In this document: in pieces, positions 1-64,000 of the stretch | Layout of the letters: each line of letters begins with the position of its first letter | How positions within the stretch are numbered: the stretch's first letter is position 1 | NCBI RefSeq assembly: GCF_030296915.1 | Contig: NZ_AP028031.1 | Span: 759,001-823,000 of the forward strand | Reading direction: 5' to 3' | DNA from: Anaerostipes hadrus ATCC 29173 = JCM 17467 | Lineage (GTDB): Bacteria; Bacillota; Clostridia; Lachnospirales; Lachnospiraceae | Length of the DNA: 64,000 nt | The notes under the pieces: model-generated | Databases searched by the model: none | Seen by the model: only the letters and a program-made list of their open reading frames with translations | Told to the model about the DNA's origin: nothing | Made by a program: the position numbers and the translations under genes

Positions 1-126
1 TTTTTAAGATTAGGAACATTTCAAATATCAGATTTATTTTTTAATACAATTGGCGGGTTAGCAGGAGGAATTATTTATTTTCTAGTGAATGCTATGGCAG
101 AACGGATTAGACGAATGAGAAATTAA
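1..126 (+). CDS. VanZ-like family protein, C-terminal end (partial)
   Basis: Frame 1 is open from the first base to TAA at 124-126, giving the last 41 residues of a protein that begins outside the window. The residues RLGTFQISDLFFNTIGG followed by a hydrophobic stretch and a basic tail (ERIRRMRN) match the end of VanZ-like membrane proteins, where an F-D-x-x-D-x-x-x-N-x-x-G motif precedes the last membrane helix. VanZ-like proteins are integral membrane proteins; some are linked to teicoplanin resistance but most have no defined role. Only one domain end is visible, so the family call is moderate. A second, complete VanZ-like gene lies at 52050. Confidence 0.55.
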   Translation, partial: FLRLGTFQISDLFFNTIGGLAGGIIYFLVNAMAERIRRMRN

Positions 127-362
127 ATACGACAAAACACAAACACCCCATTCAGAAATTGGTACTACAAATTGCACAAAAACAATAACAAAGACAGATT
201 TATTACTGAAAATTTTGCTAACACCAGAGGGAAAATGCAAGTGAAATGTTGTAATTTCCTAGAAAATAATGCTACATATTGATTCTCCGAAATTAATTTG
301 ATAAAATATAAAGCATAAATACAGGATACATAATACAACATAATATAAAGAGGAGAATAACA

Positions 363-506
363 ATGCATTTATTAGGAACAATTGCAATGATCTTAGTGTT
401 AAGCTTAATGATCGCAGGGCTTTTAAAATTAAATTACAAAGATTTATGGGTATCAGAAGATAAGACATCCAGAGAGCCAGGGGCAAGAACATTAAGAAGT
501 TGTTAA
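363..506 (+). CDS. small single-span membrane peptide, 47 aa, unknown
   Basis: An ATG preceded by AAGAGGAG opens a 47-residue frame. A hydrophobic segment of about 20 residues (LLGTIAMILVLSLMIAGLL) is followed by a charged soluble tail (KLNYKDLWVSEDKTSREPG). The gene stands alone and is followed directly by a clear terminator, so it is probably its own transcription unit. I do not recognise a family. A good ribosome site, a separate terminator and a typical membrane-plus-tail composition argue that it is translated. The AT-rich 236 bases upstream hold no other frame I would support. Confidence 0.5.
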   Translation: MHLLGTIAMILVLSLMIAGLLKLNYKDLWVSEDKTSREPGARTLRSC

Positions 507-524
507 GTATAAGACCAATGAGAT

Positions 525-561
525 AAAAGAGCAGGTACGAAACAGAGTACCTGCTCTTTTT
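525..561 (+). terminator. intrinsic terminator of the small peptide gene
   Basis: A perfect 10-bp stem (GAGCAGGTAC at 529-538, GTACCTGCTC at 547-556) is followed by TTTTT. It lies 22 bases after the stop of the 47-aa peptide. Confidence 0.9.
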
Positions 562-607
562 GATCTTACAATAAGGAAGTATTTAAGAAAAGGATAGCCA
601 GAATCTA

Positions 608-636
608 TTGACATTATAGAGAATAATATTTATAAT
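608..636 (+). promoter_or_regulatory. SigA-type promoter of the nucleotidyltransferase gene
   Basis: TTGACA (608-613) and TATAAT (631-636) are exact consensus boxes with a 17-bp spacer. They lie about 100 bases before the start codon at 734, so the transcript carries a leader of roughly 90 bases in which I see no clear structure. Confidence 0.85.
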
Positions 637-733
637 AAAGGGTATATGTGAAGACAAATATATGAAATGTTTTACACAGGATATAACAAGTATACAGGTA
701 ACAAAACAGGTCAGATGACTGAAGGGGAGATTT

Positions 734-1651
734 ATGGATACTACATTAATAATTATGGCAGCCGGAATCGGATCAAGATACGGTGCAGGAATCAAACAGC
801 TTGCGAAGATGGGACCGAATGGTGAGATCATTATGGATTATTCAATTCGTGATGCGAAAGAAGCTGGATTTAATAAGGTTGTATTTATTATCCGTAAGGA
901 CATCTTTGAAGAATTTGAAGAGATAATCGGCAATCGAATTAAAGATCAGATTGATGTAGAATATGTATTTCAGGAATTAGATGACCTTCCAGAAGGATTT
1001 GAAGTACCAGAAGGACGTACAAAGCCTTGGGGAACAGGACAGGCTGTTCTTTGCTGCAAGGATGTTGTCAAGGAACCATTTGTGATCATCAACGCAGATG
1101 ATTACTATGGAAAGGAAGCTTTTGTGAAGCTTCATGATTTCTTAGTATCTGGAGAAGATCTTGGAAGAGAATTCACAATGGGAATGGCAGGATTTATCCT
1201 GAAGAATACATTAAGTGACAATGGAACTGTCACACGAGGAGTTAGTGTTGTAGATGAGAATGGATTATTAAGCCAGGTTCATGAGACAACAGGAATTATG
1301 ATGGGGGAAGATGGTAAGATCAAGTGTGATCTTCCAAATGTTCAGGAATGGATCAGTCCAGAGGATAAGGTTTCTATGAATATGTGGGCTGCATATCCAG
1401 AATTTTTAGAGTTCCTTGCAGAAGACTTCAAGACTTTCTTAAGTGAAGTAGAAGAAGGAGATCTAAAGAAAGAATATTTATTACCAAACATCGTAGATAA
1501 ATTATTGAAAGAAGGACGTGCAAACGTCAAAGTATTAGAGACACAGGATCGATGGTTCGGTGTAACTTATCAGGAAGATAAGGAAGCTGTACAGAAAGCA
1601 TTTGCCGGATTGATCAAAGAAGGTGTCTACCCAGCAAATTTATGGGGCTAA
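734..1651 (+). CDS. sugar-phosphate nucleotidyltransferase family protein
   Basis: The 305-residue protein begins with the nucleotidyltransferase fold signature LIIMAAGIGSRYG (residues 5-17), a variant of the G-x-G-x-R loop that binds the NTP. An NADDYYG motif near residue 120 fits the metal-binding aspartates. The family transfers NMP to sugar or amino-alcohol phosphates in the cytoplasm. This subgroup is common as a stand-alone gene in Firmicutes and Bacteroidetes, and its substrate is not established. No left-handed beta-helix or kinase domain follows, and no glycan gene lies next to it, so the substrate cannot be inferred. The start at ATG 734 has GGGGAG seven bases upstream. The gene has its own promoter and terminator. 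Confidence 0.75.
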   Translation: MDTTLIIMAAGIGSRYGAGIKQLAKMGPNGEIIMDYSIRDAKEAGFNKVVFIIRKDIFEEFEEIIGNRIKDQIDVEYVFQELDDLPEGFEVPEGRTKPWGTGQAVLCCKDVVKEPFVIINADDYYGKEAFVKLHDFLVSGEDLGREFTMGMAGFILKNTLSDNGTVTRGVSVVDENGLLSQVHETTGIMMGEDGKIKCDLPNVQEWISPEDKVSMNMWAAYPEFLEFLAEDFKTFLSEVEEGDLKKEYLLPNIVDKLLKEGRANVKVLETQDRWFGVTYQEDKEAVQKAFAGLIKEGVYPANLWG

Positions 1652-1670
1652 GATATATGGCATAATTTAG

Positions 1671-1702
1671 GGGCAGTCAGTGTTGAACTGGCTGCCTGTT
1701 TT
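1671..1702 (+). terminator. intrinsic terminator
   Basis: GGCAGTCAGT (1672-1681) pairs with ACTGGCTGCC (1687-1696), with one G-T pair, and is followed by TGTTTT. It ends the nucleotidyltransferase transcript. Confidence 0.8.
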
Positions 1703-1757
1703 ATTTCAGAGGAAGTTTTGGTGAGGTCCGATTTGGAATAGAATAAGGAGGATCAAA

Positions 1758-2105
1758 ATGAAATATAGCAAAACAATTGCAGGAATTACGATAGAGATCT
1801 GTGAAAAAGCAATAGGAGAAGATCTTGTTTTAACTCTAAGCGGTGGTGAGAAACCGCATATTGGCTGTGTTGTTCAGGCAGTTCCACGCCCTTCGTTGAG
1901 TGGTGACGGAACGATCAGTGTCACTTCATCTGTGATCAACCTGACAGGTCACAAAGACGAATTTCTATGCCGCAGACTGGCTGAGAATCGATGCAGGGAA
2001 ACAGGAAAAGTAGTGGTATGCACAGGCGGGGTGCACATGGATCATATAACGGGAGAACAGATCGAAGAATTATTAAAGAATATCGATCGTATGATGACAG
2101 AATAA
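1758..2105 (+). CDS. LpdD-like (prenylated-flavin chaperone-like) domain protein
   Basis: This 115-residue protein consists of one domain containing GGEKPHIGCVV (residues 29-39), SSVINLTGHKDE and CTGGVHMDHIT. These match small proteins annotated as LpdD-like, after the subunit that accompanies UbiD-type decarboxylases and is thought to help the prenylated flavin. No ubiD or ubiX gene is nearby, so a role in decarboxylase maturation is only suggested by the family. The start has AAGGAGG seven bases upstream. The following nuclease gene starts 34 bases downstream and may be cotranscribed, although a functional tie is not obvious. Confidence 0.6.
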   Translation: MKYSKTIAGITIEICEKAIGEDLVLTLSGGEKPHIGCVVQAVPRPSLSGDGTISVTSSVINLTGHKDEFLCRRLAENRCRETGKVVVCTGGVHMDHITGEQIEELLKNIDRMMTE

Positions 2106-2139
2106 GATCATAGAAGATGATCAGAAAGCAGGTGATTTT

Positions 2140-3180
2140 TTGAAATTTATTCATATCGCAGATGTTCATTGGGGAGCCAGACCAGAGAGAGAGCAGACAT
2201 TTGGAAGGATCAGAGAACAAGAGATCAAAGAGACATTTCAAAGAGTCATTGATCATGCGAATAAGCAACAGGTAGATCTGTTATTGATCGCAGGGGATCT
2301 GTTTGATCAGCCGCCAACGCAGCAGGAGCTGAGAGAAGTGGATTATCTGTTGTCCAGATTGAATCATACAAGAACGGTTTTGATCGCAGGGAATCACGAT
2401 CATCTGGAACCGCATGATGCATTTTCCAAGTATAAATGGAATTCGGAAGTTTATCTTCTGGATGGAAAACAAAGAGATCATATTTCTTTTGAAGATCTTG
2501 AAACAACCATTTATGGCTTTAGTTATTGGAAGAATCAGATCACGAAACCATTGTATGATCACATGAAACCAGATGAGAGCGAAGGCAGTGATTTTTCAAT
2601 CCTGCTGGCACATGGAGGGGATGAAAGTCATATCCCGATTCAGAGAGAAGCGTTAAAATGGTCTGGATTCGACTATATCGCTCTTGGACATATCCATAAA
2701 CCAGAGATCATTTTCGAAGATCTGATGGCATATGCAGGATCGCTGGAACCATTGGATCACACAGAGACGGGATATCATGGGCTGATCGAAGGGGAGATCA
2801 GCGAAGAAAAGAAACAGATAACCTTCGTTCCCTTTGCAAAAAGAATGTATACACAAGTGGAAGTCATGATATCTGATGAGATGTCAGCGTTAGAGATCGT
2901 AGATCGGGTAGAAACGGAACTTTCATATCGTGGAAGAGAGAATATATATGAGATTGTACTGACAGGAAGTATTGATCCACAGATCCATCTGGACTTTTAT
3001 GAGATCACGAGCCAATATATGGTCACAGATATCATTTATGAAACGAAGAATCAATGGGAATACGAACAGCTATCAGAGGAAGATGATTTTATCATCCAGA
3101 AGGTTGCAGATATTTTAAAAGATGAACCAGAGGCTTTGCGTTATGCGATGGAAGCTTTAACATATGCCAGGGAGAAGTAA
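2140..3180 (+). CDS. SbcD/YhaO-like metallophosphoesterase, DNA repair nuclease subunit
   Basis: The 346-residue protein carries the full calcineurin-type phosphoesterase set: D8 and H10 (ADVHWG), D53 (GDLFD), N85-H86-D87 (GNHDH), H158 (AHGGD), and H184 with H186 (GHIHKP). In the SbcD/Mre11 family this site binds two Mn ions and cuts DNA ends. The N terminus and length fit YhaO, the Bacillus relative. The start is TTG at 2140, with AGGTG just upstream; no in-frame ATG is better placed. The partner ATPase gene follows after 3 bases, as expected for a nuclease-ATPase complex. The last 100 residues would form the capping and partner-binding domain. Confidence 0.85.
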   Translation: MKFIHIADVHWGARPEREQTFGRIREQEIKETFQRVIDHANKQQVDLLLIAGDLFDQPPTQQELREVDYLLSRLNHTRTVLIAGNHDHLEPHDAFSKYKWNSEVYLLDGKQRDHISFEDLETTIYGFSYWKNQITKPLYDHMKPDESEGSDFSILLAHGGDESHIPIQREALKWSGFDYIALGHIHKPEIIFEDLMAYAGSLEPLDHTETGYHGLIEGEISEEKKQITFVPFAKRMYTQVEVMISDEMSALEIVDRVETELSYRGRENIYEIVLTGSIDPQIHLDFYEITSQYMVTDIIYETKNQWEYEQLSEEDDFIIQKVADILKDEPEALRYAMEALTYAREK

Positions 3181-3183
3181 AAG

Positions 3184-4506
3184 ATGAAGATTGAGGAGAT
3201 CAATATTGATGGATTTGGAAAATTTCATAAATATCATTGCCAGACATCTGGGAAGTTAGAAGTTTTCTATGGCAAGAATGAATCTGGCAAGACAACACTT
3301 CGTAAGTTTATGATCGCAATGCTGTTTGGGCTGGAGAAATCAAGAGGACTTGCTGCAAGATATGATGATTTCACCAGATATCAGCCAGTAAATGGCGGCA
3401 TTTACGGTGGCTCCATGGTCTTTGAAAAGGACGGGATCAGATATAAGATCATGCGAAACTTCGCACAAGGGCAGACAGAGTATCGCATATTTGATGCAGA
3501 TACGATGGAGGAACTTAAGGGGAAGGAATACTTATTCGAATCCGATCAACAGGCATTTGAGAATACGGTTTCGATGACACAGGCAGAGATTCGTACAGGC
3601 AGAGAGATGAAGGAAGTTTTGCAAAATTCCATGGCGAATCTGCGAAGCAGCAAGGATGCCGCGATCGACCTTCGAAAAGCGACCGATCATTTGAAAGCCA
3701 GACGAAGACAAATGCGAAAAGATCCTGTTTTTGCACAGATTGACAATTTGCGAAGACAGCAGGGGTCATGGCAGTATGATGCACAAGCGTTGAATGAATA
3801 TGAACAGGAAGAGAGAGAGATTCGGAAACGTTTAAGACAAAAGAGAAAGTTGACGCTGCTTCAGAAGATTTTGCTGTGGTTTCGAAAGTTATTTGGTGGG
3901 GAAGATGAAGAACGAATTCGCAAAATAGAACTAAGACATCGCTTAGAGATCATAGAGATCGAGAAAGCACAGCTTATGCAGCAAAAGGAAGAGGCAGATA
4001 AGAAAAAGCAGGAATACGAGATTTTGCTGGGGCAGAAAAGGAAGAAAGAACTTGAGATTCACGAGATAGAACTTGCAATGAAAGCGATCGAGGAAGCTGC
4101 AAGCCAGGTACAAAAGACTTTTGGACAGGAACTAAATGAGAAGATCTCAGAGATTTTTTGTGATATGACGAATGGAAAATATACGCAGGCAGTCATGGAT
4201 GAGAATCTTTCGATGATGGTTTATGATGGATTTGATCATATCGATATGAAGTATTTAAGCAATGCCACGGTAGAACAATTATACTTTGCACTGCGCCTTG
4301 CATCGGCCGATCTTTTATATGAAAATGATGCATTTCCGCTGTTTTTAGACGATGTGTTCGGTAATTATGATGACGAAAGACTGGCACAGACGATGCAGTA
4401 TTTAAGTCACCATACAGATCGTCAGATCTTTTTATTTACGGGCAGGAAAGAAATACTTCGTTTATTGGATGAGAAAGAAATTTTATATCATCTTATTTCT
4501 TTATAG
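3184..4506 (+). CDS. compact SbcC/YhaN-like ATPase
   Basis: This SMC/Rad50-type ATPase has Walker A GKNESGKTT (residues 30-38), a central charged helical stretch (about 190-310), an ABC-signature-like LSNATVEQLY (358-367) and Walker B FLFLDDVFG-type residues ending DD at 389-390. The protein is 440 residues, whereas YhaN and SbcC are usually about 900-1050. Both ATPase halves are complete, so the loss is in the coiled coil. The signature reads LSNAT where relatives typically have LSxGT. With the upstream nuclease it should form an ATP-dependent DNA-end processing complex. The start ATG lies 3 bases after the nuclease stop. Confidence 0.8.
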   Translation: MKIEEINIDGFGKFHKYHCQTSGKLEVFYGKNESGKTTLRKFMIAMLFGLEKSRGLAARYDDFTRYQPVNGGIYGGSMVFEKDGIRYKIMRNFAQGQTEYRIFDADTMEELKGKEYLFESDQQAFENTVSMTQAEIRTGREMKEVLQNSMANLRSSKDAAIDLRKATDHLKARRRQMRKDPVFAQIDNLRRQQGSWQYDAQALNEYEQEEREIRKRLRQKRKLTLLQKILLWFRKLFGGEDEERIRKIELRHRLEIIEIEKAQLMQQKEEADKKKQEYEILLGQKRKKELEIHEIELAMKAIEEAASQVQKTFGQELNEKISEIFCDMTNGKYTQAVMDENLSMMVYDGFDHIDMKYLSNATVEQLYFALRLASADLLYENDAFPLFLDDVFGNYDDERLAQTMQYLSHHTDRQIFLFTGRKEILRLLDEKEILYHLISL

Positions 4507-4559
4507 CTTTTTCTGTGCTAAGATAATGAGAGATAAAGTAACAAAGGAGATCAAAATAT

Positions 4560-5540
4560 ATGGCAAAGAAGATGACCATGGCAGACATCGCGAATTTATC
4601 AGGAGTTGGAAAAAGCACGGTATCTCGCTATTTTAACGGGGGATATGTAAAGGATGAGACGAGAGCGAAGATTCAGAAGGTCATTGAAGAATACAACTAT
4701 ACACCGAATGCATTTGCAAGATTGAATGCGAAACAAAGCAACGTGATCGGTGTAGTTGTGCCGACATTAAATTCTAAGATCACAAGTCGTGTGATCACAA
4801 GTATCGATCGGTATTTAAGAGAAAAGGGGTATACAACCCTTATTCAGAACTCAGACCACGATATTGATCAGGAATTACAGAATATCCAGCGCCTGATCCA
4901 GTTAAATGTGGATGGGATCTTGATCAGTTCCATAGCGATCACAAAGGACCACAAAGAGCTGTTAAAGAAAGCGGGGATTCCAGTGGTTGTTTTAACACAG
5001 GATTATGAAGATGGAATTTCCATTATTTATGATGATTATCATGCAGGGAAAACGATCGGAGAGTATATCGGGAAGAAAGGACATCAAAAGGTTGGATATA
5101 TTGGTGTCTATGAGACAGACCAGGCAGTTGGAATCGAGCGTAGAAATGGTGTGTTAGATGGATTGAAAGAATATGGGATCACACCAGTGACAGGGAAGAG
5201 TGATTATAGTTTTATTGGTGGACAGATGGTTACAAGAGAATTACTTGAGATGGAATCAGATTTAGATGCGATCATCTGTGCAACAGACCGGCTTGCGTTT
5301 GGTGCATATAAGATTTTACACGAACATAAGAAGAGGATTCCAGAAGAAGTGTCTGTGGCAGCGTTTGGAGGATATGATGAAAGTACACTCCTGACGCCAG
5401 AGCTTACAACGCTAAAGTTTGATTCCTATGGAATGGGATACCTTGGAGCGGAAACGATTCTTAAGATGATTACAGGAGAACCAGTATCCAAGAAACAGAT
5501 TGTGGGATATGAATTTATTGAAGGTGGAAGTGTCAGGTAA
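4560..5540 (+). CDS. scrR: LacI-family repressor, probable sucrose regulator
   Basis: The 326-residue protein has an N-terminal LacI helix-turn-helix (TMADIANLSGVGKSTVSRYF, residues 6-25), a hinge helix (NAFARLNAKQSN) and a periplasmic-binding-like sugar domain. It lies upstream of a sucrose PTS operon in the same direction. The operon promoter carries two 18-bp dyads with a central ATCGAT or CCGATA core of the LacI type. This makes ScrR the natural call, although the effector (probably fructose or a phosphorylated sugar) is an inference. An IS607 element and a small toxin-antitoxin locus now sit between the repressor and its likely targets. AAGGAG precedes ATG 4560. Confidence 0.8.
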   Translation: MAKKMTMADIANLSGVGKSTVSRYFNGGYVKDETRAKIQKVIEEYNYTPNAFARLNAKQSNVIGVVVPTLNSKITSRVITSIDRYLREKGYTTLIQNSDHDIDQELQNIQRLIQLNVDGILISSIAITKDHKELLKKAGIPVVVLTQDYEDGISIIYDDYHAGKTIGEYIGKKGHQKVGYIGVYETDQAVGIERRNGVLDGLKEYGITPVTGKSDYSFIGGQMVTRELLEMESDLDAIICATDRLAFGAYKILHEHKKRIPEEVSVAAFGGYDESTLLTPELTTLKFDSYGMGYLGAETILKMITGEPVSKKQIVGYEFIEGGSVR

Positions 5541-5550
5541 TAAATTTATA

Positions 5551-5579
5551 TTGGTATTTTAACAAAAATCGATTATAAT
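5551..5579 (+). promoter_or_regulatory. promoter of the antisense (antitoxin) RNA
   Basis: TTGGTA (5551-5556), a 17-bp spacer and TATAAT (5574-5579) lie just after the repressor gene. They point at a stretch without an open frame that ends in a strong terminator, so the product should be a short RNA. Confidence 0.7.
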
Positions 5580-5585
5580 AAACCT

Positions 5586-5690
5586 AACAAAGAAGTCGGT
5601 ACGATGGATAAAGCCCATCCGTCCCGGCGGATATAGTTGCTAAATAGCCATTCTATTCTTGCCAGGGAGCAGAATGGCTATTTTTTTTAA
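5586..5690 (+). ncRNA. candidate type I antitoxin RNA, about 105 nt
   Basis: Between the promoter at 5551-5579 and the terminator at 5642-5688 there is no coding frame but clear secondary structure: GTCGG/CCGGC enclosing GATGG/CCATC, then the terminator stem. A 22-residue hydrophobic peptide is encoded on the other strand and its stop falls inside this terminator, so the RNA overlaps the 3' end of the peptide mRNA. Convergent overlap of this kind is the layout of type I toxin-antitoxin loci of the TxpA/RatA and holin-like kind. The sequence seems familiar to me from such loci, but no search was possible. Confidence 0.65.
5642..5688. terminator. bidirectional terminator shared by toxin mRNA and antisense RNA
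   Basis: A perfect 13-bp stem (5642-5654 with 5671-5683, AAATAGCCATTCT and its complement) has TTTTTTTT on the plus side. On the minus side there are A and T runs. It can end both converging transcripts. Confidence 0.85.
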
Positions 5691-5755
5691 TTCAGAATGG
5701 CAATGATTAATAACGTTACATTGATAATAATCATAAATTCTTCATATGTACTCAT
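5687..5755 (-). CDS. holin-like toxin peptide, 22 aa (type I TA)
   Basis: On the minus strand an ATG preceded by GGCAGGGCGATATT opens a 22-codon frame beginning MSTYEEFMIIINV and continuing with hydrophobic residues to a final ILN. Short peptides starting M-(S/V)-T-Y-E and forming one membrane helix are annotated in many Firmicutes as putative holin-like toxins of type I systems. Here the matching antisense RNA is present on the opposite strand. Toxic action by membrane insertion is known for the family and inferred here. The gene lies between the sucrose repressor and the right end of the IS607 element, so its own promoter may have been affected by the insertion. Confidence 0.7.
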   Translation of the reverse strand: MSTYEEFMIIINVTLLIIAILN

Positions 5756-5789
5756 AATATCGCCCTGCCACTCAAAATGTGTTGAAATA

Positions 5790-6010
5790 TACTCAAACAC
5801 ATCGAGAAATTGAAGTCCTTGCGGATACTTCTTACTGCTTCAATGTGTATGCTTTGGCGATTATAAACAATACGCTACTCACAAGTTCTTGTACACTCCA
5901 CAGTCGTAAATTCCTGCGATAGCCCGCAGTACATACTTACGTTTGCTTTCATTATGCAACTTCGTAAGTTAAAGCATCTCTTAGATTAAGAGCAGCATTA
6001 AAATCCCTAT
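5790..6010 (-). ncRNA. candidate omega RNA (TnpB guide scaffold)
   Basis: In IS605 and IS607 elements the RNA guiding TnpB derives from the end of tnpB and the region after it. Here the 160 bases after the tnpB stop hold no frame but contain pairing segments: minus-strand ATTGAAG near 5838 with CTTCAAT about 22 bases on, enclosed by CACAT/ATGTG. The guide would be the flanking host sequence just beyond the element end. Boundaries and activity are inferred. Confidence 0.35.
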
Positions 6011-7112
6011 TCTCGACATAGCCACAATCACAACGGTATATTCTATCTGAAAGCTTCAAATCTTTCTTGATAGCACCACAACAGTGACACATTTTGGATG
6101 ATGGATACCATCTGTCTACGACTCTTAATTCAATACCATTTTCATCGCACTTAGCTTTCAGCTTAGTTCTAAATTCATAGAACTTTTGTGATGCAACGGC
6201 TTTTGATAGATGTCTGTTCTTCATCATTCCTGATACATTCAAATCTTCAATAGTTATATAAGATGGCTTGGCTTTCACTATCTCGGCTATTGATTTATTG
6301 ATATAGTCAGTACGGATATTATCTATTTTATGATAAAGTCTTTGCACTTTGAGCTTTTGCTTTTGTATATTCTTTTGAGTAGACTCTCCTTTCTTTAAAT
6401 TCTCATACTTGCGTGAGAGACATCTTTGTTCTCTGCGCAATTTCTTTTCCAATTTTTTAACTCTTGCTGACTTATTGATATTTTTATAAGTTTTGCCATT
6501 AGAAACAATCGCCAAGTCTTTCAAACCCAGGTCAATTCCTATACCGTCATTGCTATTATTAGCAATCTTAGCGTCGGGAATTTCCACAAGAACTGACACA
6601 TAATATTTGCCTGCTTTGATGGATACTGTACCGCTTTTGATTTTCCATCCGTCTTTAGTTGTTGGTATATAGCCTTTTTCTTTCATGCGTACCCAACCTA
6701 AACTGGGTATGTTCAACCTATGTCTCTCGCATCTACAATCTTTAGGATTATTCTTTACGAAATACATTTTTACATCAGATTTACCTTTCTTTTTGAAATT
6801 AGGAAAAGCACTTTGATGTTTAAAAAATCTTGTAAATGCAGTACATCCATCTTCAATAGACTTTTTTACAGCTTTTGAATACGCTTCTTTCATCCATACT
6901 TTTTCAGGATTATTAGGAATGTACTCATTATTGAGCCATACGCTAAAACTCTTGCCAGTCATAAACTTTTCGCCTTTATCGTATAAAGCTTTGTTGTGCC
7001 CGAGATAGAAGTTGTAAACATATCTACAAGTGCCAATCGTCTTGTTGATCTTGATTTTTTGCTCGACTGTCGGATTTATTTCCGTTTTGAAGCTCTTTAG
7101 CAATTTTCTCAT
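5952..7112 (-). CDS. tnpB: TnpB, RNA-guided endonuclease of the IS607-type element
   Basis: The 386-residue protein carries all RuvC-like catalytic residues: D194 in GIDLGLKD, E289 in ITIEDLNV and D370 in NRDFNAALNL. Its zinc finger is formed by C342/C345 and C361/C363. The N-terminal domain begins MRKLLKSFKTEINPT, typical of full-length TnpB. TnpB proteins cut DNA guided by an element-derived RNA and help the element persist after excision; they are ancestors of Cas12. Length and motifs indicate an intact enzyme. Its start overlaps the last 89 bases of the tnpA frame, implying cotranscription. The partner recombinase gene is interrupted, so the element is probably immobile unless supplied in trans. 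Confidence 0.9.
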   Translation of the reverse strand: MRKLLKSFKTEINPTVEQKIKINKTIGTCRYVYNFYLGHNKALYDKGEKFMTGKSFSVWLNNEYIPNNPEKVWMKEAYSKAVKKSIEDGCTAFTRFFKHQSAFPNFKKKGKSDVKMYFVKNNPKDCRCERHRLNIPSLGWVRMKEKGYIPTTKDGWKIKSGTVSIKAGKYYVSVLVEIPDAKIANNSNDGIGIDLGLKDLAIVSNGKTYKNINKSARVKKLEKKLRREQRCLSRKYENLKKGESTQKNIQKQKLKVQRLYHKIDNIRTDYINKSIAEIVKAKPSYITIEDLNVSGMMKNRHLSKAVASQKFYEFRTKLKAKCDENGIELRVVDRWYPSSKMCHCCGAIKKDLKLSDRIYRCDCGYVENRDFNAALNLRDALTYEVA

Positions 7113-7713
7113 CCCCTTCTATTTGTTTTTTATACTTACGAAGGCCGTACAATCTACAAGAAAAAACGTGAAGTATAGATATAATATCCTGTACAATTTC
7201 TTCTTGTGGTGATAGTTCTTCATTATTTACTACCATTATGGTTGTATTAAATTTCATACAGAATTTTTCAAACCAATCATAGCCAAATCTGACAAATCTA
7301 TCTTTATGTGTAACTATAATAGTTTTGATTTTTTGTTCCATTACTTCATCTAATAATTGATTCCACTTTTTACGATTGTAGTTAAGCCCACTTCCATAAT
7401 CTTCAATACATTGATCTACAATGATACCTTTAGCATTGCAAAACTGACGTAAAAAAGTTACTTGGTTTTGTAAATCATCTTTTTGGTTTCTTGTAGATAC
7501 TCTGGCATAAATAACAATCTGACGATTATCGTTTTCAGTATTTATGCCCTTAAACTAAAGATATTGGTCATAAGTATAATAACGCCTATTAGTCGGGGTC
7601 CGATTTGCTTTCAGAATCCCCTCTCTATCCCAACGTTGTAACGTTTTGACTGAAACACCCAATAATTCAGCAAAATCTTTTGGTTTGTAATTAGTGATAT
7701 TAGATGTGTTCAT
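7024..7713 (-). pseudogene. tnpA: IS607 serine recombinase tnpA with in-frame amber stop
   Basis: From ATG 7713 (AGGA upstream) the frame reads a MerR-like helix-turn-helix (YKPKDFAELLGVSVKTLQRW) to TYDQYL. A TAG follows at about 7556. It then continues in the same frame, without any shift, through the serine recombinase domain (IVIYARVSTRNQKDDL with the catalytic Ser in RVST, then THKDRFVRFGYDW) to 7024. A single nonsense change, for example CAG to TAG, separates the DNA-binding and catalytic parts. An ATG downstream of the stop, at 7341, lies past the catalytic serine, so restart would not restore activity. Ancestral length would be about 229 residues. Confidence 0.85.
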
Positions 7714-7897
7714 AACAATATCCTGGTATATTTTGATATATTTAATCACTATTGACAATGATTTTGATTACTTAAAGTTTTCTCCTTCCGCATTGCTCGG
7801 AACGGAGGGCTTTGCCGTTTACCAGCCTCTTCGTTAAGTTTACTATATAATATACTATAATCATACAAAATTCAAGCAAAAGTAATAAAATAAAAAA

Positions 7898-7915
7898 TAT
7901 GGTATCGATTCCATA
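7898..7915. promoter_or_regulatory. upstream ScrR operator
   Basis: The 18-bp near-perfect dyad TATGGTATCGATTCCATA is centred on ATCGAT. It lies 7 bp upstream of the scrA -35 box and matches the second site at 7957-7974. LacI-family repressors bind such CG-centred dyads. Confidence 0.75.
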
Positions 7916-7922
7916 AAAACTA

Positions 7923-7951
7923 TTGACAAACGCATAAGAAAGTAATAATAT
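7923..7951 (+). promoter_or_regulatory. scrA promoter
   Basis: TTGACA (7923-7928), a 17-bp spacer and TAATAT (7946-7951) lie between two LacI-type operators. The downstream operator begins 5 bp after the -10 box, covering the start point. Confidence 0.85.
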
Positions 7952-7956
7952 ACAGA

Positions 7957-7974
7957 TATGGAACCGATACCATA
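7957..7974. promoter_or_regulatory. downstream ScrR operator over the transcription start
   Basis: TATGGAACCGATACCATA is an 18-bp dyad sharing TATGG and CCATA ends with the site at 7898-7915. The centres are 59 bp apart. Occupancy here would block transcription directly, and looping to the upstream site is possible. Confidence 0.75.
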
Positions 7975-8006
7975 ATAAGTTTCACAATAAAAAAAGGAGA
8001 GAAGAT

Positions 8007-9932
8007 ATGGATTACGCAAAAATCGCCAGCCAGGTCATCGAGTATGTTGGTGGCAAACAAAACATTAAGTCAGTTCAGCATTGTGCAACAAGACTTCGTT
8101 TACAGTTAAAAGACAACGATCTTCGCAATGAAGATGCAGTCAGCGACATTGAAGGAGTTAAGGGAGTGTTCTTAACACAGTCACAGTTCCAGATCATTTT
8201 CGGATCAGGACTTGTAAACTTAGTGTGCGACGAAGTACAGAAGCAGTTAGGAATCTCAGTCGATACACCAGCAGATGATGAGAAAGAAGAGAAGAAAGGA
8301 AATGTTCTTCAGAGATTAGTAAAGTTATTAAGTGATATTTTCGTACCGATCATTCCAGCCATCGTAGCAGGTGGTCTGTTAATGGGAGTGAACAATATCC
8401 TGACAGCAGCGATGTTTAGTGGCAAGTCCGTCATTGATCTGTACCCACAGTTTAAGGGTCTGGCAACAGCGATCAACATGTTTGCAAGTGCTCCATTTGC
8501 ATTTTTGCCAGTATTGATCGGATTTAGCGCAACGAAGAAGTTTGGCGGGAATCCATATCTTGGAGCAGCCATGGGTATGATCATGGTTCATCCAGATCTG
8601 TTAAGTGCATACAGCATCGGTATCGCCAAAGTGCCAGTATGGGATATCTTTGGATTTAAGATCCAGGCGATCGGATATCAGGGAACTGTACTTCCAGTAT
8701 TAGCAGTTGCATTTATTTTAGCAACGATCGAGAAGAAGTTACATAAAGTAACACCAACATGGTTAGATAACCTGACAACACCATTGATCTCTATCATGGT
8801 AACATCATTTTTAACATTCATCTGCGTAGGACCAGTGTTAAGAGAAGCAGGTAACTTATTAGCAGATGGAATCACATGGGTATATAACACACTTGGATTT
8901 GTCGGTGGCGGATTATTCGGACTTGCATATGCACCGATTTGTCTAACAGGAATGCATCACAGCTTTATCGCGATCGAGACACAGCTGATCGCAGCCAAAG
9001 CAACAACAGGTGGAAGTTTTATCTTCACAACAGCAAGTATGAACAACGTAGCACAGGGAGCAGCCGTATTAGCAGTTTTATTCTTAACAAAGAATGAGAA
9101 GATGAAATCAATCTGTTCTGCATCAGGTGTTTCTGCATTACTTGGAATCACAGAACCAGCAATGTTCGGTGTAACATTGAAATTAAAATATCCATTCTAC
9201 GCTGCCATCATCGGTTCAGCCGTAGGTAATGCATATTGTGCAGCAACAGGAGTTTTGGCACAGGCATTAGGAGCAGCAGGACTTCCGGGATTCCTGTCCA
9301 TGCTTCCAAAAGATTACTTAAACTTCGTGATCGGACTGCTCTTATCCATGGGAGTATCCGCAGTTTTAACTGCAGTCTTCTGGAAGAAGTTTAACGTCGA
9401 AGGAGAAGATCACAAAGCAGAGACTCCGGTTAAAGAAGAAGTAAAAGAAATCGAAGTACAGGAACCAGCAGATACAACAGAAGAAACAAATGAATTATAT
9501 GCACCAATGAAAGGTGAAGTTTTAGATGTAGCAAAGTCCGCAGACCCAGCATTTGCAAGTAAGGCAATGGGAGAAGGTGTAGCGATCAACCCAAGCGAAG
9601 GCATCGTATATGCACCAGCCGATGGAACGATCAGTCTGATCTTCCCTACAAAACATGCAATGGGGATCACATTAAACTCAGGAGTAGAACTTCTGATCCA
9701 TGCAGGAATCGATACAGTTAAGATGAATGGCGAAGGTTTTGAGACTTTCGTAGAAACAGGAGCCAAAGTAAAGAAAGGTGATAAATTATTATCTTTTGAC
9801 ATGGATCTTGTGAAAGAAAAAGGATACAAGACACAGACGATGTTCTTAGTTGCAGATGCGAAAGGAAAAGAAGTCGAAGTGGTTGAAGCAGCGGATGCAG
9901 ATAATAATACGAAGATCATGAATTTAAAATAA
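8007..9932 (+). CDS. scrA: sucrose-type PTS permease, EIIBCA
   Basis: This 641-residue three-domain permease has EIIB with the phosphorylated cysteine C26 in QHCATRLRL, EIIC (about residues 100-455) with many membrane helices, and a C-terminal EIIA with its histidine at H565 (LLIHAGIDT). It imports and phosphorylates a disaccharide at the membrane. The operon partners (GH32 hydrolase and fructokinase) and the LacI-type regulator identify sucrose as the likely substrate. Trehalose-type permeases are close relatives but would be paired with TreA. An acidic, Glu/Thr-rich linker (about 465-490) joins EIIC and EIIA. AAAGGAGAG precedes ATG 8007. Confidence 0.9.
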   Translation: MDYAKIASQVIEYVGGKQNIKSVQHCATRLRLQLKDNDLRNEDAVSDIEGVKGVFLTQSQFQIIFGSGLVNLVCDEVQKQLGISVDTPADDEKEEKKGNVLQRLVKLLSDIFVPIIPAIVAGGLLMGVNNILTAAMFSGKSVIDLYPQFKGLATAINMFASAPFAFLPVLIGFSATKKFGGNPYLGAAMGMIMVHPDLLSAYSIGIAKVPVWDIFGFKIQAIGYQGTVLPVLAVAFILATIEKKLHKVTPTWLDNLTTPLISIMVTSFLTFICVGPVLREAGNLLADGITWVYNTLGFVGGGLFGLAYAPICLTGMHHSFIAIETQLIAAKATTGGSFIFTTASMNNVAQGAAVLAVLFLTKNEKMKSICSASGVSALLGITEPAMFGVTLKLKYPFYAAIIGSAVGNAYCAATGVLAQALGAAGLPGFLSMLPKDYLNFVIGLLLSMGVSAVLTAVFWKKFNVEGEDHKAETPVKEEVKEIEVQEPADTTEETNELYAPMKGEVLDVAKSADPAFASKAMGEGVAINPSEGIVYAPADGTISLIFPTKHAMGITLNSGVELLIHAGIDTVKMNGEGFETFVETGAKVKKGDKLLSFDMDLVKEKGYKTQTMFLVADAKGKEVEVVEAADADNNTKIMNLK

Positions 9933-9966
9933 TCATTATTCGAAGAAGGAAAGGAAACCAGGGCAG

Positions 9967-11433
9967 ATGTTTGAAAAATACAAGAAAGTCTATAAGGCAG
10001 ATTATGAAAAATGGTATAAAGAAAATGAAGCTTACAGAGAACGTGTGGCAGCAGATCAAGACCGATTAAAATTCCATTTAATGCCAAAGACAGGATGGTT
10101 AAATGATCCAAATGGTTTATGCCAGTTTAATGGGACATACCATATTTACTACCAGTACACTCCATTTGAACCAACTGGTGAGTTAAAGACATGGGGACAT
10201 TATACGACAAAAGATTTTATTCATTATGAAGATTTTGGACCAGTCGTATTCCCAGATGAAGACATTGATGCCCATGGTGTCTATTCCGGCTCTGCATTTA
10301 TTGAAGATGATACGATCCACTATTTCTACACAGGAAATTTAAAATATTTTGACAGAGATGATTATGACTATATCAACAGTGGACGTGGAAGTAATACGAT
10401 CACATTTACAAGTAAAGACGGCTATGAGTTTACCAAAAAGGAATTGTTAATGACAACCGACGATTATCCGGCTGACATGAGCAACCATGTGCGTGATCCA
10501 AAAATCTTTAAGAAAAATGAGAAATATTACATGGTTCTTGGAGCAAGGGATGTCGAAGGTGTGGGTATGATTCTTCTATATGAATCTACAGATCTTAAGA
10601 ACTGGACATACAAGAACCGCATCACAACTCCACAGAAGTTTGGTTATATGTGGGAATGTCCGGATCTGTTTGAGATGGACGGACAGTTATACATCATCTG
10701 CTGCCCACAGGGAGTAGAAACACAAGGCATTGATTACGAAAATGTTCATCAGGTCACAGCAATGAAATTAGACTATGATTTTGATACCGATGAATATGAA
10801 ATCACAGATATCAAACTTTTTGACCGCGGATTTGATTTCTATGCACCACAAAGTTTTGAGGATGAAAGTGGAAGAAGAATTCTGATCGGATGGATGGGAA
10901 TCCCAGATGCAGACTATACGAATCCAACGGAAGAAGCAGGATGGCAGCATGCACTGACGATTCCAAGAGAATTATCCGTAAGAGACGGGAAACTGATTCA
11001 GGAGCCGATCGAAGAATTAAAACAGCTTCGAAGTGAAGACAAAGCAGTTTGTACATTTTGTTATGGACAGACGATCATCATGCAAAATAACATCTATGAA
11101 GCTGTTGTAGATTTCAAACGATGCAGAGAAATGGTAATGACACTGCGCGAAGGGATCACTCTTTCCTATAAAGACAATATCCTGACCTTAAATCTTGGTG
11201 TCTATGGAAGTGGAAGATCAACAAGAAAAGTAAGATTAGAAAAATTAGAGCATCTTCAGATTTTTGCGGATACTTCATCCTTAGAGATCTTTGTAAACCA
11301 CGGAGAAGAAGTTTTTACAACAAGAATCTACAATCATCATGGAAGACTACTGATTAATGGAGAATGTTCTGGTATAATGACAGTATATCCATTAAAATCA
11401 TTCGAAATTGAAGGAGGAAGACATGAAGAATAA
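9967..11433 (+). CDS. scrB: sucrose-6-phosphate hydrolase (GH32)
   Basis: The 488-residue protein has the three GH32 signatures in order: WLNDPNG with nucleophile D47, RDP with D177, and WECPDLF with acid/base E230. A five-bladed propeller is followed by a beta-sandwich from about residue 340. It splits the sucrose-6-phosphate made by ScrA into glucose-6-phosphate and fructose in the cytoplasm; no signal peptide is present. The gene lies 34 bases after scrA and its last 11 bases overlap the fructokinase start, indicating coupled translation. Confidence 0.92.
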   Translation: MFEKYKKVYKADYEKWYKENEAYRERVAADQDRLKFHLMPKTGWLNDPNGLCQFNGTYHIYYQYTPFEPTGELKTWGHYTTKDFIHYEDFGPVVFPDEDIDAHGVYSGSAFIEDDTIHYFYTGNLKYFDRDDYDYINSGRGSNTITFTSKDGYEFTKKELLMTTDDYPADMSNHVRDPKIFKKNEKYYMVLGARDVEGVGMILLYESTDLKNWTYKNRITTPQKFGYMWECPDLFEMDGQLYIICCPQGVETQGIDYENVHQVTAMKLDYDFDTDEYEITDIKLFDRGFDFYAPQSFEDESGRRILIGWMGIPDADYTNPTEEAGWQHALTIPRELSVRDGKLIQEPIEELKQLRSEDKAVCTFCYGQTIIMQNNIYEAVVDFKRCREMVMTLREGITLSYKDNILTLNLGVYGSGRSTRKVRLEKLEHLQIFADTSSLEIFVNHGEEVFTTRIYNHHGRLLINGECSGIMTVYPLKSFEIEGGRHEE

Positions 11434-12397
11434 ATTATGTGGGATCGGAGAAGCACTGATCGATTTTATTCCTGAAGTTAAGGGACAGAGACTAAAAGAT
11501 GTACCTTCATTTAAAAGAGTCGCAGGAGGAGCACCTGCCAATGTAGTCGGAGCAGTCACAAAGCTTGGGATTCCATCCAAATTTTTAACAAAACTTGGAG
11601 ATGATCCATTTGGAGATTATATCGTGGAAGTGTTAGATGAAGCAGGAATCGACACTTCTAATATTGCAAGAGACAAAGAAGGGGAAACAGCTTTAGCATT
11701 CGTATCCCTTGCCTCTGACGGAAACCGTGATTTCAAATTTTATAGAAAAAATAGTGCAGATTTACGCTACAGTGTAGAAGATATCCCGGCAGATATCTTA
11801 AACGATTGTGGAATGATTCATTTTTGCAGTGTAGACCTTGTGGAATCTCCAATGAAGGAAGCTCACAAGAAACTGATCGATATGGCGATCGCGCAGAATG
11901 TGAAAGTATCTTTTGATCCAAACTTAAGATTTTCATTATGGGACGATCTTGATCAATTAAAAGAGACAGTCAATGATTTCTTAAAATACGCAGATATCAT
12001 CAAGATTTCTGACGAAGAACTGGAATTTATCACAGGACATACAGATATCAAAGATGCTCTGGACGGTTTATTTGCTGATCGTGCAAAATACGTTATCTAC
12101 ACAAAAGGAGCTGACGGAGCAGAAGTGTATACGAGAAATGGAATGGTAGAAGCTTCTGGATATAAGATCGATGTCCGAGATACGACAGGTGCTGGAGATT
12201 CGTTTATCGGAGCATTCCTATACTGTCTGTTAAATGATGAAGTAGAAGATTTGGAGTCCGTAAGTGATGACACATTAAGAAACTACCTTGATTTTGCCAA
12301 TGCTTATGCAGCGAACACAACAACAAAAGAAGGTGCATTAGCAGCCATGGCAGATCGAGCTGAGATGGATGAATGGATGAAGACATTAAAGAAATAA
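11423..12397 (+). CDS. scrK: fructokinase (PfkB family)
   Basis: The 324-residue kinase has the PfkB N-terminal motif (GGAPANVVGAVTKLG) and the C-terminal catalytic signature DTTGAGDSFIGAF, whose Asp is the base. It phosphorylates the fructose released by ScrB to fructose-6-phosphate. The start is ATG 11423, with AAGGAGGAAG directly before it. A TTG 15 bases upstream lies before that ribosome site and is unlikely. The gene ends the sucrose operon and is followed by a terminator. Confidence 0.92.
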   Translation: MKNKLCGIGEALIDFIPEVKGQRLKDVPSFKRVAGGAPANVVGAVTKLGIPSKFLTKLGDDPFGDYIVEVLDEAGIDTSNIARDKEGETALAFVSLASDGNRDFKFYRKNSADLRYSVEDIPADILNDCGMIHFCSVDLVESPMKEAHKKLIDMAIAQNVKVSFDPNLRFSLWDDLDQLKETVNDFLKYADIIKISDEELEFITGHTDIKDALDGLFADRAKYVIYTKGADGAEVYTRNGMVEASGYKIDVRDTTGAGDSFIGAFLYCLLNDEVEDLESVSDDTLRNYLDFANAYAANTTTKEGALAAMADRAEMDEWMKTLKK

Positions 12398-12420
12398 ATC
12401 CTTATAGATCATAGAAGAAA

Positions 12421-12453
12421 GAAGAGCTGAATGTAGTATTTGGCTCTTTTTTT
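12421..12453 (+). terminator. terminator of the sucrose operon
   Basis: AAGAGCTGA (12422-12430) pairs with TTTGGCTCTT (12439-12448), allowing G-T pairs, and is followed by TTTTTTT. Confidence 0.75.
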
Positions 12454-12478
12454 CTCCTTTTGTGGAAAGTAAAAATGC

Positions 12479-12507
12479 TTGACGAAGAATTGTTGAAATG
12501 TTACAAT
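12479..12507 (+). promoter_or_regulatory. etfBA promoter
   Basis: TTGACG (12479-12484), a 17-bp spacer and TACAAT (12502-12507) lie 57 bases before the etfB start. Confidence 0.75.
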
Positions 12508-12564
12508 TTGAAACATAATTATCGTGCAAAATATTTACAAAATAAACAAAAAAGGAGAAACGAA

Positions 12565-13323
12565 ATGAGATTTGTTGTGATTTTAAAACAAATTCCAGAT
12601 GATTCGATCAAAGATGAATATCAGGATGTGGATCAGTTAAATGACAGTGATAAGAACGTAATAAAAGAAGCACTGGATTTAAGAGATCGCTATGGTGGAA
12701 CTGTAGACGTGATCGGATTTGGACCATTATCTGCAGAAGATGTTATGAAAGAGACACTTACTTATGGAATTGATGATGCCTTCCTGATCAGTGATCCCCA
12801 ATTCGCAGATATGGATGTATCACAGGTAGCCAAGATCGTCGCAGCGATGATCAAAAAGCTTGGTCTATATGATCTGCTCTTATGCGGACGGCAGGCAATT
12901 GATGGAGACAGTGCCCATATGGCTTCTATGACCTCTTGTGCGTTGGAGATCCCATTGATCGCGTATTCTGACGAGATCACAGAGATGAAAGATGGAAGTG
13001 TTTTCGCAACATGTATGGGTGATCAAATGGCATATAAGGTAGAAGCAAAAACTCCAGCAATGATACTTTCTATCAGAGAGAAGAACAAGAACCGTTTTCC
13101 ATCCGTACCAGATATCATGAAAACATATGATGGAACATATAAGACAAAGATATTGACGAATGAAGACCTGAATCTTTCTGTGACCAAGAGAAAAGTAACG
13201 CAACTTAGAAAATATGAAGTCAAAAGCAGCAAACAGCAAAAACTTGTTATGATCGGTGGAAAAGATGAAGAAGAAAAGGCGGCACAGATTCTTCAGTTGT
13301 TAAAGCAAAAGAGCGTGATCTAG
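12565..13323 (+). CDS. etfB: electron transfer flavoprotein beta subunit
   Basis: The 252-residue protein begins MRFVVILKQIPDDS, typical of EtfB, with the conserved GRQAIDGDSAHMA segment that contacts nucleotide and the recognition loop region around KNRFPSVPDIMK. The ATG at 12565 has AAAGGAG eight bases upstream. An upstream in-frame start at 12460 would add 35 residues overlapping the promoter and is rejected. EtfB pairs with EtfA to carry electrons between flavoenzymes. No acyl-CoA dehydrogenase or lactate dehydrogenase gene is next to it, so its partner is unknown, and whether it bifurcates electrons cannot be decided by eye. Confidence 0.9.
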   Translation: MRFVVILKQIPDDSIKDEYQDVDQLNDSDKNVIKEALDLRDRYGGTVDVIGFGPLSAEDVMKETLTYGIDDAFLISDPQFADMDVSQVAKIVAAMIKKLGLYDLLLCGRQAIDGDSAHMASMTSCALEIPLIAYSDEITEMKDGSVFATCMGDQMAYKVEAKTPAMILSIREKNKNRFPSVPDIMKTYDGTYKTKILTNEDLNLSVTKRKVTQLRKYEVKSSKQQKLVMIGGKDEEEKAAQILQLLKQKSVI

Positions 13324-13336
13324 GAGGTGTTTGGAT

Positions 13337-14347
13337 ATGAATTTTGGGAAAAAAGAAGGAATCGTTGTTGTTGGAGAGATTCAAAAGAGAGAGATCATGC
13401 CGCTGACGTTGGAATTGATCGGGGCAGCAGGAAAACTTTCGAAGGAAAGAGATCTTTCATTGTCAGTTATTCTATCAGGATGTGGGATCAAAGAAGAGGC
13501 AAAGAAGCTTTACAATTACGGAGTTGATGAAATTCTTTGTATCGAAGATGAAAAATTAATAGAAGGACATATGCAGCTGCATCATGATGCGGTCATAGAA
13601 GTTTTAAAAGAAAAGGATCCGAAAGTGATTCTGATCGGAGGAACGGCATCAGGAAGAGTCCTTGCAGGAAAGACAGCTTATGCATTCGATACAGAATTAG
13701 TCTGTGATGCATCGAAACTTACATACGATGAGAAACAGGAACAACTTATTATCACAAGACCGGCATTCGATGGAAAAAATATGGCAGACTTTTTGATCGA
13801 TCCATCATTGACATCGGTGATCACGATCCGTACAGGAGTGATGGGAAAAGCAGAATACAAGGAAGACAAACAAGGTGAGATGTTATATGTGCATCCAGAA
13901 TGTCTGAAGGAAGAACAGCAAAATCTGATCTATCATGGAGCGGCAGGAAAAAGTGGAAAAGAAGTCCATCTGGATACAGCAAGGATCATAGTTTCCGGTG
14001 GCCGTGGGATGAAAGGAGAAGAAGGATTTGCGCTTCTTGAGAGACTTGCAGAGAAGATCGGAGGGGAAGTTGCATGTACAAGACCGTGTGTAGATGCAGG
14101 ATGGATGCTTCCAACACAGCAGGTAGGACAGTCAGGAATCTCCGTAAAACCGAAACTCTATCTTGCATTCGGTATTGCCGGGGCAATTCAGCATATGACA
14201 GGAATTGATGCAGATTGTATCATTTCAGTCAATAATAATCCGAGGGCTGCGATCTTTGCATACAGTGATTATGGTGTGGTTTCAGATGCAAAGAAATTAC
14301 TGGAGAGTATGTTAAAACAGGTGGAAGAAGGGAAAGAATTCTTATAA
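13337..14347 (+). CDS. etfA: electron transfer flavoprotein alpha subunit
   Basis: The 336-residue protein has an N-terminal EtfA fold and a C-terminal FAD-binding domain containing SGGRGMKG, DAGWMLPTQQVGQSG, AFGIAGAIQHMTG and NNNPRAAIFAYSDYGVV, the standard FAD contacts. ATG 13337 has AGGAGG nine bases before it. A TTG at 13331 is too close to that site. It lies 13 bases after etfB and the two form a heterodimer in the cytoplasm. A strong hairpin terminator follows, so the operon contains only these two genes. Confidence 0.92.
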   Translation: MNFGKKEGIVVVGEIQKREIMPLTLELIGAAGKLSKERDLSLSVILSGCGIKEEAKKLYNYGVDEILCIEDEKLIEGHMQLHHDAVIEVLKEKDPKVILIGGTASGRVLAGKTAYAFDTELVCDASKLTYDEKQEQLIITRPAFDGKNMADFLIDPSLTSVITIRTGVMGKAEYKEDKQGEMLYVHPECLKEEQQNLIYHGAAGKSGKEVHLDTARIIVSGGRGMKGEEGFALLERLAEKIGGEVACTRPCVDAGWMLPTQQVGQSGISVKPKLYLAFGIAGAIQHMTGIDADCIISVNNNPRAAIFAYSDYGVVSDAKKLLESMLKQVEEGKEFL

Positions 14348-14358
14348 AAATAGAAAAA

Positions 14359-14398
14359 TATGCTGTGTATTCGATTTTGATACACAGCATAAAGTTTT
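14359..14398 (+). terminator. etfBA terminator
   Basis: A perfect 12-bp stem (TATGCTGTGTAT at 14359-14370 with 14380-14391) is followed by AAGTTTTT. Confidence 0.88.
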
Positions 14399-14447
14399 TC
14401 AGAAGATGAGTTCCAGACTAGAGAATTTTGGTTGGTATTGAAAATGA

Positions 14448-15326
14448 TCAGCCAGCTAATCGTGAATTAACATTCTGAAAAAGTGGTTTTTCAAAGTTAT
14501 AATTTGCCCGATTTACACGAAGATAGCCATATTTCTTCCCGTATTTAAACTGTAGATAAATCTTTTTCTTAGAATAAATTAATTTCTTTAAAGTTACAGC
14601 TTTCCCTTTTGGTACACGAAAAGCAACTTTTTTGCTGCCAGCTTTTTTATAAAAAGTTACTTTTTTGGCAGTGATAAACTTGTTTTTTGCAAAATATCTT
14701 GAATATTTATCTTTTCTGTTTTGTCCAAGTTCGCTTCGTACCGTTTTTGTAGAAGATGCAGTTCTAATGAATTTTTGCTTACTGTATTTAAAAGGCAGTG
14801 TCCAATTGATCCATCCGGTTTCCATAGGTTGTACACGATGTTTAACGGTAATCCCTTTTTTATTGGCAGTAACGATTTCTTCAGCGTAAGATGATCGATT
14901 ATTAAAAGATTTTACAACGCGAAATTGGTTGGATTTTTTGTTATAAGTAAAGATTTCATTATAAGTAACGTAGTCATTTTCACCACGGCCAATGATCTGG
15001 ATAAATGTATGTTGTGTGCTCATTTTTGCATATTTTACAGTGAGGTCATAACAGTCGTGATCACGGAGAGATATTTCTGTGGTCCTTTTTCCATTTAGAT
15101 AGATCGTAAAACGGTTGATGTACCAGCCTTCTTGATCGGGTGTTGTACGGATGATCACAGAATCAGCATTCTCGTCTCCAGTGAGGTCAACATTACCAAC
15201 ATAAGTTCCAGAAGTTTTTGTTTGAGGTATGTTTTTAACAGAAGCTTTTGCAAATGATGGTGTCATAATGCATAATGTAAAAGCAAAAAGAAAACAACCT
15301 AAAATCCTGTATACATTTCTTTTCAT
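14448..15326 (-). CDS. secreted protein of unknown function
   Basis: ATG 15326 has AAGGAGGGATTTTCTC before it and encodes 292 residues. An N-terminal signal peptide (MKRNVYRILGCFLFAFTLC, cleaved after about AKA) is followed by a segment VDLTGDENADSVIIRT resembling calcium-loop repeats of integrin/FG-GAP-like domains, and a middle part rich in aromatic and Thr residues. The very basic C-terminal region (many Lys-Lys-Ala and Lys-Lys-Ile repeats) could be an SH3-like wall-binding module. Similar secreted proteins occur widely in Lachnospiraceae with no known role. It stands alone on the minus strand. Confidence 0.6.
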   Translation of the reverse strand: MKRNVYRILGCFLFAFTLCIMTPSFAKASVKNIPQTKTSGTYVGNVDLTGDENADSVIIRTTPDQEGWYINRFTIYLNGKRTTEISLRDHDCYDLTVKYAKMSTQHTFIQIIGRGENDYVTYNEIFTYNKKSNQFRVVKSFNNRSSYAEEIVTANKKGITVKHRVQPMETGWINWTLPFKYSKQKFIRTASSTKTVRSELGQNRKDKYSRYFAKNKFITAKKVTFYKKAGSKKVAFRVPKGKAVTLKKLIYSKKKIYLQFKYGKKYGYLRVNRANYNFEKPLFQNVNSRLAG

Positions 15327-15465
15327 GAGAAAATCCCTCCTTCTTAAGTATATGAAAACTAATTGTTTCTGATTATATTTTAACATATTTTATTGTAGAA
15401 AATGCACAAAAATATGGTATATATAATAATTAAATTAAAGAATGTGACGAAATTAAAAAAAGTGC

Positions 15466-15494
15466 TTATACAAGACATAAAAAGTGTGTATAAT
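15466..15494 (+). promoter_or_regulatory. promoter of the DUF2798 leader
   Basis: TTATAC (15466-15471), a 17-bp spacer and TATAAT (15489-15494) place the start at about 15501, right at the 5' edge of a structured leader. Confidence 0.7.
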
Positions 15495-15499
15495 AATGC

Positions 15500-15612
15500 A
15501 TTGACAAGAAATAAGCAGGAAAGAACGCAGTGAAGATTGCACACGATAGAAAGTGGAGATCCGCAACGAGTTTGGTTGAGGGTCTTCACTATTTTTTTGC
15601 CTTATTTCTTGA
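15500..15612 (+). promoter_or_regulatory. structured leader with terminator, candidate riboswitch or attenuator
   Basis: The RNA would begin with CAAGAAATAAG (15505-15515), which pairs perfectly with CTTATTTCTTG (15601-15611). Inside, AGTGAAGA (15529-15536) pairs with TCTTCACT (15583-15590), followed by ATTTTTTT, an intrinsic terminator. The enclosed 46 bases hold TTGC/GCAA and CAC/GTG pairings, and GATCC can pair with GGGTC. The terminator lies well before the ORF start (15656), as in transcription attenuation. I could not assign it to a known riboswitch class. Confidence 0.55.
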
Positions 15613-15655
15613 AGAAAAGCAACAATTTATTACAACAAGAAGAGGAGAAAAGAAA

Positions 15656-16138
15656 ATGCCACAGAATAAAAGAGAAAGCCTTATCTATACATTCATCATG
15701 TGTTTTATGATGGTATTTTGGATGAGCATATACAACGTATCATTACATATGGGAGGATTATCAATGGAATCCATCAAAGCCGGATGGTTAGGGTTCCCGA
15801 TCGCATATATTTTTGCAATGTGCTGCGACTGGTTTTTTGTATCTAAGATCGCAAAAGGATTTGCATTTAAATATCTTGTAAAACCAGACAGCTCTGTTTT
15901 AAGAAAAGTTATTTCAGTATCTTGCTGTATGGTTGTTCCTATGGTGATCATTATGTCACTTTATGGAGCAGTCGAAGTTAGTATTGAGATGGGAAATTTC
16001 TCAAACTTACTGATGATATGGCTGACAAATATTCCAAAGAATTTTGTAATGGCACTTCCATATCAGTTGATCATTGCAGGACCTGTTGTACGCTTTGTGT
16101 TTAGAGCTGCATTTCCTGAAGGAAAAGTGCTTGCATAA
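15656..16138 (+). CDS. DUF2798 family membrane protein
   Basis: The 160-residue protein starts at ATG 15656 behind AGAGGAGAAA. It has four hydrophobic segments (around residues 10-30, 42-62, 80-105 and 125-148) and the DUF2798-like pattern of an N-terminal FIMCFMMVFWMSIYN and a C-terminal ALPYQLIIAGPVVR. Two DUF2798 repeats are probably present. The family is an uncharacterised membrane group, sometimes suggested to be transport-related. The structured leader suggests that expression responds to a small molecule or ion. Confidence 0.65.
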   Translation: MPQNKRESLIYTFIMCFMMVFWMSIYNVSLHMGGLSMESIKAGWLGFPIAYIFAMCCDWFFVSKIAKGFAFKYLVKPDSSVLRKVISVSCCMVVPMVIIMSLYGAVEVSIEMGNFSNLLMIWLTNIPKNFVMALPYQLIIAGPVVRFVFRAAFPEGKVLA

Positions 16139-16241
16139 TAAAAGAATATAACAGATATATCAAACTGACATAACCACATTTCTTTCCTTTCCTATATAAA
16201 TGTGCTAGAATAATCGTTAGAAAATTTTTGGAGGGAAATAG

Positions 16242-17531
16242 ATGAAAAACAATGTCAAAAATTTAATCGAATTTATTGATCATAGTCCAAGCTGTTTTCA
16301 TGTGATCGAGAATGCAAGAAAACAGTTTCTGGAATATGGTTTTATGGAATTAAAAGAGAAAGAATATTGGGATCTGGAGGAAGGAAAGAGTTACTTTGTT
16401 ACGAGAAACGGAAGTTCTATCATAGCATTTCATTTGCCAAAGAAGGATTTTCAAGGGTTTCACATCGTGGCAAGCCACAGTGATTCTCCAACATACCGTA
16501 TCAAAGAACAGCCTGAGATGTCCGTAGAGAAACATTATACGAAATTAAATATTGAACGTTATGGTGGAATGATCCCAGAAACATGGTTTGATCGTCCATT
16601 ATCTGTTGCGGGACGTATTATAATAGAAGAAAACGGACAGATCAAAGATCAGTTGGTCAATATTGACAGAGATCTTATGATCATTCCGAATCTTGCAATT
16701 CATATGTCAAGATCTTCAAATGAATCAAAACAGTTAAATCCACAAAAAGATCTCCTGCCATTATGTGGAGGAAATCTTACAAAAGATGGTTTTGAGGAAA
16801 TGATCGCCAAAGAATCAGGCGTTGAGAAAGAAGATATTTTATCTTATGATCTGTTTTTATATAACCGAATGAGAGGAACAACACTAGGAATCAACGAAGA
16901 ATTTGTTGCAGCTCCCAAATTAGACGACCTTGAATGTGCATATTCATCCATCGAAGGAATGTTAAATGCAAAGCTTTCAAAAGATTATGTCACAGTGTGT
17001 GCGGTCTTTGATAATGAAGAAGTCGGAAGCGGTACAAAACAGGGGGCTGGATCAACATTTTTCCCAGAGGTATTAAAAAGGATCAGTTATCTTTGTGGAA
17101 AAAATGAAGAAGAATATTATATGGCGGTGGCAGACAGCTTTATGTTATCTGCAGATAACGCTCATGCAGTTCATCCGAACTATCAGGATAAGACAGACCC
17201 TACGAACCGTCCGTATATCAATGAAGGAATTGTATTAAAATACAATGCATCACAAAAATATACAACCGATGCGAATTCAGCGGCACTCGTAAAATATCTG
17301 TGTAAAAAAGAAAAGATTAAGTGTCAGGTATTCTTTAACCGTTCGGATATGTTAGGAGGTTCAACACTTGGTAATATCCTGACTGGACAGGTGTCGATCA
17401 AGGCAGCAGATATCGGGCTTCCACAGCTATCCATGCATTCAACATACGAAACTGCTGGATGCAAAGATTTAGATGATATGATCACACTGATGGAATCTTT
17501 TTATGAGCTTGGAAAGGAAGTGCAGATTTAA
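16242..17531 (+). CDS. M18 family aminopeptidase
   Basis: The 429-residue protein has the M18 metal site: H in VASHSDSPTYR, D in AAPKLDDLECAY, the catalytic Glu pair in FDNEEVGSGTKQGAG, and a final H in LSMHSTYETAG. Length matches the family (about 430). M18 enzymes are cytoplasmic di-zinc aminopeptidases that remove acidic or neutral N-terminal residues from peptides. The start follows TGGAGGG. The next gene begins on the last base of the stop codon, so the two are coupled. Confidence 0.9.
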   Translation: MKNNVKNLIEFIDHSPSCFHVIENARKQFLEYGFMELKEKEYWDLEEGKSYFVTRNGSSIIAFHLPKKDFQGFHIVASHSDSPTYRIKEQPEMSVEKHYTKLNIERYGGMIPETWFDRPLSVAGRIIIEENGQIKDQLVNIDRDLMIIPNLAIHMSRSSNESKQLNPQKDLLPLCGGNLTKDGFEEMIAKESGVEKEDILSYDLFLYNRMRGTTLGINEEFVAAPKLDDLECAYSSIEGMLNAKLSKDYVTVCAVFDNEEVGSGTKQGAGSTFFPEVLKRISYLCGKNEEEYYMAVADSFMLSADNAHAVHPNYQDKTDPTNRPYINEGIVLKYNASQKYTTDANSAALVKYLCKKEKIKCQVFFNRSDMLGGSTLGNILTGQVSIKAADIGLPQLSMHSTYETAGCKDLDDMITLMESFYELGKEVQI

Positions 17532-18199
17532 TGGAAGAAAAACATTTGCAGATGTCAGAGAGTTTTTTCTTAACAGCAATTCTTGCAATCGTAGGAGGCT
17601 TTCTTGATTCCTACAGTTATTTAATGCGTGGACATGTATTTGCAAATGCACAGACAGGAAATATCGTATTGTTTGGTGTGAATCTTCAAAAGCGGGATTT
17701 TACACAGGCATTTTACTATTTTGTTCCAATTCTTGCATTTGCTGTGGGCGTAATTCTTGTTGAAATCATAAAGTATTTTTATAAGGAAGAACATAAGATT
17801 CATTGGAGACAGAGAATTGTGGCACTTGAGTTTGTGATGATAACGGTTGTTGGATTTATTCCACTGGGACAATATGATGTTGTGGCGAATGTACTGATTT
17901 CTTTTGTATGTTCTATGCAGGTGGAGACATTTCGAAGGGTTCATGGGCATCCATTTGCCAGTACGATGTGTACTGGTAATTTAAGAAGTGGAACAGAAGC
18001 ACTGTGCCAGTACTTTAAAACAGGAGATAAGACATTAAAACAAAAAAGTTTACGATATTATGGAATTATTACTTTTTTCATTATTGGAGCAGTGATCGGA
18101 GGATTTTTAACCGGTCGTGCAGGAGGAAGTTCTATCTTTATCTGTAGTATTTTGCTAGCGATCGCAACGATCTTGATGGCAAAAGAGTTCAGAATCTGA
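17531..18199 (+). CDS. YoaK/DUF1275 family membrane protein
   Basis: This 222-residue membrane protein of the DUF1275 group has about six hydrophobic segments and the conserved GGFLDSYSYLMRGHVFANAQ segment near the N terminus, where family members have a G-x-x-D-A-x-x-Y-x-x-x-x-x-x-F-x-x-x-Q-T-G-N pattern; TGN follows at once. Its role is unknown. The ATG overlaps the peptidase stop by one base. A bidirectional terminator separates it from the facing gene. Confidence 0.8.
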   Translation: MEEKHLQMSESFFLTAILAIVGGFLDSYSYLMRGHVFANAQTGNIVLFGVNLQKRDFTQAFYYFVPILAFAVGVILVEIIKYFYKEEHKIHWRQRIVALEFVMITVVGFIPLGQYDVVANVLISFVCSMQVETFRRVHGHPFASTMCTGNLRSGTEALCQYFKTGDKTLKQKSLRYYGIITFFIIGAVIGGFLTGRAGGSSIFICSILLAIATILMAKEFRI

Positions 18200-18200
18200 T

Positions 18201-18254
18201 AAAAAGACTGATTTTACAAACATTTAACAATGTTTGCGAAATCAGTCTTTTTTC
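18201..18254. terminator. bidirectional terminator
   Basis: AAAAGACTGATTT pairs with AAATCAGTCTTTT (18239-18251), enclosing a second stem CAAACAT/ATGTTTG. U-tracts on both sides let it end the converging yoaK-like and HD genes. Confidence 0.88.
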
Positions 18255-18261
18255 TTTTTTG

Positions 18262-18804
18262 TTACTCTTCAGGGAAAACTTCATTTACAAGTTGACAGTA
18301 TTCCTCATACTCATGAAATTCTGAAAGATCAGCAAAACCTTCGATCATTCCACGATAATACCAACTCTGCATCTTCTTATCCTTCATATTGAATCTCTCC
18401 CATAACTCTTCGCCAAGGATGTTATAATCCCGATAAAGTGCACGGATGTTAGCAAGCTTGTCACCAAGGGCGATGATCTTAGCGTTGCGGGATGCACGGT
18501 TCTTTAAGAAATCGATCGTATGGCCTTTTCTCTCAACCCATGTCTTACTCTTATCTTCACTTTCCTGATAGACATAAGAAGCAACGATATCACCGAATTC
18601 ACGACGGATGTCATCTATCGAGATTCCGTCACAATCTTCAACAACATCATGAAGGACAGCGGCACAAAGCATATCCTGATCGAGAGTCATAGCGGCAACG
18701 ATGGCAGCAACTTCCATAGGGTGGATGATAAAAGGAAGATTGGTGCCTTTTCTTGTCTGACCGTTGTGGGCATTTGTTGCGTAGATAACGGCTTTTTCAA
18801 ACAT
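18262..18804 (-). CDS. HD-domain phosphohydrolase, SpoT/MESH1-like
   Basis: The 180-residue protein consists of one HD domain: H in GQTRKGTNLPFIIHPMEV, the HD doublet in AAVLHDVVED and D in ALGDKLANIR. These are the Mn ligands of the SpoT hydrolase domain. The order and the RKG-x-P-(F/Y)-I-x-H-P motif match small stand-alone (p)ppGpp hydrolases of the MESH1 kind. No synthetase or TGS domain is present. A small alarmone synthetase is encoded elsewhere in the window (30483), so a hydrolytic counterpart makes sense, but nucleotide specificity is an inference. It is followed by the bidirectional terminator. Confidence 0.75.
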   Translation of the reverse strand: MFEKAVIYATNAHNGQTRKGTNLPFIIHPMEVAAIVAAMTLDQDMLCAAVLHDVVEDCDGISIDDIRREFGDIVASYVYQESEDKSKTWVERKGHTIDFLKNRASRNAKIIALGDKLANIRALYRDYNILGEELWERFNMKDKKMQSWYYRGMIEGFADLSEFHEYEEYCQLVNEVFPEE

Positions 18805-18941
18805 TGGAAAACTCCTTTATTAAAATAAGTTAGTGTAAAATAATTGTTAAGATAATCATAAAGCATTTTTTTTTGGTATTCAAGTAGGAAATCCAAGAAA
18901 ATAGAGAGGAAAATACTTTGTCACTTTAAAGCGTGTCAGTG

Positions 18942-18970
18942 TTGACTTTTTAAATACAGGAAGTTAAAAT
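18942..18970 (+). promoter_or_regulatory. tyrA-aroA promoter
   Basis: TTGACT (18942-18947), a 17-bp spacer and TAAAAT (18965-18970) lie 69 bases before tyrA. Confidence 0.7.
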
Positions 18971-19038
18971 AAAAACTAAGTGTGATCAAAGAATGAGAAG
19001 ATTTTGTGATCACCGCAAGAAAAAAGGAGAGTAAAACA

Positions 19039-20145
19039 ATGACAGACAGCAATTTTACGATCGGATTTATCGGTTTAGGATTGATCGGTGGATCCATTGC
19101 GAAGGGAATAAGAAGAGTTTTTCCAAACTATACACTCATTGGAATGGATGAAAACCCGGATACGATCAAAAGTGTATTGGAGGATGGAATCATTGATTCA
19201 ATTGCTACAGACTGCAAAACAGATTTTGCGGAATGCAACTATGTATTTTTGTGTGCACCGGTTCAATATAATGTAATGTATCTAAAAGATCTGAAAGGAT
19301 CGATTAATAAAAATTGTATTTTAACAGATGTAGGAAGTGTAAAGGAAGAGATTCACTTAAAGATTGAAGAATTAGGAATGGAAGAATACTTTATCGGAGG
19401 ACATCCGATGGTAGGATCAGAGAAGGCAGGTTTTTCTTTCAGTTCTGACAGATTAGTTGAGAATGCTTACTATTTTATCACGCCAACGAAGAAAGTCAGC
19501 GAACAAAGAGTGAAAGATTTTACAAACTTCATTGAAGAATTAGGAGCATTAACGATCATTCTGGATTATAAGCAGCATGATGCCTATACTGCAGCGATCA
19601 GTCATGTACCACATATCATGGCAGCAGAACTGGTACATATCGTAAGTAATATGGATACAGATGATGGAATTTTAAAACAGTTAGCTGCAGGTGGTTTTAA
19701 AGATATCACAAGAATCGCATCTTCATCTCCAGTCGTATGGGAACAGATTTCTTTATCAAATAAGAAGAATATCAAAGAATTACTGCAAAAAGCACAGAAT
19801 CATTTAGGCTATGTGATCGCAGCACTTGATATGGAAGACAGAGAATATTTGAATAATTATTTTAAACAGGCAGGAGAATATAGAGATTCTGTGCCAGACA
19901 GTGCGGTTGGTCTGATCCAGAAATCTTACGAGATCTTTATTGATATTCCAGATGAACCAGGAACGATCGCAACAACGACAACCTTGCTTGCTTTGAATCA
20001 TGTAAGTATCAAGAATATTGGAATCATTCACAACCGTGAATTCGAAGAGGGTGTTTTAAAGATCATGTTATATGATGATGAATCAGCAAAGAAGGCGACA
20101 AAAATCTTAAGAGATAAAAACTACACAGTATACGAGAGGAAATAA
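19039..20145 (+). CDS. tyrA: prephenate dehydrogenase with C-terminal ACT domain
   Basis: The 368-residue enzyme starts at ATG 19039 behind AAAAAGGAG. It has an NAD(P)-binding loop GFIGLGLIGGS (residues 9-19), the substrate-binding GGHPMVGSEKAG segment and the conserved SHVPHIMAAEL with its catalytic-region histidines. The last 75 residues (IDIPDEPGTIATTTTLL onward) form an ACT domain, which in relatives mediates tyrosine feedback. It converts prephenate to 4-hydroxyphenylpyruvate in tyrosine synthesis. aroA follows after 4 bases, so the shikimate and tyrosine steps share a transcript. Confidence 0.92.
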   Translation: MTDSNFTIGFIGLGLIGGSIAKGIRRVFPNYTLIGMDENPDTIKSVLEDGIIDSIATDCKTDFAECNYVFLCAPVQYNVMYLKDLKGSINKNCILTDVGSVKEEIHLKIEELGMEEYFIGGHPMVGSEKAGFSFSSDRLVENAYYFITPTKKVSEQRVKDFTNFIEELGALTIILDYKQHDAYTAAISHVPHIMAAELVHIVSNMDTDDGILKQLAAGGFKDITRIASSSPVVWEQISLSNKKNIKELLQKAQNHLGYVIAALDMEDREYLNNYFKQAGEYRDSVPDSAVGLIQKSYEIFIDIPDEPGTIATTTTLLALNHVSIKNIGIIHNREFEEGVLKIMLYDDESAKKATKILRDKNYTVYERK

Positions 20146-20149
20146 AAAC

Positions 20150-21424
20150 ATGAAATTAACAAAAAGTGCGGGACTTAGAGGAGAATTATCAATTCCAGGA
20201 GACAAATCGATCAGTCATAGAGCAGTTATGTTTGGATCTTTAGCAAAAGGAACAACACATATCAGCAATTTTTTATCAGGAGCAGACTGTCTGTCAACGA
20301 TCGATTGTTTTCGTAAGATGGGTGTTTTGATCGAACAGAATGGAACGAACGTCACTGTTCATGGAAATGGACTTCATGGCTTAAAGGCACCAAGTGAGAC
20401 ATTAGATGTAGGAAATAGCGGAACAACAACAAGATTGATCTCAGGAATCCTGGCAGGTCAGGATTTTGAAACTGTATTATCTGGAGATGCATCTTTAAAT
20501 AAACGTCCAATGGGAAGGATCATCAAACCATTAGAACAGATGGGTGCAAAGATCACAAGTGTGAATGGAAATGGATGTGCACCATTGAAGATTGAAGGAA
20601 CAAAATTAAATGCAACACATTATGATTCTCCAGTTGCATCTGCACAGGTAAAATCCTGTGTGTTATTAGCAGGATTATATGCAGATGGCAAGACAAGTGT
20701 GACAGAACCAGCATTATCAAGAAATCATACAGAATTAATGCTTCGTTCTTTTGGAGTGAAAGTAGAATCACATGATACAACAGCGACGATCACACCTCCA
20801 GAAGAGATGATCGCAACAGATATCGTGGTTCCAGGAGATATTTCTTCAGCAACTTTCTTTATCGTGGCAGGACTGATCACACCAAATTCATGTATCCGTT
20901 TAAAAAATGTTGGAATCAATCCAACAAGAGATGGAATCCTGCGTGTATGTAAAGATATGGGAGCTGATGTTACATTAGAAAATGTGATCGATAATGGGGG
21001 AGAGCCAACAGCAGATATCGTTGTAAAGACAAGCAAATTAAAAGGAACGGTGATTGGTGGAGAAGTCATTCCAACATTGATCGATGAGATTCCAGTTATT
21101 GCACTGTTAGCAGCATTTGCAGAAGGTGAGACAGTGATCAAAGACGCGGCAGAGTTGAAGGTAAAAGAGTCTGATCGAATTGCATTAACGGTTGATAATC
21201 TTGTGAAAATGGGTGTTGATGCAACAGCGACAGACGATGGAATGATCATCAAAGGCGGTAATCCATTACATGGAGCAAGCATCAATTGTAAATACGACCA
21301 TCGAATCGCTATGACATTTTCGATTGCAGGAATCAATGCAGAAGGAGAAACTGTGATCGAAGATTCAGAATGTGTAGATGTGTCTTATCCAACATTTTAT
21401 GAACAGTTAAATTCATTGCAATAA
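20150..21424 (+). CDS. aroA: 5-enolpyruvylshikimate-3-phosphate synthase
   Basis: The 424-residue protein has the EPSP synthase hallmarks: GDKSISHRAVM near the N terminus, GNSGTTTRLISG, SAQVKSCVLLAGLYA, LIDEIPVIALLAAFAEG with the catalytic Asp, and LKVKESDRIA. It joins shikimate-3-phosphate to phosphoenolpyruvate in the cytoplasm. The length is normal for the bacterial enzyme. It lies immediately after tyrA. The AGGAAATAAAAAC before the ATG is a modest ribosome site within the tyrA end, consistent with coupling. Confidence 0.95.
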   Translation: MKLTKSAGLRGELSIPGDKSISHRAVMFGSLAKGTTHISNFLSGADCLSTIDCFRKMGVLIEQNGTNVTVHGNGLHGLKAPSETLDVGNSGTTTRLISGILAGQDFETVLSGDASLNKRPMGRIIKPLEQMGAKITSVNGNGCAPLKIEGTKLNATHYDSPVASAQVKSCVLLAGLYADGKTSVTEPALSRNHTELMLRSFGVKVESHDTTATITPPEEMIATDIVVPGDISSATFFIVAGLITPNSCIRLKNVGINPTRDGILRVCKDMGADVTLENVIDNGGEPTADIVVKTSKLKGTVIGGEVIPTLIDEIPVIALLAAFAEGETVIKDAAELKVKESDRIALTVDNLVKMGVDATATDDGMIIKGGNPLHGASINCKYDHRIAMTFSIAGINAEGETVIEDSECVDVSYPTFYEQLNSLQ

Positions 21425-21464
21425 ATAAAATGCTATGATAAGAGTTTATAAGGAGTAGATAACA

Positions 21465-22238
21465 ATGGAAAAGAAATATTTCTTTTTTGATATTGACGGA
21501 ACATTGACAGATAGATCGACAGGGAAGATCGTGCCAAGTGCCAGAGAGGCGTTGGATCGTTTAGAAGCAAATGGACATTTTGTTGCGATTGCAACTGGAA
21601 GAGCACATTACAAAGCACGTAAATTCACAGAAGCCAATGGGTTTAAAAATATGGTCTGTTGTGGAGGCAATGGCTGTGTGATCAACAATGAATTAGTGGA
21701 AAATATTCCTTTGGATAAAGAAGGGTGTTTACAGATCATTCATCAGTCAGAAGAATTAGGGTATGGATGGTGTGTAGCTCTTGATGATACGAAAGATGTC
21801 TATATGACAGACGATAAATTTCTAAGACAGGTTGGAAAGAGAAAAGAACCAACCAGATATATCATCGATGATATGTTAGATATTGACAGTGTTGACGCGA
21901 TTTACAAGATTTATGTAGCTATTCCAAAAGAGGAAGAAGAGAAACTTACAAAGAAAGAGTTGATCGGGCATTTGAGATTTGAACCAGAATATTTAATGTT
22001 CCAGCCAGATAATAAACGTGGTGGTATTGTGAAGATGATGGAATATCTTGGCGCAGATATTAAAAATGTGGTTGTATTCGGGGACGATTACAATGATATG
22101 GATATGTTCTGTAAAGACTGGTTTTCCATTGCTATGGGAAATGGATGCCAGGATTTAAAAGATATGGCAAGTTATGTGACCGATACAAATGTCAATGACG
22201 GTATTAAGAAAGCATGTGAACATTTTGAATGGATTTAA
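21465..22238 (+). CDS. Cof-type HAD phosphatase
   Basis: The 257-residue hydrolase has HAD motif I FFDIDGTLTD (residues 6-15, with two catalytic Asp), motif II IATGRA, a type IIB cap in the middle, and the final motif VVFGDDYNDMDMF. Such enzymes dephosphorylate small metabolites such as sugar phosphates or flavin intermediates; the substrate cannot be told. TAAGGAG precedes the ATG. It lies 40 bases after aroA and may be cotranscribed. Confidence 0.85.
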   Translation: MEKKYFFFDIDGTLTDRSTGKIVPSAREALDRLEANGHFVAIATGRAHYKARKFTEANGFKNMVCCGGNGCVINNELVENIPLDKEGCLQIIHQSEELGYGWCVALDDTKDVYMTDDKFLRQVGKRKEPTRYIIDDMLDIDSVDAIYKIYVAIPKEEEEKLTKKELIGHLRFEPEYLMFQPDNKRGGIVKMMEYLGADIKNVVVFGDDYNDMDMFCKDWFSIAMGNGCQDLKDMASYVTDTNVNDGIKKACEHFEWI

Positions 22239-22278
22239 TAAAGTAAAACAGCAGACAGAAGATACATCGGAGGGAAAT

Positions 22279-23631
22279 ATGAAACATTTAAAATTAGGGA
22301 AGATACAATGGATCGCATTATTGGTTGTCAGTGCAATGTTTGTGAATTTATGCAGCCATATGGTATTGGCAGCAGCAAGAGATGGAAATGATCCGGCACA
22401 GGGAACAACGGCAGAAGCAACAACAGCTTCAGAAGCGACAACAGAAGCAACAACAGCTTCAGAAGCGACAACAGAAACTACAACGGAACAGCAGGAAGAG
22501 ACACAGTCTATGGGAGAATATAAAGCATTCTGGTTTTCTTTCTACGATTATGACTCTTATCGTGCAAAATATAAAAAGAGAACGGCAGCAAATTTCCGTA
22601 CCTACTTTACAGGTGTTGTCAAAAAAGGAAAGAGTCTTGGAATGAATCGCGTGATCGTGCAAGTAAGACCATTTGGAGATGCCATTTATAAGTCAAAGTA
22701 TTTCCCTTGGTCCAAATATATTTCTGGAAAACAGGGAAGAAATCCAGGATTTGACCCATTAAAGATCATGGTAGAAGTTGCACATGACAATGACATGAAG
22801 ATCGAGGCATGGGTAAATCCATATCGTGTAACAACAGGTTCTACGAATTATAAGAAACTTGCAAAGAATAATCAGGCAAGAAAATGGCATGCCAAGAAGT
22901 CTACAAGAAGAAATGTATTATCTTATGGTGGAAGTTTGTATTACAACCCATCCAAAAAAGCGGTCAGAACACTGATCACAAATGGAGTGAAAGAAATCGT
23001 ACAAAATTATGATGTCGATGGAATTCATATGGATGATTATTTCTATCCATCTTTTACAAAACGTAATGTCAAAAAGGCATTTGATGCAAAAGAATATAAG
23101 AAATCTTCTTATAAGAAGAAAAAGAAAAGTATCTATACTTACCGTCGCGCACAGGTAAATACTCTTGTGATACAGATGAAAAAAGCAGTAAAAAGTGTAG
23201 ATCCAAATGTAACATATGGTATCAGTCCAGCAGGAAATATTGACAATCTGACAAGTAAATATTCATATTATGTAGATATCTATAAATGGCTAAATTCTAC
23301 AGAGTATGTTGATTATATCTGCCCACAGGTATACTGGGGATTTAAACATCCAACTGCAAAATTTAATAAAGTCACAGATCGTTGGATCAAGGCAGCAAAG
23401 AGTAAGAAAGTTAAACTTTATATTGGAATCGCAGTATATCGTGCGGGACATAATGTTGGCCAGAATCGTGCAGAACGAAAAGAATGGAAGAGTGATACAA
23501 AAGTCTTGAAGAAACAGGTCCAGTATGCAAGAGAGAAACATGTGGATGGATTTGCATTCTTTGACTATCAGGATCTAAAGAGCAAGACAAGTGCCAAAGC
23601 AGTCAATCAGCTCAAAACAGTTTTAAAATAA
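22279..23631 (+). CDS. secreted glycosyl-hydrolase-like protein (GH10-like/DUF187)
   Basis: ATG 22279 behind TCGGAGGG encodes 450 residues. A signal peptide (to about residue 34, VLAAA) is followed by a low-complexity Thr/Glu/Ala linker of about 38 residues and a TIM-barrel domain beginning at YKAFWFSFYDYDS. The barrel contains MNRVIVQVRPFGDAIYKSKYFPWS and VDGIHMDDYFYP, both typical of the GH10-like family (FenI/YngK type). These are extracellular or wall-attached proteins thought to act on peptidoglycan or glycans. The upstream in-frame start at 22189 lies inside the HAD gene and lacks a ribosome site. Confidence 0.8.
   Translation: MKHLKLGKIQWIALLVVSAMFVNLCSHMVLAAARDGNDPAQGTTAEATTASEATTEATTASEATTETTTEQQEETQSMGEYKAFWFSFYDYDSYRAKYKKRTAANFRTYFTGVVKKGKSLGMNRVIVQVRPFGDAIYKSKYFPWSKYISGKQGRNPGFDPLKIMVEVAHDNDMKIEAWVNPYRVTTGSTNYKKLAKNNQARKWHAKKSTRRNVLSYGGSLYYNPSKKAVRTLITNGVKEIVQNYDVDGIHMDDYFYPSFTKRNVKKAFDAKEYKKSSYKKKKKSIYTYRRAQVNTLVIQMKKAVKSVDPNVTYGISPAGNIDNLTSKYSYYVDIYKWLNSTEYVDYICPQVYWGFKHPTAKFNKVTDRWIKAAKSKKVKLYIGIAVYRAGHNVGQNRAERKEWKSDTKVLKKQVQYAREKHVDGFAFFDYQDLKSKTSAKAVNQLKTVLK
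22412..22471 (+). repeat. 30-bp tandem repeat in the linker of the secreted protein
   Basis: Two exact 30-bp copies (22412-22441, 22442-22471, each starting CAGAAGCAACAACAGCTTCA) encode repeated Thr/Glu/Ala-rich linker units; a partial third follows. Copy number of such a linker can vary by slippage. Confidence 0.85.
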
Positions 23632-23647
23632 ACAGGAAATAAATATT

Positions 23648-23690
23648 GCAGAGATCATTGCATAGAGATATGTGATGGTCTCTTTTTAGT
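23648..23690 (+). terminator. terminator of the secreted hydrolase gene
   Basis: AGAGATCAT (23650-23658) pairs with ATGGTCTCT (23675-23683) and is followed by TTTTT. Confidence 0.78.
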
Positions 23691-23743
23691 TACAGCAGAT
23701 TTCTTTTAATGTAAATTACACTATATAAGAAATCTACAGCGAG

Positions 23744-23786
23744 TTGACATAATATGAAAAATATAATATTATATGGCATATAATAT
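23744..23786 (+). promoter_or_regulatory. padR operon promoter with perfect inverted-repeat operator
   Basis: TTGACA (23744-23749), a 17-bp spacer and TATTAT (23767-23772) are overlapped by ATATTATATG-G-CATATAATAT (23766-23786), a perfect 10-1-10 dyad covering the -10 box. PadR-type repressors usually bind dyads of the ATAT/ATAT kind in their own promoter, so autoregulation is likely. Confidence 0.8.
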
Positions 23787-23803
23787 GAGTAAGGAGGATG
23801 CCA

Positions 23804-24127
23804 ATGGTTTTTAATACAGGAGCTGCGCTGTTAGATGCGGTAGTTCTGGCTGTCGTATCAAGAGAAGAAGAAGGTACGTATGGATATAAGATCACACAGG
23901 ATGTAAGAGAAGTGTTAGAAGTATCAGAATCTACATTATATCCAGTATTAAGGAGACTTAAGAAGGATGGCTGCCTGGAAGTTTATGATAAGCAATACGG
24001 CGGCAGAAACCGCAGATATTATAAGATCACGTCTGTGGGAATAGCACAGCTTTCGTTATATAAAGAAGAATGGAAACAATATTCCCAGAGAATATCTGGA
24101 ATTTTTGAAGGAGGAGAGAGAGTATGA
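23804..24127 (+). CDS. PadR-family transcriptional regulator
   Basis: The 107-residue winged-helix protein has the PadR motif ESTLYPVLRRLKKDGCLEVYDKQYGGRNRRYYKIT. AAGGAGG lies six bases before ATG 23804. An ATG at 23798 touches the ribosome site and is less likely. It heads a four-gene operon with a HAAS/DUF1700 protein, a DUF4097 protein and PspC. This set is widespread in Firmicutes and is thought to sense or manage the cell envelope. The perfect dyad over its promoter suggests that it represses its own operon until an unknown signal arrives. Confidence 0.88.
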   Translation: MVFNTGAALLDAVVLAVVSREEEGTYGYKITQDVREVLEVSESTLYPVLRRLKKDGCLEVYDKQYGGRNRRYYKITSVGIAQLSLYKEEWKQYSQRISGIFEGGERV

Positions 24128-24783
24128 ACCGGGAGGAGTACTTAAAGAGATTATCTTTTTTACTAAAAGATCTTCCAGAAGAAGAAATTGAAGATGCGAT
24201 CGCATATTATGAAGATTATTTTGAGGAAGCAGGAGAAGAGAAAGAAGAACAGGTGATCAAGGAACTTGGTTCCCCAGAGAAGATCGCGAAGATGATCCGT
24301 GATTCTGTACAGGAAAATCAGGCAAGCAGTGAGTATACAGAAGAAGGATATAGACAGGAAACTTACGAAGATTACCAGCAGATGAGTAGAAAAGACTCAC
24401 AAAAGGAAGCCAAACAGGGCAGCAGATGGCATATGAAGGGAAGAAGAAACCGGAATATCATTTTGATGATCTTAATTCTTGTCTTTGTGGGAAGCTGGCT
24501 GATTCCTGGTATTTTTGGCATTGTGATTGGAATTGCAGGAGGAATTTTTGGCAGTTGTGCGGGATTGTTGTTTGGAGGACTTGGACTGGTCGGTGCTGGA
24601 ATTTATAAGATGTTTACGACAGTTCCATATGGTTTATTGTTGATGGGCGGCGGTTTTCTGATGATCGCTGGTGGGATTTTATTATTATGGTCCCTTGTAT
24701 GGATCTGTGCAAATGCTATTCCATGGATCATTGCAAAGATCCGTGAATTTTGGAACAGGAATTTTGGGAGAGGATGTGAATAA
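24124..24783 (+). CDS. HAAS (DUF1700) domain membrane protein
   Basis: The 219-residue protein begins with a HAAS domain (EEYLKRLSFLLKDLPEEEIEDAIAYY, residues 3-28, then VIKELGSPEKIAKMI), an alpha-helical module typically paired with PadR regulators. A polar Gln/Lys-rich linker (80-110) and three hydrophobic segments (about 115-135, 140-160, 170-195) rich in Gly follow. It overlaps padR by ATGA. The family probably links the membrane to PadR, but how is not known. Confidence 0.8.
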   Translation: MNREEYLKRLSFLLKDLPEEEIEDAIAYYEDYFEEAGEEKEEQVIKELGSPEKIAKMIRDSVQENQASSEYTEEGYRQETYEDYQQMSRKDSQKEAKQGSRWHMKGRRNRNIILMILILVFVGSWLIPGIFGIVIGIAGGIFGSCAGLLFGGLGLVGAGIYKMFTTVPYGLLLMGGGFLMIAGGILLLWSLVWICANAIPWIIAKIREFWNRNFGRGCE

Positions 24784-24785
24784 GT

Positions 24786-25520
24786 TTGAAGACATTTAAG
24801 AAAGTATGCATGATATTAATATCAGTAACGGCTGTTGCAGGGATCGGATGCATCATAGCAGCATTTGTTATGGGTGCAGATCCAAGACAGATTCGAAATT
24901 ATGCAGAAGGAAAGACAAGCGGTAAATTACAGACAGAGGAACGAAATATAAGAGCAGATCAGATCCGGAAATTAAATATTGATATTGGAAGTGGAGATGT
25001 GAAGCTACAAAATGGGAATCAGGATCGTCTGATCATAAAGAAAAAAGGAAGCTGGGAGCCAGTGATATTAAAGTCAGATGGAGAGATTGAAATCAAGCAG
25101 AAGAGCAGACATTTTAAATTGTTTTGGTTTCAATCAAATGATGAGATCACAGTTATTCTGCCCAAAGGTGTTACCTTTGAGAAAGTTTCCATGGATTGTG
25201 GCAATGGAGACATTGCATCAGATTCTTTGAATATCACAGACGAACTTGACATAGACTGTGGCAGTGGAGATATTGATCTGTCAACGATCACAGCACCAAA
25301 GACAGAGATTGATCTGGGTTCTGGAGATGTCACATTGATAATGGCAGGAACAGAAAAAGATTATAACTATAATATAGATTGTGGAAATGGAGATGTTAAG
25401 ATTGGAGATATACTTTTCGAAGATGATCTAAAAAAACGAAATATCAATGCATTAAGATGGATTAATATAGATTGTGGAAGTGGAGATCTTACGATCGATT
25501 TCGATAATACAATATTGTAA
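24786..25520 (+). CDS. DUF4097 beta-repeat protein with N-terminal membrane anchor
   Basis: The start is TTG at 24786, two bases after the previous stop. The 244-residue product has an N-terminal hydrophobic helix (residues 6-28) followed by an outer domain with six repeats of the form D-x-G-(S/N)-G-D (IGSGDVKL, CGNGDIAS, CGSGDIDL, LGSGDVTL, CGNGDVKI, CGSGDLTI) spaced about 20-30 residues. These are the turns of the right-handed beta-helix of DUF4097/LiaG-like proteins. It is expected at the outer face of the membrane as part of the envelope operon. Confidence 0.8.
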   Translation: MKTFKKVCMILISVTAVAGIGCIIAAFVMGADPRQIRNYAEGKTSGKLQTEERNIRADQIRKLNIDIGSGDVKLQNGNQDRLIIKKKGSWEPVILKSDGEIEIKQKSRHFKLFWFQSNDEITVILPKGVTFEKVSMDCGNGDIASDSLNITDELDIDCGSGDIDLSTITAPKTEIDLGSGDVTLIMAGTEKDYNYNIDCGNGDVKIGDILFEDDLKKRNINALRWINIDCGSGDLTIDFDNTIL

Positions 25521-25552
25521 AACAAAGTAACAGATAGATGGAGGGAAAGGAA

Positions 25553-25738
25553 ATGAAGAAAACATTATATAAATCAAGAAAAGACCGTTTTTTATTTGGT
25601 GTATGTGGAGGATTAGCAGAATATTTTGAGGTAGATCCAACTTTGGTACGAATCCTTACAGCAGCATTATGCACAACAGGAACAGGATTGTTGTTATATA
25701 TTGTGGCAGCTGTTGTCATGCCGGAGCGTGTCGAGTAA
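25553..25738 (+). CDS. pspC: PspC domain protein
   Basis: The 61-residue protein consists of one PspC domain: KTLYKSRKDRFLFGVCGGLA, then YFEVDPTLVRIL and a single membrane helix. ATG 25553 has GAGGGAAAGG just before it; the ATG at 25538 lies before this site. PspC-type proteins sit in the membrane and take part in envelope stress signalling. It closes the padR operon. Confidence 0.85.
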   Translation: MKKTLYKSRKDRFLFGVCGGLAEYFEVDPTLVRILTAALCTTGTGLLLYIVAAVVMPERVE

Positions 25739-25749
25739 TTGTCTTTTTC

Positions 25750-25778
25750 TTGAATCAATCCAAAGAATGTGATAAAAT
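25750..25778 (+). promoter_or_regulatory. putP promoter
   Basis: TTGAAT (25750-25755), a 17-bp spacer and TAAAAT (25773-25778) lie 79 bases before the symporter start. Confidence 0.7.
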
Positions 25779-25856
25779 AGACAATCATGTCAAAATTCAG
25801 GTCAAATAAGACTTTGATCATGAAGATAAATACACATAAAGAAGAGGAGAAATCAT

Positions 25857-27377
25857 ATGAAATTACCAATATTGATCGCAATGGTTCTCTATATGGCAAT
25901 GGTTATCTGGATTGGTGTCATTTACAGTAAGAAGACAAAGACATCCGAAGACTATTTCCTTGGAGGACGAGGACTTGGACCATGGGTTACTGCAATGAGT
26001 GCAGAGGCATCTGATATGAGCAGCTGGCTGTTGATGGGACTTCCTGGACTTGCATACGCAACAGGATTCAGCCAGGCAGGATGGACAGCAATCGGATTGA
26101 TCCTTGGTACATACTTAAACTGGAAGATCGTGGCAAAGAGATTACGTCATTATACAGAAGTAGCAGATAATGCGATCACAGTGCCAGACTTTTTCAGTAA
26201 CCGTTTTAAAGATGATAAGAAGATCTTAAGTAGTATTTCTGCAGTCATGATCCTTATTTTCTTTACAGTATACACAGCATCAGGATTTGCTGCATGTGGT
26301 ACATTATTTAACTCTGTATTTGGATTAAATTATCAGAAGAGTATGATTGTCTGTGCGATCGTTATTGTATTATATACATCCATGGGTGGATTCTTAGCAG
26401 CAAGTACAACAGACCTGATTCAGGGATTATTAATGTCATTTGCCATTGTGATCGTACTGATCGTTGGAGTTGTGAATGCAGGTGGAGTAGCGAATGTTAT
26501 TGCACACGGTCAGGCAATGGAAGGATTCTTTGATGTTATGAAGTACCATGACCCAGCAACAGGAGGTGCAGTATCACAGGGTGTGATCCCAATCTTATCC
26601 GGACTTGCATGGGGACTTGGATACTTTGGTATGCCACATATCCTTGTAAGATTCATGGCGATTCGTGACCCACAAGAAGTAAAGAAATCAAGAAATATCG
26701 CAATGATCTGGGTATTGATTTCTTTAAGTGTAGCCGTATGTATCGGATTTACAGGAGCAGCACTTTATCCCAATGTAGCAGAATTAGCTGGAAATGGAAA
26801 TCAGAGAATCTTTATTTATATGACAACACATTTATTTAAAGGACTGATCCCATTATTTATGGCAGGAGTTATTTTATCAGGAATTCTTGCAGCAACAATG
26901 AGTACATCTGATTCGCAGCTTTTAATTGCATCATCCTGCGTATCAAAGAACTTATTCCAAGGATTATTTAAGAAAGAAATGTCTGAAGAAAAGGTACTGT
27001 TAGTTTCAAGGATCACAACGATCGTGATCGCATTGATCGGTATCTTTATCGCAATGGATGAAAACAGTTCTGTATTCGGACTAGTAGAAAATGCATGGGC
27101 AGGATTCGGTGGAGCCTTTGGTCCATTAACACTGTTTGCATTATTCTGGAAACGAACAAACCTAAAAGGAGCGATCGCTGGAATGTTAAGTGGAGGTATC
27201 ATCGCACTTGTATGGCCAGTGACTCTGGGTAAATTAGGTGGAATTTTTGGAATTTACTGCTTGTTACCAGCATTTATCGTATCTTCTATTCTGATCATTG
27301 TAGTTAGTTTATGTACAGAAAAACCTAGTGATGTTATGGTGGAAGAATTTGAAGAAGCAAAAAGCCTCAATGATTAA
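25857..27377 (+). CDS. putP: sodium/proline symporter
   Basis: The 506-residue protein has the sodium:solute symporter fold with about 13 membrane helices. It carries the PutP-type N terminus SEDYFLGGRGLGPWVTAMSAEASDMSSW (broken here by the family pattern around residues 30-60), FAACGTLFNSVFGL and ILAATMSTSDSQLLIASS, which supplies Na+ ligands. It would import proline with sodium across the membrane; substrate is assigned from closeness to PutP and is probable. It is a single-gene unit with AGAGGAG before the ATG and a large hairpin repeat 31 bases after its stop. Confidence 0.87.
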   Translation: MKLPILIAMVLYMAMVIWIGVIYSKKTKTSEDYFLGGRGLGPWVTAMSAEASDMSSWLLMGLPGLAYATGFSQAGWTAIGLILGTYLNWKIVAKRLRHYTEVADNAITVPDFFSNRFKDDKKILSSISAVMILIFFTVYTASGFAACGTLFNSVFGLNYQKSMIVCAIVIVLYTSMGGFLAASTTDLIQGLLMSFAIVIVLIVGVVNAGGVANVIAHGQAMEGFFDVMKYHDPATGGAVSQGVIPILSGLAWGLGYFGMPHILVRFMAIRDPQEVKKSRNIAMIWVLISLSVAVCIGFTGAALYPNVAELAGNGNQRIFIYMTTHLFKGLIPLFMAGVILSGILAATMSTSDSQLLIASSCVSKNLFQGLFKKEMSEEKVLLVSRITTIVIALIGIFIAMDENSSVFGLVENAWAGFGGAFGPLTLFALFWKRTNLKGAIAGMLSGGIIALVWPVTLGKLGGIFGIYCLLPAFIVSSILIIVVSLCTEKPSDVMVEEFEEAKSLND

Positions 27378-27408
27378 ATTGTGATTTGAATGACGAAAAT
27401 TATTGGTG

Positions 27409-27563
27409 GAATATTATAAAAAGAGATCATATGTTTGCAACCCACTCGCGTTCGGACTCCCACGTAGCTGTACTAAGCTCCTGAATGGTCTAATGACCAT
27501 CCACTCGCTAAGTGCAGACGTGTCCGTACGGTTGCCAACACATGATCTCTTTTTATAATATTC
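27409..27563. repeat. large hairpin repeat A
   Basis: Arms 27409-27430 and 27542-27563 are perfectly complementary over 22 bp (GAATATTATAAAAAGAGATC... and its reverse). They extend to 33 bp with two mismatches (27409-27441/27531-27563). The 89-base interior can pair further (CGT-CGGAC with GTCCG-ACG) and has a small hairpin ATGGTC-TAAT-GACCAT at its centre. There is no open frame with a ribosome site. It may act as a terminator for putP, but its size and internal structure suggest a repeat element of a family seen in Lachnospiraceae intergenic regions. Confidence 0.75.
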
Positions 27564-27709
27564 AAATAATTTACGTTATTCAAACCACTACACAGTGTGT
27601 ATGTTTTACTGTATGGGCATTTATAATAAACATTTGTCTGTTACTAAAAAATTTGAAAACCGATAACGTTCAACATACAATACTTAATTTTATACGAGAA
27701 TGTCTTCAG

Positions 27710-27909
27710 GTATTCATAAAAACACAAAGAAAGATAGAGGTACGAAATAGTAGAATTCCATAGGATTTTTTGCAAAATCGCAGCCAACACGGGCACTGTT
27801 TGAACGCAGTGAGTTGTGCAGGAGTGTTGGCGGATCAGCGTTTTGCAAAAAATCCGTCAATGGAATTCGTTTTTCGTACCTCTATCTTTCTTTGTGTTTT
27901 TATGAATAC
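27710..27909. repeat. large hairpin element B (shares core with element C)
   Basis: A 200-bp near-palindrome: 38 bp at each end are perfectly complementary (starting GTATTCATAAAAACACAAAG) and pairing continues to the apex. Conserved islands shared with the element at 47165-47379 are CGCAG on the left, G-R-ATCAGCG on the right, and GTTTGAAC...GTGAGTT with flanking GCA/TGC at the apex. Arms differ in sequence between the two but remain paired in each. The DNA between A and B (27564-27709) holds nothing I can name. Confidence 0.75.
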
Positions 27910-28004
27910 TCGATACATTTCCGTTATACAACTTAAAATTTCAAAGCACTTTTCTTTTTTGTATACATACCATGATAGTATAAAAGAAGAAAAGGAAAAT
28001 AGAG

Positions 28005-28208
28005 ATGAATCAATGTTATTGTGATCGATCATCAGGAATGTGTGAGCATGGTCATCGGCATGGTGGAGTGGATTCTATGCCGGTTGCTATGCAGTATGTT
28101 CCATGGCAGCATTGGAGCAGGATTTATAGTCCGGAAGAAGGATTACAATGTGGAACGATCTTTCCAGAGTTGAATAAACCATTTTATGGGAAAGGGGCGT
28201 GCCGGTAA
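28005..28208 (+). CDS. cotJA: spore coat protein CotJA
   Basis: The 67-residue protein is rich in Cys, His, Pro and aromatic residues; its C-terminal half (AMQYVPWQHWSRIYSPEEGLQ-type, then GTIFPELNKPFYG) is the CotJA signature. AAAGGAAAATAGAG precedes the ATG. It forms an operon with cotJB (overlap of one base) and cotJC, a cluster specific to spore-forming Firmicutes and produced in the mother cell. The region before it is AT-rich, and no clear vegetative promoter was found, as expected for a sporulation sigma factor. Confidence 0.9.
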   Translation: MNQCYCDRSSGMCEHGHRHGGVDSMPVAMQYVPWQHWSRIYSPEEGLQCGTIFPELNKPFYGKGACR

Positions 28209-28471
28209 TGAATCAGTATGATAAGAAAAAGTTGTTAAATTATATTGATGCAGTCAGCTTTGCATTGATTGATACGAATCTGTATCTTGATACACACCCA
28301 AATGACAAAAAAGCAATGGACCATTTTAATCAATATCAGAAGGCAAGAAAGCAGGCATTAAAAGAATATGCGAGAAATTTTGAACCATTGACGATTGATA
28401 GTGCAGATATAGATGATCATTTTACATGGGCAACGGATTCTTGGCCATGGATGAAGAGGGGAGGTTGTTGA
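28208..28471 (+). CDS. cotJB: spore coat protein CotJB
   Basis: The 87-residue protein has the CotJB pattern: an N-terminal helix NYIDAVSFALIDTNLYLDTHP, then DHFNQYQKARKQALKEYA and a C-terminal WATDSWPWMKRGG. ATG 28208 overlaps the cotJA stop by one base and has GGGG ten bases upstream. A GTG at 28199 would lie on the ribosome site. It is a structural component of the inner coat alongside CotJA and CotJC. Confidence 0.9.
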   Translation: MNQYDKKKLLNYIDAVSFALIDTNLYLDTHPNDKKAMDHFNQYQKARKQALKEYARNFEPLTIDSADIDDHFTWATDSWPWMKRGGC

Positions 28472-28472
28472 T

Positions 28473-29087
28473 ATGTGGAATTATGAAAAACGATTGGAGT
28501 TTCCGGTAAATATCAAACGAACAGATCCCAAGATGGCACAATTGATCATTACGCAGTATGGTGGTCCAGATGGGGAATTAGGAGCTTCGATGCGGTATTT
28601 GTCGCAGCGATTTGCGATGCCATATAAAAATGTTTGTGGGGTGCTAACCGATATAGGTACAGAAGAATTAGCTCACTTGGAAATGATCTGTACGATCGTG
28701 CATCAGTTAACTAGAGATCTAACTCCAGAACAGGTGAAAAAATCAGGGTTTGGAGCTTACTATGTAGATCATACAGCAGGTGTATGGCCACAAGCAGCAA
28801 GTGGTGTACCGTTTAGCGCAGCGACGTTTCAGTCTGTGGGAGATCCGATTACAGATTTAAGTGAAGACCTTGCTGCAGAACAAAAAGCAAGAACAACGTA
28901 TGATAATTTGTTAAGGCTTATTGATGATCCAGATGTTAGAGAGCCACTGAAATTCTTACGAGAAAGAGAAATCGTGCATTTCCAGAGATTTGGTGAAGCA
29001 CTGAGGACTGTACAGGATCATTTGGATTCTAAGAATTTTTATGCGATCAATCCAGCATTTGATCATAGTGGTAATTGTAATAAATAA
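28473..29087 (+). CDS. cotJC: CotJC, manganese-catalase family spore coat protein
   Basis: The 204-residue protein has the ferritin-like Mn-catalase fold with metal ligands in helices: ELGASMRYLSQRF, GTEELAHLEMICTIV (E and H ligands), DLAAEQKARTTYDNLLRL and EREIVHFQRFGEAL. The family forms a di-manganese centre that destroys peroxide; in spores it is a coat component. The length of about 200 suits the CotJC/YjqC type. The ATG lies one base after the cotJB stop. Confidence 0.92.
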   Translation: MWNYEKRLEFPVNIKRTDPKMAQLIITQYGGPDGELGASMRYLSQRFAMPYKNVCGVLTDIGTEELAHLEMICTIVHQLTRDLTPEQVKKSGFGAYYVDHTAGVWPQAASGVPFSAATFQSVGDPITDLSEDLAAEQKARTTYDNLLRLIDDPDVREPLKFLREREIVHFQRFGEALRTVQDHLDSKNFYAINPAFDHSGNCNK

Positions 29088-29094
29088 ATATATA

Positions 29095-29138
29095 AAAACA
29101 GTTGGCATAAAAAGTAAAAATTATGTCAGCTGTTTTTT
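29095..29138 (+). terminator. cotJ operon terminator
   Basis: AAAACAGTTGGCATAA (29096-29110) pairs with TTATGTCAGCTGTTTT (29121-29136) with two mismatches, followed by TT and an AT-rich tail. Confidence 0.8.
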
Positions 29139-29159
29139 ATTTTTTGAAGTAACAAAAAG

Positions 29160-29216
29160 TTGAAAATATATGACAATCTGTTATAATAAATCAAAAATGA
29201 ATAGTTCAAATATGAA
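29160..29216 (+). promoter_or_regulatory. marR promoter with candidate operator
   Basis: TTGAAA (29160-29165), a 16-bp spacer and TATAAT (29182-29187) are followed by the dyad TTCA-AATA-TGAA (29205-29216) downstream of the expected start point. A MarR-family product from the next gene could bind there and repress itself. Confidence 0.55.
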
Positions 29217-29241
29217 ATAATTAACAAGGAGGGATAAATTC

Positions 29242-29676
29242 ATGAAGATCAATATAGAATTTCCGAGAAAGTTGTTAGAGGTATATAACGATGCATGTAA
29301 GCCGTTATGCAAGAAATTAAAATTACCACAGACAGCTTTTGATATTTTAATGTTTTTAGGAAACAATCCACAATACCAGACAGCCAGAGATATCGTAAAG
29401 ATCAGAAATATCAAAGCAAATCTTATATCGATCAACGTAGAGAAACTTGTGAAAGAAGGTTATTTAAGAAGAGAAGAGATCAAAGGTGATCGAAGAAAAA
29501 CAAAACTGATTATTACAGAAAAAGCACATCCAGTGATCAAAGAAGGACAGCAGTTACAACAAGGATTTGTAGATCAGTTGTTTGATAATACAACACAAGA
29601 AGATAAAAAAATTTTTTTCCATGTAATGAAAAATATGGATAAGAATTTAGATGATATTTTGAAAGGTGGAAACTAA
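29242..29676 (+). CDS. MarR-family transcriptional regulator
   Basis: The 144-residue winged-helix protein has the MarR order: an N-terminal dimer helix, DILMFLGNNPQYQTARDIVKI, the recognition helix IKANLISINVEKLVKEGYL and wing residues EIKGDRRKTKLIIT. It lies two bases before a TauE/SafE permease gene and probably regulates it; the ligand is unknown. AAGGAGGGA precedes the ATG. Confidence 0.85.
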   Translation: MKINIEFPRKLLEVYNDACKPLCKKLKLPQTAFDILMFLGNNPQYQTARDIVKIRNIKANLISINVEKLVKEGYLRREEIKGDRRKTKLIITEKAHPVIKEGQQLQQGFVDQLFDNTTQEDKKIFFHVMKNMDKNLDDILKGGN

Positions 29677-29677
29677 G

Positions 29678-30454
29678 ATGAATATATTATTAACAATCGC
29701 AGTAACATTTTTTGCAGGAATGGGAGCCGGGCTTGGAACAGGATTTGCAGGGATGAGTGCAGCAGCTGTAATTAGTCCGATGTTGATCACATTCCTTAAG
29801 ATGGACCCGTATATGGCAATAGGAATTGCATTGTCCTCTGATGTATTAGCAAGTGCAGTATCAGCTTATATTTATGGAAAAAATAAGAATCTTGATATAA
29901 AAAATGGTATCATCATGATGATAAGTGTGTTAACATTTACAGTAGTAGGAAGCTATATTGCAAGCTTACTTCCAGCTGCAACGATGGGAAGCTTTTCTGT
30001 ATTTATGACATTTTTATTAGGAATTAAATTTATCGTGAGACCAGTTATGACAACCAAAGAAGCCATGCAAGGAGTTTCAGCAAAGAAACGTGCAATTCAG
30101 TCAGTGGTCTGTGGGATCATGATCGGATTGATCTGTGGATTTGTTGGTGCAGGTGGTGGAATGATGATGTTGCTCATTTTAACGAGTGTATTAGGATATG
30201 AATTAAAAACAGCTGTTGGAACGAGTGTATTTATTATGGCATTTACTGCATTTACAGGAGCTGTTTCTCATTTTATGATTGTTGGAGCACCGGATTGGAC
30301 AGTATTTATCTTATGTGTTGTATTTACGCTGATCTGGGCAAGGATCGCAGCACGATTTGCCAATAAAGCAACACCAGAGACATTAAATCGTGCGACAGGT
30401 GTGATCCTTGTGATCTTAGGGATTGTAGTATTAGGATTTTCTATGCTTTCATAA
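29678..30454 (+). CDS. TauE/SafE (TSUP) family permease
   Basis: The 258-residue membrane protein has about eight hydrophobic segments and the family pattern of two halves, each with Gly-rich helices: MGAGLGTGFAGMSAAA near the N terminus and GLICGFVGAGGGMMMLLIL in the second half. TSUP proteins export or import sulfite, sulfonates or other organosulfur and organic anions. The start is ATG 29678 behind AAAGGTGG; an upstream frame start lies within marR. Coupled with the MarR gene; the substrate is not apparent. Confidence 0.82.
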   Translation: MNILLTIAVTFFAGMGAGLGTGFAGMSAAAVISPMLITFLKMDPYMAIGIALSSDVLASAVSAYIYGKNKNLDIKNGIIMMISVLTFTVVGSYIASLLPAATMGSFSVFMTFLLGIKFIVRPVMTTKEAMQGVSAKKRAIQSVVCGIMIGLICGFVGAGGGMMMLLILTSVLGYELKTAVGTSVFIMAFTAFTGAVSHFMIVGAPDWTVFILCVVFTLIWARIAARFANKATPETLNRATGVILVILGIVVLGFSMLS

Positions 30455-30482
30455 AGAATATTTACGAAGGAAGGAATTTTTA

Positions 30483-31265
30483 ATGAAGAAAAATCTGGTT
30501 GTGATCGAGGAATTAAAAAAACAGGGAAAAGCATTATTAGATGCGAGAAGAGATAACTTTGTCAGACAAAGTCTTTTGTCAGATGAATTTTTGAATTTTA
30601 TGCAACAAAATAAGAAGCCGTTTGATCTTTTAATGTCATATTATGAATGCGCGATCATGGAAGTGGAAACAAAATTCAGAGTATTAAATCATGAATTATC
30701 TTTGGAATATGATAATAATCCGATTGAGAGTATTAAGACAAGAGTCAAATCATACGATAGCATTTTGAAGAAGATCCGAAGAAAAAATATTCCATTAAAT
30801 CTAAGGGCGATTGAAGATAATTTAAAAGATATTGCCGGGGTCAGAGTTATCTGTTCATTTCCAGATGACATTTATAAATTAGCAGAAAGTTTCTTAAAGC
30901 AAGATGATATCACACTGATCGAGCGAAAAGATTATATTAAGAATCCAAAGCCAAGTGGATATCGAAGTCTTCATCTGATCGTACAAGTACCGATCTTTTT
31001 ACAAAATGAAAAGAAGAGGGTGAATGTTGAAGTGCAATTTCGAACGATCGCTATGGATTTCTGGGCAAGTCTTGACCATAAGATGCGTTATAAGAAAGAG
31101 TTGTCTGATGAAGAAGTGGAAATCCTTCAGGAAGAACTTTATGATTGTGCAAGACAAAGTGCAGCACTTGATGAGAGAATGCAGGGAATCAGGGATCGTA
31201 TTACAAAGAAACAAGAACAGGAAACGATATTGTTAGAAGATAAGAACAGCAAAGACTGGTTATAA
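30483..31265 (+). CDS. small alarmone synthetase (RelQ/RelP-like)
   Basis: The 260-residue protein has a RelA/SpoT synthetase domain: DIAGVRVICSFPDDIYKLA, then KNPKPSGYRSLHLIVQVP and VEVQFRTIAMDFWASLDHKMRY, whose Glu and His/Lys positions form the (p)ppGpp synthesis site. No HD, TGS or ACT domains are present, so it is a small synthetase. It makes (p)ppGpp from GTP/GDP and ATP. GAAGGAAGG precedes the ATG. A terminator follows. Confidence 0.88.
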   Translation: MKKNLVVIEELKKQGKALLDARRDNFVRQSLLSDEFLNFMQQNKKPFDLLMSYYECAIMEVETKFRVLNHELSLEYDNNPIESIKTRVKSYDSILKKIRRKNIPLNLRAIEDNLKDIAGVRVICSFPDDIYKLAESFLKQDDITLIERKDYIKNPKPSGYRSLHLIVQVPIFLQNEKKRVNVEVQFRTIAMDFWASLDHKMRYKKELSDEEVEILQEELYDCARQSAALDERMQGIRDRITKKQEQETILLEDKNSKDWL

Positions 31266-31290
31266 AACATAAGTGTGACAAACGTACATA

Positions 31291-31338
31291 TAGGAGATAT
31301 CATATATCAGGAAATGATCATAGATATCTCCTTTTTTT
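31291..31338 (+). terminator. terminator of the alarmone synthetase gene
   Basis: AGGAGATATC pairs with GATATCTCCT (31323-31332), extended by ATGAT/ATCAT-type inner pairs, then TTTTTT. Confidence 0.85.
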
Positions 31339-31447
31339 ATTCGTTTCCACATTAATATGGAAGCTAATGTAATTGCAAGAAATAAGATATCAATGGTATT
31401 CTAGTTACAGAAAGAAAACGTTAATTAACAGATTAGGGGTGATTGAT

Positions 31448-33391
31448 TTGATTCGTCGACAAATCGAATTATTAAAACTTTTGTCAAAACAAAGGGAATA
31501 TAAACCCGCATCTTTCTTTAGTAAATCATTAGATGTTTCGACAAAAACGATTTACACAGATATTACTTATCTTCAAAGTGAAGTTGAAAAGTATAAAGTT
31601 GATCTGGTCAGAGCTCCAAGAATAGGAATTCGTCTGGAAGGTGAAAAGGAAAACATTCAGCATATGTTAAGAGACCTTCAAAAGGATAATCTGTCTGAAG
31701 ATGAAAAATATACACCGGAGTATCGCAGATTGTGGATTTTAAAGAAGGTATTGATCGATTGTGAAACAATCACATTGGAATCAGTATCAAAGGAATTTTT
31801 AGTAAGTAAAACATCACTGTATCAGGACATTGCAGTGATCAATAAATCAATCGAAAGTCAGTCAGATGTAAAACTGGAAGTTGGAGAATGTGGAATCTGT
31901 ATTTTAGGAGAAGAAAGCGAGATACAAAATGCAGTGAACAATTATTTGTTATCAGAATCAAAGGAAGAAATGTTTTCTGATTTTACGCACAAACTTGGAA
32001 ACTTTTTTGAACTTGATGTGATAAAAGCAGTTTCAGATCTTATTTTAAATGATTTTGAAGAACTGACCGAAGTGCTTTCAGAATATTATCTGAAATCTTT
32101 ATTGGTAACATTGATCATGCAAAGTTCAAGATTGCTCAAAAAGAAACATATGAATGAGGAAACAGAAATTTCTTACAACAATATCCGGCATATGGAGACA
32201 TACATCGTGGCAAATAGTATTGCGGAACAGCTGAAATACCAGCTTCATATTACATACAGTAATAATGATATGGAATATTTATGCAGACAGTTATATGCCC
32301 ACAGAGTGACACATCATGTAAAACATATGCGGACAGACTATGAAGAAACGGTAAGAGATGTCATCAAGAGAATGAGTGAGATTCAAAAGCTTGATCTGAC
32401 AAGGGACAAGAAATTATATGAGTCATTGTTATATCATCTGCCACCGATGATCTTAAGATTGCAAAATAATATTCAGATCGTAAATCCGATGCTTGATAAT
32501 ATCAAACAGGAGTATCCGGAACTTTTTACAACGATGTGGTATGCACTTACACAAATAGAGTTAAGGTATCAGGTAACATTAACAGAAGATGAAGTTTCAC
32601 TAATCTTATTACATTTTCAAGTGGCATTAGACCAATTTGAACAAGTTGGAAATATTGTTGTTGTATGTACCTATGGAGTTAGTTCTTCTCAGCTCATTTT
32701 AAGCAGGGTAAAACAAATACTTCCGGCAAAAGATAATATTACGGTGACAAACACAAAGAAATTAAAAGAGATCGATCTTAGTAAAGTAGATCTGATCATA
32801 TCATCTGTTGATATTGAGGATCCAGAGATTTCTTATGTGAAGGTAAATCCGCTGCTTACAAAAGATGATTATGCCAATATCCTAGATGCATATACAAAAC
32901 AGGTATTACTGATCAAAAATAATGTGTGTGATAACCAGAAAAATGGAATTAAAGCACCGACATTGAAAAAATATTTGGAAGGGAAATTTATTTTCCTTAA
33001 ACAAGATCTTGATAGTAAAGAAAAGTGTCTAGATTTTATTATTGATGTATTAGAAAAAGATAATGCAGTGTATGATGAATTTAGGGAAGCTATTTACAAA
33101 AGAGAAAAACTTGGTGTGACATGTTTGGATACAGGTGTGGCACTGCCACATGCAGATCCGCAGACGATTAAAAAATCCAGAATAATCCTATTAACTTTAA
33201 AACATCCCGTTGACTGGGGTGGAAATTTAGTATCACTGATCGTTGTAACTGCATTTCCAGAAGAAGAAATGAACCAGATTCGGGATGTGATCACTGAACT
33301 CTATCAGCTTATTGGAGAAAAAGAAGATGTAAATGCGTTTATAAGATTCGAAACAATACAAGAAGTTTTAAAAGTATTTCATGAATCATGA
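31448..33391 (+). CDS. PRD-domain PTS-regulated transcriptional activator
   Basis: This multidomain regulator of the MtlR/ManR type (about 647 residues) has two N-terminal helix-turn-helix modules (SFFSKSLDVSTKTIYTDI; SVSKEFLVSKTSLYQDI), two PTS regulatory domains with conserved His, an EIIB-like segment with Cys in VVVCTYGVSSSQL, and a C-terminal EIIA-like domain with CLDTGVALPHADP. Phosphorylation of these sites by PTS proteins sets activity. The start is most likely TTG 31448, eight bases after AGGGGTGA; the longest frame begins at 31373. It heads the galactitol-type PTS operon that it presumably controls. Confidence 0.85.
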   Translation: MIRRQIELLKLLSKQREYKPASFFSKSLDVSTKTIYTDITYLQSEVEKYKVDLVRAPRIGIRLEGEKENIQHMLRDLQKDNLSEDEKYTPEYRRLWILKKVLIDCETITLESVSKEFLVSKTSLYQDIAVINKSIESQSDVKLEVGECGICILGEESEIQNAVNNYLLSESKEEMFSDFTHKLGNFFELDVIKAVSDLILNDFEELTEVLSEYYLKSLLVTLIMQSSRLLKKKHMNEETEISYNNIRHMETYIVANSIAEQLKYQLHITYSNNDMEYLCRQLYAHRVTHHVKHMRTDYEETVRDVIKRMSEIQKLDLTRDKKLYESLLYHLPPMILRLQNNIQIVNPMLDNIKQEYPELFTTMWYALTQIELRYQVTLTEDEVSLILLHFQVALDQFEQVGNIVVVCTYGVSSSQLILSRVKQILPAKDNITVTNTKKLKEIDLSKVDLIISSVDIEDPEISYVKVNPLLTKDDYANILDAYTKQVLLIKNNVCDNQKNGIKAPTLKKYLEGKFIFLKQDLDSKEKCLDFIIDVLEKDNAVYDEFREAIYKREKLGVTCLDTGVALPHADPQTIKKSRIILLTLKHPVDWGGNLVSLIVVTAFPEEEMNQIRDVITELYQLIGEKEDVNAFIRFETIQEVLKVFHES

Positions 33392-33409
33392 TATGAAAGG
33401 AGAACTTGA

Positions 33410-33865
33410 ATGTATTTTGACCAGAGATTGTGTTTCTTTCATCAAAAAGTGGAAAGTCAGGATCAGTTGTTTCAGATGATGACAGATAAAATGTTAGAAG
33501 CAGGATGTGTAAAAGAAAATTACTATGAAGGAATAAGTAACAGAGAAAAAGAATATCCTACAGGATTATTAGTAAATCAGACAGGCTTTGCGATTCCGCA
33601 TACAGACTCTGAGCGAGTGAATAAATCGCAGATTTGCTTTTTATCATTAGATGAGCCAATTGAATTTGAAGATATGGTGGATAAAAGTCATAAGATTTCA
33701 GTGGAATTGGTATTTATGTTAGCAATGGCACAGCCACATGAGCAGGTAAATACATTACAGAATTTGATCGCACTGTTTCAGGATGATGAAAAAGTAGCAA
33801 AGTTGAAAGAATGTAACACAGAGAAAGAACTTATGCAGATTTTAAATGCATCAGGAATTGAATAA
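33410..33865 (+). CDS. PTS EIIA component (fructose/galactitol type)
   Basis: The 151-residue protein has the EIIA type 2 fold, with the phosphorylated histidine in TGFAIPHTDSERV. It is the third phosphocarrier of the operon, passing phosphate from HPr to IIB. It starts 19 bases after the regulator, with GAAAGGAG upstream. The same motif occurs in the C-terminal domain of the regulator. Confidence 0.88.
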   Translation: MYFDQRLCFFHQKVESQDQLFQMMTDKMLEAGCVKENYYEGISNREKEYPTGLLVNQTGFAIPHTDSERVNKSQICFLSLDEPIEFEDMVDKSHKISVELVFMLAMAQPHEQVNTLQNLIALFQDDEKVAKLKECNTEKELMQILNASGIE

Positions 33866-33890
33866 GCGATAGAGAAAGAGAGAAGAAGAA

Positions 33891-35219
33891 ATGTTAAGTG
33901 TATTACAATGGTTTATCGGATTAGGGTCAACGGTATTTTTACCGATCATTATTTTCATATTAGGTATTATTTTTGGAGTAAAACCAGCAAAAGCAGCGAT
34001 TTCAGGTTTTACAGTTGGAATTGGTAGTATTGGTCTGAATCTGGTCATTGGATTATTATCAGATAACCTTGGAACGGCAATACAGGTAATGGGAGAACAT
34101 TACGGATTTTCACTAAATATTATGGATATTGGTTGTGGTGTCGGTGGACCGCTGGCATTCTCAACAACATTTGGAATTATATTGATCCCAATGTCATTGA
34201 TCGTTAATTTATTATTTGTCATGCTTGGGTGGACAAAAACTTTAAATGTAGATATCTGGAACTTCTGGTTTCCATGTTTCCTTGGATTAGTTGCACAGGC
34301 AGTTACAGGAAATTTTGTTACAGGAATTTTAGGAGCACTAGTTGCAGTTATGCTTCAGTGGTTATTAGCAGACATTTTCCAGAAGAAAGTTAGTGAATTT
34401 TTTGGATATCCAGGAATTGCAATTTCTCATATGATGGCGTTATCAGGAGCATTGATCGCAGTACCATTAAACTGGATTTTTGACAGAATTCCGGGATTTA
34501 ATAAAATTGAAGCCGACTCAGAAACGATCGCAAAACGTTTTGGATTTTTTGGAGATACAGTTGTTATCGGAATCATCATTGGAATGATCGTAGGATTCTT
34601 GGCAAAATATGATTTCGCAAAAGCTGCACAGTTAGGAATGGCAACAGGTGCGGTTATGAAAATCATGCCAAAGATGGTAGCAATGTTTATGGAAGGGTTA
34701 ATGCCAATTGCAGAAGCTGCCAAAGAATTCGCCAATAAAAGATTAGGTGGAAGAAGTGTAAATATTGGTATGGATGCTGCTCTAACTGTTGGACATTCTA
34801 CAGTTATGAGTACAAACTTATTAATGGTACCAATTTCTTTAGCATTAGCGATCATCTTACCAGGAAACCAGACCTTACCATTCGGAGATCTTGCATTCTA
34901 TGCATTTGGAATCTGTCTAATGATCCCAATTTTTAGAGGAAATGTTGTGAGATCTATTGTAGGATGTAGTATTTATATGGTATCTATGCTGTATCTTTCT
35001 ACATGGCTTGCACCAATCATTACAAATGTATTTAAGATCGCACATTATAATGTTGGAACAAGTGGACAGGTAACATCCGTACTTTGCGGTATCTGGCCAG
35101 CGGGATTATTCGCAGTTGCAACAAAATCATTAGGGAATATTGGATTAGCAGTGATTGGAGTTGTCGTGATCGCATTACTAGTATATGTAAATAAAATCAG
35201 AGCACAGAAAGAAAATTAG
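33891..35219 (+). CDS. PTS EIIC component, galactitol family
   Basis: The 442-residue integral membrane permease has about 10-12 helices. Its SVLQWFIGLGSTVFLPIIIF N terminus and central GINIGMDAALTVGHSTVM-like stretch (residues 285-305) match GatC permeases. It carries and phosphorylates the operon's unknown sugar or sugar alcohol. Galactitol-family permeases accept galactitol, arabitol and other polyols or sugars, so substrate is not defined by homology. Confidence 0.85.
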   Translation: MLSVLQWFIGLGSTVFLPIIIFILGIIFGVKPAKAAISGFTVGIGSIGLNLVIGLLSDNLGTAIQVMGEHYGFSLNIMDIGCGVGGPLAFSTTFGIILIPMSLIVNLLFVMLGWTKTLNVDIWNFWFPCFLGLVAQAVTGNFVTGILGALVAVMLQWLLADIFQKKVSEFFGYPGIAISHMMALSGALIAVPLNWIFDRIPGFNKIEADSETIAKRFGFFGDTVVIGIIIGMIVGFLAKYDFAKAAQLGMATGAVMKIMPKMVAMFMEGLMPIAEAAKEFANKRLGGRSVNIGMDAALTVGHSTVMSTNLLMVPISLALAIILPGNQTLPFGDLAFYAFGICLMIPIFRGNVVRSIVGCSIYMVSMLYLSTWLAPIITNVFKIAHYNVGTSGQVTSVLCGIWPAGLFAVATKSLGNIGLAVIGVVVIALLVYVNKIRAQKEN

Positions 35220-35258
35220 AATCTTTATAAAATAAGATATTTCATAGGAGGTAGTATC

Positions 35259-35543
35259 ATGAAAAAATTATTAATTGTATGTGGAGCAGGACATGCAACA
35301 TCCACAATTGCGGTAGCAAAAGTCAGTGCATGGTTAGAAAAAGAAGGATACAGCGATAAAGTAAAGATTTATCAGTCTAAGATTGCCGACGAATTAAATA
35401 AAATTGATGATTATGATGCGGTGATATCAACAACGATCGTGCCAGATTCTATCAAAGATAAAGTCATTCAGGGATTACCATTATTAAACGGAATGGGAGT
35501 AGATCAGGTATACGATCAGTTAAAAACAAGACTTGGATTATAG
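35259..35543 (+). CDS. PTS EIIB component, galactitol family
   Basis: The 94-residue protein has the P-loop with phosphocysteine in LLIVCGAGHATSTIAV (residues 3-18). It takes phosphate from EIIA and hands it to the substrate in EIIC. CATAGGAGG precedes the ATG. Confidence 0.9.
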   Translation: MKKLLIVCGAGHATSTIAVAKVSAWLEKEGYSDKVKIYQSKIADELNKIDDYDAVISTTIVPDSIKDKVIQGLPLLNGMGVDQVYDQLKTRLGL

Positions 35544-35552
35544 GAGCAGATC

Positions 35553-36068
35553 ATGGGAGTTTTTTTTGGAGAAGTGACATTAGAAACAGTTAAAGGAAGA
35601 GCATCTTATCATGACATTTCTGATGAAATCAGAGAAAATATCAAAAAATCTGAGTTAAAAAATGGATGTGTTGTCATATCAAGTGCGCATACCACATGTT
35701 CTCTGTATTTTGACGAATGTATGCATGACACAAATTACTGGGGAGATGAATATCTGCAGGCAGATATTAATGATGTGATGGAAAAAATCGCGCCATCCAT
35801 GAAAATGGAAAATCAGTATCATAGTCCAGGACCAAAACATATTGAATTTGGATTAAGTCTTGGATCTAAGGATTATCCAGCAGAAAAATGGACAATGCTT
35901 AATACAGATGCACATCTGAAATCTTCCATTTTTGGCAGCCCGTCATTAACATTTATTGTAAAAGACGGAGAAATCCAACTTGGAGCTTTGGGAAAAGTCT
36001 ATTTTGTAGACTGGGATCAGTTAAGAGAACGAACAAGAAAAGTACAGATTATGGTGATGGGAGAATAA
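35553..36068 (+). CDS. YjbQ/UPF0047 family protein
   Basis: The 171-residue protein carries the YjbQ signatures: VISSAHTTCSLYFDE (residues 44-58), a central metal-site stretch and TDAHLKSSIFGSPSLT, ending in the beta core GALGKVYFVDWD. E. coli YjbQ has weak thiamine-phosphate synthase activity in vitro, but the physiological role is unsettled. This protein is about 30 residues longer than the usual 140, with an insert around residues 70-95. It lies between PTS IIB and an epimerase, which argues for a role in the sugar pathway rather than thiamine synthesis. Confidence 0.8.
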   Translation: MGVFFGEVTLETVKGRASYHDISDEIRENIKKSELKNGCVVISSAHTTCSLYFDECMHDTNYWGDEYLQADINDVMEKIAPSMKMENQYHSPGPKHIEFGLSLGSKDYPAEKWTMLNTDAHLKSSIFGSPSLTFIVKDGEIQLGALGKVYFVDWDQLRERTRKVQIMVMGE

Positions 36069-36070
36069 AA

Positions 36071-36727
36071 ATGAAAATTATCAGTCCTTCATTATTAAAT
36101 TCAGATACATATCAGATTAAGGAACAGTTTGAAGCATTAGAAAAATGTGGAATAAACTACATTCATATTGATATTACAGATGGACATTTTGTACCAATGA
36201 TCTCATTTGGCGCAAATACAGTAAAAGATCTGAGAAAACATACTGATTTTGTACTGGATTGTCATCTGATGGTTGAAAATCCAGAAAATCTGATACCAGT
36301 GATTGCAGATGCGGGGGCAGATATCATCACCGTGCATACAGAGGCAACGAAGCATATCTACCGATCTATTCAGACAATCAAAAAGTGTGGAAAAAAAGCC
36401 GGAATTGCGATCAATCCCGGAACTCCGGTATCTATGATCAAGGAGATTTTGCCAATGGCTGATCTTGTCCTTTGCATGACCACTAATCCCGGTGTGTTTG
36501 GAGAAAGTTTTATTCCATCAGTTGCAGACAAAGTAAAGAATCTTTGTGAATTGAGAGAACAAAAAGGATATTCTTATCAGATTCAGGTAGATGGAAGCAT
36601 TAATGATCAAACAGCCATTGTGTGTAAAAAGGCAGGCGCAGATATTTTTGTTTCAGGAAGCTATATATTTGGAGGAAATATCGAAGAACGAATTCACAAG
36701 ATTATGGATGCAGGAGAAGAGATGTGA
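36071..36727 (+). CDS. Rpe/AlsE-like hexulose- or pentulose-phosphate 3-epimerase
   Basis: The 218-residue TIM barrel retains the metal ligands of ribulose-phosphate epimerases: H and D in YIHIDITDGHFVP, H in LDCHLMV and D in VDGSI. The loop that reads NPGFGGQ in typical Rpe is NPGVFGESF here, the usual IDVMDG is IDITDG, and VDGG is VDGS as in AlsE of E. coli (allulose-6-phosphate 3-epimerase). The operon setting also favours a dedicated sugar step over the pentose phosphate pathway. The next gene overlaps by GTGA. Confidence 0.82.
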   Translation: MKIISPSLLNSDTYQIKEQFEALEKCGINYIHIDITDGHFVPMISFGANTVKDLRKHTDFVLDCHLMVENPENLIPVIADAGADIITVHTEATKHIYRSIQTIKKCGKKAGIAINPGTPVSMIKEILPMADLVLCMTTNPGVFGESFIPSVADKVKNLCELREQKGYSYQIQVDGSINDQTAIVCKKAGADIFVSGSYIFGGNIEERIHKIMDAGEEM

Positions 36728-37278
36728 AAGTAAAAGAAAATTTAGAACATATTTTAAAGGAACTTCAAGACGCAACTTTTAAAATAGAAGAAGAACAGAT
36801 TGAAAATGTTTTAAAACTGATAGCACCAGACAAAAAGATATTTTTAACTGGAAAAGGAAGATCAGGGTTGGCGGCGAAGGGTTTTGCAAACAGATTGATG
36901 CATCTTGGATTTCAGGCGTATGTCATTGGAGAAATTTCAACACCACATACGAAAGCTGGAGATCTATTGATCATAACATCTGGGTCAGGAGAAACAGATG
37001 CCTTGGTCAGTATTGCAAAAAAAGCCAAAGAATCTGGATTATATCTTGGACTTGTTACAATGAATCCGCAATCCACACTGGGGAAAATGGCAGATGGGAT
37101 GATCATACTTCCAGGTGACTCCAAAGGAAATAATGAAGAGAAACATTCGATACAGCCAATGGGAAGTCAGTTTGAACAGATGTCATTTTTAATCTTCGAT
37201 GCGATCGTATTAAAACTTATGGAAAACTGGAATCAGACATCGGAGCAGATGTTTATGCGGCATGCAGATTTAGAATAA
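36724..37278 (+). CDS. SIS-domain sugar isomerase, 6-phospho-3-hexuloisomerase-like
   Basis: The 184-residue SIS protein starts with GTG at 36724, overlapping the epimerase stop. It has IFLTGKGRSGLAAKGFANRL, the phosphate-binding ITSGSGETDALV loop and a C-terminal GSQFEQMSFLIFDAIV with the conserved Glu. These match HxlB-type 6-phospho-3-hexuloisomerases, which interconvert a hex-3-ulose-6-phosphate with fructose-6-phosphate. No HxlA (hexulose phosphate synthase) gene is present, so formaldehyde fixation is not supported and a sugar catabolic step is more likely. Confidence 0.8.
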   Translation: MKVKENLEHILKELQDATFKIEEEQIENVLKLIAPDKKIFLTGKGRSGLAAKGFANRLMHLGFQAYVIGEISTPHTKAGDLLIITSGSGETDALVSIAKKAKESGLYLGLVTMNPQSTLGKMADGMIILPGDSKGNNEEKHSIQPMGSQFEQMSFLIFDAIVLKLMENWNQTSEQMFMRHADLE

Positions 37279-37312
37279 TGATATCCATGCGTTGAAAGAT
37301 GATGTGTGGGAA

Positions 37313-37366
37313 GAAAATATCCTGTAAGATCAGATAAATTATGTTTGGTCTTACAGGATATTTTTA
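37313..37366 (+). terminator. terminator of the PTS/YjbQ operon
   Basis: A stem of about 17 bp (AATATCCTGTAAGATCA at 37316-37332 with TGGTCTTACAGGATATT at 37346-37362) is followed by TTT. Confidence 0.85.
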
Positions 37367-37396
37367 GATGTCATAATTAAAAGGATATTTCTTAAA

Positions 37397-37425
37397 TTGT
37401 AATTTCTGACAGACTGTGATAGAAT
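37397..37425 (+). promoter_or_regulatory. trkA promoter
   Basis: TTGTAA (37397-37402), a 17-bp spacer and TAGAAT (37420-37425) lie 65 bases before trkA. Confidence 0.65.
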
Positions 37426-37489
37426 AGGACAAGTATTAAAAAAAGTATAAAAATTTGTTAAGAAAGTGTTAATGAATTGAGGGTAAAAA

Positions 37490-38851
37490 ATGAATATTAT
37501 CATTGTTGGGTGTGGTAGAATCGGTTCTACGCTTGTTGAGGAATTAAGTGGCGAGAACCATGACATTTCCATTATTGATGAGAAAGCACATGTTGTACAG
37601 AAACTTGCTGAAACACATGATGTATTAGGTGTGATCGGGAATGGAGCAAGTTATAGTATTCTGTCAGACGCAGGAGTTGAGACAGCAGATATCATTATTG
37701 CAGTTACGAACTCTGACGAATTGAATCTTTTGTGTTGTCTGATCGCGAAGAAGGCAGGAAGATGTGAGACGGTTGCCAGAGTGAGAAATCCTGTTTATTA
37801 TGATGAGATCAGTTTCATAAAGGAAGAGATGGGAATTTCTGTTGTGCTGAATCCAGAATTAAGTGCGGCATATGAGATTGCAAGATTACTAAGATTCCCT
37901 TCTGCAATGGAAGTGAATAAGTTTTCTAAAGGCAGGATCGAGATGTTAAAATACCGTATCCCACATAATTCTAAATTAGATGGAATGACATTGATCGATG
38001 TCAGTAATCAGTTAAATTGTGAGATATTGATCTCTGCGGTAGAGCGTAAGAAAGAATTGATCATTCCAAATGGTTCTTTTCAGTTAAGAGAGAAAGATAT
38101 AATTTCATTTGTTGGAAGGCCAAACTGTGCAATGGAATTTTTCAGGAAGATTGGGGAAAGAAAGAATCAGGTTCATGAAGCAATGATCATAGGTGGAAGT
38201 AAGATTGGATTTTATTTATCAAAATTACTTGTTTCTAGTGGAATTGGTGTAAAACTGATCGATAAAGACAGAGATCAATGTGAGAGATTAAATGAGAGTA
38301 TTCCAGATGCGATGATCATCCATGGAAATGGAAATGACCATGATATGCTGTTAGAAGAAGGTCTGACGGATGTAGATGCATTTATTGCCCTTACGAATCA
38401 CGATGAGGAGAATATGTTTCTGTCTCTGTATGCACAGAGCCAGAGTGATGCAAAATTGGTCACAAAGGTACAGAAATTGAATTACGATGCCATGATCGAA
38501 CGATTAGATCTTGGAAGTATGATCTATCCGGAATATCTGACAGCACAATATATTATTCAGTATGTAAGAGCAAGACAAAATTCCATCGGAAGTAATATTG
38601 AGAATCTCTACAAATTAATGGATGGAAGAGCGGAAGCACTGGAATTTCATATTCAGAAAGGTTCTCCAGTCATTGGAAGACCAATTAAAGATCTGTTATT
38701 GATTGATAATCTGCTGATCTGCAGCATTTATCGTAAAGGAAAACCAATGATTCCAAATGGTCAAGATCATATGGAAGAAGATGATCTGGTGGTAGTTGTC
38801 ACAACTAAAAAAGGATTACACGATGTCAAAGACATCTTAAAGAGAGGATAA
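37490..38851 (+). CDS. trkA: Trk potassium uptake regulator TrkA
   Basis: The 453-residue protein has two RCK units: the first begins NIIIVGCGRIGSTLVEEL (Rossmann nucleotide-binding loop), the second AMIIGGSKIGFYLSKLL at about residue 229. Each is followed by a TrkA-C domain. It sits on the cytoplasmic face of the TrkH channel and gates it according to bound nucleotide. A weak GAGGG precedes the ATG. trkH follows after 15 bases. Confidence 0.93.
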   Translation: MNIIIVGCGRIGSTLVEELSGENHDISIIDEKAHVVQKLAETHDVLGVIGNGASYSILSDAGVETADIIIAVTNSDELNLLCCLIAKKAGRCETVARVRNPVYYDEISFIKEEMGISVVLNPELSAAYEIARLLRFPSAMEVNKFSKGRIEMLKYRIPHNSKLDGMTLIDVSNQLNCEILISAVERKKELIIPNGSFQLREKDIISFVGRPNCAMEFFRKIGERKNQVHEAMIIGGSKIGFYLSKLLVSSGIGVKLIDKDRDQCERLNESIPDAMIIHGNGNDHDMLLEEGLTDVDAFIALTNHDEENMFLSLYAQSQSDAKLVTKVQKLNYDAMIERLDLGSMIYPEYLTAQYIIQYVRARQNSIGSNIENLYKLMDGRAEALEFHIQKGSPVIGRPIKDLLLIDNLLICSIYRKGKPMIPNGQDHMEEDDLVVVVTTKKGLHDVKDILKRG

Positions 38852-38866
38852 TGGGGGCAGGGTATA

Positions 38867-40351
38867 ATGAATTTTTCAATGATTCGATACGTAATAGGTT
38901 TGGTAATGCTCTTTGAGAGTGCATTTTTATCACTTCCTTGTCTGATCGCATTAATCTATCATGAGAAGAAAGGCTTTTCTTTCTGGATCATGCTATTTGT
39001 ATGTCTGATCATTGGAATTCTTTTTGTTATGAAGAAACCAAAGAAGACAGTTTATTACGCAAAAGAAGGTTTTTTAACAGTTGCGATCAGTTGGATCGTG
39101 ATGAGTTTTTTTGGAGCACTGCCATTTGTGATCAATGGAGATATTCCATCAGTTGTAGATGCGATGTTTGAAACGGTTTCAGGATTTACTACAACAGGAT
39201 CAAGTATCTTAACGGATGTAGAAGCATTAGCAAGATGTAGTTTATTCTGGAGGAGTTTTACTCACTGGGTAGGTGGTATGGGTGTATTCGTGTTTGTATT
39301 AGCTGTCATGCCATTGGTTGGTGGTCAGAATATTCATCTGATGAGAGCAGAAAGTCCAGGACCATCTGTTGGAAAACTGGTTCCTAAGATTCGAAAAACA
39401 TCTATGATCTTGTATAAGATTTATATTTTTATGACTATTGTGATGGTAGTATTGTTACTTTTAGGAAAGCTTCCATTATTTGATTCGCTGTTACTTGCAT
39501 TCGGTACTGCTGGAACTGGCGGATTCTCGATATTGAATTCAGGGTGTGCATCTTACTCACCATACATACAATATTTGATCGCGATCTTTATGATCTTATT
39601 TGGAGTAAATTTTAATGTATATTATTTTATTTTGATCAAGAAGTTCAAAGATGCGATCCATTATGAAGAATTAAAATATTACTTATTATTTATTGGTGCA
39701 TCTGTAGCAATGATCACATATAATATACACAGTTTATTTCCAACGATCGAGCAGGCATTCCGCCATGCACTTTTTCAAGTAGGAACAGTGATCACGACAA
39801 CCGGATATGCATCAACAGATTTTAATAAATGGCCGGAATTTTCAAAGTTTATTCTGGTAATGCTGATGTTTTCAGGAGCATGTGCCGGAAGTACCGGTGG
39901 TGGTATGAAAGTATCAAGATTGGTCATTATGTTAAAGACCGTCAAGAAAGAGCTGCTCTCATACTTACATCCAAGAACGGTACGTAAGGTCAAATTCAAC
40001 GGAAGAATTGTAGAACATGAAGTTATTCGAGGGATCAATGTTTATATGATCGCATATGCATTTGTACTGATGTTTTCTGTACTGATCATTTCTATTGATA
40101 ACTTCGATTTTACAAGCAATTTTACGGCAGTTGTTGCAACATTGAATAATATTGGTCCTGGGCTTAATATCGTAGGACCAACTGGAAACTTTTCAATGTA
40201 TTCGAATCTTTCCAAGATCGTTATGATCTTTGATATGTTAGCGGGAAGACTGGAATTATTTCCAATGTTATTGTTGATCAATCCATATACATGGAAAGAA
40301 ATAAAAATAAGAAAAAATAAAAAAAATAAGAAAGAGGGCCATAGCATATGA
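38867..40351 (+). CDS. trkH: Trk potassium transporter TrkH
   Basis: The 494-residue channel has the four-fold pore repeats; selectivity loops are seen as TVSGFTTTGSSIL (about residue 105), GTAGTGGFSIL, VITTTGYASTDF and LNNIGPGLNIVG. It forms the membrane K+ channel regulated by TrkA. Its end overlaps the next gene by ATGA, which ties a PqqD-like protein and a peptidase to potassium uptake transcription. A Lys/Asn-rich cytoplasmic tail closes it. Confidence 0.93.
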   Translation: MNFSMIRYVIGLVMLFESAFLSLPCLIALIYHEKKGFSFWIMLFVCLIIGILFVMKKPKKTVYYAKEGFLTVAISWIVMSFFGALPFVINGDIPSVVDAMFETVSGFTTTGSSILTDVEALARCSLFWRSFTHWVGGMGVFVFVLAVMPLVGGQNIHLMRAESPGPSVGKLVPKIRKTSMILYKIYIFMTIVMVVLLLLGKLPLFDSLLLAFGTAGTGGFSILNSGCASYSPYIQYLIAIFMILFGVNFNVYYFILIKKFKDAIHYEELKYYLLFIGASVAMITYNIHSLFPTIEQAFRHALFQVGTVITTTGYASTDFNKWPEFSKFILVMLMFSGACAGSTGGGMKVSRLVIMLKTVKKELLSYLHPRTVRKVKFNGRIVEHEVIRGINVYMIAYAFVLMFSVLIISIDNFDFTSNFTAVVATLNNIGPGLNIVGPTGNFSMYSNLSKIVMIFDMLAGRLELFPMLLLINPYTWKEIKIRKNKKNKKEGHSI

Positions 40352-40617
40352 AACGTAATACAGATTTTATGCTTCGTGATATCGCAGGTGAAGTAATTCT
40401 TGTACCAACAGGGACTGCAACTCAGCAGTTTAATGGAATGATCACATTAAATGAAGTGGCAGCATTTATTTGGAAGAATTTAGATGAATCGAAGTCAAAA
40501 GAAGAATTGGTTGATAAGATCATGGATGAATTTGAAGTAGATGAAGAAACAGCAAGGACAGATGTAGAAGGATTTGTCGGAGCACTTTATGAACATGGAC
40601 TGGTATTGGATGAATGA
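40348..40617 (+). CDS. PqqD-like peptide-binding protein
   Basis: The 89-residue protein matches the PqqD fold: DFMLRDIAGEVILVPTGTA, then GMITLNEVAAFIWKNLDE and a C-terminal helix VEGFVGALYEHGLV. PqqD-type domains bind RiPP precursor peptides, usually for a radical-SAM enzyme. Here there is no radical-SAM gene; the partner is an S26-like peptidase whose ATG overlaps the stop. Such orphan PqqD/S24-S26 pairs are common in gut Firmicutes and Bacteroidetes, with no defined product. No precursor peptide gene is visible next to it. Confidence 0.82.
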   Translation: MKRNTDFMLRDIAGEVILVPTGTATQQFNGMITLNEVAAFIWKNLDESKSKEELVDKIMDEFEVDEETARTDVEGFVGALYEHGLVLDE

Positions 40618-41054
40618 GACAGATTGCAAATAACGTTTATATCCCGGTATTGAAAGATCTGGTAGAAGAGGGAAAAGAAGTCAGCATGATGATCAGTGGG
40701 AGCAGTATGAATCCGTTTTTGATCCATCAAAGAGACTATATTTTGATGAAGAAGCCAGAAGAAGAATTGAAAGCTGGGGATATGGTGTTTTTTCAGAGAA
40801 GAGATGAGGCGTATGTGATGCATCGGATTCATCACATCAACAAGGAGGGAAAGCTGTTTATTATCGGAGATGCACAGGTAGATATGGAAGGACCGATTGA
40901 CAAAGAACAGGTTTTTGCGATCATTACAAAAGTAAAGCGTAAAGGAAAATGGATCGCACCTGGAGATTTTTGGTGGGAGTTTTTTGAACATATCTGGCTG
41001 CATTTGATTCCATTTCGGAGATTTTTGATGAAATTATACGGAATTCGAAGATAA
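40614..41054 (+). CDS. S24/S26-like serine peptidase
   Basis: The 146-residue protein has a signal-peptidase-like catalytic region: the nucleophile Ser in MMISGSSMNPFL, then GDMVFFQRRDEAYVMHRIHHI. The His follows the order of the Ser-His subgroup (SipW/Sec11 type) rather than the Ser-Lys pair. GKLFIIGDAQ completes the fold. No N-terminal membrane anchor is obvious; one hydrophobic aromatic stretch near the C terminus (EFFEHIWLHLIPF) may bind the membrane. With the PqqD-like partner it may mature an unknown peptide. Confidence 0.75.
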   Translation: MRQIANNVYIPVLKDLVEEGKEVSMMISGSSMNPFLIHQRDYILMKKPEEELKAGDMVFFQRRDEAYVMHRIHHINKEGKLFIIGDAQVDMEGPIDKEQVFAIITKVKRKGKWIAPGDFWWEFFEHIWLHLIPFRRFLMKLYGIRR

Positions 41055-41056
41055 AG

Positions 41057-41090
41057 GGTGGTAATATTTTACGTATTACCATTCTTTTTT
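41057..41090 (+). terminator. terminator of the trk/PqqD operon
   Basis: GTGGTAATA (41058-41066) pairs with TATTACCAT (41074-41082), followed by TCTTTTTT. Confidence 0.82.
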
Positions 41091-41164
41091 GTTATCAGAC
41101 ATAGATTTTTTTTCCAATTTATAGTATCCTTAAAAATAAAAGATACAAAACAGGAGGAAGATCA

Positions 41165-41641
41165 ATGGGACGTGTATTTAAATTCCATAACGACGTAGAT
41201 ACAGATCAGATCATCGCGTCACAATATTTGTTATTGCCAAATATTGAAGAGATGAAGGTATATACTTTTGAATCAATTGATAAAGATTTTGCCAAGAAGG
41301 TAAAAGAAGGAGATATTGTTGTAGCAGGAGAGAACTTTGGATGTGGGTCATCCAGAGAACAGGCGCCAAGTGTACTGAAAGCGTTAGGTGTCAAAGCAGT
41401 GGTTGCTAAATCATTTGCGAGAATCTTCTATAGAAACTCTATCAATATCGGATTACCAGTGATCATCAGCAAAGACTTATATGACAAAGTGGAAGACGGA
41501 GCTGACATTGATATCAACCTGTCTGAAGGATGGATCAAAACAGAGGATGAAACCCTTCCATGTACCAAGCTGCCACCATATATGCAGAATATCTTAGATC
41601 ATGGCGGATTGATCAATTTCTTGAATGAAGGGGAGGAATAG
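41165..41641 (+). CDS. isopropylmalate-dehydratase-type small subunit (pair 1)
   Basis: The 158-residue swivelling-domain subunit has the LeuD/HacB signature: [18 protein letters not shown], then [15 protein letters not shown] and [15 protein letters not shown]. The recognition loop after the conserved YL reads LLP. Pairs with the next large subunit to isomerise a 2- or 3-hydroxyacid in the manner of aconitase (isopropylmalate, citramalate or homocitrate type). The substrate cannot be assigned. AGGAGGAAG precedes the ATG. A second, paralogous pair follows immediately. Confidence 0.85.
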
Positions 41642-41645
41642 GAAC

Positions 41646-42896
41646 ATGGGAATGACCATCGGAGAAAAGATTATTGCAAGAGCTGCGAAAGTAGATCAGG
41701 TAAAAGCAGGAGAGATCCATACGATTGAAGTTGACCGTTTAATGAGTAATGATGGAACGACACATTTAACAATTGATATGTATCATAACCAGTTAAAACA
41801 TCCAAAGATCGCGGACAAAGACAAACTGGTATTTATCATGGACCACAATGTGCCTGCGGAGAATCCAAAAACAGCAGCAGCACATAGAAAGATGCGTAAT
41901 TTTGCAAAAGAGCATGAGATCAAATTATATGAAGGAAAAGGTGTCTGCCATCAGATCATGGTAGAGAATCATGTATGTCCAGGAGAATTTATCATGGGTG
42001 CAGACTCCCATACGTGTACATATGGAGCTTTAGGAGCATTTGGTACAGGGATCGGATGTACTGATTTCTTATACGCTATGGTAACAGGACAGTCTTGGGT
42101 ATTAGTTCCAGACACGATCCGTTTTAACCTGCATGGTAAATTAAGAGAAGGTGTATACGCCAGAGATTTAATGCTTTCTATCATCGGAATGGTTGGAGCA
42201 AATGGATGTAACTACAAGATCATGGAATTTGCTGGAGAAGGTGCTCATAACCTTGATATTGATGAACGTTTAGTTCTTTGCAACCTTGCTGTTGAAGCAG
42301 GAGCTAAGACTGGAATCGTTGAGCCAGATGAGAAAGTTGTAGAATACGTAGAAAGTCGTGGAAGAAAAGCTGAGAACTTATTCAAGAGCGATGATGATGC
42401 GGTATTTGAGAAAGTTTATGATATCAACTTAGACGAGATCAAACCAGTTGTTGCAAGACCTCATCAGATCGATGATGTTGTGGATGCCAAAGAAGTCAAG
42501 GATGTGAAGATCGATGAAGCATTCTTAGGATCATGTAACAATGGACGTATCGAAGAATTAAGAGTCGCTGCTGAAATCTTAAAAGGTAAGAAAGTAAGTG
42601 ACAGCGTAAGATTTTTGATCGCACCAGCTTCCAATGAAGTTTATATGCAGGCATTAGATGAAGGTCTGATCGATATTTTCATGGAATCCGGAGCAATGGT
42701 TATGAACTGTAACTGCAGCGTTTGCTGGGGAAGCTGTCAGGGTGTCATCGGGAAAGATGAAGTTTTGATTTCTACAGGAACAAGAAATTTCAAAGGACGT
42801 GCCGGACATCCAGATTCTTATGTGTATTTAGGATCCGCAGCGACAGTTACAGCATCAGCGATCGAAGGTAAGATCACAACAGCAGACCAGATTTAA
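41646..42896 (+). CDS. isopropylmalate-dehydratase-type large subunit (pair 1)
   Basis: The 416-residue aconitase-fold subunit has Fe-S ligands in FLGSCNNGRIEEL and MNCNCSVCWGSCQG, and a substrate region MGADSHTCTYGALGAFGTG. ATG 41646 has GGGGAGG ten bases upstream; an earlier in-frame start at 41625 lies in the small subunit gene. It differs from pair 2 in having SCNNG instead of SCTNG and a CSVCWG cluster motif, so it may act on a different acid. It forms a heterodimer with the 41165 product. Confidence 0.85.
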   Translation: MGMTIGEKIIARAAKVDQVKAGEIHTIEVDRLMSNDGTTHLTIDMYHNQLKHPKIADKDKLVFIMDHNVPAENPKTAAAHRKMRNFAKEHEIKLYEGKGVCHQIMVENHVCPGEFIMGADSHTCTYGALGAFGTGIGCTDFLYAMVTGQSWVLVPDTIRFNLHGKLREGVYARDLMLSIIGMVGANGCNYKIMEFAGEGAHNLDIDERLVLCNLAVEAGAKTGIVEPDEKVVEYVESRGRKAENLFKSDDDAVFEKVYDINLDEIKPVVARPHQIDDVVDAKEVKDVKIDEAFLGSCNNGRIEELRVAAEILKGKKVSDSVRFLIAPASNEVYMQALDEGLIDIFMESGAMVMNCNCSVCWGSCQGVIGKDEVLISTGTRNFKGRAGHPDSYVYLGSAATVTASAIEGKITTADQI

Positions 42897-42916
42897 GGAA
42901 GAAGGATAGAATAGAT

Positions 42917-43408
42917 ATGGAACAGTTTAAAGGAAAGGTTTGGGTGCTTGGAGATGACATTGATACAGACATCATCATCCCAACAGAATATCTGGCACTC
43001 CCAACCGTAGAAGATATGAAACAGTATGGATTTTCTCCACTTCGTCCAGAATTAGCAGGACAGATCGGTGAAGGAGATATTATCGTAGCAGGAAGCAACT
43101 TTGGATGCGGTTCTTCAAGAGAACAGGCACCAGAGATTATCAAAGCATTAAAAGTTAAATGCGTCATTGCTAAATCATTTGCACGTATTTTCTTTCGTAA
43201 TTCCATCAATAATGGATTACTGTTAATTGAGAATGACAAGATTCAGGATGCAGTTAAAGAAGGCGATGAGATTGAAGTTACTTTAGGAGAGAAGATCACA
43301 TATAATGGTACAGATTATGAGATCCATTCCCTTCCAGATAACTTGATGGAGATCATCAACGCTGGTGGATTAGTAGAAGCTATGAAGAAAAGAAATGGGG
43401 TGAAATAA
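42917..43408 (+). CDS. isopropylmalate-dehydratase-type small subunit (pair 2)
   Basis: The 163-residue paralogue of the pair 1 small subunit reads [33 protein letters not shown] and KSFARIFFRNSINNG. The loop after YL is ALP. It lies 20 bases after pair 1 and 4 bases before its own large subunit, so all four genes are one operon. AAGAAGGA is the ribosome site. Confidence 0.85.
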   Translation: MEQFKGKVWVLGDDIDTDIIIPTEYLALPTVEDMKQYGFSPLRPELAGQIGEGDIIVAGSNFGCGSSREQAPEIIKALKVKCVIAKSFARIFFRNSINNGLLLIENDKIQDAVKEGDEIEVTLGEKITYNGTDYEIHSLPDNLMEIINAGGLVEAMKKRNGVK

Positions 43409-43412
43409 AGAT

Positions 43413-44654
43413 ATGGGACAGACAATGATTGAAAAGATCATCAGCAGAAACGTTGGTGTTGACAGTGTAAAACCAGGACAGATCCAGACAGTAAATGTAG
43501 ACCGTGTTATGATCCATGATATCTTTATTCCATTCGTAGCGGAGAAATTCGAAGAAATGGGATTTACAAAGTTATGGGACCCAGACAAAGTTGTATTGAT
43601 CTATGACCATATGGTACCAGCAAGTACAACAGACGATATCAGACATTTCAAGATCGGTGATGCATTTGCCAAGAAATATGGCATGAAAAATGTTCACAGA
43701 AGTGATGGGATCTGCCATCAGTTAATGACAGAATGTGGATATGCGAAACCTGGGAATATCGTATTCGGAACAGATTCTCATACAACAACTTATGGTTGTG
43801 TTGGATGTTTCTCTTCAGGAATCGGTTATACAGAGATGGCAGCGATCCTTGGAACAGGAGAGATGTGGGTAAGAGTTCCAGAGACGATCAAAGTAGTCAT
43901 TGATGGAAAACTTCCTGAAAATGTAAGTTCTAAAGATATTATCTTACGATTGATCGGAGATTTAACAGCAGCTGGAGCTACTTATAAAGCATTAGAATTC
44001 TCTGGAAGCACAGTTGATGAGATGAGTGTTGCAGCCAGAATGACAATGTCAAATATGGCAATCGAAGCAGGAGCGAAAGCAGCACTTTTCGCACCGGATG
44101 AAAAGACAGCTGAATATTCTAAGGTAGATTTAGCTGATGTTGATTGGTTATATGGAGATGAAGATGCTGAGTATTGCCAGACAATCACATATAAAGCAGA
44201 AGATTTAGTACCAGTAGTGGCATGTCCATCACAGGTAGATAAGATCAGAGCTGTCAAAGAAGTCGAAGGAACAGAGCTTGATCAGGTATTTATCGGATCT
44301 TGTACAAATGGAAGATTAGAAGATCTGAAAGTGGCAGCAGAGATCTTAAAAGGAAAGAAAGTTGCTGATTATGTAAAATTGATCGTAACACCAGCTAGTA
44401 GAAAGATTTATAAACAGGCAGTGGATGCTGGATACATGAAGATTTTGGCAGAAGCCGGAGCAATCATCACGCATCCAGGATGTGGATTATGTTGTGGACG
44501 TGCAGGCGGGATCATGACAGATGGAGAACGTGTTCTTGCAACAAACAACCGTAACTTCTTAGGAAGAATGGGAACGTCAAAAGTAGAAATCTACTTAGGA
44601 TCACCTAAGACAGCAGCTGCATCAGCAATCGCAGGTAAGATCGTAGAAGCATAA
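43413..44654 (+). CDS. isopropylmalate-dehydratase-type large subunit (pair 2)
   Basis: The 413-residue aconitase-fold subunit has the classical FIGSCTNGRLEDL and THPGCGLCCGRAGG cluster motifs and FGTDSHTTTYGCVGC. The CxxC and SCTNG residues supply the three cysteines of the [4Fe-4S] cluster. One of the two pairs is probably the leucine enzyme, the other a citramalate-, homoaconitate- or dimethylmalate-type isomerase. No leuA, leuB or other pathway gene is in the window to tell them apart. Confidence 0.85.
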   Translation: MGQTMIEKIISRNVGVDSVKPGQIQTVNVDRVMIHDIFIPFVAEKFEEMGFTKLWDPDKVVLIYDHMVPASTTDDIRHFKIGDAFAKKYGMKNVHRSDGICHQLMTECGYAKPGNIVFGTDSHTTTYGCVGCFSSGIGYTEMAAILGTGEMWVRVPETIKVVIDGKLPENVSSKDIILRLIGDLTAAGATYKALEFSGSTVDEMSVAARMTMSNMAIEAGAKAALFAPDEKTAEYSKVDLADVDWLYGDEDAEYCQTITYKAEDLVPVVACPSQVDKIRAVKEVEGTELDQVFIGSCTNGRLEDLKVAAEILKGKKVADYVKLIVTPASRKIYKQAVDAGYMKILAEAGAIITHPGCGLCCGRAGGIMTDGERVLATNNRNFLGRMGTSKVEIYLGSPKTAAASAIAGKIVEA

Positions 44655-44691
44655 AGTGAACATATGAGGTAAAGATCCTCATAAATATAAA

Positions 44692-44736
44692 GAAAAAGTA
44701 CATTGGGGGTCATTAGGACTCCCATTTACTATGTAG
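44692..44736 (+). other. hairpin between dehydratase operon and CDF gene
   Basis: TGGGGGTC (44704-44711) pairs with GACTCCCA (44717-44724), with outer ACAT/ATGT pairs, and only weak T content follows. It could be a terminator or a leader element for the metal transporter; function is not clear. Confidence 0.4.
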
Positions 44737-44748
44737 ATGGAGTTTTTT

Positions 44749-45912
44749 ATGACAAACTTATTAATATCATTATTTATTAAACACAAAGAAAATGTAAAGG
44801 ATGCAAAAGTAAGAAATGCTTATGGAAAGATGGCAGGGATTGTAGGAATCTGTTGTAACATCTTCTTATTTGCAACCAAATTTTTCGCAGGAATCATCAC
44901 AGGAGCAATCTCTATCACAGCAGATGCGTTTAACAATTTATCTGACGCAGCATCTTCTATTATCACACTTGTCGGATTTGGAATGGCTGGAAAACCAGCA
45001 GATGAAGATCATCCATTCGGACATGGAAGGATGGAATATGTATCAGGACTTGTTGTATCTATCCTGATCTTGATGATGGGAGTGGAATTATTTAAAACAT
45101 CAGTAGAAAAAGTGATTCATCCAGAGGTGATCACAGAACAATGGATTTCTTATGTAATATTAGTGATCTCGATCGCATTAAAATTTTGGATGTATATGTT
45201 TAACAAAGGAATCGGATGGAGAATTCATTCTGAAACGATGAAAGCGACAGCAGCGGATAGTTTAAATGATTGTATTTCAACAGCAGCAGTTGTTGGAGGA
45301 ATGCTTGTATTCCATTATTTCCATTTAAATGTTGATGGAATTGTTGGAATCTTTGTTGCATGTTTTGTACTCTGGGGTGGTTATGAATCAATCAAAGATA
45401 CTATGAACCCACTATTAGGAGAATCCCCAGATCCAGAATTGATCGCTAAGATCACAGAGACTGTATTAAATCATAAGATGGTCATCGGAGTTCATGATAT
45501 CGTTGTTCACGACTATGGTCCAGGAAGAAGAATTGTCTCTTTGCATGCAGAAGTTCCATACAATAAAGACATGATGGAAGTACATGATCTGATGGATCAT
45601 ATTGAAATGCGTTTGATGGAAGAATATCACTGCGAAGCAACAATCCATATGGATCCTGTAGTGACGGATGATGAGGAAGTGAATGAGACAAGAAAAGAAG
45701 TTTTTAATATTGTTAAGAAATATGACAAGACACTGTCAGTTCATGACTTTCGAATGGTCAAAGGTCCGACACATACGAATGTGATCTTTGATCTTGTGAT
45801 TCCTTATGGGAAAGATTATGAGCCAGAGAAGATCGTGAAGGATCTTAAGAAGAAGATTAAAGACGAGATGCAGGGGAAACATTATGCAGTGATTCGTGTA
45901 GACAGATTCTGA
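44749..45912 (+). CDS. cation diffusion facilitator (CDF) transporter
   Basis: The 387-residue protein has the CDF fold: six membrane helices in the first 220 residues, with metal-site motifs SITADAFNNLSDAASS (helix 2, D-x-x-x-D type) and HPFGHGRMEYVSGL, helix 5 TAADSLNDCISTAAV, and a cytoplasmic C-terminal domain with extra metal-sensing residues (VHDIVVHDYGPGRR) that is longer than usual. CDF proteins export Zn, Mn, Fe or Co in exchange for protons. GGAG lies seven bases before ATG 44749; an upstream ATG at 44737 is alternative. Confidence 0.88.
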   Translation: MTNLLISLFIKHKENVKDAKVRNAYGKMAGIVGICCNIFLFATKFFAGIITGAISITADAFNNLSDAASSIITLVGFGMAGKPADEDHPFGHGRMEYVSGLVVSILILMMGVELFKTSVEKVIHPEVITEQWISYVILVISIALKFWMYMFNKGIGWRIHSETMKATAADSLNDCISTAAVVGGMLVFHYFHLNVDGIVGIFVACFVLWGGYESIKDTMNPLLGESPDPELIAKITETVLNHKMVIGVHDIVVHDYGPGRRIVSLHAEVPYNKDMMEVHDLMDHIEMRLMEEYHCEATIHMDPVVTDDEEVNETRKEVFNIVKKYDKTLSVHDFRMVKGPTHTNVIFDLVIPYGKDYEPEKIVKDLKKKIKDEMQGKHYAVIRVDRF

Positions 45913-45945
45913 TTTGTAGGTAGGCTTACGCGTATGTGACAGAAG

Positions 45946-46059
45946 ATGAAAGGGCTTAAACAAGCACCGATTTGTCAAATTGCAGTGATTTCACTGTGTG
46001 TGGCTTTTTATAGTCTTGGTTATGTGCGTGGAAAGCATGATGCCAAGATAGAGAAATAA
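45946..46059 (+). CDS. 37-aa hydrophobic peptide, candidate type I toxin
   Basis: The frame begins MKGLKQAPICQIAVISL, has one membrane helix of about 20 residues and ends in the charged tail KHDAKIEK. The stop at 46057 lies within a hairpin (AATAACCGC/GCGGTTATT) where an RNA from the opposite strand, with a strong promoter at 46147-46175, should terminate. This convergent layout and small helix-plus-charged-tail peptide fit type I toxins. The ribosome site is poor (GGTAGG about 20 bases upstream), which could reflect tight control or decay. Confidence 0.6.
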   Translation: MKGLKQAPICQIAVISLCVAFYSLGYVRGKHDAKIEK

Positions 46060-46140
46060 CCGCCCATTGACCTGACAAGTTATGTGAGCGGTTATTCAAT
46101 CGTTTATATCAGGCAAACCGTCATCGGTAGCACCTTTTCT
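46045..46140 (-). ncRNA. candidate antisense antitoxin RNA
   Basis: Transcription from the minus-strand promoter at 46147-46175 would give about 95 nt, beginning near AATAGAAAAGGTGCTACCG and ending after the hairpin AATAACCGC/GCGGTTATT (46055-46096) with the minus-strand tail TTTCTCTATCTT. It covers the last bases of the peptide gene and its 3' untranslated part. No open frame is present. Layout matches RatA-like antitoxins; the call is by structure and position. Confidence 0.6.
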
Positions 46141-46146
46141 ATTATT

Positions 46147-46175
46147 ATAGTAACATTTATATATTTTTATGTCAA
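46147..46175 (-). promoter_or_regulatory. promoter of the antisense RNA
   Basis: On the minus strand, TTGACA (46175-46170), a 17-bp spacer and TACTAT (46152-46147) overlap a TATAAT (46149-46144). A near-consensus promoter here has no downstream gene except the antisense RNA. Confidence 0.75.
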
Positions 46176-46239
46176 TTAAGATGATTAAAAATATAAGTGT
46201 GTGTTAGTATATATAAGATCAATGTGACTGGACAGCATC

Positions 46240-46845
46240 TTAATCTTTCTCTAAAAGCTGAGCAATAATCGAATTAGGAAGCACATCTTTCAAAACATCC
46301 AGACAAGAAAAATCAGTCCTGCTATTTGGCAGGGCTTTTTTCGTAATACGAAAGCCCATCTTCTGATACATACAAACAGCCTTATAAGCCCAAGTATGTG
46401 TATGAAGAAAAATAAAATCAGCATCCGGTTCTACAACAAGAAAACGAGACAAAGCAAACAAAACAATTGCCTTCCCAAGCCCCTTCCTCTGTTCTTTAGG
46501 AGAAGTAGACACCCAATGAATCAAAGGAAACCGAATATCGCCATTTGTCTTAAACCAAGCACTCGTCGTAGCAACAATCTCTCCCTCAGGATTCACAATA
46601 AAACAAACCCGGTCAGCTAAAAGTTCTTCATGAGTTAAAAAAGTTTTAGCAAAATAAGCAGAAGCATCCTCAAAACAATCAAACTCTCCAACCAACACTT
46701 CAAGCTTCGCCCAAGCAATCTCATCCCCAGATTCAAACATCTTATAAGAATATCCATCAGGCAAAACAGGAATCTTAAGATCCTCTAAATCCTCAAAAGG
46801 CAGACACATCACAATATCTTTATAAACAAGAGACTTATCAAGCAT
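46240..46845 (-). CDS. GNAT-family acetyltransferase
   Basis: The 201-residue protein starts at ATG 46845 behind GGGGG (nine bases). It has the GNAT core: EIVATTSAWF strand, then HWVSTSPKEQRKGLGKAIVLFAL, where Q-R-x-G-L-G-K binds acetyl-CoA, and YKAVCMYQKMGFRI. The first 60 residues are a variable substrate part. The acceptor is unknown. Single-gene unit on the minus strand, facing the toxin-antitoxin locus. The 300 bases upstream of its start hold only a weak promoter (TATACT near 46895) and no gene. Confidence 0.83.
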   Translation of the reverse strand: MLDKSLVYKDIVMCLPFEDLEDLKIPVLPDGYSYKMFESGDEIAWAKLEVLVGEFDCFEDASAYFAKTFLTHEELLADRVCFIVNPEGEIVATTSAWFKTNGDIRFPLIHWVSTSPKEQRKGLGKAIVLFALSRFLVVEPDADFIFLHTHTWAYKAVCMYQKMGFRITKKALPNSRTDFSCLDVLKDVLPNSIIAQLLEKD

Positions 46846-47164
46846 AAACAAAAACCCCCATAAAATTAAAAATAACAATAAATTGATTAATTAGAGTATA
46901 CAAGCTATTGAATGAAAAGTCACGGAGTATAAATTAAACAGAAAGTACTTTCTACGAATCTAATTTTGATAGTGATGGAGGGAAGTCTAAAAAAATTATT
47001 AGACACCGATTTAGCGAGATATTTGGAAAATCTTTTATCTTAATTCTTACAAGATTAAAATGAGAGAATTTCAGTTTTCGATTATCCTGAAAATGTAAAG
47101 CAATATAGTAAAACATACATACTGTGAAATTTGATTTATTGGATTTAATACCTGTAAACTTTAG

Positions 47165-47379
47165 GTATCTTAGGAAAACGAAATAAAAGAATAGAAGATC
47201 CAGAACCATTGAAATTTTGCCGTTATTTTGATCGGTTCGCAGCAAATTTGGTGCATTGTTTGAACTCGCGTAGCGAGTGAGTTATGCAAGGAAAATTTGC
47301 GAATCAGCGACCGGTCAAAATGGCGAGCAAAATTTCTGGTCTGGATCTTCTATTCTTTTATTTCGTTTTCCTAAGATAC
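47165..47379. repeat. large hairpin element C (shares core with element B)
   Basis: A 215-bp near-palindrome with ends starting GTATCTTAGGAAAACGAAAT. The outer 40 bp of the arms are perfectly complementary; the inner part pairs with bulges. It shares with the element at 27710-27909 the islands CGCAG (left), GAATCAGCG (right) and GTTTGAAC...GTGAGTT at the apex. The tip stem is longer here (CTCGC-GTA-GCGAG). It ends 42 bp before the MerR gene promoter. The 320 bases before it show nothing further I can name. Confidence 0.75.
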
Positions 47380-47420
47380 AGAAAGACTACAGCTATTACA
47401 CCAGCAAATTAAAATTCCTC

Positions 47421-47451
47421 TTGACACTTCCCTTACGTCACCCTTTATGAT
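47421..47451 (+). promoter_or_regulatory. MerR-type promoter with 19-bp spacer
   Basis: TTGACA (47421-47426) and TATGAT (47446-47451) are separated by 19 bp, the long spacer that MerR-family activators correct by twisting DNA. The spacer CTTCCCTTACGTCACCCTT is where such a protein would bind. Confidence 0.72.
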
Positions 47452-47484
47452 AACGTATAGAGAGAAAACCAAGGAGGAATCTAA

Positions 47485-48666
47485 ATGACAAAAGATGGAT
47501 ACTATACATCCGGTGAATTTGCAAAAAAAGCCAATGTAACACTAAGAACGATCCGCTACTATGACCGTCAAGGCATCTTAAAGCCAAGTAAAGTTGCAGA
47601 CAATGGATATCGTCTTTATACAGATGCCGATTTTGCCAAATTACAAAAAATCTTGTCATTAAAATACCTCGGATTTTCTTTGGAAGAGATCATGACGATG
47701 ACGATCAACGATGAAGATCAGGATTTCATTAAAGAGTCTATCGGCTTACAGTTATACCTTGTACAAAAAAAGATGGAACACTTAAAACTGGTAGAGCAAT
47801 CCTTAGAAGAGATGGAACAAAAGATGGATAATGAAGAAGAAATCGACTGGACACAGATGATGAATCTTCTTCACGTAACCAATCTGGAAAAAGGATTGGT
47901 AGAACAATATAAGAATGCATCAAATCTTGATATCCGTATCGGACTTCATCAAAAATATTCACAAAATCCACAACCATGGTTTGAATGGATCTATGAGCAG
48001 TTAAACTTAAAAGAAAAAGACAAAGTATTAGAACTAGGATGTGGAACAGGGGAACTATGGAAGAATAAAAATCTTCCAAAAAATGTCCATGTTACTTTAT
48101 CCGACCAGTCACAAGGTATGGTAAAAGATGCCAGGAACTATGTCGGAGAGGGAAAAGGACAGATTTCTTATCAGATGATCGACTGTAGACAGATTCCAAA
48201 AGAAGATCACAGTTTCGATAAAGTGATCGCAAACCATGTATTATTTTATCTGGATGACCGACAACAAGTATTTAACGAAATCAAAAGAGTTCTAAAACAA
48301 AATGGAACATTTATCTGCAGTACCTATGGAAGCAGTCATATGCAGGAAATTACCCAGCTGATCAAAGATTTTGATGAAAGGATCACGCTTTCTGATCACA
48401 AATTATATGATGTCTTTGGTCTGGAAAATGGAGAAGAACAATTAAAAAAAGTATTTTCACAAGTAAAAGAAATTGACTATGAGGATGAATTGTTAGTCGA
48501 TCAGCCAGAACCACTGATCTCCTATATTTTATCCTGTCACGGAAATCAGCATGAATATTTAAATCATCGTTATTTAGAATTTAAAGACTTTGTAAGAAAG
48601 AAGATGGCAGCCAAAGGAGTGATCAAGATCACAAAATCTGCCGGGATTTTTATATGTAAACCATAA
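47485..48666 (+). CDS. MerR regulator fused to a class I methyltransferase
   Basis: The 393-residue protein has a MerR helix-turn-helix (YTSGEFAKKANVTLRTIRYYDRQGIL, residues 7-32 region) and dimer helix to about 125, a linker, and a SAM-dependent methyltransferase from about 150: VLELGCGTGELW is motif I, then VTLSDQSQGMV and FDKVIANHVLFYL. The methyltransferase part may sense or modify the ligand, as in MerR-fused drug sensors. The promoter has a 19-bp spacer, so the protein probably activates itself. AAGGAGG precedes the ATG. The substrate is unknown. Confidence 0.87.
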   Translation: MTKDGYYTSGEFAKKANVTLRTIRYYDRQGILKPSKVADNGYRLYTDADFAKLQKILSLKYLGFSLEEIMTMTINDEDQDFIKESIGLQLYLVQKKMEHLKLVEQSLEEMEQKMDNEEEIDWTQMMNLLHVTNLEKGLVEQYKNASNLDIRIGLHQKYSQNPQPWFEWIYEQLNLKEKDKVLELGCGTGELWKNKNLPKNVHVTLSDQSQGMVKDARNYVGEGKGQISYQMIDCRQIPKEDHSFDKVIANHVLFYLDDRQQVFNEIKRVLKQNGTFICSTYGSSHMQEITQLIKDFDERITLSDHKLYDVFGLENGEEQLKKVFSQVKEIDYEDELLVDQPEPLISYILSCHGNQHEYLNHRYLEFKDFVRKKMAAKGVIKITKSAGIFICKP

Positions 48667-48676
48667 AGGAGGAGTT

Positions 48677-49522
48677 ATGAGAGTTTTTGTCACAGGAGTC
48701 AAAGGACAGCTTGGTTATGACGTAATGAACGAACTAGAAAAACAGGGGCTTGAAGGAATTGGTGTGGATATTGATGAAATGGATATCACAGATGCCGATC
48801 AGGTAAATAAAGTGATCAAAGAAGCAGCACCAGATGCAGTGATCCACTGTGCAGCATACACAGCCGTTGATGCTGCAGAAGATAACGAAGAAATCTGCAG
48901 AAAAGTTAATGCACAGGGAACAGAAAATATCGCAAAAGTCTGTGAAGAATTAGATATCAAAATGATGTATATCAGCACAGACTATGTATTTAACGGGCAG
49001 GGTGAGCGACCTTGGGAACCAGATGATAAGAGAGAACCTCTTAATGTCTATGGACAGACAAAATATGAAGGGGAACTTGCTATCGAAGAACATGTAAAGA
49101 AATTTTTTACAGTCCGTATCGCCTGGGTATTTGGAGTGAATGGAAAGAACTTTATCAAAACAATGTTAAACTTAGGAAAGACACACGATCATTTAACCGT
49201 TGTCAATGACCAGACAGGGTCACCAACATACACATATGATCTTGCAAGATTGTTAGTGGATATGATCCAGACAGACAAATATGGAAGATATCATGCAACA
49301 AATGAAGGAATTTGCACATGGTATGAATTTGCCTGTGAAATCTTCAAACAGGCAGGGATGAACGTATCCGTTGCACCAGTCAGCAGTGACGAATATCCTG
49401 CGAAGGCAAAACGTCCATCTAACAGCAGAATGGATAAGAGCAAGCTGACAGCCAATGGATTTACACCATTACCAACATGGCAGGATGCATTAAGCAGATA
49501 TTTAAAAGAGATTGAATATTAA
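48677..49522 (+). CDS. rfbD: dTDP-4-dehydrorhamnose reductase
   Basis: The 281-residue SDR enzyme has the nucleotide motif VTGVKGQLGYDV at the N terminus, the S/T-Y-K triad (STDYVFNG; VYGQTKYEGE with catalytic Tyr and Lys) and the C-terminal substrate part RPSNSRMDKSKL. It carries out the last step of dTDP-L-rhamnose synthesis. It heads rfbDCAB, which is complete here. It begins 10 bases after the MerR-methyltransferase gene. Confidence 0.93.
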   Translation: MRVFVTGVKGQLGYDVMNELEKQGLEGIGVDIDEMDITDADQVNKVIKEAAPDAVIHCAAYTAVDAAEDNEEICRKVNAQGTENIAKVCEELDIKMMYISTDYVFNGQGERPWEPDDKREPLNVYGQTKYEGELAIEEHVKKFFTVRIAWVFGVNGKNFIKTMLNLGKTHDHLTVVNDQTGSPTYTYDLARLLVDMIQTDKYGRYHATNEGICTWYEFACEIFKQAGMNVSVAPVSSDEYPAKAKRPSNSRMDKSKLTANGFTPLPTWQDALSRYLKEIEY

Positions 49523-49541
49523 AATAAAAAGGAGAACAATC

Positions 49542-50096
49542 ATGGGAAAAATTACAGTAACACCTTGCGATATTGAAGGACTTTATGTTATTGAACCAAC
49601 AGTATTTAAAGATGAAAGAGGATATTTCGTAGAAACATATAACCAGAACGACATGAAAGAAGCAGGACTTGATATGGTATTCGTACAGGATAACCAGTCT
49701 ATGTCTACAAGAGGCGTACTTCGTGGATTACATTTCCAGAAACAGTTTCCACAGGGAAAATTAGTACGAGTTGTGCGAGGAAAAGTATTTGACGTAGCTG
49801 TAGACTTAAGATCTGATTCCAAAACTTATGGAAAATGGTTCGGTGTAGAATTATCAGCAGAAAATATGAAACAGTTCTATATTCCGGAAGGATTTGCACA
49901 TGGTTTCTTAGTATTATCTGATGAAGCAGAATTCTGCTACAAATGTACAGATTTCTATCATCCAGGAGACGAAGGCGGTCTTGCATGGAATGATCCAGAA
50001 ATCGGAGTTGAATGGCCATTAGAAGAAGGCGTTGACTTGATCATTTCTGAAAAAGACCAAAAATGGAAAGGTTTAAAAGACACATTTAAGTTTTAA
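49542..50096 (+). CDS. rfbC: dTDP-4-dehydrorhamnose 3,5-epimerase
   Basis: The 184-residue cupin enzyme has the conserved LRGLHFQKQFPQGKLVRVV (His base), QFYIPEGFAHGF and YKCTDFYHPGDEGG motifs. AAGGAG lies seven bases before ATG 49542; an earlier ATG at 49512 sits inside rfbD and lacks a site. It epimerises dTDP-4-keto-6-deoxyglucose at C3 and C5. Confidence 0.94.
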   Translation: MGKITVTPCDIEGLYVIEPTVFKDERGYFVETYNQNDMKEAGLDMVFVQDNQSMSTRGVLRGLHFQKQFPQGKLVRVVRGKVFDVAVDLRSDSKTYGKWFGVELSAENMKQFYIPEGFAHGFLVLSDEAEFCYKCTDFYHPGDEGGLAWNDPEIGVEWPLEEGVDLIISEKDQKWKGLKDTFKF

Positions 50097-50126
50097 TTAT
50101 TACCCAGAGGGAGAAAGGGAACACAA

Positions 50127-51008
50127 ATGAAGGGAATTATTCTTGCCGGAGGTTCCGGTACCAGACTGTACCCATTAACCATGGTAACATCCAAACAGTT
50201 ACTGCCAATTTATGATAAACCAATGATCTATTATCCATTATCTGTATTAATGAATGCAGGAATCCGTGATATTCTTATCATTTCCACACCAAGTGATACG
50301 CCAAGATTTGAGTCTTTGTTAGGAGACGGACATCAGTTTGGAGTGAACTTATCTTATGCAGTGCAGCCATCACCAGACGGACTTGCACAGGCATTTATCA
50401 TTGGAGAAGATTTTATCGGAGATGACAGTGTAGCTATGGTCCTTGGAGATAACATTTTCCACGGACATGGATTGAAGAAACGCCTGTTACGTGCCGCAAA
50501 TAAAAAAGAAGGAGCAACTGTTTTCGGATACTATGTAGATGATCCAGAACGCTTCGGAATCGTTGAATTTGATTCTGATGGAAAAGCCATTTCCATTGAG
50601 GAAAAACCAGAAAAGCCAAAATCAAACTACTGTGTCACAGGATTATACTTCTACGATAACAATGTCGTAAAATATGCAAAAGAATTAAAACCATCTGCCA
50701 GAGGAGAATTAGAGATTACAGATTTAAATAAGATCTATCTGGAAAAAGGTGAGTTAGATGTTGAATTACTTGGACAGGGATTTACATGGTTAGATACAGG
50801 AACACATGAATCCTTAGTGGAAGCAACAAACTTTGTAAAAACAGTCGAAACACATCAGCACAGAAAGATCGCCTGCTTAGAAGAGATCGCATATTTAAAT
50901 CACTGGATCACAAAGGACCAGTTATTAACAGATATCGAACCATTAAAGAAAAACCAGTATGGACAGTATTTAATGGACGTTATGGCAGGAAAATTTTTAG
51001 ATAAATAA
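50127..51008 (+). CDS. rfbA: glucose-1-phosphate thymidylyltransferase
   Basis: The 293-residue protein starts [17 protein letters not shown], the dTTP-binding loop, followed by [11 protein letters not shown] with metal Asp and [11 protein letters not shown]. It makes dTDP-glucose, the first step of the pathway. The length of about 290 is standard. GGAGAAAGG lies upstream. Confidence 0.95.
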
Positions 51009-51018
51009 GGAGAATAGC

Positions 51019-52041
51019 ATGAAAATATTAGTAACCGGTGGAGCCGGATTTATCGGTGGAAACTTTGTTCATCATATGGTAAACAAATATCCTGATTACG
51101 AGATCGTAAACTTGGATTTATTAACATATGCAGGAAACCTTGAAACATTAAAACCAGTGGAAGACAAACCAAATTACAAATTTGTCAAAGGTGATATCGC
51201 AGACCGTGAATTTATCATGGATTTATTTGAAAAAGAAAAATTCGATATCGTTGTAAACTTCGCAGCAGAAAGCCATGTAGACCGTTCTATTGAAGATCCA
51301 TCTATTTTTGTAAAAACAAATGTAGAAGGGACAGTCGTACTGTTAGATGCAGCAAAGAAATACGGTGTAAAACGTTACCATCAGGTATCTACAGATGAAG
51401 TATACGGAGATCTTCCATTAGATCGCCCAGATTTATTCTTCACAGAGACAACACCACTGCACACATCAAGCCCATACAGCAGTTCCAAAGCAAGTGCAGA
51501 CTTATTTGTATTAGCTTACCACAGAACATTTGGACTTCCAGTGACGATCTCAAGATGCTCAAACAACTACGGACCATATCATTTCCCAGAGAAGCTGATT
51601 CCACTAATGATCAGCCGTGCCTTAGCAGACGAAGAACTTCCAGTCTATGGAAAAGGTGAAAATGTCCGTGACTGGTTACACGTATCTGACCACTGCGAAG
51701 CTATTGACCTGATCATCCACAAAGGAAAAGTCGGGGAAGTTTACAACGTAGGTGGACATAACGAACGTACTAACTTAGAAGTTGTAAAGACAATCTTAAA
51801 AGCGTTAGACAAACCAGAAAGCCTGATCAAATTCGTAACAGACCGTCCAGGACATGACATGCGTTATGCGATCGATCCAACAAAACTAGAGACAGAACTT
51901 GGATGGGAACCAAAATATAACTTTGACACAGGAATTGCACAGACAATCGAATGGTACTTAAATAACAAAGAATGGTGGCAGAACATTTTATCTGGAGAGT
52001 ATGCAAACTATTTCGATAAGATGTACGGAAACCGCTTATAG
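51019..52041 (+). CDS. rfbB: dTDP-glucose 4,6-dehydratase
   Basis: The 340-residue SDR enzyme has VTGGAGFIGGNFVHHMV (NAD loop), FAAESHVDRSI, the active site STDEVYGDL with D-E pair, and YSSSKASADLFV with Tyr and Lys. RDWLHVSDHCEAIDLI completes the family pattern. It produces dTDP-4-keto-6-deoxyglucose. It is the last of the four rhamnose genes. Confidence 0.95.
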   Translation: MKILVTGGAGFIGGNFVHHMVNKYPDYEIVNLDLLTYAGNLETLKPVEDKPNYKFVKGDIADREFIMDLFEKEKFDIVVNFAAESHVDRSIEDPSIFVKTNVEGTVVLLDAAKKYGVKRYHQVSTDEVYGDLPLDRPDLFFTETTPLHTSSPYSSSKASADLFVLAYHRTFGLPVTISRCSNNYGPYHFPEKLIPLMISRALADEELPVYGKGENVRDWLHVSDHCEAIDLIIHKGKVGEVYNVGGHNERTNLEVVKTILKALDKPESLIKFVTDRPGHDMRYAIDPTKLETELGWEPKYNFDTGIAQTIEWYLNNKEWWQNILSGEYANYFDKMYGNRL

Positions 52042-52049
52042 GAGTCTGT

Positions 52050-52547
52050 ATGAGAGTACAGAAACAGACAAAACGAGTGTTATACTGGGGGATAACACTC
52101 GTTTTGATGATTTTGATTTTTTCATTTTCTGCAAAGAACGGCACATCCTCAGCAGGGATGAGTATCGGATATGCGAAAGAACTTGCAAGGATCCTAAGCT
52201 TTCTTGGATTTTTCCAGATTCATTCTAATGCTGATCTTATGATGCATGCAGAAGCGGTGCATACGTTTGTTAGAAAAACAGCACATTTTACGGAATATGC
52301 AGTACTTGGATTCTTTACTTATAAGGCGGTGTCATGTGATGTGCTAGATCGAAAGAAAGCAGTATTGACCGCACAGTTGATTTCTACAGGATATGCATCA
52401 ACAGATGAGATTCATCAGATGTTTGTTCCAGGACGAGAAGGAAAAGTATTTGATGTGATGATCGATAGCTGTGGGGCGTTTTGTGGAATTATGGTATCTT
52501 TGATCACGCAGAAATTGATAGAGAAAAAGAAAGGAAATCAGATTTAA
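52050..52547 (+). CDS. VanZ-like family membrane protein
   Basis: The 165-residue protein has an N-terminal helix (VLYWGITLVLMILIFSFSA), then VRKTAHFTEYAVLGFF and STDEIHQMFVPGREGKVFDVMID, the VanZ-family hallmarks (x-K-x-x-H-x-x-E-Y and D-E-x-x-Q-x-x-x-x-x-R-x-x-x-x-x-D). It lies 8 bases after rfbB in the rhamnose operon and may influence envelope glycopolymers; its role is not known. Confidence 0.85.
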   Translation: MRVQKQTKRVLYWGITLVLMILIFSFSAKNGTSSAGMSIGYAKELARILSFLGFFQIHSNADLMMHAEAVHTFVRKTAHFTEYAVLGFFTYKAVSCDVLDRKKAVLTAQLISTGYASTDEIHQMFVPGREGKVFDVMIDSCGAFCGIMVSLITQKLIEKKKGNQI

Positions 52548-52570
52548 GATGTCTGATTTCCTTTCTTTTT
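52529..52570. terminator. bidirectional terminator
   Basis: GAAAGGAAATCAGA (52529-52542) pairs with TCTGATTTCCTTTC (52552-52565), followed by TTTTT. It sits at the end of the rfb operon, overlapping the VanZ stop, and faces the minus-strand bla-type operon. Confidence 0.88.
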
Positions 52571-52578
52571 CATGCTCA

Positions 52579-52827
52579 CTAAGCTGGAATCCAATTCCCG
52601 ATCCATTTTTTTGTTGTTTTGTTATATTTTCTTTTGTATAATTTCCCGTTCATAGTCTTATATTTCCAAACGATGACATCGCCGCTGTATACAGAGGAAT
52701 CTTCTTCTGAAACAGCAATGGAAGGTTCGCTTGAGGTATTTTGGGCTGAGACGATTGAACCAGAAAATACACCAATAGAGATAAAACTAAGTAAAAATAG
52801 AAAAATAAATTTATTTAATGTTTTCAT
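52579..52827 (-). CDS. small secreted protein, 82 aa
   Basis: ATG 52827 is behind AAGGAGG. A signal peptide (TLNKFIFLFLLSFISIGVF, cleaved after about VSA) leads a mature part of about 53 residues with acidic (SEEDSS) and then basic aromatic stretches (YKRKYNKTTKKWIGNWIPA). Its start overlaps the 3' end of the M56 peptidase gene by 17 bases, so the two are coupled. No known family is recognised; it may be an extracellular partner or modulator of the sensor. Confidence 0.6.
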   Translation of the reverse strand: MKTLNKFIFLFLLSFISIGVFSGSIVSAQNTSSEPSIAVSEEDSSVYSGDVIVWKYKTMNGKLYKRKYNKTTKKWIGNWIPA

Positions 52828-53983
52828 AAAATTTCGTAGCCTCCTTTTTGCTAGAATATATTTTAGGACTTTTATAATCTTCAGGGTTTTCAATGATTCC
52901 TGTATTTATAAAAGCATCTTCATGTTTGACATATAAATCATAGCCCTTTCCATCTTTTCGCTTTATATAAAAAGAATTACTGCTGTCAGGTTTATCAAAA
53001 ATAACAGTGCCATCATTGTCATAGTTTGGAGCTGGCGAACTTGGCTGAAAGATAAAGCACAGCGAAAGGGTGAACAATAAAGAAATAGATCCAATATGTA
53101 TAAATTGTGAAAATAAATTTCTGCGAATCTTTGGACTATCATTGATAAGATCGCATCTTTTTTCAATGTTTAAAATCGTACCTTCCTGAAAATGCAGTGT
53201 TGGAAGGGTGTGGAACGTATGAGTCTGTTTGGAAGTATTGAGAAGACTTAACATATAATTTGTTCTTGTAAGTTCATCTCTGTCTTTGGTAAGTCGGATA
53301 TCATTTGCATATTCCGCAGTATCTTTGATCAGACGGCGAATCATATAAGAAAGAGGATTCCACCAGTAGATACATACAACGAGTTCCCAGAAAAAAATCT
53401 TCCATAAGTCATTGTGTAGATAATGATTGAGTTCATGCATAAAAATAAAACGCAGATCCTGATCACTGTATTCTCTGTCAGGAAGAAGGATCACTGGATG
53501 GATCAGACCAGAAATTGCAGGACTAGAAAGGCCAGGCACCTGATAGATTAAAATCTGCTTCGTACAATGATATTCTTCCAAAATATCAGAAAAGATTCTT
53601 AATATTCTTATGTCATCGAGAGGGTCTAACTGATGAAGTAAATGACGATAGCGAACAAGTTTATAGAAATATAAAGCAAGTCTTAAACAACTTCCAAAGC
53701 AAAAAATGATCACAAGGATTGTTAGAAATTCCACAGATAAAATCTTCACCCTTAAAAGATTAAAAAGAAAAGGAAGAATTTTATGGGATTCAACATTTGC
53801 TGCAAAATGAAAATTCCAAGGCAAAAGCATACGGATCGTGACAACTCCGACAGCAAGATAAATCACAAAGGTTCCGTTTCTTAAGATAAATCGTTTGCTT
53901 CTGCAAAATACATAAAGATAAAGCATCATCAGACTGCCAAAAAGACAGCAACTAAATACGGAACCATAATTCGCAGGTGTCAT
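52811..53983 (-). CDS. M56-family (BlaR1-like) membrane metallopeptidase
   Basis: The 390-residue protein has four hydrophobic segments and the zinc motif FMHELNHYLHNDLW (HExxH form) on the cytoplasmic side, as in BlaR1/MecR1. After the last helix there is only a short outer tail of about 75 residues in place of the penicillin-binding sensor domain, so it responds to another signal. It would cleave the BlaI-type repressor encoded just upstream. One base separates the two. Confidence 0.82.
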   Translation of the reverse strand: MTPANYGSVFSCCLFGSLMMLYLYVFCRSKRFILRNGTFVIYLAVGVVTIRMLLPWNFHFAANVESHKILPFLFNLLRVKILSVEFLTILVIIFCFGSCLRLALYFYKLVRYRHLLHQLDPLDDIRILRIFSDILEEYHCTKQILIYQVPGLSSPAISGLIHPVILLPDREYSDQDLRFIFMHELNHYLHNDLWKIFFWELVVCIYWWNPLSYMIRRLIKDTAEYANDIRLTKDRDELTRTNYMLSLLNTSKQTHTFHTLPTLHFQEGTILNIEKRCDLINDSPKIRRNLFSQFIHIGSISLLFTLSLCFIFQPSSPAPNYDNDGTVIFDKPDSSNSFYIKRKDGKGYDLYVKHEDAFINTGIIENPEDYKSPKIYSSKKEATKFYENIK

Positions 53984-53984
53984 A

Positions 53985-54371
53985 TCAAGACTTCCTTTCT
54001 AGAATTTTCTTACGTTCCTCTAATTTCTCCTGTAAACGTTCAATCACTTTAATATCATTTTCAGACTCCACATATTGAAGAAGTATATTAGAAGATAAAA
54101 GATCTTCCAGCACTCCGTTGATATTCTCAGAAGCATAATCTTCAGAGGAAACAACAGGAATATAACGTCTGGTTAAAACCTTACCACTATATACAATGTC
54201 GGAAACTTCAATATAGTTTTTCTTAAGTAGAGAACGCAATGCAGATTGAACGGAATTCAGATTCAGTGAAGGATCAAGCTGAACAAAATCAGAAGCAATC
54301 ATAGGCTCTTTTTTGTCCCATAATGTTTTCATGATATTTAATTGTGATGGTGTTAGTTTTTTGTATTTCAT
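53985..54371 (-). CDS. BlaI/MecI-family repressor
   Basis: The 128-residue winged-helix protein begins LTPSQLNIMKTLWDKKEP and has the recognition segment LNLNSVQSALRSLLKKNYIEV, then the BlaI wing and a charged helix to the end. It should bind dyads before its gene and be released by cleavage by the M56 protein. A perfect 17-bp inverted repeat lies upstream of its start, overlapping both divergent promoters. Confidence 0.85.
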   Translation of the reverse strand: MKYKKLTPSQLNIMKTLWDKKEPMIASDFVQLDPSLNLNSVQSALRSLLKKNYIEVSDIVYSGKVLTRRYIPVVSSEDYASENINGVLEDLLSSNILLQYVESENDIKVIERLQEKLEERKKILERKS

Positions 54372-54393
54372 AAATTATCAACTCCTTGAGTTT

Positions 54394-54422
54394 ATTTTAT
54401 ATGAATATATTTATATTTTCAA
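54394..54422 (-). promoter_or_regulatory. promoter of the BlaI/M56 operon
   Basis: On the minus strand TTGAAA (54422-54417), a 17-bp spacer and TAAAAT (54399-54394). Its -35 box lies inside the left arm of the inverted repeat. Confidence 0.7.
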
Positions 54423-54477
54423 CAACTATTTTGAATTGAAAAAAATAAATGTTTTAAATTAAAATAGTTGTTGAAAA
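54416..54477. promoter_or_regulatory. perfect 17-bp inverted repeat between divergent promoters
   Basis: TTTTCAACAACTATTTT (54416-54432) and its exact complement (54461-54477) flank a 28-bp AT-rich spacer. Each arm covers the -35 region of one of two divergent promoters. Likely the BlaI-type operator set. Confidence 0.75.
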
Positions 54478-54499
54478 AAGAATCATAATATAGTAGAAT
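54471..54499 (+). promoter_or_regulatory. divergent promoter towards the amidase
   Basis: TTGAAA (54471-54476), a 17-bp spacer and TAGAAT (54494-54499). The -35 box begins in the right arm of the inverted repeat. Confidence 0.65.
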
Positions 54500-54536
54500 A
54501 GAAAACGAAGATAATAAATATTGATACATGGTAGGT

Positions 54537-54576
54537 GGGGTATTATTAAATTTGTAATAATACCCCTAAATTTTTT
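54537..54576 (+). terminator. terminator in the amidase leader
   Basis: A perfect 12-bp stem (GGGGTATTATTA with TAATAATACCCC, 54537-54548/54555-54566) is followed by TAAATTTTTTG. It lies 120 bases before the amidase start, so the divergent promoter would make a short RNA or be attenuated here. Confidence 0.8.
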
Positions 54577-54697
54577 GTCAAGTAATAGGTCATATTTTCA
54601 ATAAAACTCTCTATCATCAGGTTATCTACTACCAATATAACACAAAACATGGAGAAATGAATAGTCTGATAGAAGAAAGAAATACAGGGAAAATAAT

Positions 54698-55459
54698 ATG
54701 GCAGGAGTAATTTTAGATGCTGGTCACGGCGGTTATGATAATGGAGCCCAGTATGATGGAAGAAAGGAAAAAGACGACAATCTAAGACTGACACTCGCAG
54801 TCGGTCAGATTTTAGAGCAAAATGGCGTTCCAGTATCCTACACAAGACAAAGTGATATCTACCAGTCACCATCTGAAAAAGCAAGGCTTGGGAATGAAAG
54901 TGGAGCTGATTATTTTATCTCATTTCATAGAAATGCAAGTCCAAATGCGAATGAATATCAAGGCGTTGAAACACTGGTATTTGATGATCAGGGGATCAAA
55001 GCAGAGATGGCAAGAAATGTAAATGCGAACTTAGAACAAGTAGGATTTCGTAATATTGGAGTTAAAGAGCGCCCGAATCTTACTGTATTAAGAAGAACAA
55101 AGATTCCTGCGATCTTGATCGAGGCAGGTTTTTTAAATTCAGATCAGGACAACGAAAGATTTGATGAGAAATTTCAAGAGATCGCACAAGCGATCGCAGA
55201 TGGAATTATGGAAACGATCGGAGATGAAAATGAAGCTCTGAAGGGAATCTATCGTGTCCAGATTGGTTTATACCGTAATTTTTCTAATGCACAGTATGTT
55301 CTGAATCGTGCGGTTGCAGATGGATACGAGGGGAATATCGTTTATAAGGATCCTTATTATGCAGTTCAGATTGGGGAATATAATACGCTTGATGAAGCAG
55401 TAAGATTGGAAAATGAATTGAAGAAAAAAGGCTATGATACACTTGTTATCAAGGAATGA
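54698..55459 (+). CDS. N-acetylmuramoyl-L-alanine amidase with SPOR-like tail
   Basis: The 253-residue protein has an Amidase_3 domain with zinc and catalytic residues in ILDAGHGGYDNGA (His), an ISFHRNASPN (His) motif and ILIEAGFLN (Glu). A C-terminal SPOR-like domain begins at about residue 180 (YRVQIGLYRNFSNAQYVL, then YYAVQIGEY). It cleaves the peptide stem from glycan in peptidoglycan. No signal peptide is visible at the N terminus, so export is by another route or it is used in a compartment such as the sporulating cell. Confidence 0.88.
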   Translation: MAGVILDAGHGGYDNGAQYDGRKEKDDNLRLTLAVGQILEQNGVPVSYTRQSDIYQSPSEKARLGNESGADYFISFHRNASPNANEYQGVETLVFDDQGIKAEMARNVNANLEQVGFRNIGVKERPNLTVLRRTKIPAILIEAGFLNSDQDNERFDEKFQEIAQAIADGIMETIGDENEALKGIYRVQIGLYRNFSNAQYVLNRAVADGYEGNIVYKDPYYAVQIGEYNTLDEAVRLENELKKKGYDTLVIKE

Positions 55460-55483
55460 TCTTAATTTAAGAAAAACACACAT

Positions 55484-55536
55484 ACTGCAAGGTGCGCAGC
55501 CAATAGAGATTGTAAAAGATGGCACGCACCGGCAGT
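55484..55536 (+). other. imperfect hairpin after the amidase
   Basis: ACTGC..GGTGCG..GCC pairs with GGC.CGCACC.GCAGT (55484-55536). There is no strong U-run, though AAAAAAG follows; it may stabilise or end the amidase mRNA. Confidence 0.4.
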
Positions 55537-55593
55537 AAAAAAGTATCACAATATCCATTGTAAAAAATATAAAAAGAAAAAGCTAAAAAAGGC

Positions 55594-55622
55594 TTGACTT
55601 TTGTATAAAATGCTGATAAGAT
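55594..55622 (+). promoter_or_regulatory. promoter of the Glc/GlcNAc PTS operon
   Basis: TTGACT (55594-55599), a 17-bp spacer and TAAGAT (55617-55622) lie upstream of a RAT/terminator switch. Confidence 0.75.
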
Positions 55623-55669
55623 AAAAGCAACTTAAGAAAATAAAGTGACTTAAATGATATGAATATTGA

Positions 55670-55698
55670 GGATTGTCACTGGTAATGCAGGCAAAACC
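55670..55698 (+). promoter_or_regulatory. RAT (ribonucleic antiterminator) site
   Basis: The 29-base site (GGATTGTCACTGGTAATGCA, then GGCAAAACC) is very close to the LicT/SacY RAT consensus. Its last six bases overlap the first arm of the next terminator, so binding of the antiterminator would prevent it. Confidence 0.88.
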
Positions 55699-55761
55699 GG
55701 ATTTTATAAGTGTGAAAGTGTTGACTTTCATATTTATAAAATGTGGTTTTCTTTTTATTTT
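55693..55761 (+). terminator. conditional terminator of the PTS operon
   Basis: A long stem (55693-55718 with 55725-55750, starting AAAACCGGATTTTATAA) is followed by CTTTTTATTTT. It overlaps the RAT and is the off state of the switch. Confidence 0.88.
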
Positions 55762-55823
55762 AAAATAAAACATATAATATATATACTAGAAGAAAAGCTT
55801 CCAATGATCATGGAGAGAAGATT

Positions 55824-56681
55824 ATGAAAATAGATAAGGTAATGAACAACAACGTAGTAAGCAGCATCGATGAAGATGGACAGGAAATCATTGTTGTTGG
55901 AACAGGAATTGGATTTCAGGGGAAGGAAGGAAAAGTAGTTGATGAGAAGAAGATTCAGAAGATCTTTCGATTAGAAGATCCGAAGATGATCCGGAAATTA
56001 AAAGAGATCTTACAAGATCTTCCGATGGAACAATTTGAGATTTCAACAGCGATCATAGAACATGCAAAGCAAAGTTTAGGAACAGAATTAAACGAGAATA
56101 TTTATGTGACATTAACAGATCATATTCATTTTGCGATTCAGCGATATGAAGATCATATGAATTTTCCAAACCCGATGCTTAGGGAAGTAAGATTATTTTA
56201 TGAGAAAGAATTTGCACTTGGAGAATACGCATTAGGAATGATCAAACAGCGATTGAATATATCACTCCCATTAGATGATGCGGCATCCATTGCTTTACAC
56301 ATCGTGAGTGCAGAATTTGATACAAGAGTCAAAGATACTTTAAAGATCACTGAATTTTTAGAAGATGTTATGGAACAGATAAAGAACTACTTCCATTTGG
56401 AGATCGATACCCAGTCATTGAGTTATGAACGGTTTATCACACATTTGAAGTTTTTATCCAGAAAGTTATTTGCGTCAGAACGAATGGATGATATGAACAA
56501 TGATGTACAGGAGATGATCCAGAAGATCTGTCCGGAAGAATATCAGTGTGCAGGATATATTAAGACTTTTATTAAAGAAAGATACAAAAAAGATATGACA
56601 TCAGCAGAAGTTGCATATTTAACGATGCATATCGAGAGGATCAGAAAAAGCAGTATAGAAAAAGGAGAAGAAGATGTTTGA
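55824..56681 (+). CDS. BglG/GlcT-type transcriptional antiterminator
   Basis: The 285-residue protein begins with a short RNA-binding CAT domain (KVMNNNVVSSIDEDGQEII, GTGIGFQ, residues 5-30) followed by two PRD domains with conserved His. When its PRDs are appropriately phosphorylated, it binds the RAT 130 bases upstream of its own gene and permits transcription of the operon. This forms a positive autoregulatory loop. The following IIA gene overlaps by 8 bases. Confidence 0.9.
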   Translation: MKIDKVMNNNVVSSIDEDGQEIIVVGTGIGFQGKEGKVVDEKKIQKIFRLEDPKMIRKLKEILQDLPMEQFEISTAIIEHAKQSLGTELNENIYVTLTDHIHFAIQRYEDHMNFPNPMLREVRLFYEKEFALGEYALGMIKQRLNISLPLDDAASIALHIVSAEFDTRVKDTLKITEFLEDVMEQIKNYFHLEIDTQSLSYERFITHLKFLSRKLFASERMDDMNNDVQEMIQKICPEEYQCAGYIKTFIKERYKKDMTSAEVAYLTMHIERIRKSSIEKGEEDV

Positions 56682-57171
56682 TTCATTAAAGAAGATGTTT
56701 GAGAAGAACGCAAAGACAATTTCATTAAAAGCAGTAGAAGATGGGAGAACAATCCCAATGGACGAAGTCAATGATCAGACATTCGCTCAGGAATTATTAG
56801 GACCAGGAATCGCAATTGTTCCATCCAATGGAACAGTCGTTTCTCCGATCAATGGAACGATCGCCACGGTAATGGATACAAAACATGCAGTCTGTATTCA
56901 GGGAGAAGACGGATTAGAGCTGATCGTTCATGCAGGACTTGATACCGTGGAATTAAATGGAAAGTACTATCAGACATATAAAGAAATTGGAGATCAGGTA
57001 AAGGCAGGAGACGTTTTGTTGGAATTTGATCTTGAAGAGATTACAAAGGCGGGATATGACGTCACAACGCCGATCGTAATAACGAACTTAGGTGATTATA
57101 AGATCACGAAGTGTTTGACAGGACAACAAGTAAAAGCAGGGGAAGAGGTGATACAGTTAACAAAACAATAA
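56674..57171 (+). CDS. PTS EIIA component, glucose type
   Basis: The 165-residue protein has the EIIA-Glc fold: AIVPSNGTVVSPINGTIATV, then H71 in DTKHAVCI and the phosphorylated H86 in LIVHAGLDTVEL. It donates phosphate to the IICB protein encoded downstream. GAGAAGAAG in the previous gene's end is the ribosome site. Confidence 0.9.
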   Translation: MFDSLKKMFEKNAKTISLKAVEDGRTIPMDEVNDQTFAQELLGPGIAIVPSNGTVVSPINGTIATVMDTKHAVCIQGEDGLELIVHAGLDTVELNGKYYQTYKEIGDQVKAGDVLLEFDLEEITKAGYDVTTPIVITNLGDYKITKCLTGQQVKAGEEVIQLTKQ

Positions 57172-57244
57172 CAAAGATGAGTAACTAAAAGAGAAGGAAA
57201 AGAACATGAAAAACTTAAAGTAAAAATGAAAGGGGACAATCTAT

Positions 57245-58711
57245 ATGAAATTTTTACAAAAATTAGGAAAAGCGTTAATGCTTCCAGTAGCATGCTTGCC
57301 AATCTGTGGTATTTTAATGGGAATCGGATATGCACTGTGTCCTGCAACCATGCAGGGTGGTGATATCACAGGTATTGGAAACCAGATCGGATTCTTCCTT
57401 GTAAAGGCAGGGGGAGCATTGATCGACAACATGGCATTACTGTTTGTTATCGGTGTCGGTGTTGGTATGGCAGAAAAACATGATGGAACGGGTGGCCTGG
57501 CAGCTTTAGCATCATGGCTGATGATCACAAATTTGTTATCTACAGCAGTAGTAACAACAATCATGCCATCTATTGCAAAGAATGCAGATGCAACACTTGC
57601 ATTTGATAAGATTTCCAATCCATTTATTGGTATCTTAGCCGGTGTGATCGGATCTATGTGTTATAACAAATTCAAAGATACTAAATTACCAGATTGGTTA
57701 TCATTCTTTAGTGGTAAACGTTGCGTAGCAATTATCGCTGGTGTTGTATCTATCATTGTATCAGTTGTATTACTGTTTGTATGGCCAGTTGTATTTACAG
57801 CATTGATCACAGTTGGTCAGTCTATTGCCAAGATGGGAGCTGTTGGAGCTGGTATTTATGCATTCTTAAACCGTCTGTTGATCCCAACAGGATTACATCA
57901 TGCATTGAACAATGTATTCTGGTTTGACACGATTGGACTCGGAGATTTAACTCATTTCTGGGCAGGAGAAACATCTAAGAATGTATCATGGAGCCTTGGA
58001 ATGTACATGTCAGGATTCTTCCCATGTATGATGTTCGGTATTCCAGGAGCAGCATTAGCAATGATCCAGACAGCAAAGAGTAACAAGAAAAAGATTGCCA
58101 TCGGTTTAGTAGGATCCGCAGCTCTTTGTGCATTTGTCTGTGGTGTAACAGAACCATTTGAATTCGGATTTATGTTCTTAGCACCAGGTTTATATGTTAT
58201 CTACGCAATCCTTTACGGAATCTTTACAACGATCACAACACTGGTAGGATTCAGAGCAGGATTTAGTTTCTCAGCAGGAGCAACTGACCTTGTATTCTCA
58301 TCTTCCTTACCAGCAGCACAGAAGACATGGATGATCATTCCTTTAGGAATCGCAGCATTTATCGTATTCTATGTAGTATTCCGTATCGCGATCACGAAAT
58401 TTGATCTGAAAACACCAGGTCGTGAAGATGATGATCTTGATGAAGAAAATATTACATTAGCCAATGATGATTTTACAGCAATGGCAGCAGTCATCCTTGA
58501 AGGATTAGGCGGAAGTGCCAATGTTAAGAGTATTGATAATTGCATCACAAGACTTCGTCTGGAAATCAATGATGATAACAAAATAGATGAAGCGAAGATC
58601 AAATCCTCAGGAGCAGCAGGAATCATTCGTCCAGGAAAAGGTAACATTCAGGTTATCATTGGACCAAAAGTTCAGTTTGTTGCAGATGAGATGGAAAAAT
58701 TATGTAAATAA
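57245..58711 (+). CDS. PTS EIICB component, glucose/N-acetylglucosamine type
   Basis: The 488-residue permease has an EIIC domain (about residues 1-390) with TMLPVACLPICG-like N terminus and the typical GLHHALNNVFWFDTI, and a C-terminal EIIB with the phosphocysteine C433 in DNCITRLRLE. The MKFLQKLGKALMLPVA start, and nagA downstream, favour N-acetylglucosamine or glucose as the substrate. The 73 bases before it include a five-codon reading frame behind AGAAGGAAAAG, possibly translational regulation. Confidence 0.87.
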   Translation: MKFLQKLGKALMLPVACLPICGILMGIGYALCPATMQGGDITGIGNQIGFFLVKAGGALIDNMALLFVIGVGVGMAEKHDGTGGLAALASWLMITNLLSTAVVTTIMPSIAKNADATLAFDKISNPFIGILAGVIGSMCYNKFKDTKLPDWLSFFSGKRCVAIIAGVVSIIVSVVLLFVWPVVFTALITVGQSIAKMGAVGAGIYAFLNRLLIPTGLHHALNNVFWFDTIGLGDLTHFWAGETSKNVSWSLGMYMSGFFPCMMFGIPGAALAMIQTAKSNKKKIAIGLVGSAALCAFVCGVTEPFEFGFMFLAPGLYVIYAILYGIFTTITTLVGFRAGFSFSAGATDLVFSSSLPAAQKTWMIIPLGIAAFIVFYVVFRIAITKFDLKTPGREDDDLDEENITLANDDFTAMAAVILEGLGGSANVKSIDNCITRLRLEINDDNKIDEAKIKSSGAAGIIRPGKGNIQVIIGPKVQFVADEMEKLCK

Positions 58712-58740
58712 GCCTTTATTGTTATTCATAGTTTTCTCCG

Positions 58741-58771
58741 AAAACGGGCCGGTGATATGCCGGCTCGTTTT
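58741..58771 (+). terminator. terminator of the PTS operon
   Basis: AAAACG-GCCGG pairs with CCGGC-CGTTTT across a small loop, with a short T-rich tail (58741-58771). Confidence 0.7.
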
Positions 58772-58886
58772 GTGTTGATAATTGACAGTGACAGAATGGT
58801 CTTGCAGGAGATGATTATTAACTTGAAAGTACATTCAAAAATATGATCAAACAAAAATGCACCGTGAAGGAAGAATCAGTTTCAGT

Positions 58887-58914
58887 AAAACAGGGCAAAA
58901 AAGCCCTGTTTTAT
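58887..58914 (+). terminator. intrinsic terminator before nagA
   Basis: AAAACAGGGC pairs perfectly with GCCCTGTTTT (58903-58912), loop AAAAAA. No gene ends right before it, so it may end a short RNA from the preceding intergenic stretch or read-through of the PTS operon. Confidence 0.75.
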
Positions 58915-58943
58915 TTGATTGTATAGTATCAGACTGCTAAAAT
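58915..58943 (+). promoter_or_regulatory. nagA promoter
   Basis: TTGATT (58915-58920), a 17-bp spacer and TAAAAT (58938-58943) lie directly after the terminator and 50 bases before nagA. Confidence 0.65.
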
Positions 58944-58992
58944 AGAATCAGAAAGAACAATACAAATGGGTAACGGAAATCGAGGTAATATA

Positions 58993-60105
58993 ATGATTAT
59001 AAAAAATGGACTGGTATTCACACCAGAAGGAAAATTTGAGAAAAAAGATCTCTATGTAGAAGGAGAATACGTAGCGAAAGAAACAACGGACAACAAAGAA
59101 GTAGAAGCTGAAGGATGTTATGTGATACCGGGACTTGTCGATATTCATTTTCATGGATGTGTCAGACATGATATGTGTGATGGAACCGAAGAATCCATTC
59201 AGGCACTGGCTGATTATGAAGCAGCCAATGGAGTATTGGCAATCTGTCCTGCGACAATGACGATTCCAGAAGAAGAACTATTTCAGGCAATGAAGGCAGC
59301 AAAAGGACATAAGAATGGAAAAGGTGCAGATCTTGTCGGAATCAATATGGAAGGGCCTTTTATAAACAAAGAGAAAAAAGGTGCACAGAAAGAAGAGGAC
59401 ATCAAGCTGGCAGATGTTGAATTATTCCATAAACTGCAGGAAGCAGCCGGTGGATTGATCAAATTAGTGGATCTTGCTCCAGAGACTGAAGGAGCTATGG
59501 ATTTTATCAATCAAGTGAAAGATGAAGTACATGTATCAATTGCACATACGATGGCTGATTATGATACAGCAAGTGAAGCAATCAGAAGAGGTGCCGATCA
59601 TATCACACATTTGTATAATGCTATGCCGCCGTTAAATCATAGAGAACCGGGGGTTATTGGAGCAGCAAGAGACAGTGATTGTTATGTAGAACTGATCTGC
59701 GATGGAGTTCATATTCACCCATCCTGTGTCAGAGCAACCTTTGAAATGTTTACAGACAAGAGGATCGTACTGATTAGTGACAGTATGATGGCAACGGGAA
59801 TGGAAGATGGACAGTATGAATTAGGCGGACAGCCAGTGACTGTAGTAGGAAACGTTGCAACACTGACCGAAGGAGGAGCCATCGCAGGTTCTGCAACAAA
59901 CCTAATGGATTGTATGAGAACGGTAGTCAAAGAAATGCATATTCCATTCGAAAGTGCAGTCCGATGTGCAACTTTGAATCCAGCAAAATCCATTGGAATT
60001 GATGATAAATATGGAAGCCTTGAAGAAGGAAAATATGCGAATGCAGTAGTTTTAGATAAAGATTTAAATATTGTATCTATCATTCAGAAGGGGCAGGTAA
60101 AATAA
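58993..60105 (+). CDS. nagA: N-acetylglucosamine-6-phosphate deacetylase
   Basis: The 370-residue amidohydrolase has the metal site: GLVDIHFHGCVRHD, VGINMEGPF (Glu ligand), SIAHTMADY and HLYNAMPPLNHREPG, and the catalytic Asp in ISDSMMATGM. It removes acetyl from GlcNAc-6-phosphate in the cytoplasm, feeding amino-sugar catabolism. ATG 58993 follows CGAGGTAATATA; an ATG at 58966 is in frame but has a poor site. No nagB is in the window. Confidence 0.93.
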   Translation: MIIKNGLVFTPEGKFEKKDLYVEGEYVAKETTDNKEVEAEGCYVIPGLVDIHFHGCVRHDMCDGTEESIQALADYEAANGVLAICPATMTIPEEELFQAMKAAKGHKNGKGADLVGINMEGPFINKEKKGAQKEEDIKLADVELFHKLQEAAGGLIKLVDLAPETEGAMDFINQVKDEVHVSIAHTMADYDTASEAIRRGADHITHLYNAMPPLNHREPGVIGAARDSDCYVELICDGVHIHPSCVRATFEMFTDKRIVLISDSMMATGMEDGQYELGGQPVTVVGNVATLTEGGAIAGSATNLMDCMRTVVKEMHIPFESAVRCATLNPAKSIGIDDKYGSLEEGKYANAVVLDKDLNIVSIIQKGQVK

Positions 60106-60126
60106 GGAATATCAATTGAGATAAGA

Positions 60127-60160
60127 AAAAGAATTCTGTGTAGGCAGGATTCTTTTTTTA
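60127..60160 (+). terminator. nagA terminator
   Basis: AAAAAGAATTCTG pairs with CAGGATTCTTTTT, with one G-T pair and loop TGTAGG, followed by T-rich tail. Confidence 0.85.
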
Positions 60161-60202
60161 TACAGGAATTCATAAAATGATAAAAACAAAGGGAGCAGAA
60201 AA

Positions 60203-60976
60203 ATGCTTCGAAAAATCACGATCATGATCTTTCTGATCTTAACAGTAGTCTGGTTTACAAATAGTGACAGTATCCAGCCCGCCAGAGAATTTATACAAAA
60301 CAACATTTATGTCTGGAGTGAAATGCAAGAGGAAAAACTTCCAATCTATTGTGTAGATACGCAGAAAAAACAAATAGCACTGACATTTGATACTGCATGG
60401 GGGAATGAAGATATACCACAGATTCTCAAAATATTAAAACAGGAAAATGTAAAAGCAACTTTTTTCTTCTGTGGAGACTGGATCAGCAAATATCCAGCTG
60501 ATATCAAAACAATCTATGAGGAAGGACATGATATTGCAAGTCATGGAGATCATCATAAATACATGACAAAATTAACAGACAAACAGCAGCAGGAAGAAAT
60601 TCAAGGAGTGACACAGAAGATTCAAGGATTGTTAGGTATCAAAATAGATCTTTTCCGGGCACCATATGGAGATTATAACGAATCTGTCGTAAGGAATGCA
60701 AGAAAAATGAACTATTATATGATCCAATGGAACGTAGACAGCCTAGACTGGCAAGAGCCAACGAAAGAACAGTTAATTAAGAAAGTTTGCGAACACAAAA
60801 ATTTATCACCTGGAAGTATCATTCTGATGCATACAGGAACGAAATGTACCAAACAGGCATTAAAACAGATCATTAAAAATATCAAAGCAAAAGGATATGA
60901 GTTTGTACCAGTGTCAAGATTAATCTATCGAAGAGATTACCGTATTGATCCAACAGGGAAACAGATGAAACTATGA
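60203..60976 (+). CDS. polysaccharide deacetylase (PdaB-like)
   Basis: The 257-residue protein has an N-terminal membrane anchor or signal (LRKITIMIFLILTVVWF) and a NodB domain: IALTFDTAWG (catalytic Asp pair), IASHGDHHKYM (zinc His), FRAPYGDYN and a final ILMHTG. The order and the TFDTAWGN motif match the PdaB/YlxY group, which is linked to spore cortex or wall glycan deacetylation in Bacilli and Clostridia. The spore-specific role is probable, not shown. Confidence 0.87.
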   Translation: MLRKITIMIFLILTVVWFTNSDSIQPAREFIQNNIYVWSEMQEEKLPIYCVDTQKKQIALTFDTAWGNEDIPQILKILKQENVKATFFFCGDWISKYPADIKTIYEEGHDIASHGDHHKYMTKLTDKQQQEEIQGVTQKIQGLLGIKIDLFRAPYGDYNESVVRNARKMNYYMIQWNVDSLDWQEPTKEQLIKKVCEHKNLSPGSIILMHTGTKCTKQALKQIIKNIKAKGYEFVPVSRLIYRRDYRIDPTGKQMKL

Positions 60977-61032
60977 AATATCAAAGAGGTATCGAAACAA
61001 GCATCGAAATCCTATTAAAACACTCGAAAATC

Positions 61033-61062
61033 TTGACAATCAAATAACAAATAATACATAAT
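61033..61062 (+). promoter_or_regulatory. promoter of the ECF operon leader
   Basis: TTGACA (61033-61038), an 18-bp spacer and CATAAT (61057-61062) lie 20 bases before a structured leader and 240 bases before the first gene. Confidence 0.65.
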
Positions 61063-61081
61063 AAAAAGAAACGCATAATTT

Positions 61082-61190
61082 CATGGTAATCTGTATATGC
61101 AGATCTTAAGCCGGAATACTTGCCATGATCTAAGGATATACTTTGCGAGCGACGAAGTCGTCCTCATGGTGCCAGAATGACAAAAGATAA
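61082..61190 (+). promoter_or_regulatory. cobalamin-riboswitch-like leader with core missing
   Basis: CATGGTAA (61082-61089) pairs with TTGCCATG (61120-61127), and AAGCCGGAATACTTGCC (61108-61124) closely resembles the terminal B12 box of cobalamin riboswitches. The roughly 130-base core that normally lies between (GGGAA, GTG, CCCGC, ACTG elements) is replaced by a 16-base hairpin (ATCTG/CAGAT). After it, CCATGA can pair with TCATGG, a possible competing hairpin. The downstream ECF operon has a cobalamin-like uptake character. I treat it as a leader element of uncertain activity. Confidence 0.5.
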
Positions 61191-61260
61191 GATGATAAAA
61201 TGTAGTCTTTTTAGAAATGAATAAGAATGCATGTCTTTTTGTTATGTAAATAAGCCAGAG

Positions 61261-61301
61261 TAGATCCTTTTATGCTGTATACGTGGGAGGATCTATTTTT
61301 T
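61261..61301 (+). terminator. terminator that also hides the ribosome site of the lipoprotein gene
   Basis: TAGATCC (61261-61267) pairs with GGATCTA (61289-61295), followed by TTTTTTA directly before ATG 61302. GGGAGG (61285-61290), the likely ribosome site, lies in the loop and the second arm. The hairpin can stop transcription or translation and would be the output of the upstream leader. Confidence 0.75.
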
Positions 61302-62066
61302 ATGAAAAAATATATGGTATGGCTGATTTCTGCATTGATGGCAGTATCGATGACAGCCTGTTCAAATGCACAGAAAAAAGATACAAAAGATCAGGCACAG
61401 ATAACAACGGCAGCAAAAGAGAATGCAACGCAGACAGAAGCAGCAAAGACAATAAGTAAAAAAGAGAAGAACGAAAAGAAAAAAGATAAAAAGAAATCAC
61501 AGAAGAGTAAGAAAAACAGCAAAAAGACAAAAAACAGTACAGCAAAAAAGAAAGAGACAAGCACAACAACAGCTAAAAAGAAAAAAGTAAAGAAGAAAAA
61601 AACAAAAGAAAAGACAACAAAGACAAAGAATACAAAAGAAACAACAAAAACAACAACAGCCAGTAAAAATGAATCAACAGTACAGACGGCAGAGAATCAG
61701 ACAACAGAAGCAAAACAAGAACAATCTTGTGAATTTCTGATCAGCTGTAAAACAGTTCTCTCTAATAAAAGTGCATTGCAATCCAATTACCAAGTTCCAG
61801 CTGGCGGGAAAATTTATGAGAAGAAGATGGAGTTTGAAGAAGGCGATACCGTGATGGATGTTCTCAAAAGAACAGGAGTAGATATTGATGTTTCTAAAGG
61901 ATATGTAGCAGGAATTGACGGTTTATACGAATTTGATTGTGGAAAAAACAGTGGATGGATGTACCGTGTCAATGGTAAGTTTCCAAACTATATGGCAGGG
62001 AAATGTAAGCTTCATGATGGGGATAAAGTGGAATGGCTGTATACCTGTGTCAGAGGAGATCTGTAG
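61302..62066 (+). CDS. lipoprotein with DUF4430 domain, ECF-associated binding protein
   Basis: The 254-residue protein starts with a lipoprotein signal (WLISALMAVSMTACS, Cys20). A long, Lys/Thr-rich low-complexity stretch (about 25-150) is followed by a C-terminal DUF4430 domain (GDTVMDVLKRTGVDIDV, then GKNSGWMYRVNG and GDKVEWLY). DUF4430 resembles the C-terminal domain of transcobalamin and gastric intrinsic factor and often accompanies ECF uptake genes. It may present cobalamin or another vitamin to the transporter. The adjacent leader supports a vitamin role but does not prove it. Confidence 0.8.
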   Translation: MKKYMVWLISALMAVSMTACSNAQKKDTKDQAQITTAAKENATQTEAAKTISKKEKNEKKKDKKKSQKSKKNSKKTKNSTAKKKETSTTTAKKKKVKKKKTKEKTTKTKNTKETTKTTTASKNESTVQTAENQTTEAKQEQSCEFLISCKTVLSNKSALQSNYQVPAGGKIYEKKMEFEEGDTVMDVLKRTGVDIDVSKGYVAGIDGLYEFDCGKNSGWMYRVNGKFPNYMAGKCKLHDGDKVEWLYTCVRGDL

Positions 62067-62903
62067 ATGATCAAGGCATTAAAAAGAGCCCATCCGTTCG
62101 TTGTATTTACTTATTTTACAGGAATGTTTTTGCTGGCACCATTTAGCAGACATCCATGGATGACAGGAGTGCAGATGATCTGTTTATGCCTATTGTACTT
62201 TTATCATAATCGGAGTTTGAAAAAGTTTTTTCCGTTGATTGCTTTGATCTTGATCGTGGCTGTAACGAATCCATTATTTGTACAAAGAGGAGGAACAATC
62301 CTGTATGCAGACACACACATAAGGATCACGAAAGAAGCATTGCTTTATGGAATTCATTACGGATGTGTATTAGTAAATCTTTTACTGGTCTTTTCAATCT
62401 TTAACCAATATATAAAGAAAGAGCAATGGATCTATTTATCAGGCAGATTCTTCCCTAAACTTGGTGTCGTAACATCCATGGCATTTGGATTGATCCCAAG
62501 ATATCAAAACCATGCAAAGAAGATTTTAAACACACGAAAATCCTTAAAATCAGAACAGGCTGTACAGCGTGTCATGAATACAGTGTCAATGGAAACGACA
62601 TGGGCATTTGAGTCTTCGATGGATCAGTTGGATTCGATGAGTGCAAGAGGTTATGGAATTGGGAAACGAACGCATTTTCATTTATTTAGGTGGGAGAGAA
62701 ATGACTGGATTCATATCGTGGAGATTGTGATTTTGATGATATTAAACCTCTGGGCATACATCCACTATTATTCCAGATTTTTCTTTTATCCGATGATCAT
62801 TATGCCAGCATTTCAGATGAGAGATCTGTTGTGGATGTTTATGATGGCATTTCAGTTTTTATTACCATGCATGTGGAAGGAGAATTTTGATGTACGAAAT
62901 TAA
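62067..62903 (+). CDS. ECF transporter T component (CbiQ-like)
   Basis: The 278-residue membrane protein has about six hydrophobic segments and the coupling signature TVSMETTWAFESSMDQLDSMSARGYG, with the A-R-G motif of EcfT proteins that contacts the ATPase. It transmits ATP-driven motion to the substrate-binding S protein. The ATG follows the DUF4430 stop without a gap and the stop overlaps the ATPase start by 14 bases. Confidence 0.87.
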   Translation: MIKALKRAHPFVVFTYFTGMFLLAPFSRHPWMTGVQMICLCLLYFYHNRSLKKFFPLIALILIVAVTNPLFVQRGGTILYADTHIRITKEALLYGIHYGCVLVNLLLVFSIFNQYIKKEQWIYLSGRFFPKLGVVTSMAFGLIPRYQNHAKKILNTRKSLKSEQAVQRVMNTVSMETTWAFESSMDQLDSMSARGYGIGKRTHFHLFRWERNDWIHIVEIVILMILNLWAYIHYYSRFFFYPMIIMPAFQMRDLLWMFMMAFQFLLPCMWKENFDVRN

Positions 62904-64000
62904 TAATTTAACATTTCGATATATGTTATCGGATAGAAATTCTCTAGAGCAAGTATCATTAAAAATTAAAAAAGGAAAGATCACTCTGATCGCAGGGCCA
63001 AGCGGCAGTGGAAAGACGACGTTGTTAAGACATTTAAAAAAAGAACTGCTGCCCAAAGGTAAAAGATCTGGAAAAGTTTTATATGATGGGCAGGAAATAG
63101 AACAATTGAAAGACTTGCAGTCTGTAAAAGAAGTTGGGTATTTATTTCAGAATCCATCAGCCCAGATGGTAATGGATACCGTATGGCATGAGATCGCATT
63201 TGGACTTGAGAATCTCAGAATGCCTTATGAACAGATGAAGCGAACAGTAGCCGAGATCGTTAATTATTTTGATCTGCAGAAAATATACCATGAAGATACA
63301 GACAAGCTATCTGGCGGACAAAAACAATTGGTGAATCTGGCAGCAGTTATGGCAATGCATCCGAAAGTATTGATTTTAGATGAGCCAACCGCACAGTTGG
63401 ACCCAGCGGCAAGGAAAGATTTTCTTGTGATGCTTCAGAAAATACATAAAGAATTTGGTTTAACGATTATTTTAACATCGCATAACTTGGAAGATGTGAT
63501 GGAAATGTCAGATGAATGTGTGATCTTAGATGATGGAAAAGTTATCGAACAGGGAAATCCGAAAGAGGTTGCAAGACATCTTCAAAAAATACATCATCCA
63601 TTGGAACAGTCTCTACCACAGATTCTTCGGCTAGAAGAGAAATTTCAGATAGAACTGACCTTTTCGATGGAAGAAGCAAGGGAACAGATCAGGAAAAAAG
63701 AATATCAGTTGATAAAGAAAACACATTTTGAAGGAAAAACAGTTTTTTCAATTTCACATTTATATGCAGGGTATGAGAAAGGAAAGGATGTTCTTTCGAA
63801 TCTGTCAGTCGAAGTTAAAGAAGGTGAAATCTTTGCAGCTGTCGGAGCAAATGGAAGTGGAAAATCAACGCTTCTTTCTTGTATGGTAAAGCAGATGAAA
63901 TTTGATGGAAAATTAAAATGCAAGAAAAAAATCGTCTATATGCCACAAGATCCAACACTATTGTTTGTAAAAGATCAGTTGTTTGAAGACCTTTTGGAGA
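62890..64000 (+). CDS. ECF-type ABC ATPase with two nucleotide domains (runs off the end)
   Basis: From ATG 62890 the frame stays open to the window end (370 residues seen). The first ABC domain has Walker A GPSGSGKTT, Q-loop YLFQNPSAQMV, signature DKLSGGQKQLV and Walker B VLILDEPTAQLD. A second Walker A, GANGSGKSTLL, begins at about residue 318, so this is a fused EcfA-EcfA' pair rather than two proteins. It powers the ECF uptake system. The C-terminal part and the S component would lie downstream of the window. Confidence 0.9.
   Translation, partial: MYEINNLTFRYMLSDRNSLEQVSLKIKKGKITLIAGPSGSGKTTLLRHLKKELLPKGKRSGKVLYDGQEIEQLKDLQSVKEVGYLFQNPSAQMVMDTVWHEIAFGLENLRMPYEQMKRTVAEIVNYFDLQKIYHEDTDKLSGGQKQLVNLAAVMAMHPKVLILDEPTAQLDPAARKDFLVMLQKIHKEFGLTIILTSHNLEDVMEMSDECVILDDGKVIEQGNPKEVARHLQKIHHPLEQSLPQILRLEEKFQIELTFSMEEAREQIRKKEYQLIKKTHFEGKTVFSISHLYAGYEKGKDVLSNLSVEVKEGEIFAAVGANGSGKSTLLSCMVKQMKFDGKLKCKKKIVYMPQDPTLLFVKDQLFEDLLE

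Follow-up and report, generated by a model that had tools for sequence, protein, structure and literature searches.

A giant-hairpin repeat of Anaerostipes hadrus that has probably moved into gene 3′ ends as a transcription terminator

What kind of element forms a near-palindrome whose long arms differ from place to place and still pair around the same unpaired islands: a structured RNA, a mobile hairpin, or something that ends transcription? The question arose in a 64,000-nt stretch of the A. hadrus ATCC 29173 chromosome (hereafter the window; positions 759001–823000 of the 2.80-Mb single-contig genome), in which an earlier note, made from the sequence alone, had described one large hairpin at 27710–27909 and a second at 47165–47379. 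Both hairpins are real: the segment 27679–27940 folds at −118.7 kcal/mol (z-score −16.8) and the segment 47128–47416 at −134.8 kcal/mol (z-score −18.0), with 0 of 200 shuffled sequences folding as well in either case. The arms are longer than the note had them, reaching outward to 27679–27747 and 27872–27940 in the first copy (78% complementary) and to 47128–47204 and 47340–47416 in the second (83% complementary). The parts of the first copy and its surroundings, together with the second copy, are as follows.

27576–27597, minus strand: what looks like the leftover 5′ foot of a divergent hairpin of type C, CAAACCACTACACAGTGTG (by eye)
27598–27617, minus strand: inverted partner of the flank site, TGTATGTTTTACTGTATGGG, with a spacer of ~40 nt between the two (by eye)
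27660–27679, plus strand: conserved 5′ flank site CCGATAACGTTCAACATACA (flank comparison)
27679–27940, plus strand: giant hairpin, a subfamily A copy, genome place 786700–786909 (fold, arm complementarity)
27759–27859, plus strand: core matched by covariance model R1 over model positions 1–129 (102.1 bits, E 6.3e-25, a copy of the same core being included in the model)
27779–27783, plus strand: 5′ island CGCAG, its A unpaired opposite GGATCA (alignment; CGCAG is part of the selection expression)
27791–27792, plus strand: GG of the GG/AGGA internal loop (alignment)
27797–27803, plus strand: TGTTTGA, 5′ half of the apical internal loop (alignment; the pattern also occurs in other genomes)
27811–27815, plus strand: GAGTT, 3′ half of the apical internal loop (alignment)
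27820–27823, plus strand: AGGA, 3′ half of the second internal loop (alignment)
27832–27837, plus strand: GGATCA, a 6-nt bulge on the 3′ side, followed by GCG paired with CGC (fold, alignment)
47128–47416, plus strand: second giant hairpin, a subfamily E copy with its core at 47218–47328 (R1 109.5 bits; fold, arms)

By its sequence, the first copy looks like one half of a former divergent pair, with a remnant of its partner at 27576–27597. The flank-site pair at 27598–27679 is inverted around the ~40-nt spacer, and this spacer is found by eye in both orientations elsewhere in the genome. At 5832–5904 of the window, the minus strand carries a RAGATH-18 RNA (75.5 bits).

The two window hairpins belong to a larger family. 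Pattern and BLAST searches of the same genome supplied many further copies, and a simple expression requiring CGCAG and RATCRGC yielded 32 on the fetched stretches. Covariance model R1, built from 30 distinct copies, matched over its whole length at least 46 distinct copies in 51 selected stretches of this genome (weakest E 1.7e-16), a lower bound because only stretches with earlier matches were searched. The islands had been placed correctly beforehand; the 30-copy alignment adds a bulged T, the GG/AGGA loop and an apical stem of variable length. From the outside in, a unit of roughly 230–340 nt consists of long arms, the bulged T followed by CGC/GCG, an A opposite GRATCA, an 8-bp helix, GG opposite AGGA, a helix of 4–5 bp, TGTYTGA opposite GAGTT, and the variable apical stem. 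The constancy of CGCAG and RATCRGC is partly by construction, since copies were selected by them, but TGTYTGA, GAGTT, GG and AGGA played no part in the selection. Paired stretches measure 85–130 nt per side in the 32 copies, 130 nt being the maximum of the fold window.

Six subfamilies, A to F, have the islands in common and differ in their arm sequences. That the arms differ and yet stay paired, as had been claimed, thus applies between subfamilies; within a subfamily the arms are alike in sequence, with five other subfamily A copies being 92–97% identical to the first window copy. Some form of the conserved 5′ site (CAATA..GT..AACATACACACC) precedes 28 of the 32 copies (by eye), and the 3′ foot ends in ACAAATTAAAATTT or variants. 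Six pairs of copies lie back to back, with 270–367 nt between the model matches, and such divergent pairs have roughly inverted termini (AAATTTTAATTTGT ... ACAAATTAAAATTT and variants). At two genome positions, 623295–623394 and 2071132–2071241, A-type arms occur with the core absent, matching query positions 1–59 plus 161–210, or 1–68 plus 158–210.

A second repeat, which we call the Y element, lies at 27402–27570 of the window and has 41-nt arms around an 87-nt centre. The genome holds 17 near-full and about six partial Y elements, and by our own count 11 of the near-full ones are followed, a few hundred bases downstream, by a giant hairpin of like orientation. Outward promoter-like sites (TTGCCA/TTGCAA-16-TATAAT) are present at both of its feet. 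At genome position 2605893–2606140 (L110, L119), a B-type giant hairpin has its inner arm joined directly to the left half of a Y element, so members of the two families recombine with, or delete into, one another.

How far does the family extend beyond this genome? Exact patterns of the own type were found in none of 40 relatives, ten of which are of the same genus. R1 matched in five of 397 genomes of the bacterial family, the present one included, in a scan with stricter filters and eight candidates scored per genome, which may miss weak relatives. Each of the eight outside loci found by the model combines long paired arms with the apical motif; for one of them (L125), the minimum-energy fold shows a different pairing of the inner part. 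The apical motif, written as TGTYTGA[A/G]C-N1-28-G[C/T]GAGTT, reaches much further, occurring in 101 of the 397 genomes (96 of 334 genera) with up to 64 matches per genome, versus 0–2 per genome, mostly single, in ~32 of 397 genomes for the reversed control pattern (own count). As the control touches that many genomes, single matches are doubtful and many may be due to chance; at least four matches are present in 31 of the 397. Across the phylum, the stricter GC form of the motif occurs in 46 of 398 genomes. Among 86 motif places in the fetched loci, 54 are enclosed by at least 40 pairs and 21 by fewer than 20, and the 54 deep hairpins span about 120–480 nt. The distribution is patchy, and the apical internal loop recurs in other genera with unrelated arms. 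By eye, a bulge of 6 nt beneath it on the 3′ side recurs too (AATAAG, GATAAG, TTTTAG, ATATAG).

Outside these genomes, phage and plasmid records gave no match in a distant blastn search with the window copy. The two-gap core pattern of the own type returned four records from the species collection, three Burkholderia and one Acidobacteria MAG, which we would guess to be chance, and none from viral contigs. Broader viral-scan matches, folded among the matches listed, were mixed: some were coding, some were hairpins of 33–48 pairs. One 42-kb viral contig (IMGVR_UViG_3300010373_001371; L253 and L262) carries four apical-motif hairpins of 33–34 pairs, each followed by a similar GC-rich and then T-rich tail.

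Pairing is well preserved among the copies. On the 30 distinct copies 93.8% of cells pair, as compared to 74.4% in shuffles, a comparison inflated by relatedness because all copies come from one genome; the safer control is to slide one side by 1–3 columns, whereupon pairing falls to 35.5–47.1%. Changes are two-sided in 25 of the 36 pairs. The 30-copy alignment and the tally of at least 46 copies support the family as proposed: non-coding, structured, present in many copies, and built of compensating arms around internal loops that stay constant.

The earlier note had gone further and taken the compensating arms as the mark of structural selection on an RNA. Strong covariation and constant loops would indeed fit a structured non-coding RNA, transcribed in the sense of the TGTYTGAGC strand, with internal loops as binding sites for a protein or ligand, a reading that we nevertheless consider unlikely. 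We folded each hairpin and its complement for 52 hairpins from other genomes, i.e. the 54 deep hairpins minus two from the own genome (L143, L306). The island strand was the more stable one in 43 of the 52 (the reverse in 9) and in 20 of the 32 own copies (the reverse in 11), which points to the island strand as the one that folds, though the constant islands alone could produce this. The apical stems likewise show 16 G-U versus 1 A-C pairs on the island strand among 76 distinct sequences that were picked by eye from the motif matches listed and are uncorrected for relatedness (short 19–20-nt forms and long coding-looking ones excluded). They thus lean to the strand antisense to the neighbouring gene, as would fit single-stranded DNA or RNA alike. 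To this extent the evidence favours the claim of RNA selection.

Were one strand acting as an RNA, G-U pairs would be expected to outnumber A-C mismatches on it. The long arms show no such lean, and G-U pairs are about equally frequent on their two strands: in the 52 hairpins they make up 169 of 4387 pairs on the island strand and 154 of 4361 on the complement, with the island strand ahead in 19 hairpins, the other strand in 21 and a tie in 12. The own copies lean the opposite way (79/2747 on the island strand versus 123/2840 on the reverse strand, 32 copies), an excess that is no proof of a gene-sense RNA because the copies are related. G-U over A-C counts for consensus pairs (14/5, 30/6 and 23/5) were set aside, since these pairs had been chosen by RNA energies on that same strand. 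Among close copies, cells with one versus both sides changed number 46/39, 163/154 and 120/122, and 13 of 30 doubly changed pair columns are of transversion types, to which no G-U path leads (own count). Because the long arms lack a G-U strand bias in other genomes and their two sides frequently change together, covariation is no proof of an RNA. Arm-to-arm templated correction explains the doubly changed columns as well as selection does; it easily fits the changes in close copies and a copy at 1022893 in which another copy's right arm stands against an unmatched left arm, which selection for RNA pairing fits less well. The islands persist although templated correction would erase them, and so probably experience selection while folded.

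Further evidence on transcription of the island strand is mixed. In its favour, the Y element upstream of some copies has outward promoter-like sites. Against this, the island strand runs antisense towards the neighbour's stop codon, and a promoter shared by the flanks was not seen: the first window copy has TTGAAA-17-TACAAT and the second nothing on the plus strand. Nor did Rfam provide the family name that had been missing at the outset, since no family reached the gathering cut-off at the hairpin locus; the best score, MIR8562 at 44.1 bits against a cut-off of 211, reads as a generic match to a long hairpin.

Where, then, do the hairpins sit? In 36 of the 46 own copies, the stop codon of a convergent gene lies 64–95 nt past the end of the model, where the hairpin has its 3′ foot, and hence in a 32-nt window and in one orientation. 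The same test is passed by 739 of 11475 non-ORF window positions (6.4%) and by 2208 of 124400 positions overall (1.8%); the ORF calls behind the placement counts are mechanical and not annotation. A right-hand ORF accompanies 49 of the 52 hairpins from other genomes; it is convergent in 32 (median gap 21 nt, 21 within 40 nt) and runs the other way in 17. Left-hand ORFs lie within 40 nt in 4 of 46 cases. Polarity is thus as in the own genome but looser. The position directly behind the stop, taken by those 36 of 46 copies, is that of an intrinsic terminator, and the arms of most subfamilies contain, as read from the sequence, palindromes in an A-tract/stem/T-tract layout (e.g. AAAAAATAAATAAACGATCGG...CCGATCGTTTATTTATTTTTT). 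Ten of the 46 copies lack the stop placement, both window copies among them: the ORF that follows the first runs in the same direction, and the second lies between divergent ORFs. With such neighbours a terminator is unexpected at either window copy; a terminator scan called none at either, its 8-nt loop limit excluding hairpins of this kind.

The closest relative, G007, has no match to R1 or to the apical motif, and was used as a view of the state before insertion. (Gene names bioB, htpG, hom and ychF are what we take the proteins to be.) The bioB-like gene, for instance, is the same up to its TAA in G007, where a small inverted repeat and a T-run follow. Of 18 stop-adjacent genes, 16 have an orthologue there. 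In 11 of these 16, the 70 nt that follow the stop reach a folding energy of −13.2 kcal/mol or below, and in five they fold weakly (−1.8 to −9.4 kcal/mol), one of the five having been read in a slipped frame; these energies stand without a shuffle control. The earlier note had held that an ordinary terminator would not look like the hairpin at 27710–27909. The element is indeed no ordinary terminator, but most copies stand in place of a small terminator-like stem of the relative. Between the two genomes, the proteins end on the same residue in 8 of 15 cases and differ in the last few in 7 (by eye; orthologue 841680 was left out for its slipped frame). The exact ending AAATTTTAA is found in four of the 18 own genes; it matches the element's terminal sequence, and these ends were probably supplied by the element.

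Flank distances in the own genome and in G007 are 777 versus 56 nt (2606027), 425 versus 131 nt (274685) and 1186 versus 126 nt (1856547); a fourth two-sided comparison (261187; 789 versus 683 nt) shows no empty site. In the three two-sided comparisons with this diverged relative, no target-site duplication was recognised. The element is thus absent at orthologous sites in one relative, and most likely it reached gene ends in the A. hadrus lineage by arrival or by exchange, a replacement read from G007, the other nine genomes of the same genus having been checked by exact patterns. In G007, two genes that we take to be htpG and the homoserine dehydrogenase gene hom have convergent 3′ ends ~1 kb apart (C4 126637–127978). 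In A. hadrus they lie ~546 kb apart (1856547 and 2402398) and each is followed by a giant hairpin; the hairpins may mark points of rearrangement.

These placements bear on a second alternative, a plain MITE or foldback parasite without a role for the host, whose position behind stop codons would merely reflect what selection tolerates. The family is non-coding and multi-copy and has terminal inverted repeats, as MITEs and foldback elements do; its subfamilies are lineage-specific and comprise many near-identical copies, and the paired form has roughly inverted termini. However, tolerated insertions should scatter over 3′ UTRs in both orientations rather than gather in one narrow window and one orientation, and the stem found downstream in the relative is missing here. 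An apical loop that recurs in other genera with unrelated arms likewise exceeds the behaviour of short-TIR MITEs. We regard this alternative as quite improbable.

Integron attC sites lie behind a stop codon in fixed orientation, and fold as one strand that is recognised by its bulges. A folded single-strand recombination site working in this manner would share the polarity and stop-codon position, the favoured island strand and the variable apical stem with fixed bulges, and would suit the separation of the htpG- and hom-like genes with a hairpin at each, but it is very improbable, as no core-site consensus was recognised and the neighbours read as housekeeping genes, not cassettes.

REP/RAYT and IS200/IS605 (Y1 HUH) elements have a short hairpin with a conserved tetranucleotide at the foot. 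With 85–130 nt paired per side and a foot of AAATTAAAATTT or variants, the giant hairpins do not belong with them. A Y1 (HUH) transposase is likewise disfavoured as the mover: PF01797 occurs in 16 of the 31 copy-rich genomes, i.e. those with at least four apical-motif matches, and is absent from 15, as compared to 219 of 397 overall, so that there is no association (counts by eye). The A. hadrus genome itself has seven PF01797 (Y1_Tnp) matches.

Among known repeats, the Efa repeat of Enterococcus faecalis, also named EFAR, has a role as a bidirectional terminator. A 2006 survey describes Efa and the Ype repeats as dispersed hairpins located preferentially near gene 3′ ends and suggests that they stabilise co-transcribed mRNA (PMC1590033). 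The present family is alike in being dispersed and near gene 3′ ends, and unlike them, by the description in the accessible part of that survey, in that its hairpins hold several internal-loop islands that stay fixed, its subfamilies have arms unrelated to one another, and its apical motif extends over many genera. NEMIS and ERIC belong to other organisms, and the same part of the survey mentions neither a stop-codon polarity nor these islands for them (PMC1590033). The MRSC-65-2 motif of a 2024 ncRNA survey resembles our family in its single long covarying stem and its copy number, often dozens per genome; its authors suspect a selfish element and allow for a DNA structure (PMC11109978). Its conserved repeat, by the description in the accessible part of that survey, is UYCCGG and not the present islands (PMC11109978).

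Low-GC Firmicutes carry A/T-flanked terminator-like stems of 30 to 50 nt close behind stop codons that the accessible part of the 2006 survey leaves unexplained by repeat families (PMC1590033), and perfect inverted repeats peak behind stop codons according to what was accessible of a 2026 survey (PMC13155455). Stems of the former type follow many of the G007 orthologues, unlike the giant hairpins, which are roughly 230–340 nt long, repeated and equipped with fixed islands. In a literature search, with subscription papers outside it, neither the motif nor such an exchange of terminators was found named.

Taken together, we think it rather probable that the giant hairpins are a mobile repeat that takes possession of the 3′ ends of genes and probably acts there as a transcription terminator. 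They would be non-coding, mobile foldback units with fixed unpaired islands, some arranged as divergent pairs around a spacer between inverted sites, whose 3′ foot would settle directly behind the stop of a convergent gene in place of the gene's small terminator. As predicted bidirectional terminators, the arms would end transcription from both sides, and insertions behind a stop may be tolerated for this very reason. A trans-acting protein may recognise the folded island strand and move the hairpin. Arm-to-arm correction would keep the arms complementary, selection would preserve the islands between them, and recombination between copies would reshuffle neighbourhoods.

More tentatively, and possible rather than probable, mobile hairpins recognised by their structure may form a widespread class that replaces terminators: a factor would read the fixed bulges in one folded strand and insert the hairpin, or swap it in, precisely after stop codons and in a single orientation, rewiring 3′ ends at dozens of loci, while arm-to-arm correction would lend the hairpins the look of a covarying RNA. 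The placement rule itself, behind the stop and in one orientation, would make a search for the responsible enzyme directly testable. If this is true, covariation in long bacterial stems must not count as proof of an RNA, and in many bacteria of the group gene terminators would be exchanged wholesale by mobile hairpins.
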